64,000 bases of DNA, from the NCBI RefSeq assembly GCF_000425485.1, contig NZ_AUDN01000008.1, positions 186,001-250,000 of the forward strand. The letters run 5' to 3'. Under the pieces are notes generated by a model. It ran no database searches, was not told where the DNA came from, and saw only the letters and a list, made by a program, of their open reading frames with translations. The DNA is from Flavobacterium tegetincola DSM 22377. Its GTDB lineage: Bacteria; Bacteroidota; Bacteroidia; Flavobacteriales; Flavobacteriaceae. Numbering within the stretch: position 1 is the first letter of the stretch; each line of letters opens with the position of its first letter. A program made the position numbers and the translations under genes. Positions 1-64,000 of the stretch are shown here, piece by piece.

Positions 1-665
1 GCTCCGATTCCTTGCAAAGGATGTGGACCAGGATTCCCTCCACTTAAAACTGGCGACAATTCGGGTTCAACGGCAATCACTTTTAGATTAGAAAATTTTT
101 CTTTCAACACTTCAGCAACACCTGTAATATGACCGCCCGTTCCTACTCCAGTAATAATGTAGTCTAAACCGTCTGGAAAATCATTTGCAATTTCTAGTGC
201 CGTAGTGGTTTTGTGGATTTCAATATTCGCTGGATTGTCAAATTGTTTTGGAGACCAACCGTTAGGCGTTTCTTTTACCAATTCCGCAGCGCGTTCAATG
301 GCGCCTTTCATTCCTTTCTCTTTCGGAGTCAATTCAAATTCGGCACCGTAGATTTCCATCAATTTTCTACGTTCGACACTCATCGATTCGGGCATTACTA
401 AAATCACTTTGTAACCCTTTACCGCAGCTACTAGTGACAAACCAATTCCTGTATTTCCAGAAGTGGGTTCAATAATAACGCTATTCGGATTTAAAAGGCC
501 TTTCTTTTCGGCGTCTTCAATCATTGCTAAAGCAATTCGGTCTTTAATGCTGTTTCCAGGATTATTGCGTTCCAGTTTGATCCAAACATTTCTGTTTTCA
601 AATAATCGTTCTAATTTAACGACAGGTGTATTTCCAATGGTTTCTAAAATGCTATTCGCTTTCAT
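1..665 (-). CDS. cysK: Cysteine synthase (O-acetylserine sulfhydrylase), 3' end outside window
   Basis: PLP-dependent enzyme that makes L-cysteine from O-acetylserine and sulfide in the cytoplasm. I translated the minus strand from the ATG at 665. It opens [18 protein letters not shown], has the PLP-lysine region NPGNSIKDR, the substrate loop [10 protein letters not shown], and the glycine-rich phosphate loop [10 protein letters not shown]. It is still open at base 1, so the C-terminus is missing (about 221 codons visible). It starts 23 bp after the cysE stop on the same strand, so the two form a serine-to-cysteine operon behind the attenuator at 1542-1668. Family certain; CysK versus CysM cannot be settled from the fragment. 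Confidence 0.93.
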
Positions 666-688
666 ATTGCGGTTTTTTAATTTTTAAA

Positions 689-1513
689 TTATATACTAAA
701 ATTTAGTGCTTCAGGAAATTGGTCCTTGCTCTTTATATTTACTTGACTTTTATGGTATACCAACGATTCAGCGGGAATGGAATTTGTAAGCCAAACATTT
801 CCACCAATAACAGCATCTTTTCCGATGACTGTTTTTCCACCGAGAATAGTAGCGTTTGCATAAATAGTTACATTATCTTCTATTGTCGGATGCCGTTTTA
901 CCTCGGCTGCATCTTTAGTTACGGTCAACGCTCCCAAAGTAACACCTTGATACATTTTTACATGTTTACCAATAACCGCCGTTTCACCAATTACAATTCC
1001 GGTTCCGTGGTCAATTAAAAAATGTTCGCCAATTGTGGCTGCGGGATGAATGTCGATCCCTGTTTTGCTGTGTGCGTGTTCGGCAATTAATCGTGCTAGA
1101 ATTCGTGCATTGTTGTTCCATAAAATAAATGCAATCCGGTGTACTGTAATGGCAAAAAATCCTGGATATGCAATCAAGACTTCATTCTTTGATTTGGCCG
1201 CGGGATCAAATTCAAAAATTGCATTTAAGTCGTTTGACAAAACTTGATGCAACTTTTCGCACTGGTCGAAAAAATCAGCGCTCATTTGGGTTGCTTCTTC
1301 TTTTGTAAATTGTTCTGCTTCCAATAATTGAATTAACAACAAGCTCAACTCTTGCTCTTTATCGGCAAAAAACTGATAATCGATGTATTCCTTTTGAGTA
1401 CAAAACAACCATTCGGTCATTTCATTGATCCAATACTTAATTTTCTTTTTACTGAAGAATAATTTCTTTTCAAGAAAATTAGCTTGGTAAATGAGCTTGT
1501 TTTTTGATTTCAT
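689..1513 (-). CDS. cysE: Serine O-acetyltransferase
   Basis: Acetylates L-serine with acetyl-CoA to O-acetylserine, the committed step of cysteine synthesis. The 274-aa protein has an N-terminal helical part, the conserved stretch AYPGFFAITVHRIA near residue 115, and a C-terminal left-handed beta-helix of hexapeptide repeats. It includes DHGTGIVIGETAVIG with the catalytic His-Asp region, and GGKTVIGKDAVIGGNVWL. Length and layout fit the SAT family found in Bacteroidota. It is first in the operon with the cysteine synthase. A terminator hairpin lies only 28 bp before its start codon, so transcription must read through that hairpin to express it. Confidence 0.93.
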   Translation of the reverse strand: MKSKNKLIYQANFLEKKLFFSKKKIKYWINEMTEWLFCTQKEYIDYQFFADKEQELSLLLIQLLEAEQFTKEEATQMSADFFDQCEKLHQVLSNDLNAIFEFDPAAKSKNEVLIAYPGFFAITVHRIAFILWNNNARILARLIAEHAHSKTGIDIHPAATIGEHFLIDHGTGIVIGETAVIGKHVKMYQGVTLGALTVTKDAAEVKRHPTIEDNVTIYANATILGGKTVIGKDAVIGGNVWLTNSIPAESLVYHKSQVNIKSKDQFPEALNFSI

Positions 1514-1541
1514 AAAACATCTTTTCTACTATAGTGTATAC

Positions 1542-1569
1542 AAAAAAACTCCCCAATAACGGAGAGTTT
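1542..1569 (-). terminator. Attenuator terminator upstream of cysE
   Basis: On the minus strand AAACTCTCC (1569-1561), loop GTTATT, then GGGGAGTTT (1554-1546) form a 9-bp stem with one U-G pair, followed by an unbroken T run to 1542. It lies between the Cys-rich leader ORF and cysE, not downstream of any structural gene on this strand, which fits attenuation rather than ordinary termination. Confidence 0.85.
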
Positions 1570-1617
1570 CGTGTGATTTTTGAAATTCATCAAAATACTT
1601 TATAGCACAAAACCCTC
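1562..1617 (-). promoter_or_regulatory. Antiterminator hairpin of a cysteine attenuator
   Basis: GAGGGTTTTGTG (1617-1606, the last codons of the leader ORF) can pair over 12 consecutive positions with CACGAAACTCTC (1573-1562), with two G-U pairs and a 32-nt loop. The second strand overlaps the 5' arm of the terminator at 1561-1569, so the two hairpins exclude each other. A ribosome that reaches the leader stop would cover 1606-1617 and allow termination. A ribosome stalled at the Cys codons (1638-1627) would leave it free and allow read-through into cysE. The pairing is read directly from sequence; the mechanism is inferred from classical attenuators. Confidence 0.75.
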
Positions 1618-1668
1618 TGATTTAGAGCAAGTGCAACAATGTGTTCCGATGGAATTTATTCTGGACAT
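1600..1668 (-). CDS. Cys-rich leader peptide of the cysE operon (22 aa)
   Basis: Short ORF from ATG at 1668 to TAA at 1600-1602. It contains THCCTC, giving three cysteine codons out of four (TGT TGC ACT TGC, 1638-1627) in a 22-residue peptide, followed by SKSEGFVL. It ends 31 nt before the terminator stem and 87 nt before cysE. Its last codons form one strand of the antiterminator. A cysteine-codon cluster directly upstream of the cysteine-forming serine acetyltransferase is what a cysteine-sensing leader requires. No clear Shine-Dalgarno is present, which is normal in Bacteroidota. Confidence 0.75.
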   Translation of the reverse strand: MSRINSIGTHCCTCSKSEGFVL

Positions 1669-1784
1669 TCTATTTCCGTTTAGGCTACAAAGTTCAGAAT
1701 TAATCAATGCGCATCCAAATTAGTAGGGATTACTTTAACGGTTTTTAGATTTGGGAACTTCTAATTGCTGGATTGCAAAATGAA

Positions 1785-1915
1785 TTGTAAACAGCCTGAA
1801 CTTCCCGATCCGCACCTTTTGCATTAGGGATGGGAACAATTGTTTGAGCTCTTAGGGTGGACTCGAAGGGAACCATAAAGCGAGTGTGGACAGCCCGACC
1901 GTAGGGAATGCCCAA
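1785..1915. repeat. Probable interspersed intergenic element
   Basis: This stretch lies between the DUF3857 pair and the cys operon and is richer in G+C than its surroundings. On the minus strand it reads GGGCATTCCCTACGGTCGGG and later CCCTAATGCAAAAGGTGCGG. These phrases resemble G+C-rich intergenic elements scattered through Flavobacterium genomes. No second copy is clear inside this window, so the repeat assignment rests on recollection of the genus. The open frame across it is not a convincing gene. Confidence 0.35.
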
Positions 1916-1946
1916 AAAACAGCATTTACTAACTATTGAAATACAA

Positions 1947-1982
1947 AAAAGCCCGACAAAATCTGTAATTCTGCCGGACTTT
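1947..1982 (-). terminator. Terminator of the DUF3857 gene pair
   Basis: On the minus strand AGTCCGGCAGAAT, a short loop, then ATTTTGTCGGGCTTTTTT form a stem with a few G-U pairs and a T tail, just after the stop of the gene ending at 2004. Confidence 0.7.
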
Positions 1983-2003
1983 CTGATGATGTACAAACAA
2001 ATA

Positions 2004-4151
2004 TTAATTCTTTTTTAGCAAAATTTTCTCTTGTGTAAATTGATATGCGGCATCTAAAAACGACACCATTTTTGCCCAATTTGAATTCGGTTCAAAGTAG
2101 TTTTTATATTCTTTGACTGTTTTTATGTTCAATTGATTACCCGAAATCGCAGCTGTCCTGATGAATTTCCCTGTTTCATTTTCCACTTTTTTATTGAGTT
2201 TTTCAATCCCTATTACCGTGTAACCCGCTGGAATTTCAAAAATAAACTCATTGTCAAATAATCTTGGAAACGTCATATACACATTATTGACACGGTCTTT
2301 TTGTTTTTTATCGACGTCAATTTGATTGGTTAAGAATTTACCGATTTCAATGATGTAATTGTCTCCCGCTTTTTTTACAAGGTTGTTTTTAATGACAAAT
2401 TTTTCTTCAAATGAAAACGGCTGGTTGCTTCCGTAACGTCCCGTATTTTTAACTTCATAATCCACATCATCAATTTCAAATTCAAATTCTTGAGAAACAA
2501 TTTTTTTCAACTCCTCCTCTTTTCGTTGTTTCACTTTATCTATAAGTGCCGCAAATTCCTTTTGATACTGTTCCTTTTTCTTTTTATTCCGAACCAATTC
2601 CATCAACGGCGTTGTGCCATATTTTGCATAATCTTCGTTCACATAATCATAAAATTCCAATTTATCCGATTGCTCTGATTCTTTAAAATGTCCGAAAAAG
2701 GAAGAAACTCTATTGATCTTTAAATCAGTTAAATTGGATTCTAAAGCAATTGTAGTAGTTGTTTTGGAAACGTTATCGGCTGAAGTTGTTTTAGGCAATA
2801 CGATGTTTTCAGCATCCACCACTTTTTTGCCTTTTGAAACTTGAAGTGCATACGCTTCCGTATTTTCAAGATTGTAATTGAACTGATCTGCACTTGAAAA
2901 AGGACTGAAAAACTCTAAATAAATTGGATTTTTAGTATTTACTTTCAGTAATAATGTGACATTATTTTGAATTAATAAATCCTTAATTGGTCCGTTAAAG
3001 CGTGCCGTACCAATGATTATGTCGTAGTTGATCTCGTTCTTCTTCAAGAAATTCATGAAGTGATTGATGAACTGCTCCTCATTTTTAATAAAAACCGGAT
3101 TTTGATACAATTCAAACGGATAAAAAATATTAGTCTCATGCGCCACAAAGGCTTCTACGTATTTTGTAAAATAAACGTGCCTCGTATAGTAATATACCTG
3201 TCTTACTTTCTCTTCATCACTGGCAAATGTCTTTGACTTTACAAATGCATTGATTTCACTGATGTCGCCGTATGGTTTGAATTTATTATTGTAATAATTA
3301 AAAACGTCGTCTTTGCTCACCGTCTTCTTTATGATGCTTTCTTTTTCCGACAAAAACGCTTCTGCTCCAGCTTCAAAACGGGCAGATCGAGCAAAATATA
3401 CTTGAAATTTGTAGAACGGTAATTCTGCGGCAGGATAAAACCAGATGGGAAATTCATTTTTCTCAATGTCTTTTGCAACCAGTTCATATTTGCGATCGCC
3501 ACCTTTGTTATAGACTTCTTTCAATTCGGGCGCCCCATTGTATGTATTGAAATTGATGAAAAAATCATTTTCCGTTTCAAAAAGTAATTTCATTTCCATT
3601 GTAGGATAGATATCGCCCAAAGTGGTTTCTACCGGAGCAAAACCCGTTTCATAAAAGGATTTAAAAGGCTCAACCGTATAATAATAGAAGTCAATAATAT
3701 CTCCAACTTCTAAATTTGCGATGGCAATTTTCTTGGTATCGTCAATATCTTTGGCCTCTTTATCTACATCAACTTCAATTTCCGTTCCGCCCGCTTTTAC
3801 AATTTTAATTCCCACTGTAGTTGTTCCTCTTTTAAACGAAAAACCTTTTGTAGTATAAAATCGTTCGGCAAATGAAAATTCTGAAAATTGCTGCACAGCA
3901 TTGGCATCTTGCAATTTAATTCTCTTTCGAACTGCCGATGTATACGTTACACTTTTACCAAACTTGTGAAAATTATAATAATCCTTTTTAAAGATAATTA
4001 CGGCCGATTCGCCTTTCCACTTGACTGGAACAGCAATTGTGTTTTTATGATCGTCATTTTTTCCCCAAAAAAATTCTTTGATTTCTGCTTTATTTTGAGC
4101 GTAGGAAAAGGAACACAACAGCAGTAATAGACAAGGTAATAGTTTTTTCAT
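2004..4151 (-). CDS. Secreted DUF3857-type protein with a non-catalytic transglutaminase-like region
   Basis: A 715-aa protein with a signal peptide (MKKLLPCLLLLLCSFSYAQ). It shares layout with its upstream neighbour at 4161-6083: an N-terminal DUF3857-like beta domain, a transglutaminase-like middle, and a C-terminal beta region. In the middle, VYYYTRHVYF aligns with the neighbour's IYYWVQDNIRY, but the catalytic RYGDCKGMG block is replaced by VFIKNEEQF and LDGTE by LEFFS. Cys and Asp of the triad are therefore gone. Function unknown; a structural or partner role is possible. The genes are 9 bp apart and probably cotranscribed. Confidence 0.75.
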   Translation of the reverse strand: MKKLLPCLLLLLCSFSYAQNKAEIKEFFWGKNDDHKNTIAVPVKWKGESAVIIFKKDYYNFHKFGKSVTYTSAVRKRIKLQDANAVQQFSEFSFAERFYTTKGFSFKRGTTTVGIKIVKAGGTEIEVDVDKEAKDIDDTKKIAIANLEVGDIIDFYYYTVEPFKSFYETGFAPVETTLGDIYPTMEMKLLFETENDFFINFNTYNGAPELKEVYNKGGDRKYELVAKDIEKNEFPIWFYPAAELPFYKFQVYFARSARFEAGAEAFLSEKESIIKKTVSKDDVFNYYNNKFKPYGDISEINAFVKSKTFASDEEKVRQVYYYTRHVYFTKYVEAFVAHETNIFYPFELYQNPVFIKNEEQFINHFMNFLKKNEINYDIIIGTARFNGPIKDLLIQNNVTLLLKVNTKNPIYLEFFSPFSSADQFNYNLENTEAYALQVSKGKKVVDAENIVLPKTTSADNVSKTTTTIALESNLTDLKINRVSSFFGHFKESEQSDKLEFYDYVNEDYAKYGTTPLMELVRNKKKKEQYQKEFAALIDKVKQRKEEELKKIVSQEFEFEIDDVDYEVKNTGRYGSNQPFSFEEKFVIKNNLVKKAGDNYIIEIGKFLTNQIDVDKKQKDRVNNVYMTFPRLFDNEFIFEIPAGYTVIGIEKLNKKVENETGKFIRTAAISGNQLNIKTVKEYKNYFEPNSNWAKMVSFLDAAYQFTQEKILLKKN

Positions 4152-4160
4152 TCGTTTTAA

Positions 4161-6083
4161 TTAAATTTTGGATAGGACAATATGTTGGTTATAATTGGAT
4201 TGCAAGTCTTTTACAAACGAATTCCATTTTTCAATTTCATTTGCTTTGATCACTCCGTTTTTAAATATGAACGATTTCTTGTACGATATTTGACTCTCAG
4301 ATTGTACAAACTGTACATTCACGGAAAAGTTATTTTCGTTGATCGTCAAATTTTCAGGGATTTTAGTCACTTTATAACCTGCCGGAATGGCTAATGAAAC
4401 GTTGGACTCATAATTGGTTTTGTAATCAAATTCGTAATCTGTTTTACGGTCTTTCAATTCAAAGTTTTTGTACTCGTTCATGTATTCCAAATCCACATAC
4501 ATTTCATTGTCAAAATCTGAAACTCTGTTGTTCACTGCAATATCGTAATCCATGGTCAACTTCTGGTCTCTATTTTTCAAATCAGAATTTTTAATATTAT
4601 TTACCTTGATATTTTTATCACTGTCTGTTAAATAACGTTCCAATATTTCGTCTTTCTTATCGCTTTTCAAAGAACTGATGCGGTACAATAACTGTGCTCT
4701 ACTTTCTCCAGCAAAGATTCTTGAACAAGCTCCTTCCAACTTTCCATCAACAATTTTGAGACTAGCTTTGAAAATTTCCTTATTAAATTCGCTGTTTACG
4801 CTTGGCACTTTTTCGATTAGAAATTTGTCGCCGTTTTCAATCATGACTTCTTTATTCTGAATTCTTTCGGCATACTCACCAAAAGAATTAAACTTTTCTG
4901 TTCCGTCCAAAAAGTATTTTTTGCCTTTGAAAAAAAGCGTACAAATCATGTGGTTGTCCACTGCCAAAGAAGGTGTGGTGTAATCATAAGCAATGTGCTT
5001 GGTTCCAATCCAAGTCAGACGTGCGTCAAAACCAGCCAGAGTCAACATTTGCTTGATTAAATTTCCCATTCCTTTGCAATCTCCATATCTTTTATTAAAT
5101 ACATTTTGCGAATCGTCAGGTTTAAAACCTGCTATCCCATCTTCAAATGCAATGTATCGGATGTTGTCTTGCACCCAATAATAAATATTTTTAATTTTCT
5201 CTTCATCGGTTTTTGCGTTTGCCGTTAACTCGTTCACTTTAGCTTTAAAAAAACTGTTATCGTCATTCATTTGTCCCACTAAAGAACTGTACCATTTATA
5301 CAAATCCGCGGTAGAATTAAAAAGGGTAACTTGATTTTCTTTATTCTTAAATGATTTTGCAATCACTAAAACATGCGGATATAGGTAACTTCTTCCTGGT
5401 GCATTTTCATCTTGAAAAAGTGCAGGAACATTGAGCATTGTGTATTTATAAGTCACCGCTTTAGTTTCTGGATCTACAGATTGGGATTTTTTAATCGAAT
5501 TGCCTTCAAAATTAAACTCCTTTAACTCTAAATTGAGCCATGTTGGAACAGTGATTGAAAACTCTTTTTCAATAACAGGATGTTCATCATTGAAGTAAAG
5601 CGAAGTAAAATATTTTACATCGTTATATTGCTTTTTAACCTCGTAATTATACGAATAGCCTTGAATGGGAAAACTTAAATTTGCATATTTAACACGAGCG
5701 TCGTTGTAAAACAGATCATTGTCCTTATACATTTCATCAATGACTGCGGGATTTGCATTTTTATCGTTTCGGTATTTTAAGCTGAACGATTTAATTTCGG
5801 ATTCGGTGTCATAAAATTCATATTTCCGAATATCCGCTCGGTGATTGATGTTCATCAACTGTTCCTTCGTTTCGGTATTTACGATGACTTTAGCCTCATT
5901 TTTATTTAAATCAAAAGAAATAGTTTCACTACTTTTTAATATAGCTACATCACTTTTAGGAAACTGTTCCCTTAACTTTTTGGCATCTATAACATCTTGC
6001 GGCGTTGGCTCAATATTCTTCTGTGCAAGCAATTGCAATCCTGAAAACATCAGAAAAAATAGAACGAGTGTACGTAATTTCAT
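4161..6083 (-). CDS. Secreted DUF3857 domain transglutaminase-like protein
   Basis: A 640-aa protein with a signal peptide ending LQLLAQ, so periplasmic or surface exposed. The N-terminal half is the DUF3857 domain. It is followed by a transglutaminase-like papain-fold domain with all three expected catalytic residues: Cys336 in RYGDCKGM, His378 in VDNHMIC and Asp393 in FLDGTE. A C-terminal beta domain follows. Such proteins are common in Bacteroidota, but their substrate is not established. It is first of a two-gene unit with the catalytically degenerate homologue. Confidence 0.85.
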   Translation of the reverse strand: MKLRTLVLFFLMFSGLQLLAQKNIEPTPQDVIDAKKLREQFPKSDVAILKSSETISFDLNKNEAKVIVNTETKEQLMNINHRADIRKYEFYDTESEIKSFSLKYRNDKNANPAVIDEMYKDNDLFYNDARVKYANLSFPIQGYSYNYEVKKQYNDVKYFTSLYFNDEHPVIEKEFSITVPTWLNLELKEFNFEGNSIKKSQSVDPETKAVTYKYTMLNVPALFQDENAPGRSYLYPHVLVIAKSFKNKENQVTLFNSTADLYKWYSSLVGQMNDDNSFFKAKVNELTANAKTDEEKIKNIYYWVQDNIRYIAFEDGIAGFKPDDSQNVFNKRYGDCKGMGNLIKQMLTLAGFDARLTWIGTKHIAYDYTTPSLAVDNHMICTLFFKGKKYFLDGTEKFNSFGEYAERIQNKEVMIENGDKFLIEKVPSVNSEFNKEIFKASLKIVDGKLEGACSRIFAGESRAQLLYRISSLKSDKKDEILERYLTDSDKNIKVNNIKNSDLKNRDQKLTMDYDIAVNNRVSDFDNEMYVDLEYMNEYKNFELKDRKTDYEFDYKTNYESNVSLAIPAGYKVTKIPENLTINENNFSVNVQFVQSESQISYKKSFIFKNGVIKANEIEKWNSFVKDLQSNYNQHIVLSKI

Positions 6084-6220
6084 TCAACTTTATTTTTGCG
6101 AAATATACTAAATAATACTACTATTTATAAAAATTAAAATATATTTAATTTATTGTAACTTTTTTGCAACTCGCAACGTATAACTAAAGGTATCCATAGT
6201 AAAGGGTATTTTGAAATTAA

Positions 6221-7084
6221 ATGAGACAGCTTAAAATAACCAAGCAGGTAACGAATCGTGAAACTGCATCTTTAGACAAATATCTTCAAGAAATTGGAAA
6301 AGTAGATTTAATTACTGCTGATGAAGAGGTAGAATTAGCACAAAAGATTAAGGCCGGTGACCAAAGAGCTTTGGAGAAATTAACAAAAGCGAATTTACGT
6401 TTTGTGGTTTCTGTAGCAAAACAGTACCAAAATCAAGGTTTGACACTTCCCGATTTGATTAATGAAGGAAATTTAGGTTTGATTAAAGCGGCTCAACGTT
6501 TTGATGAAACACGTGGATTTAAATTCATTTCGTATGCAGTTTGGTGGATTCGTCAATCGATTTTGCAAGCTTTGGCAGAACAATCTCGTATCGTTCGTTT
6601 GCCTTTGAACAAAATTGGTTCGATCAATAAAATCAACAAAATGTATGCTTTGTTAGAGCAATCTAACGAACGTCCGCCTTCTGCTGAAGAGATTGCAAAG
6701 GAATTGGACATGACGGTAAATGATGTAAAAGAGTCAATGAAAAACTCTGGTCGTCACTTATCGATGGATGCTCCTTTAGTTGAGGGAGAAGACTCTAACT
6801 TATACGATGTTTTGCGTTCAGGCGAATCTCCAAATCCAGATAGAGAATTAATTCACGAATCTTTACGTACTGAAATTGAGCGTTCTTTGGAAACTTTGAC
6901 GCCAAGAGAAGCTGATGTTGTTCGCTTGTACTTTGGATTGGGAGATCAACATCCAATGACTTTAGAGGAAATTGGTGAGACTTTTGACTTGACAAGAGAA
7001 CGTGTTCGTCAGATTAAAGAAAAAGCAATTCGCAGATTGAAACATACTTCTAGAAGTAAGATTTTGAAAACGTATTTAGGATAA
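6221..7084 (+). CDS. rpoD: RNA polymerase primary sigma factor RpoD/SigA
   Basis: A 287-aa sigma-70. Region 1.2 begins near residue 16 ([12 protein letters not shown]); region 2 has [18 protein letters not shown] and the -10 recognition and melting stretch [15 protein letters not shown]; region 3 starts near residue 135; region 4 holds the helix-turn-helix [26 protein letters not shown]. It lacks the long 1.1 domain, giving the short primary sigma typical of Bacteroidota. This sigma recognises TTG / TAnnTTTG promoters, matching several sites in this window. Transcribed divergently from the DUF3857 genes. Confidence 0.97.
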
Positions 7085-7208
7085 TAGAATTTGTTCCAAG
7101 TTAAAAGTTTTAGGTTTAAAGTTATGCTCGAAACCTGAAACTTGAAATTTGAAACTTTTTACAGTAAACAACAGTCTGATTAACTGTTCGTTTTTTGATT
7201 GATGATTG

Positions 7209-7239
7209 AAACCTCGGCTGATTACCGAGGTTTTTTTTT
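7209..7239 (+). terminator. rpoD terminator
   Basis: AACCTCGG, a 7-nt loop and CCGAGGTT followed by nine T residues. Its 3' arm and T run are the first bases of the tandem repeat that follows. Confidence 0.85.
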
Positions 7240-7346
7240 GCAGGGCAAAAAAACCTTCGGTCAGTTCGAGCACAGCTCTCGGGTTCCGAGGTTTTTTTTT
7301 GCACGGCAAAAAAACCTTCGGTCAGTTCGAGCACAGCTCTCGGGTT
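7225..7346. repeat. Two tandem 61-bp repeats
   Basis: Units 7225-7285 and 7286-7346 are identical except for one base (CAGGGC versus CACGGC). Each unit carries CCGAGG, nine T, a short loop, then GCAAAAAAACCTTCGG, so each can fold into a long imperfect hairpin. The remainder is TCAGTTCGAGCACAGCTC. The first unit starts inside the rpoD terminator. Confidence 0.9.
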
Positions 7347-7721
7347 TCTTATTATCATCCTAAATTTTTTTGCAAAGGAGAAGGATTTTAAAATATTTTA
7401 TCGCACTTAACTTTTGCTTCAAATACTCATACAAATTTCTCGGTTATTTGACGTTTCAAAACGCTGACAGATTTTAGTGATGCGTTTTCCGAAAGATTAA
7501 ACGAAGCCGAAAGATTTTAAAATAGCCGCGACTGGGAGGAAAATCCTCCCGATTTTTAATTGGGAGATTTGGGAGGAAGGCGGGAAAATGGAAAAGATTG
7601 CTTCGAAACTCGCAATGGACAACGCATGCGATTTGCTCCAATAAACTGTAATTAGATTGCTTCTCCCGAAAGCTTTCGGGATCGCAATGACAAGTCAAGC
7701 CGTTCGCTCAAAATCAAAAAA
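7347..7721. other. Gene-free stretch with a perfect 18-bp palindrome
   Basis: No supported gene. It holds TCCCGAAAGCTTTCGGGA at 7664-7681, a perfect palindrome embedded in TTGCTTC...TCGCAATGAC, which resembles decayed flavobacterial interspersed elements. The palindrome lies 41 bp after the rlmN stop on the minus strand but lacks a clean T tail. Confidence 0.5.
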
Positions 7722-8765
7722 TTAAGCTTCCTTATTTGCCAATTGACCACAAGCGGCATCAATGTCTTTTCCACGACTTCTACGGACTTTTACTACGATT
7801 CCAGCATTTTCAAGTGCTTTGATGTAAGCGTTTATAGACTCTTCTGATGCTTGTTGGAATTCGCCATCGTCAATTGGGTTGTACTCGATTAGGTTGACTT
7901 TACAAGGCACATATTTACAGAATTTTACTAATGCATCAATCGATTCTTTATTGTCATTGATTCCTTTCCAAACCACGTATTCGTAAGAGATTTTACTTTT
8001 GGTTTTCCTGTACCAATACTCCAATGATTCGCGCAAATCAGCCAGTGGAAACGCTTTGCTGAACGGCATAATTCTAGAACGGATTTCGTCTATTGCAGAA
8101 TGTAGCGAAACGGCGAGCTTAAATTTTACTTCATCATCGGCTAGTTTCTTTATCATTTTTGGAACTCCAGAAGTGGAAACCATGATTCGCCTTGGCGACA
8201 TGCCTAAACCTTCTTCAGAAGTGATCATTTCTATGGCTTTCAACACATTATTGTAATTCATCAGTGGTTCGCCCATTCCCATGAAAACTATGTTGGATAA
8301 AGGATGGTTGTGGTACAAACGACTTTCGCGGTCAATAGCAACAACCTGATCGTAAATCTCATCGGCACCTAAATTTCGCATTCTTTTTAAACGTGCCGTT
8401 GCACAAAAATTACAATCTAAAGAACAACCTACTTGACTTGAAACGCAAGCGGTGGTTCGCGTATTGGTGGGAATTAAAACAGATTCTACCACCAAACCAT
8501 CGTGCAAACGGACGGCATTTTTAACCGTTCCGTCTTCACTTCTTTGAATGGTGTCGACATTAATGTGATTGATGACAAAATTATTTTCGAGCATTTCACG
8601 CGTTCCTTTCGTAATATTGGTCATATCACTGAAATTATGGGCCGATTTACTCCAAAGCCATTCATATACTTGATTGCCACGAAAGGCTTTGTCGCCATTT
8701 TCAGTGAAAAAAGTACGTAATTCTTCTTTGCTCAACGCGCGTATGTCTTTTTTATCCTCTTGCAT
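7722..8765 (-). CDS. rlmN: 23S rRNA (adenine2503-C2)-methyltransferase RlmN
   Basis: Radical SAM enzyme that methylates C2 of A2503 in 23S rRNA (and A37 of some tRNAs). The 347-aa protein has the N-terminal RNA-binding part, then the radical SAM cysteines in GCSLDCNFCATARLKRMRN, MGMGEPLMNYNNV, and GVPKMIKKLADD followed by LAVSLHSA. The methyl-carrying Cys is near the C-terminus in AACGQLAN. Full length for the family. A TAAATTTG box at 8777-8770 sits immediately before the ATG, so a very short leader is possible. Confidence 0.96.
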   Translation of the reverse strand: MQEDKKDIRALSKEELRTFFTENGDKAFRGNQVYEWLWSKSAHNFSDMTNITKGTREMLENNFVINHINVDTIQRSEDGTVKNAVRLHDGLVVESVLIPTNTRTTACVSSQVGCSLDCNFCATARLKRMRNLGADEIYDQVVAIDRESRLYHNHPLSNIVFMGMGEPLMNYNNVLKAIEMITSEEGLGMSPRRIMVSTSGVPKMIKKLADDEVKFKLAVSLHSAIDEIRSRIMPFSKAFPLADLRESLEYWYRKTKSKISYEYVVWKGINDNKESIDALVKFCKYVPCKVNLIEYNPIDDGEFQQASEESINAYIKALENAGIVVKVRRSRGKDIDAACGQLANKEA

Positions 8766-8788
8766 GCTGCAAATTTAATGACTATTTG

Positions 8789-8821
8789 TTGATTTACTGT
8801 TTTGATAATTTGATAACTTTG
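8789..8821 (+). promoter_or_regulatory. Bacteroidota-type promoter of the O-methyltransferase gene
   Basis: TTG at 8789-8791, 22 bp spacer, TAACTTTG at 8814-8821, matching the TTG / TAnnTTTG consensus. It supports the internal ATG at 8837 as start, because the longer frame would begin upstream of this promoter. Confidence 0.55.
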
Positions 8822-8836
8822 CCAAAAATCGAAAAA

Positions 8837-9478
8837 ATGCACTTTATCTCCGAAGAATTAGAAACATACATAGCAGATCACTCACAAATTGAACCTGAAC
8901 TTTTAGCAGCATTGAACCGAGAAACGCACCAAAAAATACTGCAGCCAAGAATGTTAAGCGGTCATTTTCAAGGAAGAGTTTTAAGTATGCTATCGAAATT
9001 GATTCGTCCCGTACATATTTTAGAAATCGGAACGTATACAGGATATGCGGCCTTGTGTTTATGCGAAGGAATGCAAAAGAACGGTAGCCTTGACACGATT
9101 GACATTAACGAAGAATTGGAATCCATCCAGAGAAAATACTTTGACTTGTCTGATTGGAAAACGCAAATAAACCAACATATTGGCGATGCAATTCAGATTA
9201 TTCCTACTTTAAATAAAAAATATGATTTGGTTTTTATAGATGCCGATAAAGAAAATTACTTGCATTATTTTGAGTTGATCGTTCCGATGATGAATGCCGG
9301 CGGAATTATCTTGTCTGACAATGTTTTGTGGAGCGGAAAAGTATTGGAGAGACCAGATCCAAGAGATTTAAGCACGACCGTACTGTTGGAATACAACAAG
9401 AAAGTGAATGAAGATCCTAGAGTGGAAACGGTTTTATTACCAATAAGAGATGGATTAACGGTGACTCGCGTTTTATAA
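8837..9478 (+). CDS. Class I SAM-dependent O-methyltransferase (caffeoyl-CoA OMT type)
   Basis: A 213-aa cytoplasmic methyltransferase. The Rossmann motif I is LEIGTYTGYAALCL, the acidic end of beta-2 is LDTIDINEE, and the metal and SAM region is DLVFIDADKENYLHYF followed by GGIILSDNVLWSGKV. These are the landmarks of the cation-dependent O-methyltransferase 3 family. The substrate is unknown. I chose ATG 8837 over the in-frame codon at 8786 because the family starts close to HFISEELETYI and a promoter overlaps the longer version. Its 3' end overlaps the convergent PAP2 gene by 6 bp. Confidence 0.9.
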   Translation: MHFISEELETYIADHSQIEPELLAALNRETHQKILQPRMLSGHFQGRVLSMLSKLIRPVHILEIGTYTGYAALCLCEGMQKNGSLDTIDINEELESIQRKYFDLSDWKTQINQHIGDAIQIIPTLNKKYDLVFIDADKENYLHYFELIVPMMNAGGIILSDNVLWSGKVLERPDPRDLSTTVLLEYNKKVNEDPRVETVLLPIRDGLTVTRVL

Positions 9479-10075
9479 TTTAACGTGACCTACTACATCA
9501 ATTTCTTCTCGATTAGGAAAATACTTATCGCGTAAGATAACGTATAATTTTAAAACCAAAAGTGCCATTATTATTCCCCACAAGTAGCCTATTAAAATAT
9601 CTCCAGGATAGTGCAAGCCCAAGTAAATTCGGCTGTAAGCAAAGATTAATGGCCATAGAAACATAAATTCGATGTATTTTACACGGGTTTTTAAAACTGT
9701 GTATAAGAAAAAACAGGCCGCCATAGAATTGGACGCGTGCCCAGAAATGAAGCTAAAAGTACTACTGGTTTTTACCGCTCTCATAAGTCCGTCTAAGGAA
9801 GGGTCGCTTCCCGGACGTAGACGTTCAAAACGGAATTTAAATAATTGATTGGTGGTTTGATCCGTAATTAAAATCAATAGGGAAATCATTCCTATTATTA
9901 ATAGTGCATGACGCCAACCGTAATGTTTGTGAACAAGATAAAGGATAATCAAGAATATTGGTATCCAATTGAATTGTTTGGTGACAAGCAACCAAAAGCC
10001 ATCCCACGATTCTGTGCCTAAATTATTTAAGAAAAGAAAAACTTCGCGGTCCAAATTAAATAGAAACTCGATCAT
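9473..10075 (-). CDS. PAP2 superfamily membrane phosphatase
   Basis: A 200-aa inner-membrane protein with about five hydrophobic segments. The three phosphatase signature motifs are present: KFRFERLRP, SFISGHAS and SRIYLGLHYPGD with the catalytic His. Such enzymes dephosphorylate lipid phosphates, for example undecaprenyl pyrophosphate or phosphatidylglycerol phosphate; the substrate here is not identifiable. It lies 3 bp after the TatA/B-like gene on the same strand. Confidence 0.9.
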   Translation of the reverse strand: MIEFLFNLDREVFLFLNNLGTESWDGFWLLVTKQFNWIPIFLIILYLVHKHYGWRHALLIIGMISLLILITDQTTNQLFKFRFERLRPGSDPSLDGLMRAVKTSSTFSFISGHASNSMAACFFLYTVLKTRVKYIEFMFLWPLIFAYSRIYLGLHYPGDILIGYLWGIIMALLVLKLYVILRDKYFPNREEIDVVGHVKL

Positions 10076-10078
10076 AAT

Positions 10079-10450
10079 CTAGCGTTGTCTTTTTATTGGT
10101 CCCGTTAAATTTTCTAAATCCTCCTTCGCTTTTAAAATCTCAGAATCGATATTTGTGGTAATACTTTTTACATCAAGCGTATTATCAGCCAGTAAATCAT
10201 CTTTTATACCATCAACATGTTCCCTTAATCCGCCTAATTCCGCGTCAAAACTACTGGTTAAACTTTTGCGGTCCAAACCACTTTCTTCAGCAGTCCTGGC
10301 AATTTCATTTTTGATATCGTCCGTTGCATGCTTCAATTGCGTCATTCCTTTGGCTAGAGTTCGTGCAATCTCGGGTACTTTATCTGCACCAAAAAGCATT
10401 ATTGCGATCAGTATAATGACAAATATTTCTGAACCTCCAATTCCAAACAT
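10079..10450 (-). CDS. Twin-arginine translocase TatA/TatB-like protein
   Basis: A 123-aa protein beginning MFGIGGSEIFVIILIAIMLFG: a short transmembrane helix, then the hinge and amphipathic helix KVPEIARTLAKGMTQL, then an acidic tail. This is the TatA/B architecture for export of folded proteins. I chose the ATG at 10450 rather than the in-frame TTG at 10471, because the hydrophobic helix must be at the N-terminus. The 123-aa length is longer than many TatA proteins and could indicate a TatB role. No tatC is present in the window. Confidence 0.87.
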   Translation of the reverse strand: MFGIGGSEIFVIILIAIMLFGADKVPEIARTLAKGMTQLKHATDDIKNEIARTAEESGLDRKSLTSSFDAELGGLREHVDGIKDDLLADNTLDVKSITTNIDSEILKAKEDLENLTGPIKRQR

Positions 10451-10515
10451 AATTTTTTTTTTACAGTGCAAAGTTACAAAGGTAGTTTTCGATTTTCTTA
10501 CCTATTAACACTTAT

Positions 10516-12750
10516 TTATTTGTCAAATTTCGATGGAACATTTTCTTTTGGCCAAGTATTGTTTGTCGTATCAATATCAGCTGTTTCTAGCTTGGCATCC
10601 ACCACAATTTTAACAATTGCTTTCTCCGTAGCAAAAGTACGCGTTACTTGATCGTCATTTTTTTGCCAAATTTGAGCCGGAAAGCGATGTGTTTCTGTAG
10701 TTCCATCATCAAAAACCAAATCCACAATTAACGGCATGACCAATCCTCCTGGTTTATCAAAAGTAACCTGATAAAAATAATTTGGATTACTTAAAGCTTC
10801 AATTTCTATTTTGGTAAAGTTTGCTGCTAAATATTCTTTCAAAGTTTTTAACTCTTTTACATTTCCATTTTTAGAAGCGTCACTTGTCGTTTTTTCCACA
10901 GCATAAACCATTGGTCCGGTCAAATTGAATCGGTTTCTTCTTGAAGGCTGATCCACTTTAACGTCTGCAGGTTTTTCTGCAGAAACCCTATATTGTTTTA
11001 CTTCTTTAATTCCAATATCTGTATAATCTGTGGAATAAAACCAACCTCTCCAAAACCAATCTAAATCAACGGCAGAAGCATCTTCCATCGTTCTGAAAAA
11101 ATCTTCTGGCGTTGGGTGCTTAAATTTCCATCGGTTTGCATACGTTTTAAATGCATAATCAAACAATTCTGGACCCATTACAGTTTCACGTAAGATATTT
11201 AAAGCGGTTGCCGGTTTTCCATATGCATTGTTACCAAATTGAATGATACTTTCAGAATTGGTCATAATTGGCTCCAATCCTCGCTGATCGCCTTTCATGT
11301 AAGGAACTATCATTCGCGCTGGACCACGTCTGCTTGGAAAGTCTTTTTGGAAAGTTCGTTCCGTTAAATATTGTAAGAAAGTATTTAGGCCTTCGTCCAT
11401 CCACGTCCATTGTCTTTCATCTGAATTGACAATCATTGGAAAATAATTGTGTCCAACTTCATGAATAATTACACCAATCATCCCGTATTTTGTTTGGTCT
11501 GAAGTCACGCCTTTTTCATCCGGACGACCAAAATTCCAGCAAATCATTGGATATTCCATCCCTTGATCTTCTGCATTTACTGAAACTGCTTTTGGATAAG
11601 GGTAATCAAACGTGTAGCTAGAATAGCTTTTTAAAGTATGCGCCACTGCACGAGTGGAATATTGTTCCCATAACGGATTTCCTTCTTTAGGATAAAGTGA
11701 TTCTGCCATTACAGTTCGATCACCTAATTTTACAGCCATTGCATCGTAAACAAATTTTCTTGAAGTTGAAATCCCAAAATCACGTACATTTTCTGCCTTC
11801 CATTTCCAGGTCTTCTTCTGATTAGAAAATCCTTTTTCGGCTTTTTCAGCTTCTTCTTGAGTCACTACAACCACCGGATTATCGTAACTTTTTTCGGCAA
11901 GAGCCAAACGCTTTAATTGAGCAGCTGTAAAAACTTGATCTCTGTTTTGTAAAACACCTGTAGCATTCATAATGTGATCTGCAGGAACCGTTACATTTAC
12001 TTCATAATTTCCAAATGCTAAAGCAAATTCACCGCTTCCCCAGAACTGCATGTTCTGCCAACCTTCCACGTCATTATAAACGGCCATTCGAGGGAAAAAC
12101 TGCGCTAACACGTATAAATTATTTCCATCTTTTTCAAAATGTTCGTAACCAGAACGTCCGCCTTCTACTCTATAATTATTTATATTATACCACCATTTAA
12201 TGGTAAAAACCATTTTTGAACCGTGCTTTAACGGCTCAACAAGGTTGATGCGCATCATGGTCTCATTAATTGTGTACGAAACTGGTTTTCCTTTATCATC
12301 CGTAACCGAAGCGATGTTAAAACCTCTTTCGGCAGCTTCTTCCAAATATTTCTTGGAAAAACCTTTTACACTAATTGCTTCATCCATGTAAGAACTGCCT
12401 TTCTTCTTGGTAACCGAATTTTTGTTGCTTGAATTTTGGTCCAATTGCAACCATAAATACTCCAATGATTCTTTCGCATTGTTGTGGTACGTAATTGTCT
12501 CCACACCATCCAAACGCGCATTTTTATCATCCAGTTCAATGTCCATTTTATAATCGGCTTGTTGCTGATAATATTCTGGACCAGGAGCTCCAGATGCGGT
12601 ACGGTACATATTAGGTGTTGCCATCAAATCGTACATTTGACGGAATTTATTGGTATCTAATTTCCCCTGCTGTTTTTCTGGAATTGTTTGAGCAACGACA
12701 AACAAGGAATTAAAAAACAAACAAATAATGGAGATTTTGTATATTTTCAT
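10516..12750 (-). CDS. Secreted M1 family metallopeptidase (aminopeptidase N-like)
   Basis: A 744-aa exported zinc peptidase with a signal peptide (ICLFFNSLFVVAQ). The zinc site HEVGHNYFP is followed 18 residues later by the second ligand Glu in WMDEGLNTFLQYL. A GXMEN-like substrate motif appears as DQGMEYPMICW, with Tyr replacing the usual Glu-Asn pattern. The N-terminal beta saddle domain precedes the catalytic domain. It probably removes N-terminal residues from extracellular peptides. It heads a same-strand run with the DUF6702 and CarboxypepD-like genes, a grouping common in flavobacteria. Confidence 0.92.
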   Translation of the reverse strand: MKIYKISIICLFFNSLFVVAQTIPEKQQGKLDTNKFRQMYDLMATPNMYRTASGAPGPEYYQQQADYKMDIELDDKNARLDGVETITYHNNAKESLEYLWLQLDQNSSNKNSVTKKKGSSYMDEAISVKGFSKKYLEEAAERGFNIASVTDDKGKPVSYTINETMMRINLVEPLKHGSKMVFTIKWWYNINNYRVEGGRSGYEHFEKDGNNLYVLAQFFPRMAVYNDVEGWQNMQFWGSGEFALAFGNYEVNVTVPADHIMNATGVLQNRDQVFTAAQLKRLALAEKSYDNPVVVVTQEEAEKAEKGFSNQKKTWKWKAENVRDFGISTSRKFVYDAMAVKLGDRTVMAESLYPKEGNPLWEQYSTRAVAHTLKSYSSYTFDYPYPKAVSVNAEDQGMEYPMICWNFGRPDEKGVTSDQTKYGMIGVIIHEVGHNYFPMIVNSDERQWTWMDEGLNTFLQYLTERTFQKDFPSRRGPARMIVPYMKGDQRGLEPIMTNSESIIQFGNNAYGKPATALNILRETVMGPELFDYAFKTYANRWKFKHPTPEDFFRTMEDASAVDLDWFWRGWFYSTDYTDIGIKEVKQYRVSAEKPADVKVDQPSRRNRFNLTGPMVYAVEKTTSDASKNGNVKELKTLKEYLAANFTKIEIEALSNPNYFYQVTFDKPGGLVMPLIVDLVFDDGTTETHRFPAQIWQKNDDQVTRTFATEKAIVKIVVDAKLETADIDTTNNTWPKENVPSKFDK

Positions 12751-12798
12751 TGGAGAATGGATTTTTAAGAGGCTAAAAGTAAGGAAAATATTTATATA

Positions 12799-13305
12799 TT
12801 ACTTGATATTTATATTTTCAGCAAAGTAATCTCCTGTGAAAATGTAATTTCTTTTATTATTGTAAAAATTGGTTTGCATGATATTCTGCTGGTCGGAATA
12901 AATTTCCAACAATGCACTATTTACTATTTTTATCGAACTGAATTTCTTGATTTCATTGATTTTTAAATAGACGATTACTACATTATTATCAATTTCTTTA
13001 CTTAAAAACTGGACATTTTGCTCTTTTCCATCCGCCGAAATACGCAAATGCTTCTTTAAATATTTTTGCAAAAAGACAAGGTCTTCTGGTGTTTCAGACT
13101 TTTCGCCAACTTGCGTTTTGCTTTTAAACTCTCTTTCGAGCGCTATATTTAAATCGTCCATAAAAATACGAGCGGTAATTTCTATTCTTTTTTTCTCGGG
13201 TACAAAATCAACTTGGTAAATGGAAACATAAAATTTATGGACACCAAAAGAACTCAATCCTACTAAAAGGAACAGTATCAGCAATAGGGAACGTTTTTTA
13301 CTCAT
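12799..13305 (-). CDS. DUF6702 family secreted protein
   Basis: A 168-aa protein with a signal-like N-terminus (LLLILFLLVGLSSFG) and the characteristic HKFYVSIYQVDFV start of the mature domain, followed by RIEITARIFMDDLNIAL. It matches my recollection of the DUF6702 family found beside M1 peptidases in Flavobacteriales. No enzymatic motif is visible and its role is unknown. It lies 12 bp after the next gene's stop on the same strand, consistent with an operon. Confidence 0.7.
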   Translation of the reverse strand: MSKKRSLLLILFLLVGLSSFGVHKFYVSIYQVDFVPEKKRIEITARIFMDDLNIALEREFKSKTQVGEKSETPEDLVFLQKYLKKHLRISADGKEQNVQFLSKEIDNNVVIVYLKINEIKKFSSIKIVNSALLEIYSDQQNIMQTNFYNNKRNYIFTGDYFAENINIK

Positions 13306-13317
13306 GGTTCAAAAGTA

Positions 13318-14106
13318 CTAATCTTTTTTTAATGCTAGGAATTCAAGCCTCTTCTCGATTAAAAATTGAATTAATTCAAAGTCATCCGCTTTGGCAATCA
13401 ATTCTTGTGCTTTGGGATCATTTTCGCAAAAGTTTAGAAAACTTCCAATTTGCGCTTCAGCGATTTTTAAATTGTTCCTGAAAAATTGTTTTGAAAACCT
13501 ATTTTGAACCACCAAAGAAAATTGATCCAGCTCCTTACTTCCATCTTTCTGCGGCTTTTTCTTTGTAAAAACACGTGCCAATTTTGAGCCGATCTTGACG
13601 AAATCTGCCATATATGTTTTGTCCACATAGCCTGGCATCAACTTGTTTTCTGGCGCTGATTTTAAATCATCTTCAAAAAGTTGGTCCATGACAGCCAAAT
13701 TATCAATCTTGATTTTTATTTGTGTGATTTTAATATTTTCGCTGTCCTCTTTGAGATTACCGCTTAACGCATTTCGGTTAATAACGACTTCTTCTAAATT
13801 GGTTGCTTGACTTTGCAATGGCACATTTAAAACCGAAAATTTTAAATCCGATTCGTTTAAAACAAGAATTTGACGCGGAAAATTAAGACCCGAAAACACC
13901 AATGTATCCTTTGTTCGAACGAGAATTCGGAAACTTCCATCGTTTTGAGAAACCGTTGAAAAATTTGCCGTTTTATTGGTAATCAAAATACCTTCCAAAG
14001 AACCTGTTTCAGAAAGCAATTGACCGTTTAAAATTTCACGTGGCAACTTCTGGGCAATACCATGACTTGCGGTAAAAAACAGTAAAAATAGCAGTGTAGT
14101 TTTCAT
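13318..14106 (-). CDS. CarboxypepD-regulatory-like domain protein, divergent member of a tandem family
   Basis: A 262-aa exported protein. The signal peptide ends SHGIAQ; then comes a beta-sandwich with GQLLSETGSLEGILITNKTANFS, typical of CarboxypepD_reg-like domains (a TonB-receptor plug-associated fold). An alpha-helical, charged C-terminal half follows, ending in LKKD. It lacks the GIL-KPAK-YTPAERRL block shared by the three upstream paralogues, so it is the most divergent of the four. Function unknown; these are usually envelope proteins. Confidence 0.65.
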   Translation of the reverse strand: MKTTLLFLLFFTASHGIAQKLPREILNGQLLSETGSLEGILITNKTANFSTVSQNDGSFRILVRTKDTLVFSGLNFPRQILVLNESDLKFSVLNVPLQSQATNLEEVVINRNALSGNLKEDSENIKITQIKIKIDNLAVMDQLFEDDLKSAPENKLMPGYVDKTYMADFVKIGSKLARVFTKKKPQKDGSKELDQFSLVVQNRFSKQFFRNNLKIAEAQIGSFLNFCENDPKAQELIAKADDFELIQFLIEKRLEFLALKKD

Positions 14107-14149
14107 ATCAAATGCACTAATTGTTATGGATTATAAAGAATTATCTTTG

Positions 14150-14920
14150 TTACTTTTCTATCAAAATTGGCTCCTCATTCCGCTTTTTAAACTCAACGGC
14201 AAGTCGGTATAAATTAAAATCCATCCGAGGTTTATTTTTCGCTCGAATTGCTTCTATCAAAATGACATCATACACTACAAAATTTTTAAAGCTGCCCAGA
14301 TACAGTTGGTCGATTTTTAAATTATCTGTAAAGAAATCATCTTGATAATAATCATTCAACTTTTGCAGTAAAATCTCTTTTTCTTCTGACTTAAGGGCAT
14401 TTTTTAGCATTTTAGTTCTACCCGAAATCCAATTCATTAATGGGTCTAGACCAATGGATCCGCCCGCCATTGTTCCAGCATATAAAGTAGGATACAATCC
14501 CGTTGCCGTTTTTAGTCTTCTTTCGGCAGGTGTATATACCTTTGCAGGTTTTGACAAAATACCTAAAGCAACAGCATTAATTTTACTATAATCTCTAATT
14601 TGGACTTCATCTAAGATTGTGATTTTAGCAGTCATTTGTATTTCAATTGCACCTTTATTGTAATCCGATTCGTCCACAATCTTCCGCATGTAATCTAGAA
14701 ATTCTGCTGAAAACACTAACAAGTCATCCGGTTTTGCCAAAATAATAAAATTACCTTCCTGATCCGTAAACGCCTCTTTTTCATTAAACAAATTGACCAC
14801 GCGAATGCCGCTTTTTTTCGAATCTTTTATCACTATTTTTCCCTGCATCAATTTTTCCTTTTGTGCAAAGACGGAGTACGATAAAATTAAGAAAAAGAGT
14901 ATAAAAAATTTATTTTGCAT
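14150..14920 (-). CDS. CarboxypepD-regulatory-like domain protein, paralogue 2
   Basis: A 256-aa protein: signal peptide to VFAQ, beta-sandwich domain (KIVIKDSKKSGIRVVNLFNEKEA), then the family block GILSKPAKVYTPAERRL and a helical C-terminus. It shares with the next two paralogues the pattern DLLVFSAEFLDYMRKIVDES and LDEVQI. The start overlaps the end of the upstream paralogue by 11 bp, indicating translational coupling. Envelope location likely; molecular role unknown. Confidence 0.65.
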   Translation of the reverse strand: MQNKFFILFFLILSYSVFAQKEKLMQGKIVIKDSKKSGIRVVNLFNEKEAFTDQEGNFIILAKPDDLLVFSAEFLDYMRKIVDESDYNKGAIEIQMTAKITILDEVQIRDYSKINAVALGILSKPAKVYTPAERRLKTATGLYPTLYAGTMAGGSIGLDPLMNWISGRTKMLKNALKSEEKEILLQKLNDYYQDDFFTDNLKIDQLYLGSFKNFVVYDVILIEAIRAKNKPRMDFNLYRLAVEFKKRNEEPILIEK

Positions 14921-15620
14921 CTCGAATGGCTTTGTAATCCGTTGCTAATTTAATCATTATAAAAGTAACGAGAAACGGATTCTTACCATTTAATGCTTCC
15001 CTAAATTTAAAATCTTCCACAATATAATAGTGAAAACTACCTATATCATCTTTTGCAATTTTAAGCGTCTGCGTGTAAAAAGATTCAGGATATAGATCGC
15101 TCAATGCCGCAATTGCAACTTGTTTTTTTTCAATAGCAATCCCATCTTCTAGCATAGCTGTCCGACCTGAAATTAAATTGATTAACCCATCTACTGGCGA
15201 ACTTGTAGCACCATACAATCGGCGTTCGGCTACCGTGTATTTTTTAGCAGGCTTAGACAAAATTCCTAACGAAACCGCATTAATCCTATTGTAATTTACA
15301 ATTTCAACCTCATCTAATACGGTCATTTTAGAAGTCATTTCTACTTGAATTATAGCATTATGAATTGCATCTTCATCCACAATTTTTCGCATGTAGTCCA
15401 AGTGATTTGCACTAAAAACCAGTAAATCACCTTCTTTTACCTCAATATAAAAAAATCCATTTTCATCTGAAATTGTTTCAGTCTCGGTATTCAAATTAAT
15501 AATGTGTACGCCACTGGGTTTGGCATCAGCCACAAGAATTGCTCCTTTGATCTTTACGCTTTTCTGCGCAAAAACAATCGTAGTTACAAATAGAAAAAAC
15601 AAAATACTACTACTTTTCAT
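14910..15620 (-). CDS. CarboxypepD-regulatory-like domain protein, paralogue 3
   Basis: A 236-aa exported protein, very similar in layout to its neighbours: the signal peptide ends VFAQ, then GAILVADAKPSGVHIINL, GDLLVFSANHLDYMRKIVDE, LDEVEIVNYNRINAV and GILSKPAKKYTVAERRL. It overlaps the upstream gene by 11 bp. The shared blocks show origin by tandem duplication. Role unknown. Confidence 0.65.
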   Translation of the reverse strand: MKSSSILFFLFVTTIVFAQKSVKIKGAILVADAKPSGVHIINLNTETETISDENGFFYIEVKEGDLLVFSANHLDYMRKIVDEDAIHNAIIQVEMTSKMTVLDEVEIVNYNRINAVSLGILSKPAKKYTVAERRLYGATSSPVDGLINLISGRTAMLEDGIAIEKKQVAIAALSDLYPESFYTQTLKIAKDDIGSFHYYIVEDFKFREALNGKNPFLVTFIMIKLATDYKAIRDAK

Positions 15621-16362
15621 CGGTTGGCTTTGGGTTTTTGTAAAGGCTGTGTTGCTGTATCAAATAAAACAACAGCTTATTTTTATCTCTAGATTCAAGT
15701 AAACTAATAAGTTCTTCCTGATTCAATACAAAGTAGGTAAACTCCATAACATCATCTGGATCCACTTTAACTTGGTCAATCAAAGCTTCTTTCGGAAAAA
15801 ATTGCTGAAACTCCTGCAATCGTAACTGACTTCGCTCCAATTGGACTTCTTTTTTTAAGCGCTTTGTCCTGCCATTTATTGCATTAAACACTGGATCAAG
15901 CGGCATTCCACCGCCTAAAATAGCAAGCAAATGAATGGGCTTAAAGTCGCCAGCGGTTTGCAATCTACGTTCTGCAGGTGTATAACTTTTAGCTGGTTTT
16001 TGTAAAATGCCCAATGACACGGCATTGTAAGTTTTAATTTCAACTTCATCCAATACAATTTGCTTTGATGTCATTGTTATTTCAGCCTTGCCCTTTTGAA
16101 ATTCAGACTCTTCAATAATCTTCCTCATGTAAGCCAGATCTTGCGATGAGAAAATTAAAACATCATCTGGTTTAGCGAGAATCGCAAAAAATCCTTCCCT
16201 ATTACTTTTAGATTCTTCTTGCGTATTCAAGTTTAGAACTAACACATCGGAAGGTTTTGCATCCGCAACGACAATTTTACCCTGAATGTTTCTCCTGGTT
16301 TGAGCAACTACACTACTACTGAAAAAGGCAAAAAGAAGTGATATAGTAATTTTAGTTCCCAA
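15610..16362 (-). CDS. CarboxypepD-regulatory-like domain protein, paralogue 4 (first in operon)
   Basis: A 250-aa exported protein. The start appears to be TTG at 16362, because the signal peptide ISLLFAFFSSSVVAQ begins just after it and I found no ATG nearby in frame. The body has GKIVVADAKPSDVLVLNL, DDVLIFSSQDLAYMRKIIEES and GILQKPAKSYTPAERRL. It is first in the run of four related genes that leads to the DUF6702 and M1 peptidase genes. Role unknown. Confidence 0.62.
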   Translation of the reverse strand: MGTKITISLLFAFFSSSVVAQTRRNIQGKIVVADAKPSDVLVLNLNTQEESKSNREGFFAILAKPDDVLIFSSQDLAYMRKIIEESEFQKGKAEITMTSKQIVLDEVEIKTYNAVSLGILQKPAKSYTPAERRLQTAGDFKPIHLLAILGGGMPLDPVFNAINGRTKRLKKEVQLERSQLRLQEFQQFFPKEALIDQVKVDPDDVMEFTYFVLNQEELISLLESRDKNKLLFYLIQQHSLYKNPKPTDEK

Positions 16363-16512
16363 ATAAATAGAATTATAGTATTGATCTGGTGTAAAAGTAT
16401 TAGGAAGCCTTCCAAATTAAGTCCCAATGGCATTGTAAATATTTGTTAATTATAAAATAGATTTAGGGAGATTTTTAGCGAAGATTTTTATCTTTAAGCA
16501 CAAATTACAAAT

Positions 16513-17232
16513 ATGAAAAATCTGATTATTGCAAGTACATCCACGCTGCATGGAGGCGATTACTTGGCTTATCTTTTACCGGAACTTAAAATTCATTTTG
16601 CCAGTTGCAGTTGCATTTTATTCATTCCTTTTGCAAGACCGAGCGGAATTTCTCATGACGATTATACAGCTAAAGTTAGAGCAACTTTTGCCACAATAAA
16701 TATTGATGTTAATGGTTTGCAAGAATTTGAAGATTGTAAGACAGCAATTCAGGAAGCGCAAGGTATTTTTACAGGAGGCGGAAATACCTTTTTATTGGTT
16801 GCACAGCTTTACAAATACGGCGTGATGGAAGTCTTAACCGAAACACTTAAATCTGGAACGCCTTATTTAGGAACGAGTGCCGGAAGCAATATTACAGGAT
16901 TGTCCATGCAAACAACGAACGATATGCCAATTGTTTATCCACCTAGTTTTAAAACATTGGGAATGATTCCTTTTAATTTAAATCCGCATTACTTGGATCC
17001 AGACGCTCAATCTCAACATATGGGCGAAACCCGTGAAACCCGAATCAAAGAATACCATGCGTTCAATACCGTTCCAGTTTTAGGATTAAGGGAAGGAAGT
17101 TGGCTAGACGTGAAGGGCGATATGATTAAATTAAAAGGAACTCTAAGCGCTCGGGTTTTTAAACAAAATCAAGCCCCGGAGGAAGTTATAACTGGAACCA
17201 ATTTGAGTGATTTGGGACGTATTGTACTATAA
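16513..17232 (+). CDS. pepE: Dipeptidase E (peptidase S51)
   Basis: Cytoplasmic serine dipeptidase that hydrolyses Asp-X dipeptides. The 239-aa protein has the glutamine-amidotransferase-like fold. The oxyanion strand is GIFTGGGNTF, the nucleophile elbow is GTSAGSN (catalytic Ser), and the later NPHYLDPD contains the expected His. Length matches E. coli PepE. It is monocistronic with its own terminator at 17255-17288. Confidence 0.92.
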   Translation: MKNLIIASTSTLHGGDYLAYLLPELKIHFASCSCILFIPFARPSGISHDDYTAKVRATFATINIDVNGLQEFEDCKTAIQEAQGIFTGGGNTFLLVAQLYKYGVMEVLTETLKSGTPYLGTSAGSNITGLSMQTTNDMPIVYPPSFKTLGMIPFNLNPHYLDPDAQSQHMGETRETRIKEYHAFNTVPVLGLREGSWLDVKGDMIKLKGTLSARVFKQNQAPEEVITGTNLSDLGRIVL

Positions 17233-17254
17233 TAAAACAATTGTTTAAACTTCA

Positions 17255-17288
17255 AAAAACTGCTTAAGAAATTGAGCAGTTTTTTTTT
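17255..17288 (+). terminator. pepE terminator
   Basis: AAAACTGCT, loop, AGCAGTTTT followed by further T residues, 22 bp after the pepE stop. Sequence from here to 17501 shows no gene. Confidence 0.85.
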
Positions 17289-17501
17289 GCATTATAGACT
17301 TAAATAAATTCTAATATAAAAAATGACGGATTATATAGTTATATAACAAGTCAAGTACCACAGAAGTACTGTTACGATGAGATTATTCTAAACGATTACG
17401 GCAACTTATATGGAATATTAATTAGAAATTAGGGAATAAATAATTCATTGATACACGCATTATTCAAAAAAAATGGTAGCACTTAATTCACCGCTACTAC
17501 A

Positions 17502-18200
17502 CTACTTATACATACTCAAATCCAGATTAAGTATAACTCCTACTCTATTAAACTCTTCATTAGTCTTTGCATTCACGATTAGTTGTTCGTTACTTATTGG
17601 ATGGTTAAAAATTAATTGATGTGCATGAAGCATCATTCCTTTCAATTCATAATGCTCCAACCATAATTTATTTTGCTTGTTACAACCATGAGGACGACTT
17701 CCTAAAATAGGATGAAAAATATGCTTGAAATGTTTTCGTAATTGATGCATCCGTCCCGTTTCCGGAATCGCTTCTACCAAACAGTAACGTGAAGTTGGCT
17801 TATTATTAAATGCTAACGTAATTTCAGTCTTTTGCAAACGATGGAAATAAGTTATTGCATTTTGCGTAACGCCATCATCATTGGTTAAATCATAATCAAT
17901 CGTTAGCTCTTCGGGCGACCAACCGCGTAAAATGGCTAAATATTTTTTTTCAACTTCACGTGTAGCAAAACGCTCATTCATAATTTTCAAAACTTCCTTA
18001 TCTAAAGCAAATAACAAAACACCCGAAGTTTTGCGGTCCAACCGATGAACGGGGTAAACGTGTTGCCCTCCTATTTGATTTCTTAATTCCTGAATAGCAT
18101 ACTCTTTTGCGTCTCGCGCATAAAATGATTTGTGAACCAATAAACCACTAGGTTTGTTAATGGCTATAATGTATTCGTCTTGGTAAAGAATTTCTAACAT
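17502..18200 (-). CDS. truC: tRNA pseudouridine(65) synthase TruC-like
   Basis: RluA-family pseudouridine synthase of 232 aa. It begins MLEILYQDEYIIAINKPSG, as in E. coli TruC, and has the catalytic motif HRLDRKTSGVLLFALD (Asp is the nucleophile). Further matches are ETGRMHQLRKHFKHIFHPILG and the TruC-type HGCNKQNK. It has no S4 domain, as expected for TruC. TruC modifies U65 of tRNA-Ile and tRNA-Asp in E. coli; that target is inferred here from homology. Confidence 0.87.
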   Translation of the reverse strand: MLEILYQDEYIIAINKPSGLLVHKSFYARDAKEYAIQELRNQIGGQHVYPVHRLDRKTSGVLLFALDKEVLKIMNERFATREVEKKYLAILRGWSPEELTIDYDLTNDDGVTQNAITYFHRLQKTEITLAFNNKPTSRYCLVEAIPETGRMHQLRKHFKHIFHPILGSRPHGCNKQNKLWLEHYELKGMMLHAHQLIFNHPISNEQLIVNAKTNEEFNRVGVILNLDLSMYK

Positions 18201-18404
18201 TTGGCAAAAATAGAAGAGATTAGGACTAAAAATACTTTTAAGACTTATTTATTTCTATAGCTATCTAAGAAGAGTTTTTAGATACTATAAAAATTAGGAA
18301 GACCCTTTTATTAAAATTAAAATAAGTTAACCGTAATGGTTGATAAATTTCGATCAATTCGAAAATCTCCAGGGGAACCACTTAACTAATTTTAAATTTT
18401 CTCC

Positions 18405-18439
18405 AAATAAAAAAACTCCTTAATTTCTTAAGGAGTTTA
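18405..18439 (-). terminator. tRNA-Val terminator
   Basis: On the minus strand AAACTCCTTAA, GAAA loop, TTAAGGAGTTT and a T tail, 8 bp beyond the tRNA 3' end. Confidence 0.88.
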
Positions 18440-18446
18440 ATTTCTG

Positions 18447-18521
18447 TGGGCGATGAGGGGTTCGAACCCCCGACCCCCTCGGTGTAAACGAGGTGCTCTG
18501 AACCAGCTGAGCTAATCGCCC
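18447..18521 (-). tRNA. tRNA-Val (anticodon TAC)
   Basis: The minus strand folds as a 75-nt cloverleaf: acceptor GGGCGAT / ATCGCCC, D arm GCTCAGCTGGTTCAGAGC, anticodon stem CCTCG / CGAGG around TTTACAC (anticodon TAC), and T arm with GGTTCGAACCC. The discriminator is A; CCA is not encoded. Confidence 0.97.
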
Positions 18522-18555
18522 TTTCGGGTTGCAATGTCTTGCGTTATTGCGTGTG

Positions 18556-18585
18556 CAAATATAGCACGTTTTTACATATCTCCAA
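18556..18585 (-). promoter_or_regulatory. Promoter of tRNA-Val
   Basis: On the minus strand TTG (18585-18583), 19 bp spacer, TATATTTG (18563-18556), an exact match to the Bacteroidota consensus, about 35 bp before the tRNA 5' end. Confidence 0.75.
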
Positions 18586-18603
18586 ACAAAAAATGAAAAT
18601 ATT

Positions 18604-19824
18604 TTAAAGTATTTCTGCAACTACAAAAGTACTTCCACCAACATAGATGATATCATTGGGAGTCGCGTCTTGCAACGCTTTTTCATAAGCGATTATAACT
18701 GAATTATATACTTCGCCAAGTAGCTCAAAATCTTTCGCTTTTTGTTGTAAAATTAATGGGTCTAATCCCCTGAAATTATTTGGTTTTGAGAAATAATAAA
18801 TTGCATTTTTTGGAAAGAGTGGCAGAATTTCACTCAAATCCTTGTCATTTACCATCCCTAAAACAATATGCAATCTGGAAAAAGACTCTTTTTGCAATTG
18901 ATTCAAGACAATTTTTAAGCCATCTTTATTGTGAGCGGTGTCGCAAATCACTTTTGGACGCTCTTGTAGTATTTGCCAACGACCTTGCAAATTCGTTTTT
19001 TCAATTACATTTAAGAATCCATTCTTACAGTTTTCATCGGTAATTGTAAAATCACTTACTTCTTGAAGGATTTTAATCGTTTGCAAAACTGTTTTTTTAT
19101 TGTGTATTTGATAGTCGCCGATTAATGCGCTTGGAAAAGTTTCGCTAACTAAATCAGAAGCAAAATAGATTGAAGCATCTTCTTGTTTTGCTTTTTGTAA
19201 GAAGACTGGTTTGGTTTCTGAAGTATATTCTCCAATGACAACTGGAACAGTAGGTTTGATAATTCCTGCTTTTTCTGCTGCAATCAGCTCTAAAGTGTTG
19301 CCTAAAAATTGCGTGTGGTCTAATCCGATATTGGTTATTACGGAAACTAATGGCGTAATAATATTGGTTGAATCTAACCTTCCTCCCATTCCAACTTCGA
19401 TGATGGCGATGTCTACTTTTTCTTTTGCAAAATAATCGAAGGTTAAACCAACGGTCATTTCAAAGAAACTCAATTGGTTTTGCTCAAAAAAGGATTTGTG
19501 TTGATTTATAAAATCGCAGACAAATTCTTCCGAAATATCTTTACCATTGATTTTAATTCGTTCTCTAAAATCTTTAAGATGTGGCGAAGTATACAAACCA
19601 ACTCTATAACCCGCCTCTTGTAAAACTGAGGCTAAAAGATGCGACGTAGAACCTTTTCCATTGGTTCCTGCAACATGAATGGTTTTAATATTCGCTTCTG
19701 GATGATTGAGGTAATCCATCAACAAAATTGTGTTTGTTAAATCCTTTTTGTAAGCCGATGCTCCTTGTGTTTGGTACATTGGCAATTGATTGAACATCCA
19801 ATCAAGGGTTTCAGCGTAATTCAT
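18604..19824 (-). CDS. folC: Bifunctional folylpolyglutamate/dihydrofolate synthase
   Basis: Mur-ligase family enzyme that joins glutamate to dihydropteroate or folates. In the 406-aa protein the P-loop is HVAGTNGKGSTSHLLASVL, the family-specific loop YTSPHLKDFRERIKING follows, then EVGMGGRLDSTN and GLDHTQFLG. The C-terminal ligase domain has VICDTAHNKDGL. It is 9 bp downstream of tonB on the same strand, so it may be the last gene of the tonB-exbD-exbB transcript. Confidence 0.95.
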   Translation of the reverse strand: MNYAETLDWMFNQLPMYQTQGASAYKKDLTNTILLMDYLNHPEANIKTIHVAGTNGKGSTSHLLASVLQEAGYRVGLYTSPHLKDFRERIKINGKDISEEFVCDFINQHKSFFEQNQLSFFEMTVGLTFDYFAKEKVDIAIIEVGMGGRLDSTNIITPLVSVITNIGLDHTQFLGNTLELIAAEKAGIIKPTVPVVIGEYTSETKPVFLQKAKQEDASIYFASDLVSETFPSALIGDYQIHNKKTVLQTIKILQEVSDFTITDENCKNGFLNVIEKTNLQGRWQILQERPKVICDTAHNKDGLKIVLNQLQKESFSRLHIVLGMVNDKDLSEILPLFPKNAIYYFSKPNNFRGLDPLILQQKAKDFELLGEVYNSVIIAYEKALQDATPNDIIYVGGSTFVVAEIL

Positions 19825-19833
19825 CTTTTAGAA

Positions 19834-20634
19834 TTATTCTCCTAATTTAAAGTTCACTACAATAAAGCCAACTTGCGTTTCTGGCGCATTGGGATCGGAT
19901 TGCCATTTGTATTTTTTAGCTGTTCGAATTGCTGGATCTACTAGACAGGGATTTGTATTAGTAGTTCCTTTTGTATAACGAGCATCAATTACGTTTCCAC
20001 TGCGGTTTACGGTAATTTGAACAACTACTGTTCCTGATTCGTTACAGTTTTGAACCTCTTTTCCGCTGTTGCTTAGTTTCCTTCCGTTCAATCCGTAACC
20101 TCTTCCTCCACCTGTTCCAGAGCCTGAACCAAAATAAGCACTTGCGTAAGGGTCGCCATTTGGACTTCCTTTATCGCCGGCTGTTTTATCATCGCCTTCT
20201 CCTCCTTGTGCTTTTCCGTCAGATTTTGGTCCGTTGATTAAGCTTGAAAGTGCATCAGATGTACTTTTTGACGGCTGTGGTTTCTCGGCAGGTTTTGGCT
20301 TTACTTCTTCTTTGGTAGCTTCTTTTGTTGTTTTTTGCGGTTTCTTTGTTTCCTTAATAACAACAGCTTCTTCACTATCTTGGGTAATAATATCTTCTTT
20401 TGCAGCAGCTGCTTGCTGACTTGCAGTAGGTGTTGGTGCTGACTGAATAGCTTCTGTAGGTTGCTTGTCGCCCATTCCTGTTTCGGTCGTTCCGAAGTTA
20501 ATCGCGATTCCGTTTTCTGGTGGTGGGTCAAGATAGGTTAAACCAAGAAAAAAGCACAAAATAAACAGCAACACAAACAAGGCTGTTGTGATGGCAAATG
20601 ATTTTTTTTCTTCTTCTGTTTCTAAGAATTCCAT
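19834..20634 (-). CDS. tonB: Energy transducer TonB
   Basis: A 266-aa inner-membrane protein that carries proton-motive energy to outer-membrane receptors. One N-terminal helix (FAITTALFVLLFILCFFLGL) is followed by a Pro/Lys/Glu-rich periplasmic linker, a Gly/Ser-rich part near residue 165, and a C-terminal TonB-type domain with VVVQITVNRSGNVIDARY and RTAKKYKW. It lies downstream of exbD, with an unusual structured 150-bp spacer between them. Confidence 0.88.
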   Translation of the reverse strand: MEFLETEEEKKSFAITTALFVLLFILCFFLGLTYLDPPPENGIAINFGTTETGMGDKQPTEAIQSAPTPTASQQAAAAKEDIITQDSEEAVVIKETKKPQKTTKEATKEEVKPKPAEKPQPSKSTSDALSSLINGPKSDGKAQGGEGDDKTAGDKGSPNGDPYASAYFGSGSGTGGGRGYGLNGRKLSNSGKEVQNCNESGTVVVQITVNRSGNVIDARYTKGTTNTNPCLVDPAIRTAKKYKWQSDPNAPETQVGFIVVNFKLGE

Positions 20635-20700
20635 AAACGTTGTGTGTTGTATGTTGTAAGTTCTATGTTAAAAAACGAGTTGACTCGAAATCCTTAAATC

Positions 20701-20853
20701 CCTAGCCCAGATAGTAGTGGAAAGCCCGGAATCTTAAAAGCTAATTTTTTCCTGCTTAAAAAGAGCGACCAACGGAAGCTCCTTTTTATGCTTGGAAAAA
20801 TAGCTTTTATGATGAGGACTTGCAATGAAGAGCTGGAAATAGCTCCTGAAACA
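20701..20853. ncRNA. Highly structured intergenic element between exbD and tonB
   Basis: Read on the plus strand, AGCTAATTTTTTCC with GC and TTAAAAAG pairs with CTTTTTAT, GC and GGAAAAATAGCT. It is capped by a GAGC...GCTC hairpin holding GACCAACG. A second hairpin GAGCTGGAAATAGCTC follows. The ends (CCTAGCCC and CTGAAAC) recur in the element at 60406-60478, so this is a member of an interspersed family. It resembles structured elements common in flavobacterial genomes, possibly the Rfam Flavo-1 RNA; that identity is unverified and the transcribed strand is unknown. Confidence 0.5.
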
Positions 20854-20864
20854 AATCCTAAAAA

Positions 20865-21257
20865 CTATTTGGGTCTTACGGCTAAAACTACTTTTATCTG
20901 ATTTCTGTTGGCAATGTCAAGCACATAAACGGCTTTTTCTATCGGCACGCCTTCTTCGGCTCTTAAAACTACTGATTTAGAACGGTCGTCACCCATGATG
21001 GATAACAATCTTGACTCTATTTCAGCTTCTGGCACTTGGTCTTTGTCGATATACATTTCAAGTTCTTTGTTGATGCTTACTTGAATGTTTTTATTGCTAT
21101 CTGTTTTTCCCTTTGCTTTTGGCAGAACCAAATCGAGTGCATTGGTGGTTACCATTGTGGAGGTAATCATAAAAAAGATAAGCAGCAAAAACACGATATC
21201 GGTCATTGACGACATGTTGAATTCTGGGCTGACTTTATTTCTTCCTCTAAAATTCAT
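20865..21257 (-). CDS. exbD: Biopolymer transport protein ExbD
   Basis: A 130-aa component of the TonB energising complex. It has one transmembrane helix (MSSMTDIVFLLLIFFMITSTM) with the conserved Asp used for proton flow, and a periplasmic domain with SINKELEMYIDK and VVLRAEEGVPIEKAVYVLDIA. It starts 1 bp after the exbB stop, so the two are translationally coupled. Confidence 0.93.
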   Translation of the reverse strand: MNFRGRNKVSPEFNMSSMTDIVFLLLIFFMITSTMVTTNALDLVLPKAKGKTDSNKNIQVSINKELEMYIDKDQVPEAEIESRLLSIMGDDRSKSVVLRAEEGVPIEKAVYVLDIANRNQIKVVLAVRPK

Positions 21258-21258
21258 A

Positions 21259-21963
21259 TTATGCTGGGTCGTTTAAAAGGTCTAGAAACTCAACGGCATT
21301 TCCTTCCATTTGGTGTACTACTTTGTCGGTTTTCACTACCAGGTGGTTGTAACCAATATAGGCAACAATACCTACAATTAGTCCCACAACGGTAGTAGTC
21401 ATAGCGGTATAAATACCTTCTGACAAGGCACCCACTTCAATTTGACCTCCGGCACTTGCCATTTTATGAAAGGCTAAAATCATTCCGATTACCGTTCCTA
21501 AGAAACCTGTCATTGGTCCTGCTCCTGAAATGGTAGCTAGCATACCGACGTTTTTCTCAAGTTTATAAATTTCTAATTTACCTGCGTTTTCAATAGCAGT
21601 ATTAATATCTTCAAGTGGTTTTCCGATACGGGAAATACCTTTTTCAATAAGTCTTGCAACGGGAGATTGTGTTTGTGCACAAAGCATTTTGGCACTGTCA
21701 ATCTTACCGTGACGTATGTTTTCACGAATTTGCGCCATGAAATTCACATCAATAACCGATGCTTTTTTGATGGCAAACAAACGTTCAAAATAAAGATACA
21801 AAGCAAAGAACAACATAATAAAAAGCGAAAGCATGATGGCTTGACCACCAATACCACCGCTTACGAGTAGTTCCATTATCGATAATGTTTTCTCAACCGG
21901 TACGGCATCAGCCATTCCCTCTTGTGCAACAGACAAAGTGTCTATTTGTAGCAATAAACTCAT
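21259..21963 (-). CDS. exbB: MotA/TolQ/ExbB proton channel protein
   Basis: A 234-aa inner-membrane channel subunit with three hydrophobic helices: near 35-55 (GQAIMLSLFIMLFFALYLYF), and two flanking the conserved core GAGPMTGFLGTVIGMILAFHKMA and EGIYTAMTTTVVGLIVGIVAYIGY. These are the signature ExbB/TolQ segments. It is first of the exbB-exbD-tonB order. Together they power TonB-dependent uptake across the outer membrane. Confidence 0.93.
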   Translation of the reverse strand: MSLLLQIDTLSVAQEGMADAVPVEKTLSIMELLVSGGIGGQAIMLSLFIMLFFALYLYFERLFAIKKASVIDVNFMAQIRENIRHGKIDSAKMLCAQTQSPVARLIEKGISRIGKPLEDINTAIENAGKLEIYKLEKNVGMLATISGAGPMTGFLGTVIGMILAFHKMASAGGQIEVGALSEGIYTAMTTTVVGLIVGIVAYIGYNHLVVKTDKVVHQMEGNAVEFLDLLNDPA

Positions 21964-22044
21964 ACGTGATTTGTTTTTTAATTTAACGCTAAAGTATTAT
22001 AAAAATTGCGAATTCTGATTTTTTTGGGAGACTTTTAATCTTTA

Positions 22045-22080
22045 TTTTTTACACAGATTACACTAATTTTCACCGATTTA
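22045..22080. repeat. Solo copy of the ACACAGATTACACTAATT repeat
   Basis: TTTTTTACACAGATTACACTAATTTTCACCGATT closely matches the reverse complement of the repeat at 40153-40189, which flanks the GxxExxY pseudogene. Here no gene accompanies it. Confidence 0.65.
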
Positions 22081-22188
22081 TTCTTTAAAAATTCATGTTA
22101 TTCTTATAAAAATCATTCCAGGTGTTTCAAAACTTATTCAAATATCCCATGGTTGCGACCGAGGACACTGTTATGATAGTTCAAAATA

Positions 22189-22218
22189 AATAGCCTACGG
22201 TTTAAACCGTAGGCTATG
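22189..22218 (-). terminator. Terminator of the amino-acid dehydrogenase gene
   Basis: TAGCCTACGG, TTTAAA, CCGTAGGCTA: a perfect inverted repeat 19 bp after the stop on the minus strand, followed there by TTTATTTT. Confidence 0.85.
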
Positions 22219-22234
22219 TTATGATAATTGAATT

Positions 22235-23461
22235 TTATACCAATTGTTTCAATGCGATTTCGAATGCCGTAGCACTGATATTTGTTTTAGAAGCATTCAA
22301 AGCATGTGCTTTTTCTAAGGCTTTTCGGATGGTTTCAGAAGCATCTACAAAGATGGCTTCGTCGTTTAGTTTTACTTTCTTCTCCATGAAATAAGCAAAA
22401 ACACGTGCCATTCCGCAGTTGGAAATAAAGTCGGGAATCAAACTTACTTTTGCATCTACGTGTTCCATAATTGGACCAAAGAAAATCGCTTTATCAGCAA
22501 AAGGAACGTTGGCACCACAAGAAATTACTTCAAGTCCTGCACCAATCATACTGTCTACTTGGTCTTGCGTTACCAAACGGGAAGCTGCACATGGAGCGAA
22601 AATTTCGGCACCCATTGTCCAGATATTTTTATTGATTTCTTCAAAAGGAATCATGTTTTGCGCTACTAATTTGTTTCCGTCTTTGTTCAAGAAGAACGCT
22701 TTGATTTCGTCAAAAGAGAAACCATTTTCATTCATTACTCCTCCGTCACGGTCAATGATTCCTACTACTTTCGCACCCATTTGTGCTAAATAATAAGCGG
22801 CTGCCGAACCTACGTTTCCGAAACCTTGCACGATTGCTTTTTTACCTTCTACCGATCCACCATAAATAGCGTAATAATGACGAACGGCTTGAGCTACTCC
22901 GTAACCCGTAATCATGTCGGCTACGGTGTATTTGCGGGAAACGTCTGGAGAGAAACTTGCGTTTTCTATTTCCTTCACCACACCTTGACGCAATTGCCCG
23001 ATTCTATTGATTTTATCCGCTTCTGTTGGTTTGAAATGTCCGTTGAAGACCCCTTCTTGTGGATGCCAAACCCCGCATTCTTCGGTCATTGGGATTACTT
23101 CGTGAATTTCATCTACATTTAAATCGCCACCTGTACCGTAATAACTTTTTAATAAAGGAGAAACGGCTTTGTACCATCTTTCCAAAACGCCTTTTTTACG
23201 AGGGTCGTTTGGGTCGAAATTGATTCCTGATTTAGCTCCACCAATGGCTGGTCCGGCTACTGAGAATTTCACTTCCATCGTTTTGGCAAGCGAAAGTACT
23301 TCGTTCATGTCCAATCCTTTTCTCATACGTGTTCCTCCACCTGCAGCACCACCTCTAAGTGAGTTGATTACCGTCCATCCTTCGGCTTCAGTTTCTTGGT
23401 CTCTCCAGTTGAAAACTATTTCTGGTTCTTTATTTTCGAATTTCTGTAGTAAGTCTTTCAT
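22235..23461 (-). CDS. Glu/Leu/Phe/Val dehydrogenase
   Basis: NAD(P)-dependent oxidative deamination of an amino acid (glutamate or a branched-chain type) to its 2-oxo acid. The 408-aa protein has the catalytic Lys region GPAIGGAKSGINFDP, the dimerisation part GTGGDLNVDE, and the Rossmann fold GFGNVGSAAAYYLAQMGAKVVGIID. Substrate preference cannot be read with confidence. A consensus promoter lies upstream and a strong terminator downstream, so it is monocistronic. Confidence 0.9.
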   Translation of the reverse strand: MKDLLQKFENKEPEIVFNWRDQETEAEGWTVINSLRGGAAGGGTRMRKGLDMNEVLSLAKTMEVKFSVAGPAIGGAKSGINFDPNDPRKKGVLERWYKAVSPLLKSYYGTGGDLNVDEIHEVIPMTEECGVWHPQEGVFNGHFKPTEADKINRIGQLRQGVVKEIENASFSPDVSRKYTVADMITGYGVAQAVRHYYAIYGGSVEGKKAIVQGFGNVGSAAAYYLAQMGAKVVGIIDRDGGVMNENGFSFDEIKAFFLNKDGNKLVAQNMIPFEEINKNIWTMGAEIFAPCAASRLVTQDQVDSMIGAGLEVISCGANVPFADKAIFFGPIMEHVDAKVSLIPDFISNCGMARVFAYFMEKKVKLNDEAIFVDASETIRKALEKAHALNASKTNISATAFEIALKQLV

Positions 23462-23487
23462 TGTGTTGTAAAAATGTTTGTGTGTTG

Positions 23488-23522
23488 CAAATATAGAGAA
23501 TTATTTTGCTTTAGGGAATCAA
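23488..23522 (-). promoter_or_regulatory. Promoter of the dehydrogenase gene
   Basis: On the minus strand TTG (23522-23520), 24 bp spacer (one longer than usual), TATATTTG (23495-23488), 27 bp before the ATG. Confidence 0.55.
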
Positions 23523-23570
23523 AGGTAAAATGATTGATCGATAAAGGAATTGAATATTTAAAGATCAAAA

Positions 23571-23610
23571 GACAAAATAATTTAAGGGTTTTCGCTTAAA
23601 TTATTTTGTC
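23571..23610 (-). terminator. Perfect 16-bp inverted repeat overlapping a stop codon
   Basis: GACAAAATAATTTAAG (23571-23586) and its exact complement (23595-23610), with an 8-nt loop. It includes the TAA of the gene at 23601-24236. On the minus strand it probably terminates that gene, although only a few T residues follow it. Confidence 0.6.
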
Positions 23611-24236
23611 TTTTGCTTGTCGTTTTGTGGAGGTATTATTACTTGTAAATTGATGTCGTTTATAGACTTTAATTCATAACTAGTCCTTAATCCACGAACA
23701 CTTATTCCTTCCGCTTTTAGTACAGTACAATTAAAAGGTGGGGTTATTTCTGTAAAAATCAATTCTTCAAAACCTAAATTACCAGTTCTAGCAAAAATTG
23801 GAAAGTAATTAGGTCCAGATGTATCAATTGTCAACGTGTATCTACCCTTTTTTCCTTTACTATGAAGATAAAATTTAATTTCTGAACTGTCCTTTTTTCT
23901 TGTTGAATTCTCGTATTCACTGACGTATTTACTATAATTGCGTTGCAAATTATCTGTTTTAACGTATATTGGCCTCAACGAATCTGTTTTATCAAGATAA
24001 AAGAAGTGTCTTTTTGCCTCTTTCATATCAAATATACGTGCAATGAGGGTGTCATTATAACTGTAAATCTGCATCGAATAAGAATAATCTTTTGAATTGA
24101 ATAAATTAGTACTTTCAAAGACCGGTGAATCCCTATATTTCAATGTACTTTTTGCTACTTTATCGAAAACGAATTCTTGTCCAAAACTGATACTTGTAAT
24201 AAAAAGCAATAGTATACTATACCGAAATGATTTCAT
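23601..24236 (-). CDS. Secreted protein of unknown function
   Basis: A 211-aa protein with a clear signal peptide (ILLLFITSISFGQ). The mature part is rich in Tyr, Ser, Lys and Asp, with predicted beta character (SYSMQIYSYNDTLIARIF, GRYTLTIDTSGPNYFPIF, IFTEITPPFNCTVLKAEGI). No catalytic motif or sorting domain is visible. I do not recognise the family. The gene stands alone, and its stop lies inside a perfect 16-bp inverted repeat. Confidence 0.7.
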   Translation of the reverse strand: MKSFRYSILLLFITSISFGQEFVFDKVAKSTLKYRDSPVFESTNLFNSKDYSYSMQIYSYNDTLIARIFDMKEAKRHFFYLDKTDSLRPIYVKTDNLQRNYSKYVSEYENSTRKKDSSEIKFYLHSKGKKGRYTLTIDTSGPNYFPIFARTGNLGFEELIFTEITPPFNCTVLKAEGISVRGLRTSYELKSINDINLQVIIPPQNDKQKTK

Positions 24237-24581
24237 GATGCTCTTATGTTTTTAGTGTACAATATAATTTTTTACTGTTAAGCGGCTTCTAATCACCATT
24301 AAATTGCACACTAAAATAGTAAATAATTACCTACTTACCCCACTTTTACTATTATAATATTCCAATGATCGAATAGATTCATTATAGGAAGATATTAAAT
24401 GTGTTCCAATTATTTTATAAAATCAAAATACATATTCTACTAACACGCCGAGGTTGTTAGGTTCAAGTTCATAAAGGAGAACATTATAAATATATCTTAA
24501 AAAAAGCGCCACATCACGTTATAAATCGTAGTTATAAGAAATTATCAGTTAATTTTACAAATCCTACTAACATTGAAGCAC
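24237..24581. other. Gene-free stretch
   Basis: A 345-bp A/T-rich region between divergently transcribed genes. It must contain both promoters, but no exact TTG / TAnnTTTG pair stands out, and no repeat or RNA gene is visible. Confidence 0.6.
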
Positions 24582-25637
24582 ATGCATTTATACAATTGGT
24601 TATCAAAAATTCCATTTTTAAGTAAAAGTTATTCTAACAAGTTTTTATTTGTAGCGTTTCTAGGGATTCACATTCCTTTAATTGGATTGATATTTACGAT
24701 TGTTTTCTCGCAGCAACAGTTTTCAAATTGGACCATTATTATCTTCACTTTATTATTGACTCTTGTAGCTTCGTTAACCACATTGATTGTCATACACAAA
24801 CTGATTAAACCTATAGTTCTCGCTTCGAAAAGTTTAGTTAATTATAGACAAAATCGTACGGTTCCCAAGTTGCCAATGAATTATTCAGACGAATCAGGCA
24901 TTCTCATGTCCAATATTCAAAGCACAATAAATGAAAACGAACTCTACCTCAAGCAAAAGCAGGATTTAATTTACTTACTTACACACGATATCAAAAATTT
25001 TGCTTCACAACCTTTAGTCATTGCAGATTTCATTTTAGAGGACACAGCAACTTCGCAAAGAAACAGAGATTATGCCCAATTAATAAAAGAATCTTCCAGA
25101 CAACAACTGACATTTCTAGACGGATTTACTAAACTTTTAAATGAAGAAAATCAAATTGCCACTGCAGAAATAACTAAAGAAACAGTTTCAATAACCGCTT
25201 TGACAAATGCCATTCAAGATGAATTATCAGTAAAGTTGTCCGAAAAAAACATAACTCTGATTGTACATTCAGAGATTAAGCAAGTGGTTATTTACAGTAA
25301 AGAACTTCTTTTAACTCGAATTATTTCCAATTTGGTTTCCAATGCAATAAAGTTTTCCAAGCGCAATGGTGAGATAAAATTAAGCGTTGCACAATCCGAT
25401 GGTTACTTAACTATTCAGGTAGAAGATCAGGGAATAGGTTTTGACATTTCAAAAAAACAGCACTTATTTGATCGATTTACATCTATGGGAAGAATGGGTA
25501 CTAATAATGAAATTTCCACAGGAATCGGACTGTATCTATCCAAAGAGATGGCAAAAAAATTGAACGATACCATTGAAGCCTTTAGTGAAGGAAACGATAA
25601 AGGCGCTATTTTTACATTGTCACTTAAGCTAGCGTAG
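24582..25637 (+). CDS. Orphan sensor histidine kinase
   Basis: A 351-aa inner-membrane kinase. Two hydrophobic segments lie near the N-terminus (FLFVAFLGIHIPLIGLIFTIVF and IIIFTLLLTLVASLTTLIVI) with almost no periplasmic loop. A linker and a HisKA-like helix with YLLTHDIKNF (phospho-acceptor His) follow. The ATPase has N box NLVSNAIKFS, G1 DQGIGFD, F region HLFDRFTSMGRMG and G2 STGIGLYLSKE. I chose ATG 24582 over TTG 24573. No response regulator is adjacent, so its partner is elsewhere. The small loop suggests membrane or cytoplasmic sensing. Confidence 0.87.
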   Translation: MHLYNWLSKIPFLSKSYSNKFLFVAFLGIHIPLIGLIFTIVFSQQQFSNWTIIIFTLLLTLVASLTTLIVIHKLIKPIVLASKSLVNYRQNRTVPKLPMNYSDESGILMSNIQSTINENELYLKQKQDLIYLLTHDIKNFASQPLVIADFILEDTATSQRNRDYAQLIKESSRQQLTFLDGFTKLLNEENQIATAEITKETVSITALTNAIQDELSVKLSEKNITLIVHSEIKQVVIYSKELLLTRIISNLVSNAIKFSKRNGEIKLSVAQSDGYLTIQVEDQGIGFDISKKQHLFDRFTSMGRMGTNNEISTGIGLYLSKEMAKKLNDTIEAFSEGNDKGAIFTLSLKLA

Positions 25638-25811
25638 CGTTGACTTTTACAAGACGCTGCTTGAAACACACCATAAAATTATCACGATTTATTTTTAGCT
25701 AGACATTTAAAATCCATTTGAATTTGAACTTAGATCTTTCGTTAATCGTGTATCAGAATTTAAGTAGAGCTTGTAAAGTTAGACTTAGTTTACATTTACT
25801 TTTTAAACAAA

Positions 25812-26876
25812 TTAGCCGTAAATTACACCACTTGAATGATCTTGTTTAGCACCAGTAACACTTCTCAACACATTAATTTCTCCACGTAATTTCAAAACGC
25901 CCAAAAGGGCAAAAATCAGTGCTTCCTTATATTCTAAAATCTTTTTATTAGGAATAATAATTTCCATTTCTGGCAAATGTTTTTGAATTTCTTCAACAAG
26001 AAAATCATTATAAGCGCCACCACCCGTTATTAGTAATCTCGCTTTATTCTTCAAAAGTGCGTTTCCAATTTGAAAGGCTACATGAACTGTAAATGTGTGC
26101 ATTTTATCTGCTCTTGAAATTCCACATTTTTCAATTAATGGCAAAACGGTTTCCGTGACAAATTCAAATCCCAACGATTTAGGATACGATTTTGAATAAA
26201 AAGGCAAAGCATTTAGCGCATCGAATAGCGATTGATTCAATTTTCCTGCTTTGGCAATTAAACCTTTATCGTCATAATCCAATTCCAATTGATTGGCATA
26301 AAAATTCAAAACGGTATTGACTGGAGAAATATCAAAGGCGATTCGCGAATTATCATCAGCGAAAGAGACATTTGAAAATCCACCTAGATTTAAGCAATAA
26401 TCATAATTTGAAAAAAGAATTTGATCGCCAATCGGAACTAAAGGAGCGCCTTGACCGCCAAGCTGAACGTCTTGTACACGGAAATCGCACACTACTTTCT
26501 GATGGATCCGTTTTGCAATTTCTGGAAGATTCCCAATTTGCAACGTGAAGCCGTTTTGTGGCTGGTGCAAAATCGTATGACCATGAGAACAAACAGCATC
26601 GAGATGTTCAATTGAATTTACATCAATGAACCTATTTATTATTTCGGCTAATAAAACGGTGTAATCAATATTCAATTGAATCAACTCCGAATCCGAATAG
26701 TGTACGGCATTTTTAAGTTTGTTGAACCAATCCATCGAATAACCAACCGTTTCTGCCTCAACAATTTTGAAGTCCCAAACGCCGTCTTCTATTGTAAAAT
26801 GGATATGTGCCAAATCCACTCCATCTAATGAAGTACCCGACATGACACCGATAACGTTATAGAATTGCTTTAACAT
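25812..26876 (-). CDS. anmK: Anhydro-N-acetylmuramic acid kinase
   Basis: Phosphorylates and opens 1,6-anhydroMurNAc from peptidoglycan recycling to MurNAc-6-P. The 354-aa protein has the N-terminal signature GVMSGTSLDGVDLAHI, the ATP and sugar region CNLGGFSNVSF, DISPVNTVLN, and LLITGGGAYNDFL. Length fits the family. Monocistronic, divergent from the acyl-CoA dehydrogenase gene. Confidence 0.95.
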   Translation of the reverse strand: MLKQFYNVIGVMSGTSLDGVDLAHIHFTIEDGVWDFKIVEAETVGYSMDWFNKLKNAVHYSDSELIQLNIDYTVLLAEIINRFIDVNSIEHLDAVCSHGHTILHQPQNGFTLQIGNLPEIAKRIHQKVVCDFRVQDVQLGGQGAPLVPIGDQILFSNYDYCLNLGGFSNVSFADDNSRIAFDISPVNTVLNFYANQLELDYDDKGLIAKAGKLNQSLFDALNALPFYSKSYPKSLGFEFVTETVLPLIEKCGISRADKMHTFTVHVAFQIGNALLKNKARLLITGGGAYNDFLVEEIQKHLPEMEIIIPNKKILEYKEALIFALLGVLKLRGEINVLRSVTGAKQDHSSGVIYG

Positions 26877-26971
26877 TGGCTAAAATTATGCAATTCCATT
26901 GAAAGTCTGACAATAAAAATTTATATTTGCGGACAATTTTTTAACAGAATCGAACATTTATTTTCAATACT

Positions 26972-28111
26972 ATGGATTTCAATCTAACAGAAGAACATTT
27001 AATGATTCAACAAGCTGCACGAGATTTCGCACAAGCGGAACTACTTCCTGGAGTTATTGAACGCGACGAACACGCTAAATTTCCTGCCGAACAAATTAAA
27101 ATGATGGCAGAATTGGGTTTTATGGGAATGATGGTAGACCCAAAGTACGGCGGATCTGGATTAGATAGCGTGGCGTATGTTTTAGCAATGACCGAAATCT
27201 CTAAGGTAGATGCGTCTGCTGCAGTGGTAATGTCGGTAAACAACTCATTAGTTTGTGCTGGAATTGAAAAATATTGTAACGAGGAGCAAAAACAAAAATA
27301 CTTAATTCCACTTGCTACAGGAGAAGTAATTGGCGCATTTTGTTTATCTGAACCAGAAGCGGGTTCTGATGCTACGTCGCAAAAAACAACTGCAATTGAT
27401 ATGGGCGACCATTATCTGATGAATGGAACGAAAAACTGGATTACTAATGGTAATACGGCTTCAACTTACATTGTAATTGCACAAACTGATATTGAAAAAG
27501 GTCACAAAGGAATCAATGCTTTCATCGTAGAACGTGGTTGGGCTGGATTTGAAGTAGGAGTTAAAGAAAAGAAAATGGGAATCCGCGGAAGCGATACGCA
27601 TTCTTTAATGTTTACTGACGTAAAAATTCCTAAAGAAAATAGAATTGGCGAAGACGGATTTGGTTTCAACTTTGCAATGGCTGTCTTGAATGGTGGACGA
27701 ATTGGAATTGCTTCTCAAGCATTAGGAATTGCCACTGGCGCTTACGAGTTGGCTTTGCAATATTCACAAGAACGTAAGGCATTTGGAAAAGAAATTTTCA
27801 AACATCAAGCAATTGCTTTTAAATTAGCGGATATGGCAACTCAGATTATGGCTGCTAAAATGTTATGTTTAAAAGCGGCTTCTGAAAAAGATCAGGGAAA
27901 AGACATTTCACAATCGGGTGCAATGGCAAAATTATTTGCTTCTCAAACCGCAATGGACACCACAATTGAAGCAGTTCAAATTCACGGTGGAAACGGTTAC
28001 GTAGCCGAATACCACGTGGAGCGAATGATGCGTGATGCAAAAATTACACAGATTTATGAAGGAACTTCTGAAATTCAACGCATTGTTATTTCACGAACTT
28101 TAGTGAATTAA
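26972..28111 (+). CDS. Acyl-CoA dehydrogenase
   Basis: FAD enzyme that introduces the trans-2 double bond in fatty acyl-CoA. In the 379-aa protein, signature 1 is AFCLSEPEAGSDATS, with a FAD-binding stretch WITNGNTAS. The helical C-terminal domain has QYSQERKAFGKEIFKHQAI, and the catalytic Glu is in IYEGTSEIQR. It resembles short-chain (butyryl-CoA type) enzymes, but chain length cannot be fixed from sequence. A TATATTTG box lies at 26932-26939. Confidence 0.93.
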   Translation: MDFNLTEEHLMIQQAARDFAQAELLPGVIERDEHAKFPAEQIKMMAELGFMGMMVDPKYGGSGLDSVAYVLAMTEISKVDASAAVVMSVNNSLVCAGIEKYCNEEQKQKYLIPLATGEVIGAFCLSEPEAGSDATSQKTTAIDMGDHYLMNGTKNWITNGNTASTYIVIAQTDIEKGHKGINAFIVERGWAGFEVGVKEKKMGIRGSDTHSLMFTDVKIPKENRIGEDGFGFNFAMAVLNGGRIGIASQALGIATGAYELALQYSQERKAFGKEIFKHQAIAFKLADMATQIMAAKMLCLKAASEKDQGKDISQSGAMAKLFASQTAMDTTIEAVQIHGGNGYVAEYHVERMMRDAKITQIYEGTSEIQRIVISRTLVN

Positions 28112-28131
28112 TTCGCAATAAAGTTATTATA

Positions 28132-28170
28132 AAAAGAAAGCCCGAAATTGAACATTTCGGGCTTTCTTTT
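28132..28170. terminator. Bidirectional terminator between convergent genes
   Basis: AAAGAAAGCCCGAAAT, loop TGAAC, ATTTCGGGCTTTCTTT. It serves the acyl-CoA dehydrogenase gene on the plus strand and the gliding-associated gene on the minus strand. Confidence 0.88.
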
Positions 28171-28185
28171 GCTTTATAATTTCTT

Positions 28186-31100
28186 TTATCTTTTAAGACT
28201 GAAGTGACCTCGGTATACTTTGCCATCCTCGCGGATTACAACAAACCAATAATCGGTTGAAAATAATGTTTGCCCATTGTACGTTCCGTCCCATCCTGCT
28301 TCACCTCCTTTTAATCGAATGATAAATTTTCCAAAACGATCAAAGATATCAACATTCAAATTGGGTTCGTAGGCAGAAAAACGAATGTGCCAAGTATCAT
28401 TGTAACCGTCTCCGTTAGGCGTGAAATATTTGGGATAATTCAGTAGTACAAAATCTTCCTTTACCGTTCCACATCCATTTATATCCTTAACATAAACGGT
28501 ATAAAAGCCGGGTAGTAAATCTGTAAAAGTATTAGAAGTTTGGAAATTTACATTGTCCAACGAGTACACATAAGTTCCTGATCCTGTTACATTAATGGTA
28601 GCAGAATTTTTATTGGACGACCAATCGGAAGTTTCAACACTTTGGATGGTTGCAGGTCCTGAACTGGTTACAATGTAATTAACTGAAGCATCACAACTGA
28701 ATTCATCATATACATTTTTAACGGTAACGGTGTATGTTCCCGGTTGATTAACAACAATGGACTGTGTAGTCTCACCCGTAGACCATTCATAAGCATCAAA
28801 CCCATTTTCTGCTGTTAACTTTTTAGTAAAATTCTCACAAATAAAGGCGGGAGCGGGTGTCATTACTGCAGGTTTCATTCCGACCACTACTTTAAACGAT
28901 GTTACGGCATAGCATAATTTTATACTTTTATGTTCTACACGAGCAAAGATCGTTTGTGGATTACTAACATTTGTATAACCAGCCGGTAGCGGGTTTATAT
29001 CTGCATTTGCGTCAGCTTCTGTAAAATGATAAGTAACTTGATAATTTGCAGGTTCTTGATTTCCTAAAATTTCAGGTGTTTGTTCTGTTAAATTAAAAGT
29101 TCCAAACTGCGAACCATCATCTTTACATTCTAGTAAATTTTTAGGTTTTGAAGCGCGAGCTAAGGGAAGTAGTGTTCCCATTTCAACTGAAATGTTTTTT
29201 ATATTTCCACAATCGTCGGTTGCTAAAATGTTATAAATACCTTGTGGTAAATTGGTAAACACGTTGTTAGTACCATTATCCTGCGTATAAGGAGCTGTAA
29301 TCTGATACGTAATGGGCTCAACTCCTATCACATTAAGTACCAGGTCATTTGCACCTGTACCACCAATACAATTCAAATTGTAAGCGCCTGAGATAAAAAG
29401 CTCTGGAGAGATCATAAACTCAGCATATAAATCCGAACATTTACCATTGGGATTTCCGTTATTAAACGTTTCAAAAACTTTAATAACACGAAACTGCCCC
29501 GTCAAAAAGACATTAAATAATGTTGCTTCATTAATCAGTTCTTTAGCTGTGGCTGAAGTGGGTATCGAACCTTCAATAAATGCCACACCTGTATAAGGAT
29601 GCTCCCATACATTGGTGGTAGGATTTAGCTTTTGCAGCCAGAATGTCTTTGCCGTAAGCGCGATATCCGTATCGTTAAGTACTAAATCAAATGCACCACA
29701 CTTTCTTATTACTGTTAGTCCGTCAGATGTACTGCTATAACCAAAAATTTCAACCGTAATCTGAGAACTATAGCCACATAAGTCGACTGTGTCAAATGTA
29801 TAAGTTCCTGGCGGTAAATTACTCATGTAGAAGTTACCGTCAGCATTGATATTATTGCTTAAAATTGTAGGAAGTGGTTCCAAATAATTAGACGGTGCTG
29901 CAATAATAGACACCGTAACCAACTTTCCATTTGTAGTAGAAAGTTTTACTGAGCCAAAAATAGGGACGCAAGTCGGTCGCGTTTCAGCTACTAATTCCCC
30001 AAAAACAAATTCAGGAATATTTACTGATACTTCAATTTCATTATCACAATTATCAACAATATTAAATGTATAATCACCAACAGGTAAATTTGTACCATTA
30101 TAAACACCTGCAGCATTTACCATAGAAAAAACATCTTGTGGCAAAGTGCCTTGATAAGCGGATGGAGCCTCTGTTAAAGATATAGATACTATTGTCCCGT
30201 CATTTGGTAATTTAATGGTGATTTTTCCTAATGGCGAGTCACAACCATTGTTTGCTGCAGTTACATTAGGCACAATTGGTTTAATCAAAAATGCAAAATT
30301 CAAGGTAACTTCTCTATCACAACCATCGGTAGCTACAACCTTATAAGCGCCAAACGGAACCGTATTATCCTCATCGCCAAAAACAGTACCAGCATCCGTA
30401 AATGGACCTGGATAAGCAGGATTAAACAATGTTGGGTCAAAAGAGGTAGGATCTATAAAATCAAGTGTGTATGGAGGAAAGTAATTCTTAATGGTTAATG
30501 TAAAATATGGCTTTCCACAAGGATCTTGAAATTTAGCAACCGTAAGCTTAGGATTAGGATTAATATCAAATACTTCAATTACACTATTATTGCAATTATC
30601 GTTAATTTCAATTTTTACTGGAAATATCTGACTGCCAAACAAGTTAATCGCTTGTGTCAATTGTAAATTATTTGCAGGACCAGAAGCGATATTTTGGGTG
30701 TAAGTTTGATCTATTCCTCCGCTAGGAGAATACACCGTGTAAGTTACAAGTAAGGGGTATAAAATTGAACTGGCTGCTGTAGTAATTGTGTTAGTAATAT
30801 CCACAGTGGTACATGAAGTATAAACTTCAGGCAAGACCGGAGCTCCTATTGTTAAACTGTTGGCTCCTAAAACTAAAGTATATGCTTTAGAAAGCGCATC
30901 GCCACAATTATCAAAAACCCGTATAAGGTATTCTCCAGAAGGTAAATTACCAAACTCGTTTGAAGATTGCAATGGCCTTATTACTGGACCAGAAAGTATT
31001 TCATACGTTACCGCATTTCCTGTTAAAACGGTTACTATAATTTTTGCAGTAATATCGCAATCCACAGCGCCCGTATCTGATAATTCAAAATCCAATGTTT

Positions 31101-31434
31101 CAATTAAATTTGTAATAACCACATTTTGTGTAGCAGTGTTTGACATTCCGCCCAATGCTTGAGTCGCAACCACACGGTAATTTCCTGCCGGCAAACTGCT
31201 AAAAGTAGCACCTGTAGTTTCTGCAATTGAAGTTGTAAAATCTGGTGCTAAATATAACCGATAAACTATGGTAGCAGCGGCAGTAGTGTTTGAAACAGAG
31301 ATTTGGAGCTTTCCATTGTTCGTGCAGGTTTCATCACTAACCACTACATTCAGGTCGAAATCTGCCAACTGACTGTGTGACAACGTTGCAAAAGTGCAGA
31401 ATAAGAAAGTAAGAAGAATTCGTAAATGAGACAT
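28186..31434 (-). CDS. T9SS-secreted repeat protein with type B (gliding-motility-associated) C-terminal domain
   Basis: A 1082-aa protein. The signal peptide ends LSHSQ. The body carries about six Ig/SprB-like modules, each closing with a phrase such as NLPSGEYLIRVFDNCGD, NLPVGDYTFNIVDNCDN, NLPPGTYTFDTVDLCGY or NLPQGIYNILATDDCGN. The last ~85 residues are the CHU_C / type B sorting domain: YFTPNGDGYNDTWHI, DIFDRFGKFI, GWDGTYNGQ, DYWFVV, and a basic end SLKR. It should be exported through type IX secretion to the cell surface. Its specific role (adhesion or gliding) is inferred. Confidence 0.88.
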   Translation of the reverse strand: MSHLRILLTFLFCTFATLSHSQLADFDLNVVVSDETCTNNGKLQISVSNTTAAATIVYRLYLAPDFTTSIAETTGATFSSLPAGNYRVVATQALGGMSNTATQNVVITNLIETLDFELSDTGAVDCDITAKIIVTVLTGNAVTYEILSGPVIRPLQSSNEFGNLPSGEYLIRVFDNCGDALSKAYTLVLGANSLTIGAPVLPEVYTSCTTVDITNTITTAASSILYPLLVTYTVYSPSGGIDQTYTQNIASGPANNLQLTQAINLFGSQIFPVKIEINDNCNNSVIEVFDINPNPKLTVAKFQDPCGKPYFTLTIKNYFPPYTLDFIDPTSFDPTLFNPAYPGPFTDAGTVFGDEDNTVPFGAYKVVATDGCDREVTLNFAFLIKPIVPNVTAANNGCDSPLGKITIKLPNDGTIVSISLTEAPSAYQGTLPQDVFSMVNAAGVYNGTNLPVGDYTFNIVDNCDNEIEVSVNIPEFVFGELVAETRPTCVPIFGSVKLSTTNGKLVTVSIIAAPSNYLEPLPTILSNNINADGNFYMSNLPPGTYTFDTVDLCGYSSQITVEIFGYSSTSDGLTVIRKCGAFDLVLNDTDIALTAKTFWLQKLNPTTNVWEHPYTGVAFIEGSIPTSATAKELINEATLFNVFLTGQFRVIKVFETFNNGNPNGKCSDLYAEFMISPELFISGAYNLNCIGGTGANDLVLNVIGVEPITYQITAPYTQDNGTNNVFTNLPQGIYNILATDDCGNIKNISVEMGTLLPLARASKPKNLLECKDDGSQFGTFNLTEQTPEILGNQEPANYQVTYHFTEADANADINPLPAGYTNVSNPQTIFARVEHKSIKLCYAVTSFKVVVGMKPAVMTPAPAFICENFTKKLTAENGFDAYEWSTGETTQSIVVNQPGTYTVTVKNVYDEFSCDASVNYIVTSSGPATIQSVETSDWSSNKNSATINVTGSGTYVYSLDNVNFQTSNTFTDLLPGFYTVYVKDINGCGTVKEDFVLLNYPKYFTPNGDGYNDTWHIRFSAYEPNLNVDIFDRFGKFIIRLKGGEAGWDGTYNGQTLFSTDYWFVVIREDGKVYRGHFSLKR

Positions 31435-31490
31435 CTGATTAGTAGTAAAATGGTTTGGGACTTGACTAATTTAATGATTTTATGTTATAA

Positions 31491-32744
31491 TTATGATAAA
31501 ATGGAGTTTTTATTTTTTTCTTCAATCCATTTTGACATAAATTTTGTGCTGTTCATAGAATGATGCGACAATAAAGCACCATAAAAATTTTTTCGCCGGT
31601 GGGAAGCCAAATTATTCAACATGCTGTGCAACTTTTCATGAAATAAAGCTACGAAATGGCCTTTTTTGAATCTTTCATTTAAAATGCAATACCCTTGTTT
31701 TTGACTTTCCAACCATAACTTTTCATATTGATGTAATGAAATTGATTTTAGAGCAAATTCTATGGCATCATCGGCAATAAAACCGTTCCAAGGCAAATTT
31801 CCGTTAATAGATTCTGCACCTATAGAAGTGGTAACACTTGGGGTTCCAAATTGCATGGATTCTAATAATTTTCCCTTTATTCCTGCACCAAAACGAAGTG
31901 GAGCAATGAGCACCTTGGCTTTCGAAATTACCTCTAGGGCAGAATCCGCACGACCTTCGACGTAAAAACCTTCCTTCTTATTAGTAAAGTCAAATACTTT
32001 CTGAGATGGATAAGCGCCATAGATGCGAATAATAGCTGTAGGAAGCTGCTTTCGTATCAATGGCCAGATTGTCTTTTTTAGATAAACTACAGCATCCCAA
32101 TTTGGCTCGTGCCAAAAATTCCCAATAAAAACAAAATCGGATCGCTCTTGAAAACTGAGATTTGAATCTTCCATCTTCAGATCGACTTGATCAAAGAGAA
32201 TGGGAAGATACAGAAGCACATTTTGATCAATTTTAAAATATTTTTTGAGGACTTCCATTTCATATTCTGCAATGATTAGCGTTAAATCGCATCGCAAAAT
32301 ACTTGCAATTTCTCGCTTGGTCCATTCTTCCTCATATAAGTTTTCTATTTCAAAAGAGACGCCTTTTTTAAAATTAGCAGCCCGTGTATAACGCAAGCAA
32401 TGCAAATCTTCACTATCCAAAACTTTTAATGCTTCAGGGCAATTTTCAGTAATACGCCAACCGAATTGCTCTTCAGTCACAAATCGATCAAACAGCACAA
32501 TGCTAGGATTGCATATTTTGACAAAATCGTCAAAGCTTTCTGCATTCAACTTTATAGTTACTTTTTCAATTCCAATTGTAGACAAATCAAAATTCAGCGC
32601 ATTTTCTGCTGCTGTGGAAGCAAAAGTAACTTGGTATCCCCAACTTTGAAAAAGCGCAATTAATTGCAGCATGCGTTTCCCTGCTGCAGAAGATGCAGGT
32701 TCAGGCCATACGAGACCGATAATTAATACTACATTGTTAGTCAT
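31491..32744 (-). CDS. Glycosyltransferase (GT4-like, GT-B fold)
   Basis: A 417-aa cytoplasmic glycosyltransferase. The N-terminal acceptor domain opens with VWPEPASSAAGKRMLQLIALF, a GT4-type nucleotide-sugar pocket start. The C-terminal domain has FIGNFWHEPNWDAVVYL, RIYGAYPSQKV, and APLRFGAGIKGKLLESMQFGTPSV, where the E of the EX7E-type motif sits. Substrate unknown. It follows the T9SS protein gene by about 56 bp on the same strand, so it might glycosylate surface proteins; that is speculation. Confidence 0.82.
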   Translation of the reverse strand: MTNNVVLIIGLVWPEPASSAAGKRMLQLIALFQSWGYQVTFASTAAENALNFDLSTIGIEKVTIKLNAESFDDFVKICNPSIVLFDRFVTEEQFGWRITENCPEALKVLDSEDLHCLRYTRAANFKKGVSFEIENLYEEEWTKREIASILRCDLTLIIAEYEMEVLKKYFKIDQNVLLYLPILFDQVDLKMEDSNLSFQERSDFVFIGNFWHEPNWDAVVYLKKTIWPLIRKQLPTAIIRIYGAYPSQKVFDFTNKKEGFYVEGRADSALEVISKAKVLIAPLRFGAGIKGKLLESMQFGTPSVTTSIGAESINGNLPWNGFIADDAIEFALKSISLHQYEKLWLESQKQGYCILNERFKKGHFVALFHEKLHSMLNNLASHRRKNFYGALLSHHSMNSTKFMSKWIEEKNKNSILS

Positions 32745-32920
32745 TTGATTTCATTTTATAATTAAAACCAACTCTTGCACTGTACAAGATTGATTATAAT
32801 ATAACGTTTGATTGGCAGATAGACTAAAAAAGGAATTGTGAATTGGGCAAAGAAAAGTAGAATTGAAACTTTTAAAATAAGTTCAATCGTGGCGTGGAGC
32901 AGAAATGGTACAATAAAAAA

Positions 32921-32947
32921 AAAGTCTCAAACTAGGTTTGAGACTTT
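32921..32947 (-). terminator. tRNA-Gly terminator
   Basis: AAAGTCTCAAAC, TAG, GTTTGAGACTTT: a perfect 12-bp stem 3 bp after the tRNA, followed by T residues on the minus strand. Confidence 0.9.
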
Positions 32948-32950
32948 AAG

Positions 32951-33023
<73 letters not shown>

Positions 33024-33035
33024 TTATCAACGGTG

Positions 33036-33067
33036 CAAATATAAGTAATAAAATTACTTTAATGCAA
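33036..33067 (-). promoter_or_regulatory. Promoter of tRNA-Gly
   Basis: On the minus strand TTG (33067-33065), 21 bp spacer, TATATTTG (33043-33036), the same box as at tRNA-Val. Confidence 0.75.
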
Positions 33068-33160
33068 ACTTTTTATTGAAAAAAAAGAGAAATTTTTTTC
33101 GTAATCTTGCTTCGTACACGCTAATTAATTTATAACTAAAAAGTTAACCCCAGAAAAAAA

Positions 33161-33598
33161 ATGTCAATTATAAAAAAAATTTCCGCAGAAACCACTTTCA
33201 TTGTTAGAAATCCTGTCCTTCGACCAAATTTACCAGTGGAAACCTGTCGCTTTGTAGGTGATAATTTGCCTTCAACCGTACATTTCGGTTTTTATACAGA
33301 CGAAAATCTTATAGGTGTAGTCTCAATTTTTGAAAAAAGCAATACAATTTGGCATCAAACCAAGCAAATTCAAATTCGTGGAATGGCAGTTTTAGCTGAA
33401 TTCCAAAAAAAAGGCATTGGCGAACAACTGATTTATGCGGTAATTGAATGGGCTATTTCATCCAATATTGCACTTATATGGTTTAATGCAAGAAAAAATG
33501 CGGTTCCGTTCTATGAAAAATTAGGTTTTCACAGCATCGGAACCGCATTTGAAATTGAAGGAGTCGGAACACATTATATAATGTACCGGATTCTTTAA
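33161..33598 (+). CDS. GNAT family N-acetyltransferase
   Basis: A 145-aa acetyl-CoA-dependent acetyltransferase. Motif A is QIRGMAVLAEFQKKGIGEQLIYAVIEWA, here with QKKGIG as the pyrophosphate loop. It is followed by IWFNARKNAVPFYEKLGF, the typical motif B end. The substrate cannot be inferred. Standalone gene, 4 bp from the convergent L,D-transpeptidase-like gene. Confidence 0.88.
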   Translation: MSIIKKISAETTFIVRNPVLRPNLPVETCRFVGDNLPSTVHFGFYTDENLIGVVSIFEKSNTIWHQTKQIQIRGMAVLAEFQKKGIGEQLIYAVIEWAISSNIALIWFNARKNAVPFYEKLGFHSIGTAFEIEGVGTHYIMYRIL

Positions 33599-33602
33599 TT
33601 CT

Positions 33603-34328
33603 TTATGACACTTTTTTAAGCTCTTCATCCGTCTTTAAAGATGGATGATAAATGTATAGACACGACTTATCCTTAATGGTATTAATAATTTCTTTAGTCA
33701 TGTTCATAGGAATTGCTGGACAACCTAAGCTACGACCTAAGCGTGAATTATTATGAATGAATGTTTCAGCAACATAATCAGCACCATGCATGACTACAGC
33801 ACGAGCACGAGCATTATCATTCACTCCACGCTCTAATCCGTCCAATCGCAATGAAAGTCCGTGTTTTCCTTGATATACTTCGCCAGTGGCGTAAAAACCT
33901 AAGCTACTTTTATATGATTCAGCTGCGTTTGAAAAAGAATTAGCAAACTCGTTTCCTGTGTTTCTGCCATGCGCCACTAAAGAATTAAAAAGGATTGTTT
34001 TATTATTTAAATCAATAATCCACAAGCGTTTTGTATTTGAAGACAAACTAAAATCTATTAGCGTTAAAATATTTTTCTTAATAGCGCCTTTACTTTGCAA
34101 AGCATAATATCCTTTTAAGGCATTGGTAAAACTTTCTAACTTTGGTAACGAAAGATTGTTAGAATCTAAAGAATTATATAAAGTTACTGCTTTGGCTTCT
34201 GCCGTTAAATTGGATGTGGTTTCTGTAGCAACTACGGAAAGGCTACTTGCTGCAATAGCTGCTGCTTTATTGTTAGAACTGAAACTCGAAAAGAACAAAA
34301 AGAAGATCGGAAGGATTCTATAAATCAT
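33603..34328 (-). CDS. Murein L,D-transpeptidase-like protein (YkuD_2 type)
   Basis: A 241-aa exported protein with a hydrophobic N-terminus (ILPIFFLFFSSFSS). The catalytic region has AVVMHGADYV and, about 20 residues later, RLGRSLGCPAIPMNM. These hold the His and Cys typical of L,D-transpeptidase catalytic domains, in the variant usually annotated as murein L,D-transpeptidase catalytic domain family. Likely cell-wall or envelope function; cross-linking activity is inferred from the fold. Confidence 0.8.
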   Translation of the reverse strand: MIYRILPIFFLFFSSFSSNNKAAAIAASSLSVVATETTSNLTAEAKAVTLYNSLDSNNLSLPKLESFTNALKGYYALQSKGAIKKNILTLIDFSLSSNTKRLWIIDLNNKTILFNSLVAHGRNTGNEFANSFSNAAESYKSSLGFYATGEVYQGKHGLSLRLDGLERGVNDNARARAVVMHGADYVAETFIHNNSRLGRSLGCPAIPMNMTKEIINTIKDKSCLYIYHPSLKTDEELKKVS

Positions 34329-34571
34329 TGATAGTGTTTTTAATACATTAGTAATGAACGAGACAAAAATATAAAAATTGTAGAGAAATTGCAGTTAATA
34401 TTAAACTTTAACTAAAAACAGATTTTTACAACAATTAGGGTCGTTTTAGTGAATTATAGTTGATTAATAAATTCTGCAATTCACATGCCTATAAGGCTTT
34501 GAAAAAATAAACTAGAATCTAATTGCAAAGAAATAGCAATTGACTAATTTTGTAGATATAATACAATCATT

Positions 34572-36986
34572 ATGCCAATTCGGTTTTTTATTATAAGTTT
34601 TCTACTTTTATTTATTTCATATTCAGTTCATTCGCAGAAAAAAGTTTTAAAAACACAATCCATCACCGAACCTATTTTAATAGATGGAAAATTTGATGAA
34701 TATGTATGGAAAACTGTTGATACCGCTACAAATTTTGTAATGTTAGAACCCGACAATGGTGTTCAAATACCTGTAGAAAAAGAAGGTTATGTACGGGTTA
34801 TGTATGATAACGAAGCGCTTTATATAAGTGCGATCCTCACAGACAATACGCCCGATAAAATCTTAAAAGAAATTACCGAAAGGGATAATTTTGGAACGGC
34901 TGATCATTTCGGCGTTTTCATAAATGGCTATAACGACGGTCAGCAAGATTTTAGATTCTTAGTGAGTGCCGCTGGAGTTCAGATGGATTGCATTGCAACC
35001 GAAGATAATGAGGATTATTCCTGGGATGCTATTTGGAGTAGTGCAGTTCATATAACCCCTGAAGGTTGGCAAGTAGAAATGCGCATTCCTTACGCTGCAC
35101 TTCGGTTTCCAAAAGAAGACATTCAGACCTGGGGAATTAATTTTTACAGAGAAATCCGAAGAGACCGCCAAAAATTTACGTGGAATCCAATTAATTTAAA
35201 AGTGGGTGCATTATTGCCACAGACGGGGCAATTGGAAGGAATTGAAAACATCAAACCTCCTACTCGACTCTTTTTTATACCCTATTCTTCCTATTATTAT
35301 GAAAGCAATAATATGGACACGAGCCACAAATTTAAAGCTGGAATGGACATTAAGTACGGCATTAATGATTCGTTTACATTAGATGCGATTCTAGTTCCCG
35401 ATTTTGGACAAACCGTGTACGACAATGTTGAATTAAATTTAGGACCATTTGAACAGCAATTCAATGAAAATCGACCTTTTTTCACCGAAGGAACTGATTT
35501 ATTTACTAAAGGAGATTTATTGTATTCGAGGAGAATTGGCGGTAGGCCGTCCACTTTTGCCACTTCGCCCGATGAAATTAGTACGGTTGAAAATCCTACT
35601 TCGGTTAATTTAATTAATGCCGTTAAAGTATCTGGTAGAACCAAAAGCGGACTCGGAATTGGAATTTTAAATGCTGTAACCGAGCAAACTTTTGCAAAAG
35701 TATACAATAGAGTTACAAAGATTTCAACAGAAATTGAAGTAGAACCTCTTACCAACTACAATGTTTTGGTGATTGATCAACGTTTCAACCAAAATTCATC
35801 AATTACTTTTGTCAACACAAATGTTACGAGAAACGGAAATTTCAGGGATGCCAACGTAACTGCCTTGGTCTACGATTTAAACACAAAAAATAACCGCTAC
35901 AATCTTTCCGGTAATTTAAAATACAGTTACATCAACAGCTACGGATTTGCGGAAAATAAAACCGGAATTAACTCAACTGTAGGCGTTGGAAAAAAAGGAG
36001 GTAATTGGCGGTACAGTGCCGGTTTAAATTATGTTTCCAAAGAATATGACCCAAATGATCTCGGTATTAATTTTATCACAGATTACCACGGAGGCTACAC
36101 CAATGTATCGTACCGAATTTTAAATCCAACAGCTCTATTCAATACCTTCAGTGTAAATTATGAAAATTATATAGAAATACAAAACACGTCTGGGCGACTT
36201 CAGGAAGCTCAATTTAATATCGAAGTTAGTGGGAACACAACTAAAAACGACTATTTTTCAATTGGCATTGCGGTAAACCCACTCAAAGTTGCTGATTTTT
36301 ATGAAGCACGTACAAACGACCGATTTGTATTGCTACCGCAAAACGTGGAAGCATCACTTTATCTATCTACCAATTACAATCGAAAATTTGCTTTAGACGT
36401 CACGCCAAGCGTCAGCAAATATAACGAAGAAAACCGCGTACGGTATGGAATCTACATTAGTCCTAGATACCGTTTCAACGATCGATTGTTAATGATTTAC
36501 GAGTTAGACCTCTTCCGTCAAAACAGTGATAAAGGTTTTGCCGCATTTGATGATTCAGACAATATTATATTTTCAAATCGCGACCGCCAAACGGTTACGA
36601 ATGAAATTACTGCTAAATACGCCATTAATCCAAAAATGACACTCAACTTAGCCACACGTTATTATTGGTCCATATCAGAAAATAAAAACTACCTGACACT
36701 GGATAAAGATGGTTCATTGCTAAACAATACAGATTTTAATAGAAATACAAATATTAATTACAACGCGCTGAATTTTGACTTTACCTATTCTTGGTGGTTT
36801 GCTCCTGGAAGCCAAATTTCAGTTTTGTACCGCAATAACGGAAGCACGTACCAGAATTTGATTGACAGAAATATTTTTTCCAATTTTAATAATAGTATTG
36901 ACAGCGATCTCAACACCATTTTTTCGGTAAGTATTCGTTATTTCATCGATTACAATGCCGTTAAAAAAGTTTTTTCAGCTCTATAA
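34572..36986 (+). CDS. CBM9-like / DUF5916 outer-membrane protein
   Basis: An 804-aa protein with a signal peptide (ISFLLLFISYSVHSQ). A carbohydrate-binding family 9-like domain occupies about residues 30-220: ITEPILIDGKFDEYVWK, ALYISAILTDN, and WQVEMRIPYAALRF. A long DUF5916 region follows, with alternating beta strands ending in FSVSIRYFIDYN, consistent with an outer-membrane barrel. The conserved NRPFFTEGTDLF segment is present. Ligand and function unknown. Confidence 0.85.
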   Translation: MPIRFFIISFLLLFISYSVHSQKKVLKTQSITEPILIDGKFDEYVWKTVDTATNFVMLEPDNGVQIPVEKEGYVRVMYDNEALYISAILTDNTPDKILKEITERDNFGTADHFGVFINGYNDGQQDFRFLVSAAGVQMDCIATEDNEDYSWDAIWSSAVHITPEGWQVEMRIPYAALRFPKEDIQTWGINFYREIRRDRQKFTWNPINLKVGALLPQTGQLEGIENIKPPTRLFFIPYSSYYYESNNMDTSHKFKAGMDIKYGINDSFTLDAILVPDFGQTVYDNVELNLGPFEQQFNENRPFFTEGTDLFTKGDLLYSRRIGGRPSTFATSPDEISTVENPTSVNLINAVKVSGRTKSGLGIGILNAVTEQTFAKVYNRVTKISTEIEVEPLTNYNVLVIDQRFNQNSSITFVNTNVTRNGNFRDANVTALVYDLNTKNNRYNLSGNLKYSYINSYGFAENKTGINSTVGVGKKGGNWRYSAGLNYVSKEYDPNDLGINFITDYHGGYTNVSYRILNPTALFNTFSVNYENYIEIQNTSGRLQEAQFNIEVSGNTTKNDYFSIGIAVNPLKVADFYEARTNDRFVLLPQNVEASLYLSTNYNRKFALDVTPSVSKYNEENRVRYGIYISPRYRFNDRLLMIYELDLFRQNSDKGFAAFDDSDNIIFSNRDRQTVTNEITAKYAINPKMTLNLATRYYWSISENKNYLTLDKDGSLLNNTDFNRNTNINYNALNFDFTYSWWFAPGSQISVLYRNNGSTYQNLIDRNIFSNFNNSIDSDLNTIFSVSIRYFIDYNAVKKVFSAL

Positions 36987-37068
36987 TGTTCAAAAGTATA
37001 GATTTATTACAATAAATTTATATACGCTTGCTTCTGAAATATTTACCTTTGTTTAAAACACAACAACC

Positions 37069-38592
37069 ATGAATAAGAAAGTAATTCTAATGATTTTAGA
37101 CGGTTGGGGAAAATCTCCTGACCCAAAAGTTTCAGCTATAGACAATGCCAATACCCCATTTATAGATCGATTATATAAAAATTATCCTTCTGCGCAACTT
37201 CGAACAGACGGTTTAAATGTTGGTTTGCCTGAAGGCCAAATGGGAAACTCAGAAGTGGGACATATGAATTTAGGTGCGGGAAGAATCATCTACCAAGATT
37301 TAGCTAAAATAAATTTGGCGGTTCAGAACAATACTTTGAAAGATGAAAAAACACTTGTGGACGCTTTTACGTTTGCAAAAAAAAATAATAAAAAAGTACA
37401 CTTCCTGGGTTTGGTTTCTGATGGTGGAGTGCATTCTCACATCAATCATTTAAAAGGCTTAGTTGAAACTGCCGAAGATTTTGGTTTGGAAAAAGTATTT
37501 GTGCATGCTTTTACAGACGGTCGTGACGTGGATCCAAAATCTGGAATAGGTTTTATTGCTGATTTAGAAACTATTTTAAGCACTAAAAAGGCAAAATTAG
37601 CTTCTGTTATTGGTCGCTATTATGCAATGGATAGAGACAGACGTTGGGAACGCGTGAAACTTGCCTACGATTTATTGGTAAATGGATTAGGAATACATTC
37701 CAGAAATGCTGTCCAAAGCATTCAAAACAGCTATGATAAGGACGTGACGGACGAATTTATTCAACCAATAGTAATGACGGATGATGCAAATAATCCGATT
37801 GCAACAATTGAAGAAGGCGATGTAGTGCTGTTTTTCAATTTCCGAACAGACCGCGGGCGCCAATTGACAGAGGTATTGACTCAATGCGATATGCACGAAT
37901 TCAACATGCATAAATTGAATGATTTATATTACGTCACGATGACCAATTACGATGATTCTTATAAAGGAATGCACGTTATTTATGACAAAGACAACATCAC
38001 CGAAACTCTAGGAGAAGTACTTGAAAAGCACGGAAAGAAACAAATTCGTATTGCAGAAACCGAGAAATATCCACACGTAACCTTTTTCTTTTCAGGAGGT
38101 CGAGAAGCTGAATTTGTAGGCGAAAGTCGTATTTTATGTCCTTCCCCAAAAGTAGCAACATACGATTTACAACCCGAAATGAGTGCTTTTGATTTGACCA
38201 ATGCCTTAGTTCCTGAACTTGAAAAAGAAGAAGTTGACTTTGTGTGTTTAAATTTTGCAAATGGCGATATGGTGGGTCACACAGGAGTTATGGCAGCTGC
38301 GATTAAAGCGTGTGAAGCAGTTGATCAATGTGTTGAAAAAGTAATTACAACTGCATTGGCACATAATTATACTACAATCGTCATTGCTGATCATGGAAAT
38401 TGCGAGACAATGATAAATCCCGATGGTTCTCCGAATACCGCTCATACAACGAATCCAGTACCCATTATTTTGGTTGATAAAGAGTTAAAATTCATCAATA
38501 ATGGCGTTTTAAGTGATATTGCTCCAACTATTTTGGAATTAATTGGTATTGAAAAACCGGAAGCAATGACGAGACATTCGCTTTTACATTAA
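37069..38592 (+). CDS. gpmI: 2,3-bisphosphoglycerate-independent phosphoglycerate mutase
   Basis: Mn-dependent interconversion of 3- and 2-phosphoglycerate in glycolysis. The 507-aa protein opens LMILDGWGKSPDP (metal Asp). The catalytic Ser is in GQMGNSEVGHMNLGAGR, the substrate loop is FTDGRDVDPKSG, and the metal ligands are in NFANGDMVGHTG and IADHGNCETM. Full length. A TACCTTTG box at 37044-37051 lies 17 bp before the ATG without a well-spaced TTG. Confidence 0.97.
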   Translation: MNKKVILMILDGWGKSPDPKVSAIDNANTPFIDRLYKNYPSAQLRTDGLNVGLPEGQMGNSEVGHMNLGAGRIIYQDLAKINLAVQNNTLKDEKTLVDAFTFAKKNNKKVHFLGLVSDGGVHSHINHLKGLVETAEDFGLEKVFVHAFTDGRDVDPKSGIGFIADLETILSTKKAKLASVIGRYYAMDRDRRWERVKLAYDLLVNGLGIHSRNAVQSIQNSYDKDVTDEFIQPIVMTDDANNPIATIEEGDVVLFFNFRTDRGRQLTEVLTQCDMHEFNMHKLNDLYYVTMTNYDDSYKGMHVIYDKDNITETLGEVLEKHGKKQIRIAETEKYPHVTFFFSGGREAEFVGESRILCPSPKVATYDLQPEMSAFDLTNALVPELEKEEVDFVCLNFANGDMVGHTGVMAAAIKACEAVDQCVEKVITTALAHNYTTIVIADHGNCETMINPDGSPNTAHTTNPVPIILVDKELKFINNGVLSDIAPTILELIGIEKPEAMTRHSLLH

Positions 38593-38709
38593 ATAATTAC
38601 AGTCACGAATTGCACCAATTTTCGGTAATAAAATTTTAATAGAGCTTCTGTTGCAAAGATTTTCTATTTCAAAGTTGGTAGATGATAACGAAGGCGAATG
38701 AAATACCAA

Positions 38710-38747
38710 AAATGTTTCACCAAAATTATATTTTAATGAAACATTTT
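38710..38747 (+). terminator. gpmI terminator
   Basis: AAATGTTTCA, loop, TGAAACATTT followed by more T residues, about 118 bp after the gpmI stop. No ORF is visible between. Confidence 0.75.
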
Positions 38748-38822
38748 TTTTTGCGCCAAAGCTAAAGATTTCTGTAATGAAAATGCTTTGAGACTACCGA
38801 ACTCCGTTTCGCTAAAAATTGC

Positions 38823-38830
38823 TACTTTTG
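38823..38830 (+). promoter_or_regulatory. -7 box of map
   Basis: TACTTTTG, an exact TAnnTTTG match 20 bp before the ATG at 38851. It argues against the longer frame starting at 38788. No well-spaced TTG upstream. Confidence 0.5.
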
Positions 38831-38850
38831 CACAATCAAAAAATAAGAAA

Positions 38851-39669
38851 ATGATTATTCAAAAATCAAGAGAAGAAATCGAATTAATGCGTCAAAGTGC
38901 CTTACTGGTTTCTAAGACTTTAGGAATGATTGCCACTGAGATCAAAGAAGGTGTTACCACTTTACATTTAGATAAATTAGCAGAACAATTCATACGCGAC
39001 AACGGAGGAATTCCAGGTTTTCTTGGACTTTACGGATGTCCATCGACACTTTTAACGAGTGTAAACGAACAGGTAGTCCACGGATTACCAACCAATCGTC
39101 CCATTGAAAATGGCGACATTGTCTCTGTAGATTGCGGTGCAATTTTGAATGACTTTTATGGTGACCATGCTTACACATTCGAAATTGGCGAAGTAGCTCC
39201 TGAAACTAAAAAATTACTTCAAGTTACCAAAGAATCCTTATACGTAGGAATTCGAGAATTGAAAATCGGAAATCGCGTGGAAGATGTTGGTAATGCAATT
39301 CAAACGTATTGCGAAGCACATAAATATACTGTTGTTCGAGAATTAGTGGGACATGGATTGGGACGAAAAATGCACGAAGATCCAGAAATGCCAAATTATG
39401 GTAAAAAAGGACGTGGAAAATTATTCGTTGAAGGTATGGTTGTCGCTATCGAACCGATGATAAATCTTGGAACACGAAATATCAAAACCTTGAAAGACGG
39501 CTGGACAATTGTAACGGCTGATAAAAAACCAAGTGCGCATTTTGAACACAACGTTGCCATTGTAAACGGTAAACCAGAATTGCTTTCTACATTTGGCTAC
39601 GTTTATCAAGCATTGGGAATTACTTCTGATGAAGAAAACGAGTTTAGAATGCAACCTTTAGTTTTATAA
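38851..39669 (+). CDS. map: Type I methionine aminopeptidase
   Basis: Removes the initiator Met from nascent proteins. The 272-aa enzyme starts at MIIQKSREEIELMRQSA; the longer in-frame start has 21 unrelated residues and overlaps the -7 box. Metal and catalytic residues: ASP pair in VSVDCGAILNDFYGDHAYTF, His in ELVGHGLGRKMHEDPEMPNY, Glu in AIEPMINLG, and Glu in FEHNVAIV. Standard length for a bacterial MetAP type I. Confidence 0.96.
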   Translation: MIIQKSREEIELMRQSALLVSKTLGMIATEIKEGVTTLHLDKLAEQFIRDNGGIPGFLGLYGCPSTLLTSVNEQVVHGLPTNRPIENGDIVSVDCGAILNDFYGDHAYTFEIGEVAPETKKLLQVTKESLYVGIRELKIGNRVEDVGNAIQTYCEAHKYTVVRELVGHGLGRKMHEDPEMPNYGKKGRGKLFVEGMVVAIEPMINLGTRNIKTLKDGWTIVTADKKPSAHFEHNVAIVNGKPELLSTFGYVYQALGITSDEENEFRMQPLVL

Positions 39670-39701
39670 TTTTACACAGATTTCACAGATTTGCACGAAT
39701 T
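39669..39701. repeat. Left inverted repeat of the GxxExxY cassette
   Basis: ATTTTACACAGATTTCACAG continuing into TTTGCACGAATT. It matches in inverted orientation the repeat at 40153-40189. A weaker inner copy, CTACACAGATAAGCACAAATT, lies at about 39749-39769. Confidence 0.7.
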
Positions 39702-39779
39702 AAATTTGATGAGCAGTAATTGAAAAAAATAAAGTCATTTGTGAAGGCTACACAGATAAGCACAAATTAACTACTACTT

Positions 39780-40154
39780 ATGGATGATTCATATTTGAGA
39801 GAAGAAACCTATAAAATTATAGGATTGTGCATGGAAGTACATAGAATTCTTGGTAAAGGACATAGTGAAGTTGTTTACAAAGATGCTTTGGAATATGAGT
39901 TTAAGTTAAATTCCATTCCTTTTCAAAGAGAAAAAATCTATGAAATTACATATAAATAAATAATTTTACCTCGAAAATATTTAGCTGATTTTGTAGTGTT
40001 TAATGAAATCATTTTTGAAGTGAAAGCTATTTCTCAATTAACAATAAGCGACACTAAAAAAACTTTAAATTATCTTGCCTGTTCTCAAAATAAATTAGGC
40101 TTAATTATAAATTTTGGCGAAGAAAGCTTAAAATATAAACGAATTATTCTTTAA
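39780..40154 (+). pseudogene. GxxExxY family protein gene with an in-frame nonsense codon
   Basis: The frame from ATG 39780 to TAA 40154 has 125 codons but is broken by TAA at 39957-39959. The first part reads IIGLCMEVHRILGKGHSEVVYKDALEYEF, where GHSEVVY is the family GxxExxY motif. After the stop it continues LPRKYLADFVVFNEIIFEVKAI, the PDDEXK-like second half (Asp and E-x-K). No frameshift is needed, only one nonsense change. It is too interrupted to be found as one ORF. It is flanked by inverted ACACAGATT repeats. Function of the family is unproven; a nuclease-like fold is inferred. Confidence 0.85.
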
Positions 40155-40189
40155 AAATCTGTGTGAATTAGTGTAATCTGTGTAAAAAT
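40153..40189. repeat. Right inverted repeat of the GxxExxY cassette
   Basis: AATCTGTGTGAATTAGTGTA continuing ATCTGTGTAAAAAT. Its reverse complement matches 22045-22080 and, less exactly, 39669-39701. Confidence 0.7.
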
Positions 40190-40217
40190 CATTTGACTAA
40201 TTTTCTTTAATAAATCA

Positions 40218-40994
40218 ATGAAAAAAATATTCAAATTCATTTTAAACACTATTCCTCGACCGCTTTTAATTCGGATGAGTTATGTTGTGCGACCCGTTAT
40301 GGCTTTTGCCCTGAAAGGTTCTACGTATACGGATCCAATTGATGGGAAAAGTTTTAAAAACTTCTTGCCTTATGGTTACGGAACACAACGAAACAACGTA
40401 CTTTCGCCAAGTACTTTGTCATTAGAACGGCATCGTTTACTATGGCTGTACTTGAATAATGAAACGGATTTTTTTAGTGCGCCAAAAAAAGTGTTACACT
40501 TTGCACCGGAACAAGCGTTTTACAAACTGTTTCGGAATCAAAAAAATTTAGATTACACCACGACCGACTTGTTTTCGCCATTGGCAGACGTTAAAGCGGA
40601 TATTTGTAATTTACCTTTTAAGGACAACATGTACGACATTATTCTGTGCAACCACGTTTTGGAACACATTCCAGACGATACGAAAGCCATGCAGGAATTG
40701 TACCGCGTTTTAAAACCTGGCGGAATGGGAATTTTTCAAATACCACAAGATTTGAATCGCGCGTCAACTTTTGCAGATGACACTATTGTAGACCAAAAAG
40801 AACGTGCTAAAATATTTGGACAATACGACCACGTTCGGATTTACGGACGCGATTATTTTGATAAATTAAGAAGTATCGGTTTTACAGTTATTGAGGAGGA
40901 CTACACAAAAAAACTAAGTCCTGAATTGGTCAAAAAATACTGTTTAGCTCCTGGAGAAATTATTCCGGTATGCTACAAAATAGAAAAAGCCTGA
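40218..40994 (+). CDS. Class I SAM-dependent methyltransferase
   Basis: A 258-aa Methyltransf_11-type enzyme. After an N-terminal ~90-residue extension comes VLHFAPEQAFYKLF (motif I region, atypical), then TTDLFSPLADVKADI, DIILCNHVLEHIPDD and YRVLKPGGMGIFQIP. The last two are strong family signatures. The substrate is unknown; the extension and FAPE opening resemble enzymes annotated only as methyltransferase domain-containing. Its stop codon lies inside its terminator stem. Confidence 0.85.
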   Translation: MKKIFKFILNTIPRPLLIRMSYVVRPVMAFALKGSTYTDPIDGKSFKNFLPYGYGTQRNNVLSPSTLSLERHRLLWLYLNNETDFFSAPKKVLHFAPEQAFYKLFRNQKNLDYTTTDLFSPLADVKADICNLPFKDNMYDIILCNHVLEHIPDDTKAMQELYRVLKPGGMGIFQIPQDLNRASTFADDTIVDQKERAKIFGQYDHVRIYGRDYFDKLRSIGFTVIEEDYTKKLSPELVKKYCLAPGEIIPVCYKIEKA

Positions 40995-41010
40995 TTTTAC
41001 ATCAGGCTTT
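40986..41010 (+). terminator. Terminator overlapping the methyltransferase stop codon
   Basis: AAAGCCTGAT, TTTAC, ATCAGGCTTT followed by ACTTTTTT. It may also serve the convergent M16 gene. Confidence 0.85.
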
Positions 41011-41030
41011 ACTTTTTTGATCTTCCAAAA

Positions 41031-43838
41031 TTAATTTTCTGGCATCAACATTCCAATAACTTTGCCTTTAGACAAATATTTCTTCGCTACTTCCTGTAAA
41101 TCTTTTGTGGTAAGCGCTTTGACTTTTTCCTCTGTTTTCAAAACATCTGCAGCGTCAGTTCCATTAGAATAAGAGCGCGTTAAAGCAGACAACCAAAAAC
41201 GATTTTCTTTACTGTCTTTTTTGAAATCCGCTACTTCACCTTCTTTATATTTAGCCAAATCTACCGCAGATGGACCCTCTTTGATAATTTTGTTCACTTC
41301 TCTCAAAGCAGATTCGGTTAATTTCTCTGCGTTTTCAGGACCACAAGGAAAAGAAATATTGAAACTATAAGAACCATAAGGCGTTTTACTCATACTTCCA
41401 CGAGCACTAATTCCGTACACACCACTTTCATTCTCACGTAATTCTTCAATTAATTTGATCGTTAAAACTTCTCCTAATGCTTCCATTGCTAACGCTTCTT
41501 TGGGTGAATATGGCGTGTCTCCGTAATACATTATCGTTACATTACTTTTAGGATCTGTACCTTTGTTTACAACTTTTTTCAAATCGCCTTTTGGCATTCT
41601 AAAGCCTAAATCGGTTATTTTCTCACGTTCTTTTGTACTAGGCAAACTCGCTAAATATTTAGAAGCATATTCTTCCATTTTAGCATCGTCCACGTTTCCT
41701 ACAAAGAAGAACTGAAAATCACCTGCATTGGCAAAACGTTCTTTGTATTTTTGGTACGCCAATTCATAACTTGTCTGTTCCCACGCTTTCTCGTCTGGAA
41801 TCATTCCAAAAAATCTTGGATTTTCTTTCAATAGAAATCCATAAAATTCTTGTTGGAAATAAAAACTAGGAGTAGAAGCCATGTTTTTGTAAAACGAATT
41901 CTGCTTTTGTTTGTATCCTTCAAAAGCTTCTTTATCCATGTTTAAATCTGTAAAATAAGCATAGGTCATTTGAAACAAATATTCCAAGTCTTTTGGCGTC
42001 GCACTTCCGTTAAATCCTTCCGATGTGCTTCCAATGTACGGATTTACGTAGGCAATTTTACCATTCATAAACTTATTGATGTCGTTCAATTTTAAACCAG
42101 AAAATCCTGCTTCAGATAAAGCACCGTTTGCAAATTGCGTCTTTTTCAATTCTTCATTTGAATACAAATTACTTCCTCCAAAACTGATTCCACTCATTAA
42201 AATCTCATCATTTTTGAAATCGGTTTTTTTGTACGTCACTTTTACACCGTTAGAAAGCGTCAAAGTTGTAGTTCCAACTTTTGCATCCTTTTCCTTTTTT
42301 ACAATGCTACCTGGTTTCACGTCATTACGCAATAAACTTGCCGCTACTTCTGTGTCTTCATAAGGCGTCAATTCGTTTGTATTTACGTTCAAGGCAGCCA
42401 ATACTTCCGCTTCTGTAGGCAATTTTAATCCATCTTTTTCAGGTCCAGTTAAAATAACAACGCGGTTATCTTCCTTAATGTATTGATTGATTAATTTATT
42501 AATTTCGGTTAATTTAATAGTTGGCAATATTTTAGTAAACATAGCATGAGTCCATTCCATTCCTGGAGTTGGCTCTTTTTCCAAAAAGTGCGATTGATAT
42601 TCGCCCACGTAACTAGACGAATTGGTTTTATCTCGGTCGTTGTAAGCGCGTTCTATACTTGCAATAAAATCAGATTTCGCACGATCCAATTCGCCTTCAG
42701 TAAATCCAAATTTCTTTACACGTTCGTTCTCTGCAACCAACACTTTTAAAGCATCAACTTGCTTATCTTCGGCAGACATTGCTACGGATTGATACGCTTC
42801 TTTGGTTCGTGCAAAAGTACCTCCATGATAGGAATATCCGTAGGTAAATGGAGGTGTAGGAGAATTTGATAATTCACCCAAACGGTTATTTAACATCGTT
42901 GAAAATAACCCATCGATAAGTTCGGTTTTGAAATCTGCAACTGTAACGGTTGCTTTCGGCATTTCATAATCTTTATACATCAATTGAACTGAAGCAGATG
43001 AAGCTTCTTTATCACTTTCAATAGCTACAAATGTTTCTTTATGATTTGGCACTTCATAAATCGTTCTAGGACGTTCATTAGTTGGATTTTTATAGGAAGA
43101 AAAATGTGCTTTTACTTTTTTCTCCATGTCGTCCACGTTAATATCTCCCACCACAATCACACTCATCAAATTTGGACGGTACCAATCTTTATAGAAGCTT
43201 ACTAATTTATCGTACGTAAAATTTTCTAAAATGTCTTTTTTACCAATTGGAAGTCGATCTGCATAATGCGATTTATACATCATTTTGGGCATATAATGAC
43301 CCATCATTCTCTTACCAGCACCAAGTCCAATACGGTATTCTTCTAAAACTACACCTCTTTCTTTATCAATTTCTTCTGGTGTCAAAACCGCGTTAAATGC
43401 CCAGTCTTCAATAATTTGAAACCCTTTTTCTAACTTCTCTGGATCGTCAGAAGGAATCGGTAAGAAGTAGACCGTTTCATCAAAACTTGTGTACGCATTT
43501 AAGTGTTGTCCAAATTTAACACCGATACTTTGCAAATAATCCACCAATTTGTTCTTAGGAAAATTTTTAGTTCCATTGAAACACATGTGCTCCATAAAGT
43601 GGGCCAAACCTTGCTGGTCGTCATTCTCTAGAATTGAACCTGCATTGATCACCAAACGCAAATCCACCTTGTTCTCCGGCTTGCCATTTTGCTTGATGTA
43701 ATAAGTAAGTCCATTTTCCAATTTTCCCGTTCGCACGCTAGAATCAAATGGAATTAATGCATCACCTTTCATTTCTTGACCTACCATGGCAACTGGTAAG
43801 GCCAGCAAAAAGAAAAGTGTTCTTTTAATTTGTATCAT
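41031..43838 (-). CDS. Secreted M16 family (pitrilysin-like) zinc metallopeptidase
   Basis: A 935-aa protein with a signal peptide (LFFLLALPVAMVGQ). The inverted zinc motif HFMEH occurs in GLAHFMEHMCFNGTKNFP near residue 80, with the distal Glu in ERGVVLEEYRIGLG. The protein comprises two M16 halves; the second lacks an HXXEH motif, as usual for two-domain members. Probably a periplasmic protease. It ends GMLMPEN with no sorting domain. Confidence 0.92.
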   Translation of the reverse strand: MIQIKRTLFFLLALPVAMVGQEMKGDALIPFDSSVRTGKLENGLTYYIKQNGKPENKVDLRLVINAGSILENDDQQGLAHFMEHMCFNGTKNFPKNKLVDYLQSIGVKFGQHLNAYTSFDETVYFLPIPSDDPEKLEKGFQIIEDWAFNAVLTPEEIDKERGVVLEEYRIGLGAGKRMMGHYMPKMMYKSHYADRLPIGKKDILENFTYDKLVSFYKDWYRPNLMSVIVVGDINVDDMEKKVKAHFSSYKNPTNERPRTIYEVPNHKETFVAIESDKEASSASVQLMYKDYEMPKATVTVADFKTELIDGLFSTMLNNRLGELSNSPTPPFTYGYSYHGGTFARTKEAYQSVAMSAEDKQVDALKVLVAENERVKKFGFTEGELDRAKSDFIASIERAYNDRDKTNSSSYVGEYQSHFLEKEPTPGMEWTHAMFTKILPTIKLTEINKLINQYIKEDNRVVILTGPEKDGLKLPTEAEVLAALNVNTNELTPYEDTEVAASLLRNDVKPGSIVKKEKDAKVGTTTLTLSNGVKVTYKKTDFKNDEILMSGISFGGSNLYSNEELKKTQFANGALSEAGFSGLKLNDINKFMNGKIAYVNPYIGSTSEGFNGSATPKDLEYLFQMTYAYFTDLNMDKEAFEGYKQKQNSFYKNMASTPSFYFQQEFYGFLLKENPRFFGMIPDEKAWEQTSYELAYQKYKERFANAGDFQFFFVGNVDDAKMEEYASKYLASLPSTKEREKITDLGFRMPKGDLKKVVNKGTDPKSNVTIMYYGDTPYSPKEALAMEALGEVLTIKLIEELRENESGVYGISARGSMSKTPYGSYSFNISFPCGPENAEKLTESALREVNKIIKEGPSAVDLAKYKEGEVADFKKDSKENRFWLSALTRSYSNGTDAADVLKTEEKVKALTTKDLQEVAKKYLSKGKVIGMLMPEN

Positions 43839-44037
43839 ATTAAATTATTTAAGGTTGTTTAAAACTATTAAATAACGCTCACTTAAATATTAAATTGTAT
43901 TATTATTAACAAATAATTAATAAGATTATTTAGAATTGGTAGAAAATAAAATGGTGTGCAAATTCTAGAAGTGATTTATTAAACAGACCATCTATCCGCA
44001 GAAATCCTTATATTTACGAAATTGAAAATTAAATTCT

Positions 44038-45294
44038 ATGATAACGCAAAATCGAGCCTCTTTCTTTATGATTTGGATAATAATTCTTCCTGTGCTTTTG
44101 CATGCGCAAATTGCAGAAGTTATTCCTCCTTATAATATCAAAACGGCTACCTTCGTTCAAAACGGCGAAAACGTAGTTCCGGTTTTTAATTTAAGAGACG
44201 GGTTCCAGTTTGAGTTTGACGATTTATACGGAGATGAAGCAAATTATTTCTATACCTTAAAACACTGCGATTATAATTGGAACGAATCTGAACTTTCTAA
44301 GGCCGAATATATTGATGGCTTTGACGACCAACGCATTCAAACCTACGAAAACTCGTTCAATACGCTGCAACTCTATTCGCACTATACTTTATCGTTTCCC
44401 AACAAATTTACTCGATTAAAAGTAACAGGAAATTACATCTTGAGCATTTTAAACAACAGTAAAGAGGTTGTTTTCTCCAGAAAATTTATTGTGTATGAAA
44501 ATCTAGTTTCAGTACCGATGCAAGTAAAAAGACCTCGAACTACGCAATATTTGGACTCCAAACAAAATTTAGAATTTTCAATAAAATCAGAGCTCATTCA
44601 ATTTCAAAATCCTTTGCAAAACGTAAAAATTAAATTGATTCAGAATGGAAATTTCAACACCGCTATTAAAAATGTGAAGCCGATGTTTACTATTGGAAAT
44701 GATTTGATTTACAAATACGATGCAGAGACGCAATTTTGGGGAGGAAACGAATTTCTGAATTTTTACAATCGAGACATTCGCGCCGCCAATAATACAATAG
44801 CATTGGTACGATCAAATGAAACGTACAATTCAATATTGCACACCAACAATGCGCGACGAAATTCAATTTATACGTACTTCCCAGACCTCAACGGAAACTT
44901 TATTGTGCGAGATATTAATTCCGAAAATCACAGCATCGAAGCTGATTATGCTTGGGTATTTTTTAGCCTAAGTGCTCCCGAATATTTTGGCAAAAAAGAC
45001 ATTTACATTACCGGAATGTTCGAAAATTATGCGCTTTCTGAAGAAAACAAGATGGAATATAATGAAAAGAAAAACCTTTATGAGAAAGCTATTTTCATCA
45101 AACAAGGTTTTGTGAATTATCAATACCAAATTGCTGACAAAAAAGGAGTTATCGATCATGAAAATGCCATCGATGGTAACTTTCAGCAAACGCTTAACGA
45201 TTATCTTGCTTTAGTGTATTATCGAGAAAATGGAGAACGATACGATCGAGTAATTGGCAAAGGAAGTACAACGTCCGAGTTTGTGACTAATTAG
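44038..45294 (+). CDS. DUF5103 family secreted protein
   Basis: A 418-aa protein with a signal peptide (IIILPVLLHAQ). The mature protein has phrases I associate with the DUF5103 family of Bacteroidota, such as YFYTLKHCDYNWNESELSKAEYI and YANDF-like beta segments (DDQRIQTYENSF). No catalytic motif is visible. A CBM-like C-terminal half (DIYITGMFENYALS) is possible. Role unknown. It may be cotranscribed with apaG, 80 bp downstream. Confidence 0.75.
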   Translation: MITQNRASFFMIWIIILPVLLHAQIAEVIPPYNIKTATFVQNGENVVPVFNLRDGFQFEFDDLYGDEANYFYTLKHCDYNWNESELSKAEYIDGFDDQRIQTYENSFNTLQLYSHYTLSFPNKFTRLKVTGNYILSILNNSKEVVFSRKFIVYENLVSVPMQVKRPRTTQYLDSKQNLEFSIKSELIQFQNPLQNVKIKLIQNGNFNTAIKNVKPMFTIGNDLIYKYDAETQFWGGNEFLNFYNRDIRAANNTIALVRSNETYNSILHTNNARRNSIYTYFPDLNGNFIVRDINSENHSIEADYAWVFFSLSAPEYFGKKDIYITGMFENYALSEENKMEYNEKKNLYEKAIFIKQGFVNYQYQIADKKGVIDHENAIDGNFQQTLNDYLALVYYRENGERYDRVIGKGSTTSEFVTN

Positions 45295-45374
45295 GTAAAT
45301 ATTTGGTTTAGCTTTTATTTTTAAGTAATTTTATCCAAAGTTTCAACTCAAACCCTTAAACAAATTGCTCTCCA

Positions 45375-45761
45375 ATGGTTACACAAATAACAAGAGGTAT
45401 AAAAATTTCTGTTTTGACTAGTTTTGAAGGTACCTACATTAAAAACTACCAACTTAACTTTGCCTTTAGTTACCAAATTACAATCGAAAATCACAGCAAA
45501 GATTCAGTGCAATTGATGACTCGTTTTTGGGAAATTTTTGATGCTTTAAATGAAAAAGACACTGTAATGGGTGAAGGTGTAGTTGGACAGAAACCGGTGC
45601 TACGTCCAGGTGAAACATATACCTATAAATCAGGTTGTCTTTTGACCTCTCCTTTTGGCGCGATGAAAGGCTATTTTAATATGATTAATTTTACCTCAAC
45701 ACGAAATTTCAAAGTAATTGTGCCTAGTTTTAAATTAAGCGCTCCCTTTGCCTCAAATTAA
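45375..45761 (+). CDS. apaG: ApaG
   Basis: A 128-aa all-beta (fibronectin type III-like) protein. It matches the family pattern in SYQITIENHSKDSVQLMTRFWEI, GEGVVGQKPVLRPGETYTY and SGCLLTSPFGAMKGYFNM. ApaG is linked to Co/Mg efflux phenotypes and Ap4A levels in enterobacteria; the molecular role is unclear. Full length, convergent with the pdeM operon, 9 bp apart. Confidence 0.93.
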   Translation: MVTQITRGIKISVLTSFEGTYIKNYQLNFAFSYQITIENHSKDSVQLMTRFWEIFDALNEKDTVMGEGVVGQKPVLRPGETYTYKSGCLLTSPFGAMKGYFNMINFTSTRNFKVIVPSFKLSAPFASN

Positions 45762-45770
45762 AGTAAAAAT

Positions 45771-46418
45771 CTATTTCTCTGACATCTTAATCTGCACAAC
45801 TTCCTCATTTGTCACAGCAAAGATAACATCACCTTCTTGCAATTTCATAATTCCTAAACCCGTAAAAGCGCCGAATGCAGGCAGAATCATTTGATTTTTC
45901 CGCTGAAAAAAACACGGCAATTTTAGATGACCTCTTCCCAAACCTCGAAGTACGATTCCAGGATGAATGTGTCCGGAAAAGTTAAACATTCCTTCTACTT
46001 CTGTCGGGTGATGCGTCAGTAAGAAGTCGTCCATGCGAATATAATCGACCACTTCAATACCGTTACTTTCATAATTCTTCGCGTCAATAATGTCATGATT
46101 TCCTGCAATTAAAACAAGTTCACACGTACACTGTTTGGACCATTCTATAAACAAATCCCACTCGCTATTTTTTGTACTGTGAAATAAATCGCCAAGAAAA
46201 AGAATGGTTGAAGCTTTGAAAAAATCTACGACATCAATTAATTTTTCAAAATTTTTATGCAAAGCATCGTTTGGAATTGCAAAACCGTTTTTTCTAAAAT
46301 GGGTCACTTTTCCTAAGTGAACATCGGCAATTAATAAAGTATTTTTCTCGTTCCAAAATAAAGCACCGCTGGAATGCATGGTGAATAATTGGTCGTTAAT
46401 TGTTGTTTCTAAAGTCAT
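45771..46418 (-). CDS. pdeM: Ligase-associated DNA damage response endonuclease PdeM
   Basis: A 215-aa calcineurin-like metallophosphoesterase. Metal ligands in order: LLIADVHLGK, FLGDLFHS, LIAGNHDI, LLTHHPTEVEG and FSGHIHPGI. This set fits the small phosphoesterase linked to the ATP-dependent ligase/Lhr module. It is the last of four same-strand genes, about 83 bp after the helicase. Confidence 0.92.
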   Translation of the reverse strand: MTLETTINDQLFTMHSSGALFWNEKNTLLIADVHLGKVTHFRKNGFAIPNDALHKNFEKLIDVVDFFKASTILFLGDLFHSTKNSEWDLFIEWSKQCTCELVLIAGNHDIIDAKNYESNGIEVVDYIRMDDFLLTHHPTEVEGMFNFSGHIHPGIVLRGLGRGHLKLPCFFQRKNQMILPAFGAFTGLGIMKLQEGDVIFAVTNEEVVQIKMSEK

Positions 46419-46501
46419 ATGAATTGTCCGATTTTCGAACTTGTAATTTTTAAACGCAAATTACGCGAATTTTCACAAATTAAAATTTCGTAATTCGTGT
46501 G

Positions 46502-48961
46502 TTACTTCAAATAAGAAGCCGTCATTTTTTTAATTCGTTCTGCCAGAGTTTCACTTGATAATTTTTCGCGCAAGCGGTCGGTGATAATTGGGAAGCTAAA
46601 CGGCGTTGGTTTTAAACATTCCTTTACTACTATTTTTTGTTTTGCAATTCGTTCCAAAGCCAATAAAAGTCGACCTTCTTCGAGTTGGTGTTCAAACGTT
46701 TCGCTATAAGCTTGTTGTAATAACAAATTGTCCGGTTCGTAATCTTTAAACACTTCAAATAACAATTGGGTTCCGCTTTGCAAATGTTTTGTCTTCACCG
46801 CTTTTCCGGGCATTCCGGTAAAAACCAATCCGGCAATTACGGCAATGTCGCGAAATTTTCTTCGTGCCATTTCGGTTGCATTTAAACTTTGTTGCAAATC
46901 TGCGTGAATGTAGGAAGTCGACAATAAATTATTATCTAATAAAACTTCTATGGAGAATTCTTGATCGGATAATAATTCAAAACCGTAATCGTTAAATGCT
47001 AACGAAAAAGTAATTGGCGATAACAAACTCATTCTATATGCCAAAACCGACGCCATTGCTTCATGCACAAATCGCCCTTCAAAAGGATAAAAAACGGCAT
47101 GATAACCTTCCCGAGTTTTAAAAGTTTCAATTAGAAATTCATCCGCATTTGGGATAATTGATTCTTTTCTTTGTCTCTTAAAAATAACTTCCAATGCCTT
47201 TAATTCTACCGATAATTCTTCAGGTTGGTTTGCCAAATGAATTTCTTGACGCAGCAATTCACTCATTTGTGCCGAAAAGGACATCCGACCTCCGGACCAA
47301 CTTACTACTTTTGATTTACTTCCAGCAGGCGCTTTTTGGACCAACACTTGCATGTTTTTGATGGCAAAAAGTTGCAGTCTTTTTCCACCGAAAATAAAGG
47401 TGTCGCCCGGTTGCAATCGCGAAGCAAATGATTCTTCAATCGAACCTATATAACCTCCGCTCAAAAATTTTACACTCATTGAAGCATCGCCAACTATGGT
47501 TCCAATCTGCATTCGATGGTGCATTGCTGTTCGCCTGCTTCTAATGATCATCAATCCATCTTCGTCCAATTCAACTTTTTTGAATTCATCATACGCTTGT
47601 AAACTTTGACTTCCATAAACTAAAAAATTCAAAATCCATTGCCAATCTTCCCTTGTTATGTGTTGAAAACAAAACGTAGATTTTACTTCCTTATAAATTT
47701 CATCAGGATAAAATCCATCCGAAACCGCCAAAGTATTTAGATATTGAATCAACACATCATAACTGTTCAAATACGGAACTCTATCTTCAACTAAACCTAA
47801 TTTTACTGCTTTTCGTAATGCCGAAGCTTCGATTAATTCCATCGCATATGTTGCCAAGAAATACACGCGACTTTCTTTTCCGGGTTGGTGTCCACTTCTT
47901 CCGGCACGTTGTAAAAATCGTGCAACTCCTTTCGGGCTTCCAACTTGCACAATAGATTCTACAGGTGCAAAGTCGACTCCTAAATCTAAACTTGACGTAC
48001 AAACCACTACTTTTAATTCTTCATTTCGGATGGCATTTTCCACCCAATGGCGCGTTTCTCTACTAATGCTTCCATGATGCATTGCCATTTCACCAGCAAA
48101 TTCGGGATATTTTTCGAGTAAATTTTGGAACCACAACTCACAAGCCGAACGCACATTTGTAAAAACTAACGTCGTTTTGCTACCGCGAATTATTTCTGCT
48201 ACTTGATCTAATAAATGCAAACCCATGTGGCCGCGGTACGGATAGGTTTCCATTTTCTCGGGCAATATGGATTCCACACGAATCTTTTTATTGATATTGG
48301 CACTTACCAAAACCGTTTCCGCTGGATTTTGATTGACGCCAAATAACACTTCCTGGGCTTGCGCCAAATTACCAATCGTTGCCGAAATACCCCAAACTTG
48401 CAACTTGGGAACAATCGTTTTCAATCGCGAAAGCGCCAATTCCATTTGAACGCCTCTTTTGGTTCCCAATAATTCGTGCCATTCGTCAATTACAATGGCT
48501 TCGCAGTTTTTAAATATCTTTTCGTAACCTTTTGTAGCCAATAATAATTGCAAACTTTCGGGAGTCGTAATCAGTAAATCGGGCATTTTGGTTTTCTGCT
48601 TCGCTCGTTCGGAAGCCGAAGTATCTCCTGTTCGGATTCCGACAGTTAAAGGCAATTCTAGATCGAGAATCATCTTTTCTGCCGCTTGTTTGATTTCTAT
48701 AGACAGTGCTCGCAATGGAGTAATCCAAATCGCTTTTAATCCTGGAGGTGCTTTTTCTTTGTAGTTTTTATTTTTTCGGATGTAATTTAATACAATTGGA
48801 ATCCAAAGTGCAAATGTTTTTCCACTTCCTGTTGGCGCGTGAAGTAAACCGTTTTTCCCTTGCAAAAAAGCCTTCCATGTTTCTAATTGAAATGGGAATG
48901 GGTTCCAATTTTGGCGTTGAAAAAAAGATTTTCCAATATCGATTAGTACTTTTTGTGTCAT
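46502..48961 (-). CDS. Ligase-associated DNA damage response DEXH-box helicase (Lhr-like)
   Basis: An 819-aa superfamily 2 helicase. Walker A LLHAPTGSGKTFALW, motif Ia TPLRALSIE, motif II VIDEWHELLG (DEWH), motif III ISATIG, motif IV region LVFTNVRSACELWF, and motif VI QRAGRSGHQPG. The Lhr-type winged-helix and beta-barrel C-terminal part follows. It is the helicase partner of the ligase. Its ATG directly follows the ligase stop (TAAATG), indicating coupled translation. Confidence 0.94.
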   Translation of the reverse strand: MTQKVLIDIGKSFFQRQNWNPFPFQLETWKAFLQGKNGLLHAPTGSGKTFALWIPIVLNYIRKNKNYKEKAPPGLKAIWITPLRALSIEIKQAAEKMILDLELPLTVGIRTGDTSASERAKQKTKMPDLLITTPESLQLLLATKGYEKIFKNCEAIVIDEWHELLGTKRGVQMELALSRLKTIVPKLQVWGISATIGNLAQAQEVLFGVNQNPAETVLVSANINKKIRVESILPEKMETYPYRGHMGLHLLDQVAEIIRGSKTTLVFTNVRSACELWFQNLLEKYPEFAGEMAMHHGSISRETRHWVENAIRNEELKVVVCTSSLDLGVDFAPVESIVQVGSPKGVARFLQRAGRSGHQPGKESRVYFLATYAMELIEASALRKAVKLGLVEDRVPYLNSYDVLIQYLNTLAVSDGFYPDEIYKEVKSTFCFQHITREDWQWILNFLVYGSQSLQAYDEFKKVELDEDGLMIIRSRRTAMHHRMQIGTIVGDASMSVKFLSGGYIGSIEESFASRLQPGDTFIFGGKRLQLFAIKNMQVLVQKAPAGSKSKVVSWSGGRMSFSAQMSELLRQEIHLANQPEELSVELKALEVIFKRQRKESIIPNADEFLIETFKTREGYHAVFYPFEGRFVHEAMASVLAYRMSLLSPITFSLAFNDYGFELLSDQEFSIEVLLDNNLLSTSYIHADLQQSLNATEMARRKFRDIAVIAGLVFTGMPGKAVKTKHLQSGTQLLFEVFKDYEPDNLLLQQAYSETFEHQLEEGRLLLALERIAKQKIVVKECLKPTPFSFPIITDRLREKLSSETLAERIKKMTASYLK

Positions 48962-50581
48962 TTAATCCTCATTTTCATTACCAACAATCATACTTTTCAA
49001 ATCTTCAATAGAATTTGCTTCATCGATTTTTTTATCTATTCGCCAACGCAAAATTCTTGGAAACCGTGTAGCAATGCCACTTTTGTGCCGTTTGGAAAGT
49101 GCAATACCTTCAAAACCAATTTCAAAAACCAATTGTGGCGTCACGCTTCGCACCGGACCAAAACGTTCTAGAGTATTCTTTTTTATGAAATCATCTACTT
49201 TTCTGAATTCGGCATCAGTAAGTCCGGAATAGGCTTTGGCAAAAGTTACTAATTCGCGGGTTCCATCTTCCTGATTTTGCCATAAGGCAAAGGTATAATC
49301 CGTAAATAAATTGGACCTTCGGCCGTGACCTCGCATGGCATAAGTTAAAACCGCATCAATGGTTAATGGTGCGATTTTCCATTTCCACCAATCTCCCTTT
49401 TTTCGTCCAACGAGATAAGGCGAATCATTTTTCTTTAACATCAAGCCTTCGCTTTTCATTTCTCGGGAACGGGATCGCTCTTCGGTTAATTCTTCCCAAG
49501 TAGCGAACTGCACTCGTTCTGAAAGTCGGATTGGCAATCCTTTATCTTTAATTTCTTGAAATAATTGTTCTAAAATTTCTCGTCTTTCTTGATAAGCCGT
49601 TTCCCTAATATCCTTGTTTTGCCATTCTAAAATATCATAAACTTTTAGAATCACAGGCGTTTTTTTCAACAAAGCTGCACTTACCGTTTTCCGACCAATT
49701 CGGGTTTGCAAATCATTGAACGTTCCGATATCGTCGTTTGGAAAAGGCAAAATCTCTGCATCTAAAACCGTTCCGTCGGGAATTGCATTTACGAAGGCGC
49801 CAAATTCGGGATATTTATCGGTCACTAATTCCTCTCCCCTACTCCATACAAAAATCTGTCCGTCGCGAATAATGGTTTGTGAACGAATGCCGTCCCATTT
49901 GTGTTCGGCACTCCAATCGCTTGGGTTTCCCAATGCTGCGATATCCATTTCTAACGGATACGCCAAATAAAATGGATACGGTTTTGAAATGAAATCACTG
50001 CTTTTTTCGTCTAAAATTAATTCCTGAAAGCTGATTGTTGACGGTTCCCAGTTGCCCATTAATTTGTAAGCCAATACATCTTCGTCAAGGTTTTCGGCTT
50101 TCGCCAAAGCACGAGTCATTAATTTTTGACTGACGCCAATTCGGAAACTACCGGTAATTAATTTGGTAAAGACAAAACGTTCGTAATAATTTAAAGCCAA
50201 CCAATTTTCGTGCAAATAGGCTTTCTTTTCTTCTTCTGATTTCTTTTTTAGTGCAATGATTTCTTCGAGGAAAGTCGTCAAACTTTTATCAGTACTATTA
50301 TCTGTGGTGGGAATTATCAAACCAATCGTTTCCGCTAAATCGCCAACAATGTGGTAACTTTCTTCAAAAAGCCACATCGGTATATTTGCTAATTCATTTG
50401 CCCAAAGGCGTAAAAGTGTTGTATTAACAGGTCTTGGTGGCCGACGATGCGACAGTAAAGCAATCGTCCAAACTTTATCAGTTGGTGGAGCTTGTCGGAA
50501 ATAATCCGTCAAAGCTTCCACCTTTAGATTGGTTTTATTAGTGCTATCGAGGATTCGAATAAGATTGGCAAAACTTTTCAT
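48962..50581 (-). CDS. ATP-dependent DNA ligase (ligase-associated repair cluster)
   Basis: A 539-aa ligase. The N-terminal DNA-binding domain is at 1-180; the nucleotidyltransferase motif I AEHKWDGIRS (Lys is AMP-linked) is near residue 215. The later motifs are VLDAEIL, SEGLMLKKNDSPYLVG and WWKWK. An OB-fold C-terminus follows. Distinct from NAD-dependent LigA; a dispensable repair ligase. Its ATG overlaps the exonuclease stop by one base (TAATG). Confidence 0.94.
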   Translation of the reverse strand: MKSFANLIRILDSTNKTNLKVEALTDYFRQAPPTDKVWTIALLSHRRPPRPVNTTLLRLWANELANIPMWLFEESYHIVGDLAETIGLIIPTTDNSTDKSLTTFLEEIIALKKKSEEEKKAYLHENWLALNYYERFVFTKLITGSFRIGVSQKLMTRALAKAENLDEDVLAYKLMGNWEPSTISFQELILDEKSSDFISKPYPFYLAYPLEMDIAALGNPSDWSAEHKWDGIRSQTIIRDGQIFVWSRGEELVTDKYPEFGAFVNAIPDGTVLDAEILPFPNDDIGTFNDLQTRIGRKTVSAALLKKTPVILKVYDILEWQNKDIRETAYQERREILEQLFQEIKDKGLPIRLSERVQFATWEELTEERSRSREMKSEGLMLKKNDSPYLVGRKKGDWWKWKIAPLTIDAVLTYAMRGHGRRSNLFTDYTFALWQNQEDGTRELVTFAKAYSGLTDAEFRKVDDFIKKNTLERFGPVRSVTPQLVFEIGFEGIALSKRHKSGIATRFPRILRWRIDKKIDEANSIEDLKSMIVGNENED

Positions 50582-51651
50582 TACGTAAGCAGGTTTTTGA
50601 CTTTTAATACTTCAGGCTGTGCTTCTTCACTTTCCATTTCACCTTCTCCTTTACCGCTAATTTCTCCCGCTTCCCCTTCGTATTGGGTCTTTGCAGTTCG
50701 GGCATCGTACCCTAATTCACGCAAGTACTTTGAAAACAAATCGCTGTAACCGTGGGTAGCAATCACTTTTTCGGCACCTGTTGCAGTAATACTTTCTAGC
50801 AAACCTTGCCAGTCGCAATGGTCGCTTAACACAAAACCTTTATCGACAGCGCGACGTCTTCTCGCTCCACGAAACGCCATCCATCCACTTGCTGAACCGG
50901 TCACATAAGGCGTCATTTTCCGAATCCAAGTACTTCCGTGAGCACTTGGCGGAGCCAAAACGATGTTTCCTAGTAGTTCTTCTTTCTTGGTTTCCCGAGT
51001 AATTAAAGTAGTTTCAGGAAAATCGACTTGAGCACGAAGCACTTGCGTCATATTTTCGATGGCGCCATGGGTATATATTTTTCCTATGTTTGGGTCTAGA
51101 AATTTGAGTAGGCGTTGTGCTTTTCCTAGAGAATAGCCAAACAGTACCGATGTTTTGCCTTCTGCTTTGTTTTCAGCCCACCATTCATTGACATCATTCA
51201 TTACTTGGGATTGAGGCAACCATTTAAAAACAGGTAATCCAAAGGTACATTCGGTTATAAACGTGTGGCATTTTACGACTTCATAAGGAACCGAAATACC
51301 ATCATCTTCTGTTTTATAATCGCCCGTAAAAACCCAAACTTCACCTTTGTGTTCCACCCGAATTTGAGCCGAACCAATAATATGTCCCGCAGGATGAAAA
51401 GAGAATTTTACATTATTAATTATGAAGGTTTCATTCCATTCTTTCCCAATAACGTTGGTCACTCCGAGTCGGTGTTTGATGATGGGAACATTACTAGAAT
51501 GCGTAATATAACGTTCGTTTCCCCATCGCGAATGGTCGGCATGACCGTGGGTGATGAGGGCGTTCTTCACCGGTTTCCAAGGGTCGAGATATACGTCGGC
51601 TTGGGAACAGTAGATGCCTTTGTCGTTAAATTCAAGTAAGGGTGATGCCAT
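50581..51651 (-). CDS. Ligase-associated DNA damage response exonuclease (metallo-beta-lactamase / beta-CASP)
   Basis: A 356-aa nuclease related to the SNM1/Pso2 group. It has LITHGHADHSRWG (metal site), AGHIIGSAQI, FTGDYKTED, FITECTFGLP, and the C-terminal VLSDHCDW and VIATHGYSD. I start at MASPLLEF (51651); the in-frame extension to 51747 is rich in Cys, Phe and Tyr and does not match the family. First of the four-gene DNA repair operon. Confidence 0.92.
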   Translation of the reverse strand: MASPLLEFNDKGIYCSQADVYLDPWKPVKNALITHGHADHSRWGNERYITHSSNVPIIKHRLGVTNVIGKEWNETFIINNVKFSFHPAGHIIGSAQIRVEHKGEVWVFTGDYKTEDDGISVPYEVVKCHTFITECTFGLPVFKWLPQSQVMNDVNEWWAENKAEGKTSVLFGYSLGKAQRLLKFLDPNIGKIYTHGAIENMTQVLRAQVDFPETTLITRETKKEELLGNIVLAPPSAHGSTWIRKMTPYVTGSASGWMAFRGARRRRAVDKGFVLSDHCDWQGLLESITATGAEKVIATHGYSDLFSKYLRELGYDARTAKTQYEGEAGEISGKGEGEMESEEAQPEVLKVKNLLT

Positions 51652-51983
51652 GGTTATTTTATTTTCTCTGTCAGCTATTTTCTTAAAGTCACAACTTTTA
51701 TTATAATGGTAAAAAATAATACAAATGTGATTTTTACGAAATTGCACATTTTATCCTTAACTTTTTACTGTATTTCAGGACTTATACATTCGTTTTCGCA
51801 CTGTAGTAAATTTAAGGAATATCGGAAGTCAAAAATTACAACTTCTCTAAACATAAGTTGTAAAATTTCGCATTTTAAAAATTCAGAACATAAAGTAAAT
51901 TATAGAAATTAAACCAAGAAAGTTGTAATCTAGGATAATACGCAAATGTTATATCTTTATAACAAACAAAAAAATTGCAAAAT

Positions 51984-52640
51984 ATGAGTTTAATAGATTT
52001 AATTACAGGAACTACCGGCAATAAAGTAGCTGAAGATGCTGAAAACAAATTCGGAATAAGTAAAGGACAAATGATTGGATTGGCAGCCGTTGCGGTACCA
52101 CTCATTATTATGTATTTAAAGAACAAGTCAGAAAATACTGAGGAAGCAGCGTCTTTAAATAAGGCTTTGGAAAAAGACCATAATGGTAGTATTCTGAATA
52201 ATCCATCGGAAGCTATGGACAAAGAATCAGAAGGGAATTCAATTTTAGATCATATTTTTGGCGATAAGAAAACAGAAGTAGAAACCTCGCTTTCAAATAA
52301 AACAGGAATTTCAATGAGTACCATCGGACCATTATTGGCAACACTTGCTCCAATTATCATGGGATATATTGGCAAAGAAAAACAAGATTCGGGCGTTTCT
52401 AGTGGCGGTGGACTATCGGACTTGCTTGGTGGGATTTTAGGAAAAGCATCTACTGAAGCAAAGGGCGAACCGAGTAATCCTTTGAATGAAATTTTAGGCG
52501 GTTTGCTGGGTGGTGGAACTACTGCATCAGGCGGAAATCCGCTGAACGACTTGCTTGGTGGTTTACTGGGTGGAAATACTTCAAAAAAGTCAGAAGAAGG
52601 TGGATTGGGTGGACTACTAGGAGGGATTTTTGGAAAATAA
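51984..52640 (+). CDS. DUF937 family protein with glycine-rich C-terminus
   Basis: A 218-aa protein. It starts MSLIDLITGTTGNKVAEDAENKFGIS, a DUF937-like unit whose second copy appears near residue 100 (SNKTGISMSTIGPLLATLAPIIMGYIGKE). The C-terminal 80 residues are built of repeated LGGLLGG and NPLN(E/D)ILGG phrases. No known enzyme function. ATG 51984 preferred to the TTG at 51975. A terminator follows. Confidence 0.82.
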   Translation: MSLIDLITGTTGNKVAEDAENKFGISKGQMIGLAAVAVPLIIMYLKNKSENTEEAASLNKALEKDHNGSILNNPSEAMDKESEGNSILDHIFGDKKTEVETSLSNKTGISMSTIGPLLATLAPIIMGYIGKEKQDSGVSSGGGLSDLLGGILGKASTEAKGEPSNPLNEILGGLLGGGTTASGGNPLNDLLGGLLGGNTSKKSEEGGLGGLLGGIFGK

Positions 52641-52658
52641 AATTTTTCATTACATTTA

Positions 52659-52687
52659 GACCGTTTCAAATATGAAGCGGTTTTTTA
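52659..52687 (+). terminator. Terminator of the DUF937 gene
   Basis: ACCGTTTC, loop, GAAGCGGT with one G-T pair, followed by T residues. Confidence 0.8.
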
Positions 52688-52786
52688 TTGAACTTTAATG
52701 GTGATTCTCTCACTTTCTACAGCTTTTGCACATCATTAAATTTCACCTTTGACGCAGACGAACTTTAAACATCAAAAATTACATTT

Positions 52787-52930
52787 ATGAAAACTATTTT
52801 ATTAGCAGCACTTTTGATTATTGCAATTGTCATGATTGTTATGGGTATTAATGCAAAAATGGCTCCTCCAGCACTAACTGGTGCAGGTTTTATTGTTATT
52901 GCCGTATTATTGTATCAGAAGAAAAATTGA
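52787..52930 (+). CDS. Small two-helix membrane protein (47 aa)
   Basis: ATG at 52787 to TGA at 52930. The protein is mostly two hydrophobic helices (LLAALLIIAIVMIVMGI and ALTGAGFIVIAVLLY) separated by NAKMAPP and ending QKKN, so an inner-membrane hairpin is likely. Hydrophobic periodicity and a clean start support it as real. No family recognised. It sits between the DUF937 gene and an unknown gene on the other strand. Confidence 0.6.
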   Translation: MKTILLAALLIIAIVMIVMGINAKMAPPALTGAGFIVIAVLLYQKKN

Positions 52931-53093
52931 ACTTGATTCGCAATTTAGGACAGCCGTGTCGTTTGTTATCTTAATTTCACATCTTTCATTGTGCTTTTCA
53001 AAGTAGCATTAGATAAAAGTAGTATCAGTAAGAAGACCATTTTCATCAATCTGCTATAAGTAAAGCCGCGTGGAAATAATTAATTAGAAAAGT

Positions 53094-53438
53094 TTATCTC
53101 CTAGCCATCAATTTTAGATAGAACTTTTCTTTTTCTAAATCAGTTGAAGCATTTTCAAATTCATCCACTAATCCAAAATGAAACAATCGTTCATTCATGG
53201 TCATTCCGCCTATACTATCAATTGTAACTCTTTTGAATTCGGACCATAAACTGTAAATCTGTAAGTAATCAAAATTGTTTTCCAACCAGATATTCCCAAG
53301 GTACTTTTCGAACGAATTTTCTAATGCTTCACTATTCATTTCGTTTGTTTTCCAGCTTTGCAGCGTATCCGCCACTTCCTGTACCACCTTATCGGGAGCA
53401 ATTTTTCTGATGTGCAAAATTAATTTGTCAATGGTCAT
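53094..53438 (-). CDS. Small protein of unknown function
   Basis: A 114-aa soluble, acidic and helical protein: MTIDKLILHIRKIAP, VVQEVADTLQSWKT, and a C-terminal LKLMARR. I use ATG 53438; the codon before it is TTG. No family or motif is recognised and the neighbours are unrelated. Confidence 0.6.
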   Translation of the reverse strand: MTIDKLILHIRKIAPDKVVQEVADTLQSWKTNEMNSEALENSFEKYLGNIWLENNFDYLQIYSLWSEFKRVTIDSIGGMTMNERLFHFGLVDEFENASTDLEKEKFYLKLMARR

Positions 53439-53574
53439 CAATGATGGAAGTTGTATTAACCAAATAAATTTTAAATAATCATTTCATTTCCTACAGGTGC
53501 TACTTCCGCATTTACAAATGATAGTGATGTTTATTCCAAAACGAAATATTTGATGTTGGATTAAAAAGCGTTTA

Positions 53575-54627
53575 TTATTTCCCGTTCATTAAAAGCTCGT
53601 ACTTCTTTTGCTTTTCCTGCCACCTTTTGGCTGCATATTGTTGCATATCTTCCACGCGGTCTTTTTCATCAACAATTTCAAAACCAAGAAGTGATTCTAT
53701 AATATCTTCAAGTGTAGTTATACCGTCCATTCCACCGTATTCGTCTACAATTAACGATATGTGCTCTTTCTTGATAAGCATTTCTTCCCATGCATCAAAT
53801 AAAGTCATGTTTTCTGGAAAGTGAATGATCTCTCTCTTGATGTCTTTTAATTGCAAATTAAATTGATCCTCCGCTAATTTTTCAAATACAAGTTCTCTAA
53901 AAATATACCCTGTAATGTTGTCTTTATTGTCTTTAAAAATCGGTATTCTTGAGAAATGTAAAAATTCTTTGTTCTTCAAAAATTCTTCTAAAGTCATTTC
54001 CTCACTCACCGTTACCACCACAATTCGTGGCGTCATAACCTCTTTAATTTTCAAGGTTTTTAGCTTGATCAAGTTTTGAATGATTTTATTCTCTTTATCA
54101 GCAAAAATACCTTCCTGCATTCCAATACTTGCCAAAGCAGAAATTTCTTCTCTACTTGTAGTTAATTCTGCTTTGCTTCTGGATAGCAATTTGGTCAAAA
54201 TTGACGCACCCCAAACAATTGGATACGTTATAAAAATCATGATTCTTATAATTTTAGCAGATATGCTTATCAACTCTTTACTGTAATTTGCCCCTAACGT
54301 TTTTGGGATAATTTCGGTCAATACTAAAATCAAAACGGTTAACACTGCAGAGACAATTCCAAAAGACGCTTCGCCAAATACTTTAATTGCTTCGGCTCCT
54401 ACACCTGCAGCACCCACTGTATGCGCTATCGTATTTAAAGATAATATAGCAGAAAGAGGCTTGTCTACATCTCCTTTTAACTTCAGCATAGTTTCAGAAC
54501 TTTTGTCACCGTTTTCAACTCTTGATTTCAAATAAGAAACGGGAGTAGACAGCAATACCGCCTCCATAATAGAGCACACAAAAGATATAATTAGTGCGGT
54601 AAAAAGATAAATAAGTAAAAGTGTCAT
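53575..54627 (-). CDS. CNNM-domain / CBS-domain transporter (hemolysin-related)
   Basis: A 350-aa protein. The CNNM (DUF21) membrane domain has about four hydrophobic helices in the first ~170 residues, including VLTVLILVLTEIIPKTLGANY, the family signature. Two CBS units follow (KEVMTPRIVVVTV and YGGMDGITTLEDIIESLLGFEIVDE). The usual C-terminal CorC_HlyC domain is absent; the protein ends ELLMNGK shortly after the second CBS. Probably a divalent cation transporter, by homology to Mg transport CorC/CNNM proteins. Confidence 0.88.
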   Translation of the reverse strand: MTLLLIYLFTALIISFVCSIMEAVLLSTPVSYLKSRVENGDKSSETMLKLKGDVDKPLSAILSLNTIAHTVGAAGVGAEAIKVFGEASFGIVSAVLTVLILVLTEIIPKTLGANYSKELISISAKIIRIMIFITYPIVWGASILTKLLSRSKAELTTSREEISALASIGMQEGIFADKENKIIQNLIKLKTLKIKEVMTPRIVVVTVSEEMTLEEFLKNKEFLHFSRIPIFKDNKDNITGYIFRELVFEKLAEDQFNLQLKDIKREIIHFPENMTLFDAWEEMLIKKEHISLIVDEYGGMDGITTLEDIIESLLGFEIVDEKDRVEDMQQYAAKRWQEKQKKYELLMNGK

Positions 54628-55197
54628 ACTGGTTTTAAGTGAATAATTTAATTTCTAAGTTCTTGTTTTTGTTTTCTTTATAGCTTTGTTTACAAAAATA
54701 GTTGAATCTAAAAGATGCTATAAAGATGTGAAACTTACAGCCGCAAAGATAGAACTAAAATTAAAAGATTTAATAGGATTTTTTTTAGAAGTTGCAATTG
54801 CCATGCTCCACCTGTAGTGTAAAGGTTTTTCAATAATAAATGTGGAAATGAGTTGAGGTCTAGAAATTTATTGCACCGGAATTTTATACTTTAGTACCTG
54901 CACCACTTCAATGCATCCTAATGTTTTCAAATGAAAACTGCTTTAAATGCTATTTACACCACATCTTTTAGAGTACAAATTCCTTCTAACTGACGCATCA
55001 GTTTTGCATTGTTGTACGTTCTAGATTCAGATGGATAGTGGAATCGATCATCCTGTTAGAAAACTCTTTCTTAGCACAAGTTTTGGCAAAATACTCCTAA
55101 TGGTAAGAAGTATTTCGCAGCTGCAATCTCAGATATTGCTCCTTAATGTACTAGAAATCGAAATTGCTTCTTCCTATTAAACATATCCTAGTTCCGC
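54628..55197. other. 570-bp stretch without a convincing gene
   Basis: Contains a TATCTTTG box on the minus strand at 54751-54744 that could drive the CNNM gene. Around 54960-55060 the minus strand shows a short open phrase (RTYNNAKLMRQLEGICTLKDVV), which might be the remnant end of a lost gene. It has no start and I could not assign it. No repeats or RNA genes seen. Confidence 0.5.
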
Positions 55198-56361
55198 TTA
55201 CTTTTGCAACGCTCTAAGTTTTACCTTAAACATTTTCGCAGCGCTGGTATAGCCTCCTTCGGTACCATCTACAAAGTGCGAATGCTTAGTTTTCCGGTCC
55301 AAAACGTAGCAAGACATGACTGAGGCGTGGGTAATATGAATACCGTAAATGATTTTTTTGTTTTGCTCTAATTGGTTGAGATAAGTTACAAATGAATCTA
55401 TTTTATCCTGATCGGCAGTAAATATAGTGTTGATCATTCCGTCCATCATGAAGGTGTGGGACAACTGCCCTATTTGTTGCAAATAGTGCTGGCCATCAGC
55501 CGACAAATTTAAGTAGAACTTCCCAATGAGTGTGGAAATCCACTTCTTCAGTAAGTAAAACCAGTTCTGATTGACCAACGTAATTTTCATCTCTTCCCAA
55601 ATGGTGAGAATATTAAAATTCAGTTGCAATTTCTCTGATTTAATGGGTTGCCTGCTGTTGAACGTCCCAAACAAAATATCCATTTGCGCAATGATCTCTT
55701 TGTATAAAAGGCGCTGGTCCGTTTCATTTACCGCATCTAATAACAAGCAGACCACTTTATTTTGACTCTGATTGGGATCGATTTTTTTCCACCTGCATTC
55801 CATCCCTTCCAGATTTAGAAGGTCTTTCTCAAATAAAATCGCCTCATTTTCTTCAAAATTTTGCTTGATAATTTCTTCTGCTCTTTTCAATCCGTTTCCT
55901 AAAACCACGGGAATAGACAATTGTTCGGTCAGCTTGTGTTTTGCTATTTTGAGTGTTGCCTCTTGCGCAATCAAGTGCGCTACCGAAACATGTCCAACCC
56001 GCAACGTGAGATTAGCATTTCTCTTTATGTGCAAACTATAATTGTCTAACGTCCCTACAATTTGATTTAAAAACAAAGCAGGAACTATAAATGTGGCTCC
56101 GTCTCCGCCAAAAAAGTAAGGGATTTCTGTAGACTGCTTTTCTTTTCGCACCAAGTTGAGCACAGAAATTATCGCTCCAGTGGCAGTCAAGTTGACTTGA
56201 TGGTGCTTCCCATCTGCAACGGCTTCTGTGGAGTTTTGAATATCCACCACCACCACATGCCAAGTGGACGGAATTTCCGTAAAGCGCGTTTCCATAGCCA
56301 ATAAGTCGACCAGGTTTTTGCCTGCACTTTTTAGATTCGTATAGAATTCAATTTCTCCCAT
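55198..56361 (-). CDS. DUF3095 family protein (nucleotide-cyclase-like N-terminal domain)
   Basis: A 387-aa protein. The N-terminal region has VVVDIQNSTEAVADGKHH and YFFGGDGATFIVP, the arrangement of class III cyclase/GGDEF-like metal and nucleotide sites, which fits the DUF3095 family. The C-terminal half has HITHASVMSCYV and HFVDGTEGGYTSAAKMFK. Cyclase activity has not been established for this family as far as I know. Isolated between two gene-free stretches. Confidence 0.8.
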   Translation of the reverse strand: MGEIEFYTNLKSAGKNLVDLLAMETRFTEIPSTWHVVVVDIQNSTEAVADGKHHQVNLTATGAIISVLNLVRKEKQSTEIPYFFGGDGATFIVPALFLNQIVGTLDNYSLHIKRNANLTLRVGHVSVAHLIAQEATLKIAKHKLTEQLSIPVVLGNGLKRAEEIIKQNFEENEAILFEKDLLNLEGMECRWKKIDPNQSQNKVVCLLLDAVNETDQRLLYKEIIAQMDILFGTFNSRQPIKSEKLQLNFNILTIWEEMKITLVNQNWFYLLKKWISTLIGKFYLNLSADGQHYLQQIGQLSHTFMMDGMINTIFTADQDKIDSFVTYLNQLEQNKKIIYGIHITHASVMSCYVLDRKTKHSHFVDGTEGGYTSAAKMFKVKLRALQK

Positions 56362-56620
56362 TTTTTAAATCAATAACACCCGTTTCTTATACTATTTGTC
56401 CCTCTTTTGGTTCTTACCAAAATTACTTGACTACTCTTTCAGTGCAATGCCGTGTGTGGGATTAAAGGTGCGTGTTTTTTTGATCAGTAACAAGTTTTAC
56501 AGACATAAAACACTTTTTAATGAAGCAAAACACCTGCAAGCTAAGTGTTTTAGAAAGCTGAACAGTATTGTTTTACAATTAAAAACCGTTGCAGCCGTCA
56601 AAAGAACACATAAATACCGC

Positions 56621-56788
56621 ACCATTATAGTTGTAGATGCCACAATTATATATGTTTTCGACATAATTATAGTTGTCGATGGCATAATCATGTATGTTTT
56701 CGACATAATCATAGTTGTCGATGGCATAATTATATATGTTTTCGACATAATTATAGTTGTCGATGGTACAATCATGTATGTTTTCGAC
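56621..56788. repeat. Four tandem 42-bp repeats (minisatellite)
   Basis: Units at 56621, 56663, 56705 and 56747, each ending TATGTTTTCGAC and containing GTTGTCGATGG. TTTTCGAC recurs at 56655, 56697, 56739 and 56781 with exact 42-bp spacing. The first copy is the most diverged. Each unit can fold GTCGA...TCGAC. The length is 14 codons, so frames stay open on both strands, but no gene is convincing. The flanks 56362-56620 and 56789-56883 hold nothing else identifiable. Confidence 0.92.
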
Positions 56789-56883
56789 CTATCTACTGTG
56801 GAAGTCAGGAACTTTAAAATCTCGTGATTGGAAAATCTTTACGGTATACAATTTTTAAGAGTGATTGGAAATTTTGTAATTCT

Positions 56884-56970
56884 GCTCGTGCGAGCGTCAC
56901 GCACGCAACCGATTATAAAAGTATATAGTTGCGGCTTTGTTTGTTGGCACGAGCGGGACGCTCGCGCAAG
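56884..56970. repeat. MITE-like repeat, copy A
   Basis: GCTCGTGCGAGCGTCACGC, a core containing AAAAGTATATAGTTG, then GGCACGAGCGGGACGCTCGCG. The terminal ~20 bp are inverted with few mismatches. The same element recurs in the same orientation at 58127-58210. Confidence 0.88.
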
Positions 56971-57019
56971 CGGGGAGAAAACTTCCCGTAACATACTTAT
57001 AATAATATATTAGTGTAAA

Positions 57020-57307
57020 CTATTCTAATTTCATTAAATGATAAAGTAATTCTTCTTTAGAATCAAAAAATGTAGTCTGAATATTGTCATAAATAAAAAA
57101 TTTCCCGTTTGAATTTTTAGTGTAAAATTTATAGTTATGTCCTGCTTCAAAGATCAAAAACCAGGCTTTATAATTTCCATGTGTAAATGAATTATGACGA
57201 TCTATAAAACTTGTACTAAATCTTATACTTTCATCATCAAATTTAAAAATATCCCACTCTCCGTCATTAATAATAGTTAATTTATCTTTTTTAAAAGCGA
57301 TTTTAGT
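57020..57307 (-). CDS. ORF without a normal start, probably the -1 frame extension of the SHOCT gene
   Basis: Minus-strand frame open from 57307 to TAG at 57020-57022 (95 codons). It encodes DKLTIINDGEWDIFKF, HGNYKAWFLIFEAGHNYKF and SKEELLYHLMKLE. The amino acid order looks like a real globular protein, yet there is no ATG, GTG or TTG near its beginning. It overlaps the end of the SHOCT gene (57277-57756) in the -1 frame. A heptamer A AAA AAG at 57292-57286 sits in the right register to join them into a 245-aa protein. A simple indel in the A run is the alternative. Confidence 0.6.
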   Translation of the reverse strand, partial: TKIAFKKDKLTIINDGEWDIFKFDDESIRFSTSFIDRHNSFTHGNYKAWFLIFEAGHNYKFYTKNSNGKFFIYDNIQTTFFDSKEELLYHLMKLE

Positions 57308-57756
57308 TCATTTTTCGAAATTTGCTCTACCTTTAAATTAAATTCCTCTGTAGTTAAAATCCCCGAATCTCTTAAGCTCTTTAACTGTCTATATTCAGAC
57401 GAATTTTGAATATCCTCTTTTGCTTTTTCTGTTTTTATTTTAGCAACTTTTTCATAGTATTCCACATTTGTCAATATCCCTTTATCTCTCAACTCTGTAA
57501 GACTGTTAATTGAAGAATCTAATTTTGTTTTTACTTGTTCAACTTTTCTTTCACTTACTTTTTCTGCCGAATTTTCCACTTTAATATTGTTGTAAATCAA
57601 CATAATCAAAATTCCTAACCATTGAGCAGGAGGAAAGATGATACAGATGTATAGAATAATTTTTTGTAAAACACTAAAACTCTCACTTTTCCAAACGTAA
57701 ATTGAAGATGCAAAGGCTAAACCTACAATTGCTCCAACCCCTATGCTGTTACCCAT
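57277..57756 (-). CDS. SHOCT-like double-repeat membrane protein
   Basis: A 159-aa protein in its own frame. Two hydrophobic segments (IGVGAIVGLAFASSIYVW and LQKIILYICIIFPPAQWLGILIMLIY) are followed by a charged linker and two SHOCT-type modules: LTELRDKGILTNVEYYEKVAKI and LKSLRDSGILTTEEFNLKVEQI. It ends KKIN just after the slippery heptamer at 57292-57286. SHOCT modules usually mediate oligomerisation. It lies between the two MITE-like repeats, suggesting accessory DNA. Confidence 0.72.
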   Translation of the reverse strand: MGNSIGVGAIVGLAFASSIYVWKSESFSVLQKIILYICIIFPPAQWLGILIMLIYNNIKVENSAEKVSERKVEQVKTKLDSSINSLTELRDKGILTNVEYYEKVAKIKTEKAKEDIQNSSEYRQLKSLRDSGILTTEEFNLKVEQISKNELKSLLKKIN

Positions 57757-57818
57757 AATTTTCTAAACTTTATTCAAAAATAGAAATAATTTCTTAAATT
57801 TGGCGATAATATTATATT

Positions 57819-58103
57819 ATGAACACCCAAGAAAAAATTGAAAAGGTAAATAAGTATGTTGAAAACTTTCTTTTTAGAAAAGGATTCTCATTACTTGGCA
57901 AAGTGAGTTTAAACTGTAAGTTTTGGATAACAAATATTACTAATGAATCCGATAATTACTTTAAAGTAGATTCAGAAAAAGAAGCAAAAGAAATTGTAAA
58001 AGTATTTTTAACCAATTCTTACACTGAAGATGTTTTTAAAGATTTTATTTTTTCTGAAAGCAAACCTTTGTATCTAGCATTAGACATACAATTACCAATG
58101 TAA
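57819..58103 (+). CDS. Small protein of unknown function
   Basis: A 94-aa soluble protein: TQEKIEKVNKYVENFLF, KFWITNITNESDNYFKV, KEAKEIVKVFLTN. Mixed alpha/beta character and no recognised family. It is divergent from the SHOCT gene and lies inside the segment bounded by the two MITE-like repeats, so it is probably accessory. Confidence 0.55.
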   Translation: MNTQEKIEKVNKYVENFLFRKGFSLLGKVSLNCKFWITNITNESDNYFKVDSEKEAKEIVKVFLTNSYTEDVFKDFIFSESKPLYLALDIQLPM

Positions 58104-58126
58104 GAGTAAACAATTTTATCCCCCTC

Positions 58127-58210
58127 GCTCGTGCGAGCGTCACGCTCGTACCCGATTACAAAAGTATATAGTTGTTACTTTTCTTTGTTGGCACGAGCGG
58201 GACGCTCGCG
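58127..58210. repeat. MITE-like repeat, copy B
   Basis: GCTCGTGCGAGCGTCACGCT, a core with AAAAGTATATAGTTG, then GGCACGAGCGGGACGCTCGCG. Same orientation as copy A and about 85% alike by eye. TGCGAGCGTCACGCTCGTACC-type ends are inverted. Confidence 0.88.
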
Positions 58211-58243
58211 GTAGCTGCGAAATTTTAAAGACTATATTCTTAA

Positions 58244-60147
58244 TTAAAGTTGTATACTCTTAAATAATTCTAATATATCAACAGATATGAATTCTGGAAT
58301 ATCAGAAATAGTTTTATTTATCACATCTCTTCTCAGTCCATTTTCATCTTTATATCGGAGTAGCGGAGGAAATATTTCGAATAAAAAATTTGGGATATTA
58401 TGTCCATAACTTTTTAGAAACCAATCTGGCAAAGCTATGGTTAAACCATTAATATATTTAACGTGTGATATAGTGGTCTCGGTAGTATCTTTAAAAGAAG
58501 GTTTTATTATATCTAAAATTTTATGAGTTACAGTTTGAATTTTTGATTCATCAAATGAGATGTAATCTAAATACCTATCAGACTCATCTAGTCCAAGTTC
58601 TTCATTAGTTAATATTTTTTCTCTTAAAAAATAGAATCCTAAAAGTACGGGGTCAAAAATATAATTTTCAATACTATATCTTTTATTATATCCAAGTACC
58701 TTGATTTTCTCATCACATTGATTTTTCTTGTCCCAATCAATAATACCATAAATAGAATTATTACCAGCAGTATTTAATCTACTAACAATATCTATTACTT
58801 GGTCGCAATTCCCTCGACCCGACACACCAGAAGATATGAAGTTCAATGAGATTTCAGCTAGTAAATGCTGTTTGACACAATTGTAAACCTTGTCATAATA
58901 TTCAGCGTCATATTTTGATTCAACAAAAACCTGTTTTCTATTCTCGTAACTTATACTCAAAGAAGGAACACCAAATGTAAGTATATTTAGTGCCTCGCCT
59001 TTATTTACTTTTTTAATTGTAGTTGTTTCCGATTCTTTTTTTATAACATATATAGATTCAGATGGTGCCAACGCAACGGTGCTCGGTGAATGTGTAGCCA
59101 TAATAACTCTTGAACCATACTCTTTAATCACAACATTATTTATTACATCAAAAAACTTCTTAGTCATCAATGGATGTAAGTGTGCATCAATTTCATCCAA
59201 AATTAAGATACTTTTCTTAAATCCTCTGTACTCAAAATAATACAGAAGCATAGCTAAAGACATAATCACTTTCTCTCCGGAAGATAAATTATTTATTCCT
59301 ATATCAGTTCCATCAACCGGGTCTATCAATTTTGCAGAGAATTGATAGGGATTCATTTCATTTAATGGATTATCAAATACTGATTGAATATGTTTTTTTT
59401 CGGGAATCATTATCTCATAAGGAATTCCAGCAGATTTAATAACTTTATTTAATATATCCCAAGGTGCTTCAACGTTTCTAGATGAACCAGTATTCTTATG
59501 CTCAATAGAAGTGGTTTTGTACAAATAAATGTAAAAAATCATATCCAAATTGTCTTGACTTATTAAATCTGAATCTTCCGTTAATATTTCTAAAGGCAAA
59601 TAATACATAATGTCAGCAGGCAATAGTGATTTTATATCCTTACCTGAATCTCTAACAATTTCATCTAAATTCTTATTCCTTTACCCTTTAACACATTAAA
59701 TAATCTTGTAAATGCTGGATGAGGGTCAGAATAGTTACCTACAATAATCTTATTTTGAATGCTATCAATGATATCTTGCTCACGCTGAATAAATTGGTAA
59801 GAATTTGCGTGATCAATAAAATTAAGCAAAAACTCACAAATCTTTTTTAAATCTTGGAATCCGAACTTATTATTTTCAAAATTAAAATTACCTCCTCCAG
59901 ATTGCCACTGCAATAAGCCATTTTTTTCTATATCTATTTCATTAAATGTCATCTTAAACTCTCCACCATTATATACATTATTTGGAGTTCTCTGATTATA
60001 AGAAAGATTATTATATCCTTGACTAATGATTTGCAAAAGCTGACTTTTACCAGTACCATTAAGCCCTGTAAGTATTGCTAAATCTGGAATGTTAGCCCAT
60101 TCAAAACTCTTTAAATATTTATATTTACCTTCAAATTTAATTTCCAT
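58244..60147 (-). pseudogene. Frameshifted ABC-type AAA ATPase with TOPRIM-like C-terminus (OLD/PARIS-like)
   Basis: Two consecutive frames make one protein. The first (60147-59665) holds Walker A GLNGTGKSQ. The second, open from about 59675 to 58244, holds the ABC signature NNLSSGEK, Walker B ILILDEIDAHLHPL, the His switch ATHSPS, then a TOPRIM/DUF4435-like part (KQVFVESKYDAEYYD, IIDWDKKNQ, SIENYIFDP). A single -1 shift near 59675 (KGKG to NKNLDEIVRD) restores about 625 codons. Related proteins are anti-phage factors. The shift is probably a mutation; a sequencing error is possible. Confidence 0.8.
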
Positions 60148-60405
60148 ATTATAAAATATATAATTTATATAGTTAGTAGCGAATTTTTCACTTTTTAATC
60201 TTCTAAATATTAATAATTATCCGGAAGTATTTGTATAATTAGTTTCTTTTAAATACAAATAAACTTATATTAAACTTTCCACTTTTTTCCAAATTTAACA
60301 AAATTTACTATTATAAAACACTCAAATGTTAACTATATAATCATGAAACATTATATGATGTTTCATAAGCCCCAAACCACCCCAAAAGCACACCCAAGAA
60401 ACTCA

Positions 60406-60478
60406 CCTAGCCCCGACAGAAAGGAGCCCCGATTTTTCATCGGGACGGGATGATGGCGGGAAAAAGGAAACCTGAAAC
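60406..60478. repeat. Short member of the CCTAGCCC...CTGAAAC element family
   Basis: CCTAGCCCCGACAGAAAGGA, hairpin CCCGATTTTTCATCGGG, and GGATGATGGCGGG, ending CCTGAAAC. Both ends match the element at 20701-20853, while the middle is shorter. The rest of the 60148-60606 gap is A/T-rich, with a TACATTTG box at 60559-60566 likely serving pruA, and no ORF. Confidence 0.6.
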
Positions 60479-60606
60479 AACACTATCGATTCGCTCCCAA
60501 TTTAATTACGGAAAAGGGGATGTTATCGGTAAAAGAAGGTTATCTAATTATCATTTTGTACATTTGCAGCAAGTTTTTTTATTGATAATTTAAACAACAC
60601 GATATT

Positions 60607-62235
60607 ATGTTAAAAGGATTTTTTCATGTGCCAAAGGCGGTTAACGAGCCGGTAAAGTCTTATGCACCAAATAGCCCGGAGAAAAAAGCGGTTTTAGAAG
60701 CGTACACTAAAATGTGGAACGAGAAGATTGACGTGCCTAATTACATAGGTAGCGAAGAAATTAGAACGGGAAACACCAGAAATATGTCGGCACCACACGA
60801 CCATAAACACATTGTGGGAACGTATCATCTAGCAGAGAAAAAGCATGTAGAGCAAGCGATTGCAAATGCTTTGGAAGCTAAAGATGCTTGGGCAAACTTG
60901 GCTTGGGAACAACGTGCCGCTATCTTCTTGAAAGCAGCGGAGTTGATTGCTGGACCGTACCGTGCGAGAATTAACGCGGCTACGATGATTGCTCAATCCA
61001 AAACGATTTACCAAGCAGAAATAGATGCTTCTTGTGAGTTGATTGACTTCTTACGTTTTAACGTAGAGTTCATGACGCAGATTTATAACGACCAACCAAA
61101 ATCGGATTCTTCGGTTTGGAATCGTTTGGAATACCGTCCGTTGGAAGGTTTTGTATATGCAGTAACGCCTTTTAACTTTACGGCTATTGCAGCCAACTTG
61201 CCAGCGAGTGCGGCAATGATGGGGAATGTAGTGGTATGGAAACCGAGTGATAGCCAAGTGTTTTCGGCAAAAATTATCATTGATATTTTTAAAGAAGCGG
61301 GTGTTCCTGATGGAGTAATCAACGTCGTTTTTGGTGATGCTCAAATGGTAAGTGATACGGTTTATGCAAGTCCTGACTTTGCTGGAATTCACTTTACAGG
61401 TTCGACTCACGTGTTTAAAGATATTTTCAAACACATTGGAAACAACATCCACACGTACAAAACCTACCCAAGAATTGTAGGAGAAACAGGTGGAAAAGAT
61501 TTTATTGTAGCACATCCTACAGCTAATGTAAAACAAGTGGTTACGGGAATTTCTCGTGGTGCATTTGAATTTCAAGGACAGAAATGTTCGGCAGCTTCTA
61601 GAGCTTATATTCCGCAAAGTATGTGGGCTGAAGCCAAAGAATTGTTGATTAAAGATGTGAAATCGTTTAAAATGGGTTCGCCAGAAGATTTTGGAAACTT
61701 TATTACAGCGGTTATTCACGAAGGTTCGTTTGACAAACTAGCTAGTTTTATTGACCAAGCGAAGAAAGACAGCGATGCAGAAATTATTGTGGGTGGAAAT
61801 TACGACAAATCGAAAGGGTACTTTATTGAGCCAACGGTAATCGTGACTACAAATCCAAAATATGCAACGATGGAAACAGAATTGTTTGGACCTGTGATGA
61901 CGATTTACGTTTACGAAGATGCAAAATGGGCAGAAACATTAAAACTGGTTGACGAAACTTCTCCGTATGCATTAACTGGTGCTATTTTTAGTGGCGACCG
62001 TTATGCCATTGCAGAAGCGACTGAAGCGTTGAAAAATGCAGCGGGTAACTTCTACATCAACGACAAACCTACAGGTGCTGTTGTGGGAATGCAACCTTTC
62101 GGTGGAGCAAGAGCTTCAGGAACCAATGACAAAGCGGGTTCTCCATTGAACTTGTTGAGATGGGTTTCGCCAAGAACGATTAAAGAAACTTTTGTTACTG
62201 CAGAAGATTATAGGTACCCGTTTTTAGGGGAATAG
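60607..62235 (+). CDS. pruA: L-glutamate gamma-semialdehyde (1-pyrroline-5-carboxylate) dehydrogenase
   Basis: Oxidises glutamate semialdehyde to glutamate with NAD, the second step of proline degradation. The 542-aa enzyme has VTPFNFTAIAANLPASAAMMGN, the catalytic Glu in VGETGGKDF, and the catalytic Cys in FQGQKCSAASRAYIP. It ends with GGARASGTNDKAG. Length is that of the eukaryote/Bacteroidota type P5CDH, without a proline dehydrogenase domain. No putA partner is in view. A TACATTTG box and a strong terminator bracket it. Confidence 0.95.
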   Translation: MLKGFFHVPKAVNEPVKSYAPNSPEKKAVLEAYTKMWNEKIDVPNYIGSEEIRTGNTRNMSAPHDHKHIVGTYHLAEKKHVEQAIANALEAKDAWANLAWEQRAAIFLKAAELIAGPYRARINAATMIAQSKTIYQAEIDASCELIDFLRFNVEFMTQIYNDQPKSDSSVWNRLEYRPLEGFVYAVTPFNFTAIAANLPASAAMMGNVVVWKPSDSQVFSAKIIIDIFKEAGVPDGVINVVFGDAQMVSDTVYASPDFAGIHFTGSTHVFKDIFKHIGNNIHTYKTYPRIVGETGGKDFIVAHPTANVKQVVTGISRGAFEFQGQKCSAASRAYIPQSMWAEAKELLIKDVKSFKMGSPEDFGNFITAVIHEGSFDKLASFIDQAKKDSDAEIIVGGNYDKSKGYFIEPTVIVTTNPKYATMETELFGPVMTIYVYEDAKWAETLKLVDETSPYALTGAIFSGDRYAIAEATEALKNAAGNFYINDKPTGAVVGMQPFGGARASGTNDKAGSPLNLLRWVSPRTIKETFVTAEDYRYPFLGE

Positions 62236-62280
62236 TCTTTGTTGTCAGTTGACGGTTGACAGTTTTGAGCAATTTATAGA

Positions 62281-62314
62281 AAAACCGAGTCATTTAGTTG
62301 GCTCGGTTTTTTTT
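62281..62314 (+). terminator. pruA terminator
   Basis: AAAACCGAG, 12-nt loop, CTCGGTTTT plus further T residues. The remaining sequence to 62559 holds nothing recognisable. Confidence 0.88.
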
Positions 62315-62559
62315 GTGGAAATTAAATTCGTAATCAATTGAATGTACTAATGAATGAATGCTCAAAATGAAAAACTACTTGAATGTAGCTAAACCATTAA
62401 GATAATAAGAAAATTAAGCTCAATACTTATCCTAATTAAACATAAGAATGCTCACTCATTTGATGCAATAAAATAGTACTATTCAAGTAAAAAATGTAGC
62501 GTATAAATTAAAATTTAATCCCACTTCATGCATCTTACTATCTTAATGGTTCAAAAAAA

Positions 62560-63189
62560 TTAAGCTTTAAACTTCAAAGGTAAATGCACTACTTTCTTGG
62601 TTTCGAAGAATTCACCCTCAAAAAACTCGGTGATATTGTATTCTTTGGCACTTGGAAAATCTTTTAATTCTTCGGTTAAGTCGCCTCCTTTTAGGTAGAG
62701 AATTCCGTTTTTGAGTGCGTGTTTGTTTTGCTTTTTGATTTTGGTTTTGACCCAAGAAACGAAATCGGGCATGTTAGTTACGGCGCGACTTACGATAAAA
62801 TCGAAATCACCTTTTACGTTTTCGGCACGCATTTGTTCGGCTTTTACGTTTTTTAATTCTAAAGCTTCGGCAACGGCTTGTACTACTTTTATTTTTTTGG
62901 CGATGATATCAATCAAGTAAAAACGCGTTTCGGGGAATAAAATAGCTAGTGGAATTCCTGGAAAACCACCGCCTGTACCGACGTCTAAAACGTAAGTTCC
63001 GGGTTCAAAAGATTGGATTTTTGCGATTGCTAACGAATGCAATATGTGTTTGGTGTACAATTCGTCGATATCTTTTCGTGAAATCACGTTGATTTTGGCA
63101 TTCCATTCGGGATATAATTCGCCTAATTTTTGAAACTGTTGCTTCTGAACATCAGATAGATTAGGGAAATATGTGCTAATTTCTTCCAT
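62560..63189 (-). CDS. rsmG: 16S rRNA (guanine527-N7)-methyltransferase RsmG
   Basis: Methylates G527 of 16S rRNA. The 209-aa protein has WNAKINVISRKD, the SAM motif VLDVGTGGGFPGIPLAI, FYLIDIIAKKIK, and FDFIVSRAVTNM. I start at MEEISTYFPNL (63189). A TACTTTTG box at 63211-63204 lies between this ATG and the longer in-frame start at 63228, which supports the shorter form. Also called GidB; standard length. Confidence 0.95.
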   Translation of the reverse strand: MEEISTYFPNLSDVQKQQFQKLGELYPEWNAKINVISRKDIDELYTKHILHSLAIAKIQSFEPGTYVLDVGTGGGFPGIPLAILFPETRFYLIDIIAKKIKVVQAVAEALELKNVKAEQMRAENVKGDFDFIVSRAVTNMPDFVSWVKTKIKKQNKHALKNGILYLKGGDLTEELKDFPSAKEYNITEFFEGEFFETKKVVHLPLKFKA

Positions 63190-63307
63190 TTTAAACTTTT
63201 TTACAAAAGTAACTAATTTTAAAGGCAAATATTTAACCTTTGTGTGGCGTTTTCAATTTTATTATTTTTTATCTTTGGAGTCGTTTATTTTTACATCTAA
63301 ATACTAT

Positions 63308-64000
63308 ATGAATACCAACATACCCACGTTTTCAAAAAAAGACAGTCTTAAATTTTTCCGAACGTTAAATTCAAGAGTGAATGCTTATTTTAAAGAAAAC
63401 AACATACAAAAAACTGGAAACTGGAAACTGCATTTAAAAGCTGTTGTGATGTTTGTACTGTTTTTAACTCCTTACTTTTTAATTCTTACAATTCAGATGC
63501 CTTTTTGGGTGATGCTTTTACTTTCCGTTGTCATTGGAATTGGTATGGCTGGAGTGGGAATGAATGTGATGCACGATGGAAATCATGGTTCGTATTCGAA
63601 CAAAACGTGGTTGAACAAATTTATGGGTGGAAGCATCTATATTTTGGCTGGAAATGTACACAACTGGCAAGTGCAACACAATGTTTTGCACCATACTTAT
63701 ACGAATATTCACGGTCATGATGAGGATTTAGATGCGGGAAGAATTATTCGATTTACGCAAGAAGCGCCTTGGTATAAGTTTCATAAATTTCAGCATTATT
63801 ACTCTGTTTTTCTTTACGGATTATTGACTTTCAACTGGGCTTTAACAACCGATTGGAAGCAAATGAAAGCATATTTGAAACGTAAATTGTCATACGGAGA
63901 ACCGCAAAATCCTGCGAAATTATGGACGGTTTTAGTGATTACTAAAATTATTTATATTTCAGTGTGGTTGGTTTTACCAATGGTAATTGGAATCGCTTGG
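63308..64000 (+). CDS. Membrane fatty acid (acyl-CoA) desaturase, 3' end outside window
   Basis: Di-iron membrane desaturase. 231 codons are visible. Hydrophobic helices near residues 47-65 (AVVMFVLFLTPYFLILTI) and 68-90 come first, followed by histidine boxes HDGNHGS (box 1) and HNVLHH (box 2). More membrane segments follow, to the window edge; the third box is beyond it. This box spacing fits front-end or acyl-CoA desaturases of Bacteroidota. A TATCTTTG box at 63270-63277 may be its -7 element. Confidence 0.9.
   Translation, partial: MNTNIPTFSKKDSLKFFRTLNSRVNAYFKENNIQKTGNWKLHLKAVVMFVLFLTPYFLILTIQMPFWVMLLLSVVIGIGMAGVGMNVMHDGNHGSYSNKTWLNKFMGGSIYILAGNVHNWQVQHNVLHHTYTNIHGHDEDLDAGRIIRFTQEAPWYKFHKFQHYYSVFLYGLLTFNWALTTDWKQMKAYLKRKLSYGEPQNPAKLWTVLVITKIIYISVWLVLPMVIGIAW

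Follow-up and report, generated by a model that had tools for sequence, protein, structure and literature searches.

The window analysed here (i.e., the whole 64,000-nucleotide stretch of Flavobacterium tegetincola DSM 22377, positions 186,001 to 250,000 of contig NZ_AUDN01000008.1) carries on its minus strand a leader that we identify, with high confidence, as a ribosome-mediated transcription attenuator of the cysE-cysK operon. A ribosome stalling on the Cys codons of this leader very probably switches cysE-cysK on when cysteine is short. The observed basis consists of the anatomy of the leader, its conservation and co-variation among relatives, and its link to the cysteine pathway; from these, we infer that the leader is translated, that transcription terminates behind it, and that cysteine is the signal.

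Anatomy of the cysE leader and its predicted switch

Attenuators of the trp/his type in Enterobacteria consist of a leader ORF with codons for the product amino acid, RNA strands that pair as 1:2, 2:3, or 3:4, and a terminator before the biosynthetic gene. The window leader shares this plan (Table 1): clustered codons for the regulated amino acid (Cys at codons 11, 12, and 14) lie in a short ORF, the three strand pairings can be drawn, and a terminator-like hairpin is found in the sequence between the ORF and the first gene. It differs from the trp/his type in that the codons are those for Cys, the host belongs to Bacteroidota, and relatives carry two same-signal attenuators in series.

Table 1. 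Features of the cysE leader, its promoter-like site and its operon (positions in the window)
Feature	Position	Strand	Details
-33 promoter element TTTG	1716..1719	-	Bacteroidota-type consensus
-7 promoter element GAACTTTG	1688..1695	-	1 mismatch to TANNTTTG; 20-nt spacer from the -33 element
Leader ORF MSRINSIGTHCCTCSKSEGFVL	1600..1668	-	ATG, 22 codons, TAA; letter-by-letter check; homologous leaders in L113 and L114
Tandem Cys codons TGT TGC (codons 11-12), presumed sensor	1633..1638	-	Codon 11 at 1638-1636, codon 12 at 1635-1633; kept in L113 (HCCTS) and L114 (SCCTN)
Third Cys codon TGC (codon 14), not conserved	1627..1629	-	Read as 1629-1627; Ser in L113, Asn in L114
Strand 1 (protector)	1624..1634	-	Pairs with strand 2 in the predicted untranslated-leader fold (minimum-energy fold)
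Strand 2, antiterminator 5' strand GAGGGUUUUGUG	1606..1617	-	Starts 21 nt past the start of the first Cys codon
Strand 3, antiterminator 3' strand CACGAAACUCUC	1562..1573	-	9 nt in common with the terminator 5' arm
Predicted intrinsic terminator hairpin (strands 3:4)	1545..1570	-	9-bp stem AAACUCUCC/GGGGAGUUU at 1569-1545
Run of seven U, terminator tail	1548-1542	-	Sequence
cysE, serine O-acetyltransferase (274 aa)	689..1513	-	NCBIfam TIGR01172, 171.7 bits (below the 210.65 cut-off); NF041874 EpsC, 151.8 (above 150)
cysK, cysteine synthase, second operon gene, extends out of the window	1..665	-	NCBIfam TIGR01139, 403 bits (above the 350.95 cut-off)

The sequence-only reading had described a 22-codon ORF with Cys-Cys-Thr-Cys, a 12-position antiterminator pairing, a 9-bp terminator whose T tail follows a stem overlapping the antiterminator strand, and a cysE start 28 nt past position 1542. 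These elements were recovered as described, i.e., the ORF to the base (1668-1600), strands 2 and 3 (1617-1606 and 1573-1562) paired at 12/12 positions including two G-U pairs, 9 nt common to strand 3 and the terminator arm followed by seven U, and the cysE ATG at 1513. In addition, the predicted minimum-energy fold contains a 1:2 protector hairpin (1634-1605) together with the terminator, so that all four trp-type segments are present. Strand 2 ends 6 nt ahead of the end of the stop codon; by position, it would lie beyond a stalled ribosome and under a terminating one, and the antiterminator excludes the terminator.

A promoter-like site lies 19 nt upstream of the leader ATG. Promoters of the Bacteroidota type combine a -33 TTTG with a -7 element, and the nearest relatives L113 and L114 have GAAATTTG as their -7 element at an equal spacer. 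Among first leaders, 36/43 have this consensus with at most one mismatch (2.1 expected from mononucleotide shuffles), 10-55 nt (median 20) upstream of the ATG. Downstream, the first gene falls short of the TIGR01172 cut-off and narrowly passes that of NF041874 (EpsC), and was thus named serine O-acetyltransferase. Both cysE and cysK, as well as cysH, cysD, and cysN in relatives, match the amino acid that would be sensed. Searches of the window's genome returned no match for CysN at E 1e-40 and none for CysD at 1e-60, and this absence fits a stand-alone cysE-cysK there.

In the mechanism that we propose, transcription would start a short way upstream of the leader ORF. With ample Cys-tRNA, the ribosome would pass the Cys codons, reach the stop codon and cover strand 2, strand 3 would then join strand 4, and RNA polymerase would terminate 28 nt before cysE. 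With the ribosome held at the first Cys codon, the nascent RNA would form 2:3. At equilibrium, the full window leader with a ribosome stalled at that codon is predicted to prefer the terminator (8.5 pairs for 3:4 and 2.5 for 2:3), so the switch must be kinetic, with 2:3 forming first, as is taught for trp. The predicted switch (i.e., 2:3 when stalled and strand 2 covered at the stop) appears in 58/60 distinct leaders, a figure that is partly by construction because the strands were chosen for pairing. The Cys codons start 18-41 nt before strand 2 in 55 of these 60 leaders and 9-12 nt before it in the other 5.

Conservation in Flavobacterium and chance expectation

With a cut-off of E 1e-80 or better, cysE orthologues were found in 35 of 249 genomes of the genus, and in 32 of these 35 a Cys leader with its terminator precedes either cysE itself or the first gene of the cysE operon. 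In 14/35, the element lies directly upstream of cysE. In 18/35, cysE stands behind cysN, and the leader is found at the operon head in 18/18 cases, before cysH or, in one (L148), before cysD; the genes were named by NCBIfam for one operon and by sequence motif for the remaining ones. The element moves with the pathway, sitting at the head of cysHDN-cysE once cysE joins that operon and preceding uroporphyrinogen-III methyltransferase in one genome whose cysE is separate. Among the 14, the two Cys codons of L136 are separated, and its antiterminator does not outperform shuffles (p 0.76). G141 (L117) has an ORF of MPV* only, without a Cys leader, and retains a terminator-like hairpin (identified by eye) 100 nt before cysE. 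Neither a Cys leader nor a terminator is in view in G112, and the cysE upstream region of G172 runs off the contig.

The sequence-only reading had proposed trp/his-type attenuation by Cys codons, and this comparison strongly supports the proposal: the homologous leaders predicted from these cysE upstream regions keep both the Cys codons and the pairing, the compensatory changes looked for in both stems occur (i.e., antiterminator and terminator arms change together), and the pathway link is retained. In the nearest relatives, L113 (89% identical cysE) and L114 (81%), the CysCys pair is kept and the third Cys lost. When cysE loci of every kind were pooled (108), an ATG-started ORF with three Cys codons in six lay within 300 nt in 20; two of these ORFs (MCFCC) seem trivial. 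Some named loci share genomes with the G-labelled set (e.g., L040 = G009). The full set occurs outside the Flavobacterium label in three, namely L045 (a Bacteroidetes MAG) and L075 and L097 (Bacteroidales MAGs).

We also scanned upstream of cysD across the phylum, where 68 of 198 genomes had a match. Sixty of the 70 matching places were covered (56 regions of 4.8 kb and 4 shorter), 5 of them from Flavobacterium genomes that carry a different cysD type. None of the regions (0/60) held a short ORF combining three Cys in six with a following terminator, by a scan that is blind to spread Cys codons and missed six second leaders at operon heads. On this result, the idea of a phylum-wide Cys attenuator before cysD was rejected, and the element seems to characterise the cysHDN-cysE/cysE lineage of Flavobacterium, apart from scattered occurrences elsewhere. 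Two ORFs ending in poly-Cys, without a terminator, were seen in the cysD regions (L243 and L259, the latter 4 kb away and TTG-started).

For the window leader itself, the folding z score is -2.3, with 2/200 shuffles equally good, and its 2:3 duplex reaches -17.1 kcal/mol compared with a mean of -6.5 for dinucleotide shuffles of strand 2 (p 0.002, the floor with 500 shuffles). Of the 60 distinct leaders, 42 have an antiterminator better than shuffles at p<0.05, and in 58 its 3' strand overlaps the terminator arm by at least 6 nt. Restricting the set to leaders under 65% identity leaves 9/12 at p<0.05 (Fisher 5e-11). The 18 that miss this threshold include L136, L155a (0.36), L145a (0.20), L042a (0.16), and L158a (0.15), and L114, from the window's own clade, also falls short (p 0.076). 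An earlier fixed-window test on 24 leaders gave a Fisher value of 7e-19, with L004 and L136 failing.

Swapping strands across species in that 24-leader test gave pairs hardly worse than own pairs in many rows; the window strand 2 ranks 4 of 22, with 3 other species' terminator arms pairing at least as well. Because the terminators share sequence, this swap is a weak control, and we relied on the shuffle test instead. Given 22 leaders in a mixed alignment, RNAalifold returned no common pair.

A codon control covered 872,580 bases from 158 sources and counted short ORFs starting with ATG that hold three Cys codons in a stretch of six and have a terminator within 110 nt. A terminator follows 52/169 Cys-clustered short ORFs, a figure enriched by design since cysE or its operon guided the choice of sources (with some overlaps and repeated genomes among them), compared with 0-11% in sets without Cys codons. 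These control sets, taken on the same DNA, give the accidental rate of the scan: 0/41 GTY, 8/185 YTG, 3/98 TYG, 3/74 GYT, 0/60 CAY, 4/53 TGG+CGG, 1/9 GAY, 1/84 TAY, 14/601 TTY, 15/232 AAY, and 4/61 ACW. The YGT set, which shares TGT with Cys, gave 20/72. Of the 52 hits, 27 lie at the heads of the 18 operon loci, 22 before cysE elsewhere, and three at other places: L037 (an overlap out of frame), L072, and L144, where the hit is distant from the operon head.

Probable tandem attenuators and a Met-rich sister scaffold

Two Cys attenuators stand in series before cysH or the operon start in 15/18 cysHDN-cysE heads (9 found by scan and 6 by eye), as in L152 (5521-5806) and L145 (5587-5897) among the operon heads L142-L159. 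Tandem Cys attenuators also precede cysE in L035 and L042, and uroporphyrinogen-III C-methyltransferase in L327 (G024:C4:80400-84400), from a genome in which cysE stands apart. Such same-signal tandem attenuators look new.

A covariance model built from 19 Cys leaders only (R1) also picks up Met-rich sister leaders before metY, metX, and trans-sulfuration-type PLP genes. Leaders carry 3.5 Cys and 1.8 Met codons before cys genes (19 leaders) versus 1.8 Cys and 3.8 Met before met genes (42 leaders), with Mann-Whitney p values of 4e-8 for Cys and 8e-7 for Met that are optimistic because the leaders are related. By class, with the downstream gene assigned from the first hit to any of eight motif classes inside about 2.2 kb, the Cys and Met codon numbers are 3.8 and 1.6 for cysE (n = 8), 3.4 and 1.8 for cysH (n = 10), 2.3 and 3.6 for metY (n = 28), 1.7 and 3.3 for metX (n = 6), and 0.4 and 5.1 for trans-sulfuration genes (n = 8); five further leaders stand before other genes and one has no call. 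When one protein per met class was compared with NCBIfam, metY scored above its cut-off and metX and the PLP enzyme below theirs. Met or Met/Cys codons are found in L196, L197, L201, L206, L145 (2622), L153 (2606), L303, and L305-L310, and the genes behind these sister leaders are of the metX, trans-sulfuration, and metY types.

In the sister subfamily, strands 2, 3, and 4 co-vary three ways, with core pairs CCTCTGC-GCAGAGG, CCCCTGC-GCAGGGG, CCGCTGC-GCAGCGG (or GCAGCGC), and CCCTTGC-GCAAGGG. Of 72 leaders, 37 pair at 7/7 core positions, 30 at 6, and 5 at fewer; three of these last have cores CCTCCCA or CCTTCCG. Pairing at 7/7 is reached by 51% of leaders with their own core versus 32% with another leader's core, and by 5/13 rare-core leaders.

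The window's genome has one sister leader (peptide MKLTICNMYRMMWIYPQSLSIA) at G000:C7:5300-5424 (L192 1801-1925), before a metY of the O-acetylhomoserine sulfhydrylase type. R1 does not match the window's own leader, which belongs to another subfamily. Across the genus, an R1 tally of 226 of 249 genomes is not taken at face value because an antisense match (L200) scores 41.0 bits; the best E is <=1e-8 in 139/249. The family set comprised 120 genomes, 118 of them from other genera, and R1 matched 8 of these 118 at 1e-6. The readable next gene is metY in 7 of these 8, with Met-rich or mixed Met/Cys leaders, and the eighth (L311) has a Met-rich leader. A second model (R2), built from a mixed alignment with no base pairs and thus a sequence profile only, gave 15 matches in the window's genome at E 0.1, including its own leader (49.7 bits) and the metY leader (32.5 bits). 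The third match (C2:227303-227417, 21.5 bits) has a terminator-like hairpin without a Cys- or Met-rich ORF.

The Cys/Met codon swap on one scaffold looks new, and we lean towards a single leader-peptide attenuator family with interchangeable sensing codons (Cys for cysE, cysHDN-cysE, and siroheme; Met or Met/Cys for metY, metX, and trans-sulfuration) that would run much of the sulfur amino-acid metabolism of Flavobacterium, often stacking two same-signal attenuators. If true, stacked attenuators would multiply two read-through probabilities and so yield a steeper cysteine response than one can give. The tandems ask whether bacteria tune response steepness by stacking, and the Cys/Met exchange offers a natural codon-swap experiment on sensor identity.

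Several neighboring elements were recorded at these loci. At the met locus of the window's genome (L192), a SAM-II aptamer (1542-1601, minus strand) is divergent from the metY leader, a SAM-I riboswitch lies further along (3807-3911, plus strand), and a Flavo-1 RNA motif (Rfam type sRNA) is at 3988-4065 (minus strand). In L200, L202, and L207, sister-scaffold leaders with few Cys or Met codons precede OsmC-like genes (named by motif only). Tandem Met/Cys-rich leaders (MKNNRQNNMNKMRNMMCCKHYLWNELA and MKTLHHNEMCHKSCRCMKMRLCCC; R1 41.1 and 33.8 bits), each with a terminator-like hairpin, occur in L205 of G220 (6955-6666, minus strand), and the gene downstream looks, by eye only, like an EamA-type transporter.

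Alternative explanations and known systems

Stalling might depend on the nascent Cys-rich peptide sensing a small molecule (cysteine, sulfide, or a metal) rather than on a lack of Cys-tRNA, and one subfamily does have a well-conserved peptide (CNxCC-xMW/MG-K..SAE..IA). However, its conserved stretches partly coincide with RNA strands 1 and 2, the 60 leaders have little in common beyond clustered Cys codons and their place, and Cys is largely replaced by Met in the sister leaders before met genes; we therefore consider an arrest peptide unlikely. A metabolite riboswitch or a tRNA-sensing (T-box-like) leader with an incidental short ORF is less probable still. SAM-I occurs in three of the searched loci and SAM-II nearby in several, but such an RNA would not need Cys codons kept at the spacing before strand 2 given above. 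A search of Rfam 15 returned nothing above the gathering score for the window leader or for sister leaders (12 sources), the best matches being Phe_leader at E 0.29 and 0.2, and a riboswitch or T-box identity was rejected on this ground.

Terminator-like hairpins are common in this DNA (6 found versus 3.9 expected from shuffles in 6 kb), and the hairpin could accordingly be the terminator of the preceding gene, or a constitutive attenuator, beside an accidental Cys ORF. Yet the upstream gene has its own terminator-like hairpin at 1984-1946, with the promoter-like site in between, and so the first possibility was rejected. Simple chance is rejected by the codon control and the antiterminator shuffle test, and conservation in 32/35 genomes contradicts it as well, which makes a fortuitous arrangement very improbable.

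Cys-codon attenuators are already known from mycobacteria and Rhodobacterales, and the window element joins them; more surprising are the tandems and the codon swap seen in its relatives. In Rhodobacterales, uORFC-8-2 precedes cysS and has tandem Cys codons and a terminator stem with a U run, which its authors read as ribosome-mediated attenuation (PMC8632094). That motif controls the Cys-tRNA synthetase in Alphaproteobacteria and has its own structure; by this description, it is set apart from the window leader, whose gene is cysE. Cys-codon leader ORFs before cys operons of mycobacteria and other Actinobacteria share with the window leader a Cys-codon leader ahead of cys genes. They have a Cys run near the stop and no conserved terminator, and Rho-dependent termination has been suggested (PMC1262725); translation attenuation by mycobacterial poly-Cys leaders (Canestrari 2020) is cited in PMC13236596. 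In the window leader, the Cys codons are 11-14 of 22 and a strong terminator-like hairpin follows. Salmonella mgtCBR likewise has two leader-ORF attenuators in series on one transcript, a "singular example" according to its authors (PMC3641672). Its signals differ (ATP and proline), whereas the tandems of the relatives both carry Cys codons (or Met and Cys) and lie before a biosynthetic operon.

In 2010, leader-peptide systems were said not yet to have been shown outside Proteobacteria and Actinobacteria (PMC2965389). Leader-like short ORFs receive a passing mention in a transcriptome study of Bacteroides (PMC7366714), and a transcriptome of F. psychrophilum gives clues for leader-peptide attenuation before amino-acid operons, its leader section naming pheA, hisG, ftsY, acsA, alaS, and rimP and no cys or met gene (PMC9723704). 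The coupling had been put forward as not described in Bacteroidota. For Cys, this holds in the searchable literature; for attenuation in general, the F. psychrophilum clues speak against it (PMC9723704). We recognised no Cys or Met leader attenuator from Bacteroidota in the open-licence literature, and subscription reports (e.g., Lopatovskaya and colleagues, 2010) may list some. Searchable literature holds little on the control of cysteine synthesis in Bacteroidota, ribosome-mediated attenuation there rests on few reports, and the window element with its relatives provides a genus-wide, directly testable case.

A different kind of leader was also seen in Bacteroidota. In L011, L020, L024, L090, L072, and L243, leader peptides ending in a run of Cys codons, without a visible terminator, stand before cysE or cysD and resemble the mycobacterial kind.
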